Shown here: positions 1-11,399 of the stretch, in pieces
How positions within the stretch are numbered: the stretch's first letter is position 1
Layout: each line of letters starts with the position of its first letter
Origin: Bacilli bacterium
GTDB taxonomy: Bacteria; Bacillota_I; Bacilli_A; Haloplasmatales; Haloplasmataceae
NCBI GenBank assembly: GCA_012513195.1
Contig: JAAZCR010000273.1
Coordinates: 1-11,399, forward strand
Length of the DNA stretch: 11,399 nt
Reading direction: 5' to 3'
The notes under the pieces: model-generated
The model's database searches: none
What the model saw: the letters and a program-made list of their open reading frames with translations, nothing else
Told to the model about the DNA's origin: nothing
Made by a program: the position numbers and the translations under genes

Positions 1-17
1 AAAAATCAATACAACTT

Positions 18-326
18 TTAGAACAAGCCACCCATACCTGGGAATCCTTGTGTATAAGGAGCCATGATTTCTTGAGTTTTTTCATCTACTTGCCGCATTG
101 CATCATTAATTGCGGCCAAAATCATATCTTCTAATAAACTTACATCTTCAGGGTCTACTGCTTCAGGTTTAATCTTGACAGAAACAACTTCTTTTGTACC
201 CTTAACTTCGACAGTTACAACACCACCTGCACTGCCCACAAAAATGGATTCTTCAAGTTCTTGTTGTGCTTTCATCATTTCTTTTTGCATCTTTTTAAGT
301 TTATGAAGCATACTTTGATTAATCAT
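18..326 (-). CDS. ebfC: YbaB/EbfC family nucleoid-associated protein
   Basis: Encodes a 102-residue protein of the YbaB/EbfC family, small dimeric DNA-binding proteins of the nucleoid that are usually encoded between dnaX and recR. The sequence shows the family layout: an N-terminal helix rich in Lys, Met and Gln (about residues 5-27, starting MLHKLKKMQKEM), a central beta region with the VGSAGGVVTVEVKGTKEV segment, a DPEDVSLLEDMILAAINDA helix, and a Gly/Met/Pro-rich tail ending PGMGGLF. Its length is normal for the family. The ATG at 326 is preceded by GGAGAG at about 7 nt spacing. It starts 18 nt after the dnaX stop, so the two genes are almost certainly co-transcribed. The position right after dnaX supports the call as much as the sequence does. 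The exact cellular role of this family is not settled. Confidence 0.95.
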   Translation of the reverse strand: MINQSMLHKLKKMQKEMMKAQQELEESIFVGSAGGVVTVEVKGTKEVVSVKIKPEAVDPEDVSLLEDMILAAINDAMRQVDEKTQEIMAPYTQGFPGMGGLF

Positions 327-344
327 CTTACTTCTCTCCTTACT

Positions 345-2018
345 TTACTTTATTTTAACTATATCTTCACCAAAAATGTTAATTGCCTCTTTAATATATT
401 CAGGCTCAAATTCATATTTATTTGTCTGTCTTTTTATAATAATTGGTTCTGTAATTGGTGATAACTTTGGTTTTCTAATCTTATTTCTAAGTTGTTCAAC
501 AAACTCTTCACGTTTCTCCAACCATATTCTTTTAGGCAAGGCAATAATATCATATTTTTCACGGAAGGTTTGTTCGAGTAGTTGGACTGCCTTATCATAA
601 ATATCTTTATCATATAAAGAAGCACATATCGTGTCGTACTCATAAGATAATATAATCTTATTATCAATCGATACGGCTTCAACAGTCCCATCTAATAAGA
701 TTTGTTCAACATTCACAAAATTAAGATCAGTGGCTTTGATAGATTGCCAAGCCATTACAAGTGCTAGTTTCTTCTCCTTACTTGCATTATACAAGATTTC
801 TTCAATGACTGCCACATCGATGTATTTCTTTTCAACATCAACTGCAGGTGTGGGTTGTACTTCTTGTACTTCTTCTACTTTTAGTTCTGTTGGTTTTTCT
901 TCAATCGCAACTTTTTGTACTATAGGTTCATGCTTTTTCAACGCATAATTAATCTCAAACATTGCCAATTCAATAAAAACACGTGGTAAATTAGATTTGC
1001 GCATTTCATATTGAGTATCATTTAAAATCTTTATGATGTCAGCTAAATTTTCTTCTGTAAATTTTTGTGCTAATGCTTTAGTTTCTTCGCTATTATTCGT
1101 AATTAACTCACCATCTGAATGTTGCATCTTCTTAAGCAAGAATACATCACGGAAATAAAAAATCATATCTTCAAGAATTCTTAATGGCTCTTTCCCCCTA
1201 GCGATAAACTTATCAATCTTTTCAATCACCTTTTGGGTATTACCATTTAATAATTCTTGGGCTAAGTCCACTAACATTTCTTCCGAAATTGTACCAGTAA
1301 TCTCATGGACATTTTCTTCCGTTACAATCTCATCACTATAGGAAATGGCTTGGTCTAAGAGCGATAACGCATCGCGCATACCACCATGGGCATTTTTCGC
1401 AATTGTTACGATTGCCTTTTCTTCTATTTGGATATTTTCTTCTTTTACTATATATTTAATGCGGTCAATAATATCTTTTGTTGAAATCGATTTAAAGTCG
1501 AAACGTTGACACCGTGATATAATGGTTGCTGGTATTTTATGAGGTTCCGTTGTCGCCAAAATAAAGATTACATGTGCTGGCGGTTCCTCTAAAGTTTTTA
1601 ATAAAGCATTAAAAGCTCCTGTTGACAACATATGAACTTCATCAATGATGTATACTTTATATCTACCGACAGTAGGTGCATACTTTACTTTATCGCGTAT
1701 TTCTCTAATATCATCTACACCGTTGTTGCTGGCGGCATCGATTTCATAAACATCGTTGTCAAAACCACTATTGATGCTTAAACAACTAGGACATTGGTTA
1801 CACGGTTCGTCTGTTGGTGCTTTTTCACAGTTAACCGCCTTCGCAATAATTTTGGCAACTGATGTTTTTCCAGTTCCGCGTGGACCTGTAAATAAATAAG
1901 CATGGGAGATTTTATCATGTTTCAAAGCATTTTGAAAAGTTTTGGTTATATGATGTTGACCAAAAACTTCTGCAAATGTATTAGGTCGATACAACCGATA
2001 TAATGTCTTGTAACTCAT
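345..2018 (-). CDS. dnaX: DNA polymerase III subunit gamma/tau
   Basis: Clamp-loader ATPase subunit of the replicative polymerase (557 residues). It opens the beta clamp and loads it on primed DNA, and the tau tail links the loader to the polymerase. Visible motifs: the opening SYKTLYRLYRP, Walker A GPRGTGKTS at 45-53, a zinc-binding set C64, C73, C76 and C79, Walker B IIDEVHM around 124-130, the sensor-1 stretch LATTEPHKIP around 154-163, and the SRC arginine-finger motif at 168-170. After about residue 370 comes a charged, low-complexity linker (KVEEVQEVQPTP) and a poorly conserved tau-type C-terminus. I chose the ATG at 2018 because the family begins MSYKTLYR and AGGTG lies 5 nt upstream. 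The frame stays open ten codons further, but that part has no family resemblance. I saw no clear A AAA AAG slippage heptamer, so a shorter gamma form is not evident. Confidence 0.97.
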   Translation of the reverse strand: MSYKTLYRLYRPNTFAEVFGQHHITKTFQNALKHDKISHAYLFTGPRGTGKTSVAKIIAKAVNCEKAPTDEPCNQCPSCLSINSGFDNDVYEIDAASNNGVDDIREIRDKVKYAPTVGRYKVYIIDEVHMLSTGAFNALLKTLEEPPAHVIFILATTEPHKIPATIISRCQRFDFKSISTKDIIDRIKYIVKEENIQIEEKAIVTIAKNAHGGMRDALSLLDQAISYSDEIVTEENVHEITGTISEEMLVDLAQELLNGNTQKVIEKIDKFIARGKEPLRILEDMIFYFRDVFLLKKMQHSDGELITNNSEETKALAQKFTEENLADIIKILNDTQYEMRKSNLPRVFIELAMFEINYALKKHEPIVQKVAIEEKPTELKVEEVQEVQPTPAVDVEKKYIDVAVIEEILYNASKEKKLALVMAWQSIKATDLNFVNVEQILLDGTVEAVSIDNKIILSYEYDTICASLYDKDIYDKAVQLLEQTFREKYDIIALPKRIWLEKREEFVEQLRNKIRKPKLSPITEPIIIKRQTNKYEFEPEYIKEAINIFGEDIVKIK

Positions 2019-2052
2019 GGTATCACCTACTATCCGTAAGTATTTCAAAAGT

Positions 2053-2061
2053 ATTATAACA
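2053..2061 (-). promoter_or_regulatory. Extended -10 promoter for dnaX-ebfC
   Basis: Read on the minus strand, this is TGTTATAAT, a TGn extended -10 box (TATAAT at 2058-2053). It would place transcription start near 2046, about 28 nt before the dnaX ATG. No good -35 box is seen at 16-18 nt, which fits an extended -10 promoter. Prediction from sequence only. Confidence 0.65.
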
Positions 2062-2131
2062 TAATTGCGTCACTTTTAATAGAAACAATTAAACATAATC
2101 CGTTTTATTTTATAAATATCAACATTTGTGA

Positions 2132-2137
2132 TACAAT
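2132..2137 (+). promoter_or_regulatory. Probable -10 box for the tail-anchored protein gene
   Basis: TACAAT lies 23 nt before the ATG at 2161, in the divergent region shared with the dnaX promoter. It would start transcription near 2144. The -35 region (TTTATA at 17 nt spacing) is weak, so the call is tentative. Confidence 0.4.
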
Positions 2138-2160
2138 AGTTTTTGTACGAGGTGAAATCT

Positions 2161-2871
2161 ATGCTTAATAATCTCATCATTTATCGGGGTGCATATGAAG
2201 ACATTAGGGTAATTCGTGAAAATTTTAAACAACTTCAAGAAAATAAAAAGAATAGCCCATTATATAATGAAAATACCACTAAATATTTAAAGAAAATCCA
2301 AATTATTGATGAATATCAAGAAGATTATTTGTACGAATTAAAAATATCCTTTCAGTACAAAAAATCCAATTATAAAGAACTTTTAGAAACTTTAAAAACC
2401 CCTAATGCCGAATTAGCCCATATGTGTTGGGATGCGAAGGATGAAGTTTGGATTGTAAATAGTACTGAATACATTGAAAAATATCGATTTATACCTGAAT
2501 TTGCCCTTCATAAGATTTTACTGGAGTACATGAGCTACACAGAATCAGCGATTATTCTTGACTCATACGAAACAATCAAGTTTGATCATAATACAAGAAG
2601 GGTTGTTGTCAATGACCGTAATGTATCTTATGAAGATTTACTAGATATAGTATTTACGAAAAAGATTAAAGGAAAGCCTTTATATAGTGTTATTGAACCT
2701 TTCGTTATCAATTATTATTCCCAGTGTATTAATCAATATGATGGAATCTTTTCTAGTAGTAGTGAAAGCATCCCCAACAATGAAGAACCAAGTCCCCTTG
2801 CATTATTCATTGTCACGGTTGGGATAATCGCTATCATTGTGATTGCGCTAAAAATATTGAAACTTATTTAA
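2161..2871 (+). CDS. Hypothetical tail-anchored membrane protein
   Basis: I do not recognise this 236-residue protein. Its body (1-205) is hydrophilic, charged and rich in Tyr, Ile, Glu and Lys, with no signal peptide and no nucleotide-binding or catalytic motif I can name. A single hydrophobic segment at the extreme C-terminus (about 212-236, ALFIVTVGIIAIIVIALKIL) follows a Ser/Asn/Glu/Pro-rich linker (SSSSESIPNNEEPSP). The layout is that of a tail-anchored protein with its bulk in the cytoplasm. The ATG at 2161 was chosen because GAGGTG sits 6 nt upstream; a TTG 18 nt earlier lies ahead of that binding site. The zinc-ribbon gene follows after 18 nt, so the two form a small operon. It is transcribed opposite to the genes on both sides. 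Remote structural similarity to a known fold cannot be excluded by eye. Confidence 0.85.
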   Translation: MLNNLIIYRGAYEDIRVIRENFKQLQENKKNSPLYNENTTKYLKKIQIIDEYQEDYLYELKISFQYKKSNYKELLETLKTPNAELAHMCWDAKDEVWIVNSTEYIEKYRFIPEFALHKILLEYMSYTESAIILDSYETIKFDHNTRRVVVNDRNVSYEDLLDIVFTKKIKGKPLYSVIEPFVINYYSQCINQYDGIFSSSSESIPNNEEPSPLALFIVTVGIIAIIVIALKILKLI

Positions 2872-2889
2872 TCAATTTAGGAGGATAAT

Positions 2890-3054
2890 ATGAAAAAATT
2901 ATGCCCTTTATGCGGTGGCCCTTTAGCTACTGAAGACTTACAATTATACACTTGTTTAAACTGTGATGAACTATTTACGAGTGAAGAGTTAGAAGTCTTA
3001 GCTAATGAAAATGCTGATGATAATACTACAATATCCTGTAGTTGTACAATATAA
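2890..3054 (+). CDS. Small zinc-ribbon protein (54 aa)
   Basis: A 54-residue frame starts at an ATG preceded by AGGAGG (2879-2884), one of the strongest ribosome binding sites in the window, and ends TAA just inside the following terminator. The N-terminal half is a classic zinc ribbon: CPLCGG (C5, C8) and CLNC (C22, C25) separated by 13 residues, which should bind one zinc. The middle is acidic (TSEELEVLANENADDN). The C-terminus is unusual, ending SCSCTI with C50 and C52. It is the second gene of a two-gene operon with the tail-anchored protein, so a shared function is likely, but none can be named. Such mini-ribbons can be nucleic-acid or protein binders. The paired CxxC motifs, the ribosome binding site and the terminator together make a chance frame unlikely. 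Confidence 0.82.
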   Translation: MKKLCPLCGGPLATEDLQLYTCLNCDELFTSEELEVLANENADDNTTISCSCTI

Positions 3055-3086
3055 AAATGGTCAATTAAAATTGACCATTTTTTTGT
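3053..3086. terminator. Bidirectional intrinsic terminator between converging genes
   Basis: An inverted repeat (about 3053-3066 with 3069-3082) with core TGGTCAATT / AATTGACCA has A-runs before and T-runs after the stem on each strand. On the plus strand it ends the zinc-ribbon operon. On the minus strand it ends phoP-phoR-phoU. The zinc-ribbon stop codon (3052-3054) and the phoU stop codon (3065-3067) both lie in or at the edge of it. Confidence 0.85.
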
Positions 3087-3799
3087 TTATCTGTATTTTC
3101 ATTCTTTTGTAAGAGATGATGGGGTGGTTCATAATTTATTTTCTTACCCTTAACTAAATATAGAATTTGCTCTGAAATGTTAGTTAAGTGATCGCCACTA
3201 CGCTCAATTTGCTTATTCAGCACTAGCGCATGGCTAATCATATGTTGTTCAAACTCATAATTTGTTAATTTAAATTGATTTAATAGTTTTTTGAAATTTT
3301 CACGATAGATGCGGTCAATTTCCGTATCCATTAACATTGCATCTCTCGCTTTGTTGCGATCTTCTTCTAAAAATGCTTCTAAGTTTTTCTCTAACATCTT
3401 AAAAATGATCGCAAACATATCATCAAAGCTTGATATATACTCACTGGCCTTTTCAACATTCATCTCTTTAGCGGTAATCACATACTCTGCGATGTTCTTT
3501 GCATAATCAGCAATCCGCTCTAACTCATAAGCCAGTCTGCTAATCGTCATTACCCGACGTAAATCCAAATCAACGGGATTATATTGGGCGATAATGTTAA
3601 TGGTGTCTAAGTCGATTTGTTCCGCAAATTTATTGATATCACCATCATTTTTAATAACTTCAAGTGCTAACTGGCTATCCCGTGTTTTAATTGAATGAAT
3701 AACTTTTTTGTACTGTTCAATAATCATGAAGACTAAGTTTTTGATATCTAAGCGTAATATTTCTATACTATCACTTAATAATCGTTTCTCTTTAGTCAT
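3065..3799 (-). CDS. phoU: Phosphate signalling protein PhoU
   Basis: A 244-residue all-helical PhoU-family protein, which in other bacteria damps PhoR signalling and links it to the PstSCAB phosphate transporter at the membrane. Both family repeats are visible with their metal-binding motifs: ELERIADYAKN at 92-102 and IERSGDHLTN at 198-207. Each repeat also has its preceding helix pair (VIKNDGDINKFAEQID and AMLMDTEIDRIYRENF). It is slightly longer than the usual 215-230 residues because of a polar, His/Asn/Lys/Gln-rich tail encoded through the terminator. I chose ATG 3799 because the family-like sequence begins there. AGGAAAGG is about 12 nt upstream, rather far, and overlaps the phoR stop; a TTG at 3811 would sit directly against that site. 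It is last in the phoP-phoR-phoU operon. No pst transporter genes are in the window. Confidence 0.93.
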   Translation of the reverse strand: MTKEKRLLSDSIEILRLDIKNLVFMIIEQYKKVIHSIKTRDSQLALEVIKNDGDINKFAEQIDLDTINIIAQYNPVDLDLRRVMTISRLAYELERIADYAKNIAEYVITAKEMNVEKASEYISSFDDMFAIIFKMLEKNLEAFLEEDRNKARDAMLMDTEIDRIYRENFKKLLNQFKLTNYEFEQHMISHALVLNKQIERSGDHLTNISEQILYLVKGKKINYEPPHHLLQKNENTDKQKNGQF

Positions 3800-3817
3800 A
3801 ATGATATACAACCTTTC

Positions 3818-5137
3818 CTAACTCTTCTTAAAATAAATAATAAACTCCGTTCCCTCATTGACCTTGCTTTTTACCTCAATAAATGCTTGATGAATATCTA
3901 AAATCGATTTTACAATCGCAAGTCCTAACCCTGTACCCCCCGTTACACGACTACGGGCTTTATCAACGCGATAAAAACGCTCAAAAATATGAGGAAGCGC
4001 CTTTTCATCAATCCCAATTCCCTCATCCCTTACACTTACAACAATTGATTTATCGTGCTCATAAGATTTTATGTAAATTGATTTGTTTTCATCTGTGTAA
4101 TTAATCGCATTATTAATTAAATTTATAAATACTATTTTCAAACGTTCATAATCCCCTGTAATTGTTAAGTTATCATTTAAATCAAGATGTAATGTTTGGT
4201 GCTTTTCTAATAAACGATAGTTTAATATATTTATAACACTATGAATAAGTTCTGATAGATTAATCTTTTCAATGTTTAAAGTTAGATTCGCACTCTCTAA
4301 CCTTGAAAGCAACAGTATCTCATTAACGATTCTTTCCATCCGTTCGTTTTCTTCTTTAATAATTGTTAAAAATTCTTTAATAGTCTCTTGGGGATGATTT
4401 CCATTTAGCAATATTTCGGAAGCTCCTTTAATGGCTGATATGGGTGTCTTAAGTTCATGACTAGCATCAGCTAAAAATTCACGTTGGAGATTTTCGTATT
4501 TTTTAAGTTCGGTAATATCATGAAAAATATACACTATACCGATAAAAACATAATGACTGTTTATTCTATTTCTGATAGGAATCGCATTTGCTTGATAATA
4601 CCTTTCGTTAATACCGAGAGTTTCTGTATTGTGTGTTTCAAAAATAAAAGTATCATCAATGAATTTATATAATGTTTTATTACGTAATTTTTCGTAAATA
4701 TCGTTTATTTCAAGATTAACTTCAAAACTATTTAGAAACTGATTGTTAACATAGCGAATTTTCCCATCACGATCAATATATATAATAGGACTCGTGATAT
4801 TATTGGTAAGAATTTCGATCGCTAGTTGGTCTTCTTCTTTCATTGAACGCATCTTATCGATATTACGCATTAACCTGTTCAAGTTCGCATTAAATCTTCG
4901 ATTAGCGACAAAACGTTCTACCTGGGTTTTTTCAATCTGATTATTAATAATTTTTTCTAAAACATCATTCATTGTGGCATATTCTTTATTTATCCAATGG
5001 AAATAATAGAAAAACGGCGCTATAACTACAACATATAATACTATCATTAATGGAATATTATTATGTGTTAAATAACCTATCCCCACTAAGATTCCAACAT
5101 ACAACAATCCATAAATAACTATTCTATTTCGTTTCAT
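3818..5137 (-). CDS. phoR: Sensor histidine kinase PhoR
   Basis: A 439-residue membrane histidine kinase, the expected partner of the regulator gene just upstream. Two membrane segments (about 6-24 and 28-46) are separated by only a few residues, so there is essentially no outside sensor domain. Next come a linker helix, a PAS-like domain (about 105-215, ending in the typical FHDITELKKYE), the HisKA phosphoacceptor H227 in FLADASHELKTP, and a HATPase domain with N box LINNAINYT (340-348), G1 DEGIGID (371-377), F box FERFYR and G2 GGTGLGLAIV. All catalytic motifs are intact. The ATG at 5137 overlaps the end of phoP by 14 nt and has AGAGGA about 8 nt upstream inside phoP, so it can be translated even if phoP translation stops early. 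PhoR is the best match by motif and by the phoU neighbour; another cell-wall or stress kinase is less likely. Confidence 0.9.
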   Translation of the reverse strand: MKRNRIVIYGLLYVGILVGIGYLTHNNIPLMIVLYVVVIAPFFYYFHWINKEYATMNDVLEKIINNQIEKTQVERFVANRRFNANLNRLMRNIDKMRSMKEEDQLAIEILTNNITSPIIYIDRDGKIRYVNNQFLNSFEVNLEINDIYEKLRNKTLYKFIDDTFIFETHNTETLGINERYYQANAIPIRNRINSHYVFIGIVYIFHDITELKKYENLQREFLADASHELKTPISAIKGASEILLNGNHPQETIKEFLTIIKEENERMERIVNEILLLSRLESANLTLNIEKINLSELIHSVINILNYRLLEKHQTLHLDLNDNLTITGDYERLKIVFINLINNAINYTDENKSIYIKSYEHDKSIVVSVRDEGIGIDEKALPHIFERFYRVDKARSRVTGGTGLGLAIVKSILDIHQAFIEVKSKVNEGTEFIIYFKKS

Positions 5138-5813
5138 TGCTGACTTCCTCTAACATATAACCTATTCCACGTTTTGTCACGATAACAACATTACTACCAG
5201 TTAGTTTTTCCCGCAGTTTAAAAATGTGAACATCGACAATCCTCGTATCGCCATCATATTCGAAACCCCATAATGTTTCTAAAAGAACATCACGTGAAAG
5301 GGCGATACCTTTATTTTTTATGAGGAATAATAATAAATCATATTCTTTCCGTGTTAATGGAATGAGTTTTCCATTTACAAAGACTTCATGACGATTGAGG
5401 TCGATAACTAGACTACCCAATGTTATGAGGTGTTCTTCAGTACTGTTTAATTTTTGTCGTCTTAATCCTGCCTTAACTCGCGCTAAAACTTCTCTAGGGG
5501 AGAATGGTTTGGTCATATAATCATCAGCACCTGATTCTAGGCCAATGATTTTATCGATTTCGTCATCGCGTGCAGTTAACATGATTATATAAACATCGTT
5601 GTTTTCTTTTCTCAATTGTTTACATATTTATAATCCATCTAATTTAGGTAACATTAAATCTAAAATGATTAGATCATAATCATTCTCTTTGGCTTTTTTT
5701 AAACCATTCATTCCATCATAAGCGTTATCGACTTCATAACCAGCTTGAGTTAAATCATATGTAAGTAGTTTTTGAATAGATTATTCATCCTCAATGACCA
5801 ATATTTTCGCCAT
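5124..5813 (-). pseudogene. phoP: Response regulator PhoP, interrupted by two in-frame TAA codons
   Basis: Read through, the 230-codon frame is a complete OmpR/PhoB-family regulator. It has a receiver domain (1-115) with acidic E8 D9 E10, phosphoacceptor D52 in [14 protein letters not shown]80 in MLTA and the TKPFSPREV lysine, then a winged-helix DNA-binding domain (about 135-227) ending TKRGIGYMLEE. The start is ATG 5813 with GGAG about 7 nt upstream, beginning MAKILVIEDE. Two in-frame TAA codons break it: codon 11 (5783-5781) and codon 62 (5630-5628). At both places PhoP proteins have a conserved Glu (DDE-E-SI and DG-x-E-xC), so each looks like a single G-to-T change of GAA. No frameshift or other lesion is visible. 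From the second stop to 5124 the frame is open (codons 63-229), but the possible internal starts (TTG 5615, ATG 5582) lack a good binding site. As written, no working regulator would be made. Sequence error or recoding are alternatives. Confidence 0.88.
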
Positions 5814-5847
5814 ATTCTCACTCCATAATTTAGAACTATCAACTATA

Positions 5848-5875
5848 ATTTTACCAATTTATAAAACTTACGCAA
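5848..5875 (-). promoter_or_regulatory. Possible promoter of phoP-phoR-phoU
   Basis: On the minus strand, TTGCGT (5875-5870) and TAAAAT (5853-5848) are separated by 16 nt, putting transcription start near 5841, about 28 nt before the phoP ATG. Both boxes are imperfect. I could not convincingly recognise Pho-box direct repeats in this AT-rich stretch. Confidence 0.4.
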
Positions 5876-5918
5876 TTTATTTTAACTTTTTCTTGAAATA
5901 TTTTAAAAAAATTAAAAA

Positions 5919-6026
5919 CTCTCCTTAAGGACCCTCACCCACATAAGATAAGATACTTAAGGCTGCTTCCGCTAGGACCTGACCTGGTTCGCATCCATCC
6001 CATTGGATGAGGGTTCTTAAAGAGAG
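5919..6026 (-). ncRNA. ffs: Signal recognition particle RNA (small 4.5S type)
   Basis: RNA scaffold of the signal recognition particle, which binds Ffh and targets nascent membrane proteins. On the minus strand, 5991-5962 carries the universal domain IV signature (ACCAGGTCAGGTCC, then GGAAGCAGCC), with the Ffh-binding asymmetric and symmetric loops preserved. The tetraloop between the two halves (5974-5971) is UAGC, a URRC-type loop instead of the commoner GGAA. The ends pair into a long helix: CTCTCTTTAAG (6026-6016) with CTTAAGGAGAG (5929-5919), continued by CCCTCA (6013-6008) with TGAGGG (5937-5932). Total length is about 108 nt, so it lacks the Alu domain of Bacillus SRP RNA. The T-rich tract after the closing helix (5918-5901) probably ends transcription. 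The position between tadA and the dnaX cluster matches Bacillota synteny. Exact ends are estimates. Confidence 0.95.
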
Positions 6027-6042
6027 TTTCGTCACATATGTT

Positions 6043-6071
6043 ATTATACATGACTTACTCTGATTTATCAA
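6043..6071 (-). promoter_or_regulatory. Strong promoter of SRP RNA, inside the tadA 3' end
   Basis: On the minus strand, TTGATA (6071-6066) and a perfect TATAAT (6048-6043) are 17 nt apart. Transcription would start near 6036, about 10 nt before the closing helix of the SRP RNA. The -35 box lies within the last codons of tadA and the -10 just after its stop. This is the best-matching promoter in the window, as expected for a stable RNA. Confidence 0.85.
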
Positions 6072-6540
6072 TCTTTTTTTTATTTCGCAAATTTTGGAAG
6101 AAGGAAATCATGAGATTTCGGCACTCTTCTTCAAAAATGCCACCTTCATATTCCACTTTATGGTTAAATTTGTCGCTATCTAAAATGCGGAAGATGCTTT
6201 CAACTCCGCCAAAGCGTTCATCTTTTGCTCCATAATATAGTTTTCTGATACGCGCTAAGATTAACGCTCCTGCACACATAACACATGGTTCTAAGGTTAC
6301 ATACATGTCACAGTCATTTAAGCGCCAAGAATTGAGTTTCTCACAAGCTTCATTTATTGCTAAGATTTCCGCATGGTGGGTGGCGTTTTGGGTTTTTTCG
6401 CGCATATTATGAGCGCGAGCGATGATTTCTCCATCTTTGACAATCACCACTCCCACAGGTATTTCACTTACTTCAATAGCTTTCTTCGCTTCTTTAATCG
6501 CTTCAAGCATGAAATATTCTTTTTCTGTTAATGCAGACAT
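6055..6540 (-). CDS. tadA: tRNA-specific adenosine deaminase
   Basis: Zinc-dependent deaminase (161 residues) that converts the wobble adenosine 34 of tRNA-Arg(ACG) to inosine, needed to read CGN codons. The deaminase signature is complete: HAE with zinc ligand H56 and catalytic E58, and PCVMC with zinc ligands C86 and C89. The downstream stretch YYGAKDERFGGVESIFRIL is the TadA-type version, which separates it from cytosine or guanine deaminases of the same fold. Three starts are possible (GTG 6549, ATG 6546, ATG 6540). I chose 6540 because AGGTG lies 6 nt upstream of it and overlaps the earlier two. It begins 9 nt after the tdk stop, so it is co-transcribed with tdk. Its 3' end contains the SRP RNA promoter. 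Confidence 0.95.
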   Translation of the reverse strand: MSALTEKEYFMLEAIKEAKKAIEVSEIPVGVVIVKDGEIIARAHNMREKTQNATHHAEILAINEACEKLNSWRLNDCDMYVTLEPCVMCAGALILARIRKLYYGAKDERFGGVESIFRILDSDKFNHKVEYEGGIFEEECRNLMISFFQNLRNKKKIDKSE

Positions 6541-6549
6541 CAACATCAC

Positions 6550-7137
6550 CTAAATTTTAGGCTTGTCCGGAACTTGGTGACAATGACGACAGCGTGGTTC
6601 ATAAGATTCAGAAGCTCCCACCATGATAATCGGATCATTATATGATGCTGGTTTATTATTGACTAAACGTTGTGTTCTAGTTGCAGGTGCACCGCACACG
6701 CTACAAATAGCTGTCAGTTTTGTCACGAATTCCGCTTTAGTTAATAATTCGGGCATTGAACCAAAAGGTTCACCACGAAAATCACGATCTAATCCTGCGA
6801 CAATAACTCTAATTCCTTTATCTGCTAAATAATCACAAACAGCGACAACATCGGAACTAAAGAATTGAACTTCATCTATTGCAACGACATCAATACGTCC
6901 ATCAATGTATTTTAAAATTTCCATGGGGTTATCAATGGGAATAGATTTTATACTCATACCACTATGGGATACAATTTCATCAATACTATAACGATTATCA
7001 ATGCTGGGTTTAAATACTAAAATGTTTTTCTTGGCGTACTGAAGTCTTTTAATGCGTCGAATTAGTTCTTCGGTCTTTCCAGCAAACATGCTCCCCGCAA
7101 TAACTTCAATCCAGCCTTCTTTGCCTGTATAATACAT
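6550..7137 (-). CDS. tdk: Thymidine kinase (type II)
   Basis: Cytosolic salvage enzyme (195 residues) that phosphorylates thymidine to dTMP with ATP. Motifs: P-loop [10 protein letters not shown] (15-24), the DEVQFF segment with candidate catalytic base E89, a C145/C148 (CSVC) and C183/C186 (CRHC) structural zinc site, and the lasso region with [12 protein letters not shown] that closes over the thymine base. Length is normal for the type II family. The ATG at 7137 has AAGGGAG 8 nt upstream; a GTG at 7155 in the same frame lies on top of that site and was rejected. It follows the rpmE terminator and precedes tadA by 9 nt. In Bacillus tdk also follows rpmE, but is then followed by prfA, not tadA. 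Confidence 0.96.
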
Positions 7138-7173
7138 AGCGCTAACTCCCTTCACTTCAAAACTCTTATATGA

Positions 7174-7179
7174 ATTATA
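7174..7179 (-). promoter_or_regulatory. Possible -10 box for tdk-tadA
   Basis: A perfect TATAAT on the minus strand just after the rpmE terminator would start transcription near 7167, 30 nt before the tdk ATG. The only -35 candidate (CTGGCA, 18 nt upstream) lies in the terminator loop. A separate promoter is expected because a strong terminator precedes the gene. Confidence 0.4.
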
Positions 7180-7182
7180 AAT

Positions 7183-7210
7183 AAAAAAGACTGTTTTGCC
7201 AGTCTTTTTT
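7183..7210 (-). terminator. Intrinsic terminator after rpmE
   Basis: A perfect 11-bp stem (7183-7193 with 7200-7210, AAAAAAGACTG / CAGTCTTTTTT) with a 6-nt loop and a run of six T on the minus strand. It begins 2 nt after the rpmE stop codon. The sequence is nearly symmetric, so it could also act on the plus strand, where no gene approaches it. Confidence 0.9.
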
Positions 7211-7211
7211 C

Positions 7212-7430
7212 TTATTGTTCGTTTGTGTTGTTGATACCATATTTTTTATTGAATTTGTCAACACGACCAGCTGCAACAACATGTTTTTGTTTCCCTGTAT
7301 AGAAGGGGTGACAATTTGAACATGTATCAACACGAATTTCTGGTTTTGTAGAACCTGTTTCAAATTCATTACCACATGTTGTACATACTACTTTGGCCTT
7401 ATAATATTGAGGATGAATTCCTTGCTTCAT
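7212..7430 (-). CDS. rpmE: 50S ribosomal protein L31 (zinc-containing type)
   Basis: Ribosomal large-subunit protein L31 (72 residues), which bridges the two subunits. It starts [12 protein letters not shown] as the family does and carries C16/C19 (CTTC) and C37/C40 (CSNC), followed by HPFYTGKQK. It is therefore the zinc-binding (C+) form, not the cysteine-less RpmE2 made under zinc starvation. ATG 7430 is preceded by AAGGAG about 8 nt upstream; an open stretch of 11 codons further upstream lacks L31 similarity. It has its own promoter and its own terminator, so it is probably a single-gene unit between murA and tdk. Confidence 0.97.
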
Positions 7431-7448
7431 TTTTTCACTCCTTCCGCC

Positions 7449-7474
7449 CTGAATTTTCCGCAAATTAAATCCAG
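7449..7474 (-). other. Small hairpin in the rpmE leader
   Basis: In the predicted 5' leader of rpmE, 7474-7467 (CTGGATTT) pairs with 7456-7449 (AAATTCAG) in 8 pairs including one G-U, around a short loop. It ends a few nt before the ribosome binding site (GGAAGGAG), so it could affect translation. It has no T-run and is not a terminator. Functional relevance is a guess. Confidence 0.3.
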
Positions 7475-7492
7475 AGTAAGTTTTACTAGATT

Positions 7493-7520
7493 ATTATAAC
7501 ATATCTTGAAGTAATTTCAA
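7493..7520 (-). promoter_or_regulatory. Promoter of rpmE
   Basis: On the minus strand, TTGAAA (7520-7515), 16 nt spacer, then TATAAT (7498-7493) with a TGn extension (TGTTATAAT). Transcription would start near 7486, giving a leader of about 56 nt. The -35 box lies within the palindrome at 7502-7524. Confidence 0.7.
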
Positions 7521-7524
7521 GATA
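7502..7524. promoter_or_regulatory. 9-5-9 palindrome over the rpmE -35 region (candidate operator)
   Basis: TATCTTGAA and TTCAAGATA form a perfect 9-bp inverted repeat with a 5-nt spacer. It covers the -35 box and most of the spacer of the rpmE promoter, where a bound repressor would block transcription. It does not match the Zur or PerR/Fur box consensus I know. Lying 12 nt past the murA stop, it could instead be part of a weak murA terminator, but no T-run follows it. Confidence 0.45.
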
Positions 7525-7535
7525 AATATACATTT

Positions 7536-8786
7536 TTATGTGCTCATGTGAATATTTGCCTTGACATTTTGGAGTTTTTCAATAATGTTACTATAACCGC
7601 GTAAAATGTGTTGGGCTTCATTGATTATTGTTGTTCCTTCAGCGATTAGTCCAGCAATTGCAAGGGAAGCCCCACCTCGTAAATCTTTCGCAACTACCTC
7701 ACTACCCTTGAGGGGAGTTCTTCCTTTGATGATGACTTTATTATCATTAATGACAATATTTGCGCCCATTTTAATGAGTTCCTGACAATTTTGAAAACGG
7801 TCAGAGTAAATCGTTTCTGTAACTGTGCTAATACCATGGCTTTGCGTCAAAAGTGTAGTGATGATTTGTTGAAGATCTGTAGGAAAACCTGGATAAACAT
7901 CTGTCACGATATCTGTTGGTAATAATTTATTACTATTATAAACAATGATTTTATCATCATTAATGTATGTTTTAACTCCACACTTATTTAAAGTTGTTAA
8001 AATAGCATAAAGGTGAAGATAATTAACTCGATGAATTTCTAGTGGATTTCCTAGTAAAGCGCCTAATATTAGGTATGTACCTGCTTCTATACGGTCAGGA
8101 ATAACAACATAATCCGTACCATGTAGTTCTTTTACTCCGATAATCTTAATGATACTAGTACCCGCACCACTAATTTTTGCGCCCATTTGTGTCAAAAAGT
8201 TCGCAACATCTACTATTTCAGGTTCCTTCGCTGCATTATAGATTGTAGTTTCCCCTTCTGCTAGTACTGCAGCTAACATCGTGTTAATCGTTGCTCCTAC
8301 ACTAGGGAAAGGAAAATGGATTTCCTTACCAATTAGTTTATCCGCTTGTAAATAGATTAATTCGTTATTGATATCATACCGACAGTTTAATGTTTCAAAC
8401 CCTTTTAAATGTAGATCGATTGGCCGTGGTCCTAAATAACATCCTCCAGGTAGGCGTAAAGTGGTATTCTTGAATAATCCTAAAAGCGCCCCCATAAAAT
8501 AATAAGAAGCTCTAAGGGAACCCATCTTTGTGGTAGTTAATGGTGTGTTTTTTATGTTAGAACTATTAATTTCTATATATTCATTTGTAATCTTCGTGCT
8601 GACGCTTAATTCTTGTAAAATATCTATTAATACATAAACATCACTGATCTTGGGATAATTGTAGATACGAACAATACTTTTAGATAAAATACTCGCAGGA
8701 ATTAATGCAACTATACTATTTTTCGCTCCATCAATGTTGATTATTCCTTCTAAAGGAACACTCCCCTTAATCACAATTTTATTCAT
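7536..8786 (-). CDS. murA: UDP-N-acetylglucosamine 1-carboxyvinyltransferase
   Basis: First committed enzyme of peptidoglycan synthesis (416 residues): transfers enolpyruvate from PEP to UDP-GlcNAc in the cytosol. Catalytic features are all present: K22/N23 in INIDGAKNS, R92, the active-site loop LPGGCYLGPRP with C116 (the fosfomycin-reactive cysteine; Asp there would give natural resistance), the catalytic Asp in VYPGFPTDLQ, and the late DLRGGASLAIAGL arginine. Length is normal. ATG 8786 was chosen because GAGAGG lies about 7 nt upstream; a TTG at 8801 overlaps that site. Bacillota often carry two paralogues. The murA-rpmE-tdk neighbourhood resembles the Bacillus murAB (murZ) locus, although rho, which separates murAB and rpmE there, is missing. 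The locus does not by itself decide which paralogue this is. No convincing promoter was found for it in the 116-nt gap before fumA. Confidence 0.96.
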   Translation of the reverse strand: MNKIVIKGSVPLEGIINIDGAKNSIVALIPASILSKSIVRIYNYPKISDVYVLIDILQELSVSTKITNEYIEINSSNIKNTPLTTTKMGSLRASYYFMGALLGLFKNTTLRLPGGCYLGPRPIDLHLKGFETLNCRYDINNELIYLQADKLIGKEIHFPFPSVGATINTMLAAVLAEGETTIYNAAKEPEIVDVANFLTQMGAKISGAGTSIIKIIGVKELHGTDYVVIPDRIEAGTYLILGALLGNPLEIHRVNYLHLYAILTTLNKCGVKTYINDDKIIVYNSNKLLPTDIVTDVYPGFPTDLQQIITTLLTQSHGISTVTETIYSDRFQNCQELIKMGANIVINDNKVIIKGRTPLKGSEVVAKDLRGGASLAIAGLIAEGTTIINEAQHILRGYSNIIEKLQNVKANIHMST

Positions 8787-8821
8787 ACCTAACCCTCTCA
8801 ATATGAGTCAGTTTAAAAAGT

Positions 8822-8848
8822 AAAAAAATCATCTAAATTGATTTTTTT
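8822..8848. other. A/T hairpin between murA and the fumarase operon
   Basis: AAAAAAATCA (8822-8831) and TGATTTTTTT (8839-8848) form a 10-bp, almost all A-T stem with a 7-nt loop. It looks like a weak intrinsic terminator on either strand, yet lies between divergent genes where no transcript is expected to end, unless murA is transcribed from further upstream through a leader. It may be chance in AT-rich DNA. Confidence 0.35.
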
Positions 8849-8864
8849 CTTTTCATTTGTACGT

Positions 8865-8870
8865 TATAAT
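8865..8870 (+). promoter_or_regulatory. -10 box of the fumarase/malic enzyme operon
   Basis: A perfect TATAAT 32 nt before the fumarase ATG would start transcription near 8877. The region 17 nt upstream is a T-run with no good -35 box, which suggests an activated or weak promoter. Confidence 0.55.
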
Positions 8871-8902
8871 AGTATGTAGATTGAATAAAGGTGGTGCATA
8901 AA

Positions 8903-9742
8903 ATGCGTTATATTGAAAGGGATTTAGTTGTTGAAGCCGTTGAACGCTTATGTATCGAAGCCAATTATTATATAGAAGATGATGTGCTAAATGCCCTTAA
9001 GCGTAGTAGAAAATTAGAGACTTCATCAATTGGACAAAGGGTTCTTGACCAAATCATTGAAAATGATTTAATCGCACGTAATGATTCTGTACCGATGTGT
9101 CAAGATACAGGGATGGTAGTAGTCTTCCTGGAAATCGGTAATCTAATCCATATTGATTATGATATTTATGAAGCGATTAATGAAGGTGTTCGAAACGGTT
9201 ATTTACATGGTTATTTACGGAAATCAGTAGTAAAACATCCTTTAGATCGTGTTAATACTGGTGATAATACTCCTGCAGTTATTCATACAAAAATTGTCAT
9301 GGGTAATAGTTTAACCATCACACTAGCACCTAAAGGAGCAGGTAGCGAAAACATGAGTTTAGTTAAAATGCTAACCCCTGCGGATGGTTATGAAGGAGTA
9401 AAAAAATTAGTATTGGACACGATTTTTGATGCTAAGGGTAAGCCTTGTCCACCAATTATTGTTGGAGTTGGTATAGGTGGTACCTTTGAAAAATGTGCTA
9501 TGCTCGCAAAAGAAGCTCTCATGCGTCCTATTGATGATGTAAGTGATGATCCAATTGCGCGCAAATTAGAAGAAGAATTATTGGAAGAAATCAATCGTCT
9601 AGGCATTGGTCCAATGGGATTTGGCGGAACACAAACGGCTCTGGCAGTCAAGGTTAATGTTTACCCTTGTCATATAGCGTCATTACCTGTAGCGGTAAAT
9701 ATTCAATGTCACGCAGCAAGACACAAGAAAATCGTATTATAG
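8903..9742 (+). CDS. Class I fumarate hydratase, alpha subunit
   Basis: N-terminal (FumA/TtdA-type) half of a two-subunit, oxygen-sensitive [4Fe-4S] hydro-lyase, 279 residues, catalysing fumarate + water to malate. Three cysteines fit the cluster ligands: C66 in VPMCQDTGM, C182 in GKPCPPIIVGVGIGG and C269 in VNIQCHAARH. Their spacing is close to that of one-chain class I fumarases. Other family marks are KGAGSENMS and GIGPMGFGGTQTALAV. The ATG at 8903 was chosen because AAGGTGG lies about 7 nt upstream; two GTG codons at 8891 and 8894 overlap that site. The beta subunit follows after 13 nt. L-tartrate dehydratase (TtdAB) is the main alternative. The malic enzyme downstream favours fumarase, but sequence alone does not settle it. 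Confidence 0.9.
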   Translation: MRYIERDLVVEAVERLCIEANYYIEDDVLNALKRSRKLETSSIGQRVLDQIIENDLIARNDSVPMCQDTGMVVVFLEIGNLIHIDYDIYEAINEGVRNGYLHGYLRKSVVKHPLDRVNTGDNTPAVIHTKIVMGNSLTITLAPKGAGSENMSLVKMLTPADGYEGVKKLVLDTIFDAKGKPCPPIIVGVGIGGTFEKCAMLAKEALMRPIDDVSDDPIARKLEEELLEEINRLGIGPMGFGGTQTALAVKVNVYPCHIASLPVAVNIQCHAARHKKIVL

Positions 9743-9755
9743 GGGGAGATTAAAA

Positions 9756-10304
9756 ATGAAAATTACAACACCCTTAACTGATGAGGTTATTGAAAAATTA
9801 CGAGCAGGTGATGAAGTTTACATTACAGGCAAAATTTACACTGCTCGTGATGCAGCTCATAAACGCTTAGTGGAACTCTTAAAAAATAATCAACCTTTGC
9901 CTTTTGATATTAAAGGTCAAATCATCTATTATGTTGGTCCTACTCCCGCGAAACCAGGCGAAATCATCGGTTCTGCTGGTCCTACTACTAGTAAGAGAAT
10001 GGACCCCTATACACCGATGTTACTAGAAGCTGGCTTAAAGGGAATGATTGGTAAAGGCGAACGCAGTGATTATGTCAAAGATGCGATGGTAAAACATAAA
10101 GCAATTTATTTTGCAGCGATTGGTGGTGCTGGCGCTTTAATTGCTCGCACAATTAAGAGCGTAAAAGTCGTCGCTTATGATGATTTAGGAGCGGAAGCCA
10201 TTCGTGAGTTAGAAGTTGTGGACTTCCCTGCCTTTGTGGTTAATGATATTTATGGAAATGATTTAATGTTAGATAATATGAGTAAATATCGAATGGAGGA
10301 ATAA
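9756..10304 (+). CDS. Class I fumarate hydratase, beta subunit
   Basis: C-terminal (FumB/TtdB-type) half of the fumarase, 182 residues, which pairs with the alpha subunit to form the active site. Family marks: ITTPLTDEVIEKLRAGDEV at the start, TARDAAHKR (29-37), the glycine-rich substrate loop YVGPTPAKPG plus SAGPTTSKRMD (73-83), MIGKG, GGAGAL, and LGAEAIRELEVVDFPAFV near the end. The length is normal for a separate beta subunit; in single-chain enzymes this domain is fused to the alpha part. A GGGGGAG ribosome binding site lies between the two genes. The malic enzyme ATG begins one base after this gene's stop. It shares the fumarase/tartrate dehydratase ambiguity of its partner. Confidence 0.9.
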   Translation: MKITTPLTDEVIEKLRAGDEVYITGKIYTARDAAHKRLVELLKNNQPLPFDIKGQIIYYVGPTPAKPGEIIGSAGPTTSKRMDPYTPMLLEAGLKGMIGKGERSDYVKDAMVKHKAIYFAAIGGAGALIARTIKSVKVVAYDDLGAEAIRELEVVDFPAFVVNDIYGNDLMLDNMSKYRMEE

Positions 10305-10305
10305 T

Positions 10306-11399
10306 ATGAGTAATATTTATGAAGAATCCCTATTACTACATGAAAAACATCGTGGTAAATTAGAAATTCGCTCTAAAGTTCCTGTCACTAACCAACAAGA
10401 ATTAAGTTTAGCTTATTCACCTGGCGTTGCTGAACCTTGTCGTAGGATTCACCAAAACAAAGATGAAGCATATCGTTACACAAATAAAGGTAATCTTATT
10501 CCCATTGTTACTGATGGTAGTGCTGTCTTAGGATTAGGTAATATTGGTCCAGAAGCAGCTTTACCAGTCATGGAAGGTAAAGCTGTTCTTTTGAAAGAAT
10601 TTGGTGGTGTTGATGCGTTCCCATTATGCCTTGCTACCCAAGATGTTGAAGAAATTATTAAAACTTGTAAGTTAATCGCTCCAACAGTAGGTGGTATCTT
10701 CTTAGAAGATATTGCAGCTCCTCGTTGTGTTGAAATCGAACGCCGCTTACAAGAAGAACTTGATATTCCTGTCTTCCATGATGATCAACACGGTACTACA
10801 ATCGTGACAATCGCAGCATTAATTAACTGTTGTCGTTTAACAGGTAGAAAATTAGAAGATCTTGTCGTAGTTGTTTGTGGTGCTGGTGCTGCGGGTAGTT
10901 CGATTATCCGCATGTTACACAAACTAGGTGTTAAAGATATTATCGCCTTAAACAGCAAAGGTATTATCCATAAATCACTTAAAGATACTTATAATTCCCT
11001 CACATTAGAGATTTTAGAAATCACTAATAAGAGTGATAAAACTGGTGGTTTAAAAGAAGCATTAGTAGGTGCGGATGTCTTTATTGGAGTATCACAAGGT
11101 GGTATTCTCACTCAAGACATGGTTAAATCTATGAATAAAGATCCCTTCATCTTCGCATTAGCTAACCCTACACCTGAAATTTGGCCAGATGAAGCGAAGG
11201 AAGCTGGTGCTAAAGTTGTTGGTACAGGTCGTAGTGATTTCCCTAACCAAGTTAATAATGTCCTTGCATTCCCTGGTCTCTTCCGCGGCGCTCTTGATTG
11301 TCGAGCACGCAAAATAAATGATGAAATGAAATTAGCTGCAAGTTACGCTATCGCATACTTAATTAAAGATGAAGAGTTGTCAACAGAATATATTATCCC
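10306..11399 (+). CDS. Malic enzyme (partial, runs off the right edge)
   Basis: Oxidative decarboxylase turning malate into pyruvate, CO2 and NAD(P)H. The first 364 residues are present and the stop is outside the window; the short bacterial family is about 385-410 residues, so little is missing. Motifs: catalytic Tyr in LAYSPGVAEPC (Y37), the lysine-containing GKAVLLKEFGGVDA (91-104), metal ligands in FLEDIAAPRC (E134, D135) and FHDDQHGT (D159, D160), dinucleotide-binding GAGAAGSS (182-189), NPTPEIWPDEA, and GRSDFPNQVNNVLAFPG. The residue after the second Rossmann strand is N216 (ALNSKG), where relatives often have Asp, so NAD or NADP preference cannot be read off. ATG 10306 has GGAGG 7 nt upstream, inside the fumarase beta gene. 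It is third in the fumarase operon, giving a fumarate-to-pyruvate route. A malolactic enzyme is less likely because this is the short form. Confidence 0.93.
   Translation, partial: MSNIYEESLLLHEKHRGKLEIRSKVPVTNQQELSLAYSPGVAEPCRRIHQNKDEAYRYTNKGNLIPIVTDGSAVLGLGNIGPEAALPVMEGKAVLLKEFGGVDAFPLCLATQDVEEIIKTCKLIAPTVGGIFLEDIAAPRCVEIERRLQEELDIPVFHDDQHGTTIVTIAALINCCRLTGRKLEDLVVVVCGAGAAGSSIIRMLHKLGVKDIIALNSKGIIHKSLKDTYNSLTLEILEITNKSDKTGGLKEALVGADVFIGVSQGGILTQDMVKSMNKDPFIFALANPTPEIWPDEAKEAGAKVVGTGRSDFPNQVNNVLAFPGLFRGALDCRARKINDEMKLAASYAIAYLIKDEELSTEYII

Follow-up and report, generated by a model that had tools for sequence, protein, structure and literature searches.

The window analysed here, an 11,399-nucleotide stretch of DNA from a Bacilli bacterium of the Haloplasmataceae, carries a phoP-like response regulator frame that runs from an ATG to a TAG (5124-5126) over 229 codons, is free of indels and is interrupted by two in-frame TAA codons (Table 1). 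Re-reading of the sequence bore out the preliminary description of this locus, which had reported a full PhoP/OmpR-family frame interrupted by TAA at codon 11 and again at codon 62, no indel, and retention of D52, T80 and the lysine of the TKP motif. Sequence models place the product in the OmpR family, with a receiver and an OmpR-type DNA-binding domain at full length; both Pfam domains are also present in the near-identical proteins described below, and the PF00072 receiver profile (107 bits) spans both stops. The base following the stop is T at codon 11 and A at codon 62. Eleven other complete ORFs in the window are without internal stops, as is one ORF cut by the window end.

Table 1 Features of the phoP locus (window positions)
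Feature	Position	Strand	Remarks
phoP-like response regulator frame, two in-frame TAA	5124..5813	minus	ORF reading and profile search
TAA at codon 11	5781-5783	minus	Gln in near-identical proteins; family variable there
TAA at codon 62	5628-5630	minus	Glu in near-identical proteins
phoR/pnpS-like histidine kinase, intact	3818..5137	minus	Start overlaps phoP end
phoU, intact	3065..3811	minus	TIGR02135, 150.8 of 130.25 bits, above cut-off
Small bacterial SRP RNA (RF00169)	5923-6019	minus	51.3 bits; between tadA and phoP
L31-Firmicutes ribosomal protein leader (RF03156)	7438-7476	minus	Before rpmE

The name PhoP is taken from operon context only, because the NCBIfam scores of the product fall under their cut-offs (best model YycF, 232 of 340 bits; PhoB equivalog TIGR02154, 211.4 of 296.2 bits); the PnpS/PhoR-like kinase likewise scores under its cut-off (348 of 400 bits). 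For comparison we used the source assembly (G000; 314 contigs, 91% complete) and that of a congener (G001; 210 contigs), which shares with the window the gene order tdk, tadA, phoP, phoR, phoU, a small opposite-strand gene, dnaX and ybaB. As in the PhoP/PhoR (PnpS) phosphate systems of Gram-positive bacteria, the regulator, an overlapping PnpS/PhoR-like kinase and phoU lie in one direction; unlike in those systems, regulator and kinase stay under the NCBIfam equivalog cut-offs, and no PstB above its cut-off was found in the source genome or the congener (best 263 and 257 vs 343 bits). Raw stop flags appeared in the PstB profile search on congener contigs C71 and C117. Each of the two genomes also contains a second PhoU-type match, in frames of 564 and 586 aa that we take to be Na/phosphate cotransporter-like. 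Both genomes keep phoP-phoR-phoU and perhaps have a phosphate system that lacks the Pst transporter.

Residues 11 and 62 in related proteins

To read the two stop positions in relatives, the 8000 candidates with most words in common were scored in a protein collection, and 59 proteins were listed. Six of these (P0001-P0006) are intact, 229 aa long and 98-99% identical to the window product, and occur on 18, 10, 8, 1, 2 and 5 contigs, respectively (44 contigs, the longest of 220 kb). P0001 equals the window product at the other 227 residues and differs only at the stops, where it has Gln 11 and Glu 62; P0002-P0006 also have Gln 11 and Glu 62, plus one or two more differences each. Residue 11 is Leu in the next four closest relatives, and the 55 of the 59 listed proteins that are readable there by motif have Leu (17), Gln (14), Val (14), Ile (7) or Ser, Thr and Phe (one each), with Glu in none. 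Residue 62 is Glu in all ten closest relatives listed and in 36 of the 49 readable among the 59, the others having Thr (9), Gln (2), Asn (1) or Ser (1). The earlier placement of both stops at conserved glutamates is thus wrong for codon 11, and the accompanying argument from two identical-type changes fails, as the stops do not stand in for one amino acid. A G-to-T damage signature was discarded as well, since it presupposed loss of one and the same residue at both sites.

The congener protein has an intact frame with Leu 11 and Glu 62, and is 93% identical to the window product over 228-229 residues (92.1% if the stops are scored as mismatches). No stop at residue 11 or 62 was present in any relative seen, and no near-identical shortened product was found among the 59 proteins listed, the sole short protein there being P0059 (169 aa, 77% identical, on a contig of 1,178 bases). 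Among the 80 loci kept from a scan of named genomes, no relative exceeded 55% identity; records near the window may be missing from that set. The window frame is broken and that of its close relatives is intact; comparison with relatives, a check proposed in the preliminary description, found the near-identical copies and the congener open, and many-lesion decay was not found in relatives. A second intact phoP elsewhere, which had been named as support for simple gene decay, was not found in the 91% complete assembly, where the next-best regulator is 36% identical. Judged by sequence, the two-stop allele is private to the source strain or assembly among the sequences seen.

Between window and congener phoP, 116 codons differ, 98 of them synonymously and 18 not (both stops included). 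With the stops omitted, dN is 0.047 and dS 2.56 (saturated), a ratio of 0.018, compared to ratios of 0.049 for phoR and 0.019 for phoU. PhoR differs from its conspecific counterpart at 2 of 439 residues with no decay seen, a point that on its own counts against reading phoP as a null allele. The low ratios, the near-identical phoR and the kept gene order indicate that strong selection acted on the frame up to a very recent point and that the rest of the operon is unbroken.

Stop codon usage and internal stops across genomes

In the source-genome sample, 96 of the 142 ORFs that reach 150 aa end in TAA, as do 8 of the 11 complete window neighbours (the other 3 end in TAG). These counts rule out global TAA recoding, which had already been judged unlikely on the grounds that TAA ends nine other genes here; the recount lowers nine to eight. 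Site-specific decoding of TAA as Glu, offered earlier as a third option, presupposed Glu at both sites and is contradicted by the six near-identical proteins with Gln at residue 11; none of the 55 relatives read at that residue has Glu. Among the 10 tRNA genes seen, none has the anticodon TTA, a weak observation in an assembly from which most tRNAs are missing. A tRNA-Sec gene (anticodon TCA) is located on contig C156 of the source genome (L124).

Internal stops in other genes were surveyed by profile search and by a two-way comparison of source genome and congener. Internal stops were present in 2 of the 61 ABC_tran matches of the source genome and in 1 of the congener's 68, and all three turned up again in the two-way comparison. 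No stop was flagged in the 150 ABC_tran matches listed of 371 in four other genomes (2, 30, 80 and 1 contigs), nor among the matches listed of 189 in two fragmented members of the family, of 200 and 180 contigs. PF00528 gave no in-frame stop among the matches listed in five genomes including the source, which counts against an even excess and against the main reading given below. For the PF00271 helicase, the only flags other than end effects were raw flags in two under-cut-off rows of source contig C216. Stops well within the frame were confined, among the regulator matches listed, to window phoP; the stops of the 18 other flagged rows all lie at most 5 codons from the match end and are normal terminators. 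Taken together, these 18 regulator rows and two helicase rows other than those on C216 have 19 of 20 stops in the last 5 codons and one at the second codon, and none is a lesion. Dropping these 20 flags does not shift the odds for the main reading, set out in the next section, which is carried by ABC_tran and the two-way survey. A search for split genes by coding potential helped little: most of the 10 places it gave read as normal junctions between genes, and phoP itself was missed.

In the two-way comparison, 102 of 227 congener reference ORFs were matched in the source sample (33,212 codons), and 96 of 162 reference ORFs in the reverse direction (30,647 codons). Each direction yielded 7 candidate internal stops, and one frameshift was seen, in the source genome (small numbers). 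The source candidates fall in phoP (2), potA (1), an ABC ATPase and permease pair (3) and an ORF taken for antisense (1). Those of the congener include three at reference codons 14-24, which may precede the true start, two in ORFs taken for antisense, and two clear cases with one internal stop each in an otherwise intact frame: a PuuR-like regulator on C142 (L146:4348) and an ABC gene on C57 (L162:7540). This equality of tallies (7 and 7) counts against the null-allele reading. In the source genome, potA (C107, L126:425) has one internal TGA where the conspecific P0088 has Gly, with three further differences over a 238-residue fragment, and the ABC pair (C198, L127:798-2804) has three internal stops and one frameshift. 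On this comparative evidence, phoP is one among several broken genes of the source genome.

Explanations for the two stops and their meaning

We consider it probable that phoP is a very recent strain-level loss-of-function allele of a once-constrained phosphate-type regulator; more specifically, we infer that living cells carry the stops and have a null allele. Translation would halt once 10 codons had been read. Ribosomes restarting between the stops would run into codon 62, and those restarting past it would make a piece without the phospho-acceptor D52, while PhoR and PhoU, having their own starts, could still be made. Like bacterial strain-level nonsense pseudogenes, phoP has its stops in a once-constrained intact frame that is unbroken in near-identical relatives; unlike them, it has two stops and no missense change, and its presence in cells is presumed. 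This combination of two nonsense and zero missense changes (relative to P0001) is the oddity left over and counts against a null allele. Of the 1608 possible single changes in phoP that alter an amino acid, 116 (7.2%) are nonsense, which puts the chance that two random changes are both nonsense at about 1 in 200, before allowing that phoP was picked for its stops. Repeated selection for phoP loss in the population, with several coexisting phoP-null nonsense alleles of which two were joined here by recombination or assembly, would explain two stops without missense, and we regard it as unlikely.

The main rival to a recent null allele is that the stops are absent from the organism and reflect a low-coverage consensus error or a collapsed strain mosaic, which we hold to be possible but the less probable reading. 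Consistent with such an artefact, the source is a 314-contig, 91% complete assembly, intact near-identical proteins occur on 44 contigs with no shortened near-identical product listed, and scattered single stops in otherwise intact genes are also found in the 210-contig congener. However, random errors would be mostly missense, yet none occurs in the other 227 codons relative to P0001; the ABC_tran matches listed for two family members with assemblies just as fragmented (200 and 180 contigs) are free of flags; and isolated base errors poorly explain the multiple lesions of the C198 ABC pair. Recent pseudogene and sequence error had been the first two options of the preliminary description, and both remain live, in the same order.

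Two readings would retain a working product. An internal start past codon 62 could supply a DNA-binding domain without a complete receiver, and a 163 aa open frame does begin at a TTG at 5615; however, by eye no ribosome-binding sequence precedes the internal starts and no near-identical short protein is among the 59 listed, making this short form very improbable. Readthrough of both TAA codons to give a full-length regulator is scarcely credible. In its favour, the remaining phoP frame is intact, and stop codon readthrough happens in stressed E. coli, according to one study (PMC11126739). Against it, the residues at the two sites differ from each other in near-identical proteins, no relative seen retains a stop, two successive stops must be passed, and TAA terminates 96 of the 142 sampled ORFs. 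Furthermore, that study, which used an E. coli reporter, describes TAA as the least read-through of the three stops and termination as more accurate when T comes next (PMC11126739), and T is the base that follows codon 11.

The phoP case is ordinary, a recent nonsense allele or an artefact, with no recoding; the phoP locus itself was not found in literature search listings. It removes one candidate for recoding of TAA as glutamate, since near-identical proteins have Gln at residue 11 but Glu at residue 62. Should the stops prove to be an artefact, the locus still teaches that an argument from a known motif calls first for a look at that very residue in relatives. If the stops are real, a strain without its PhoP-type regulator that has kept the kinase and PhoU would be a small natural experiment in phosphate sensing.
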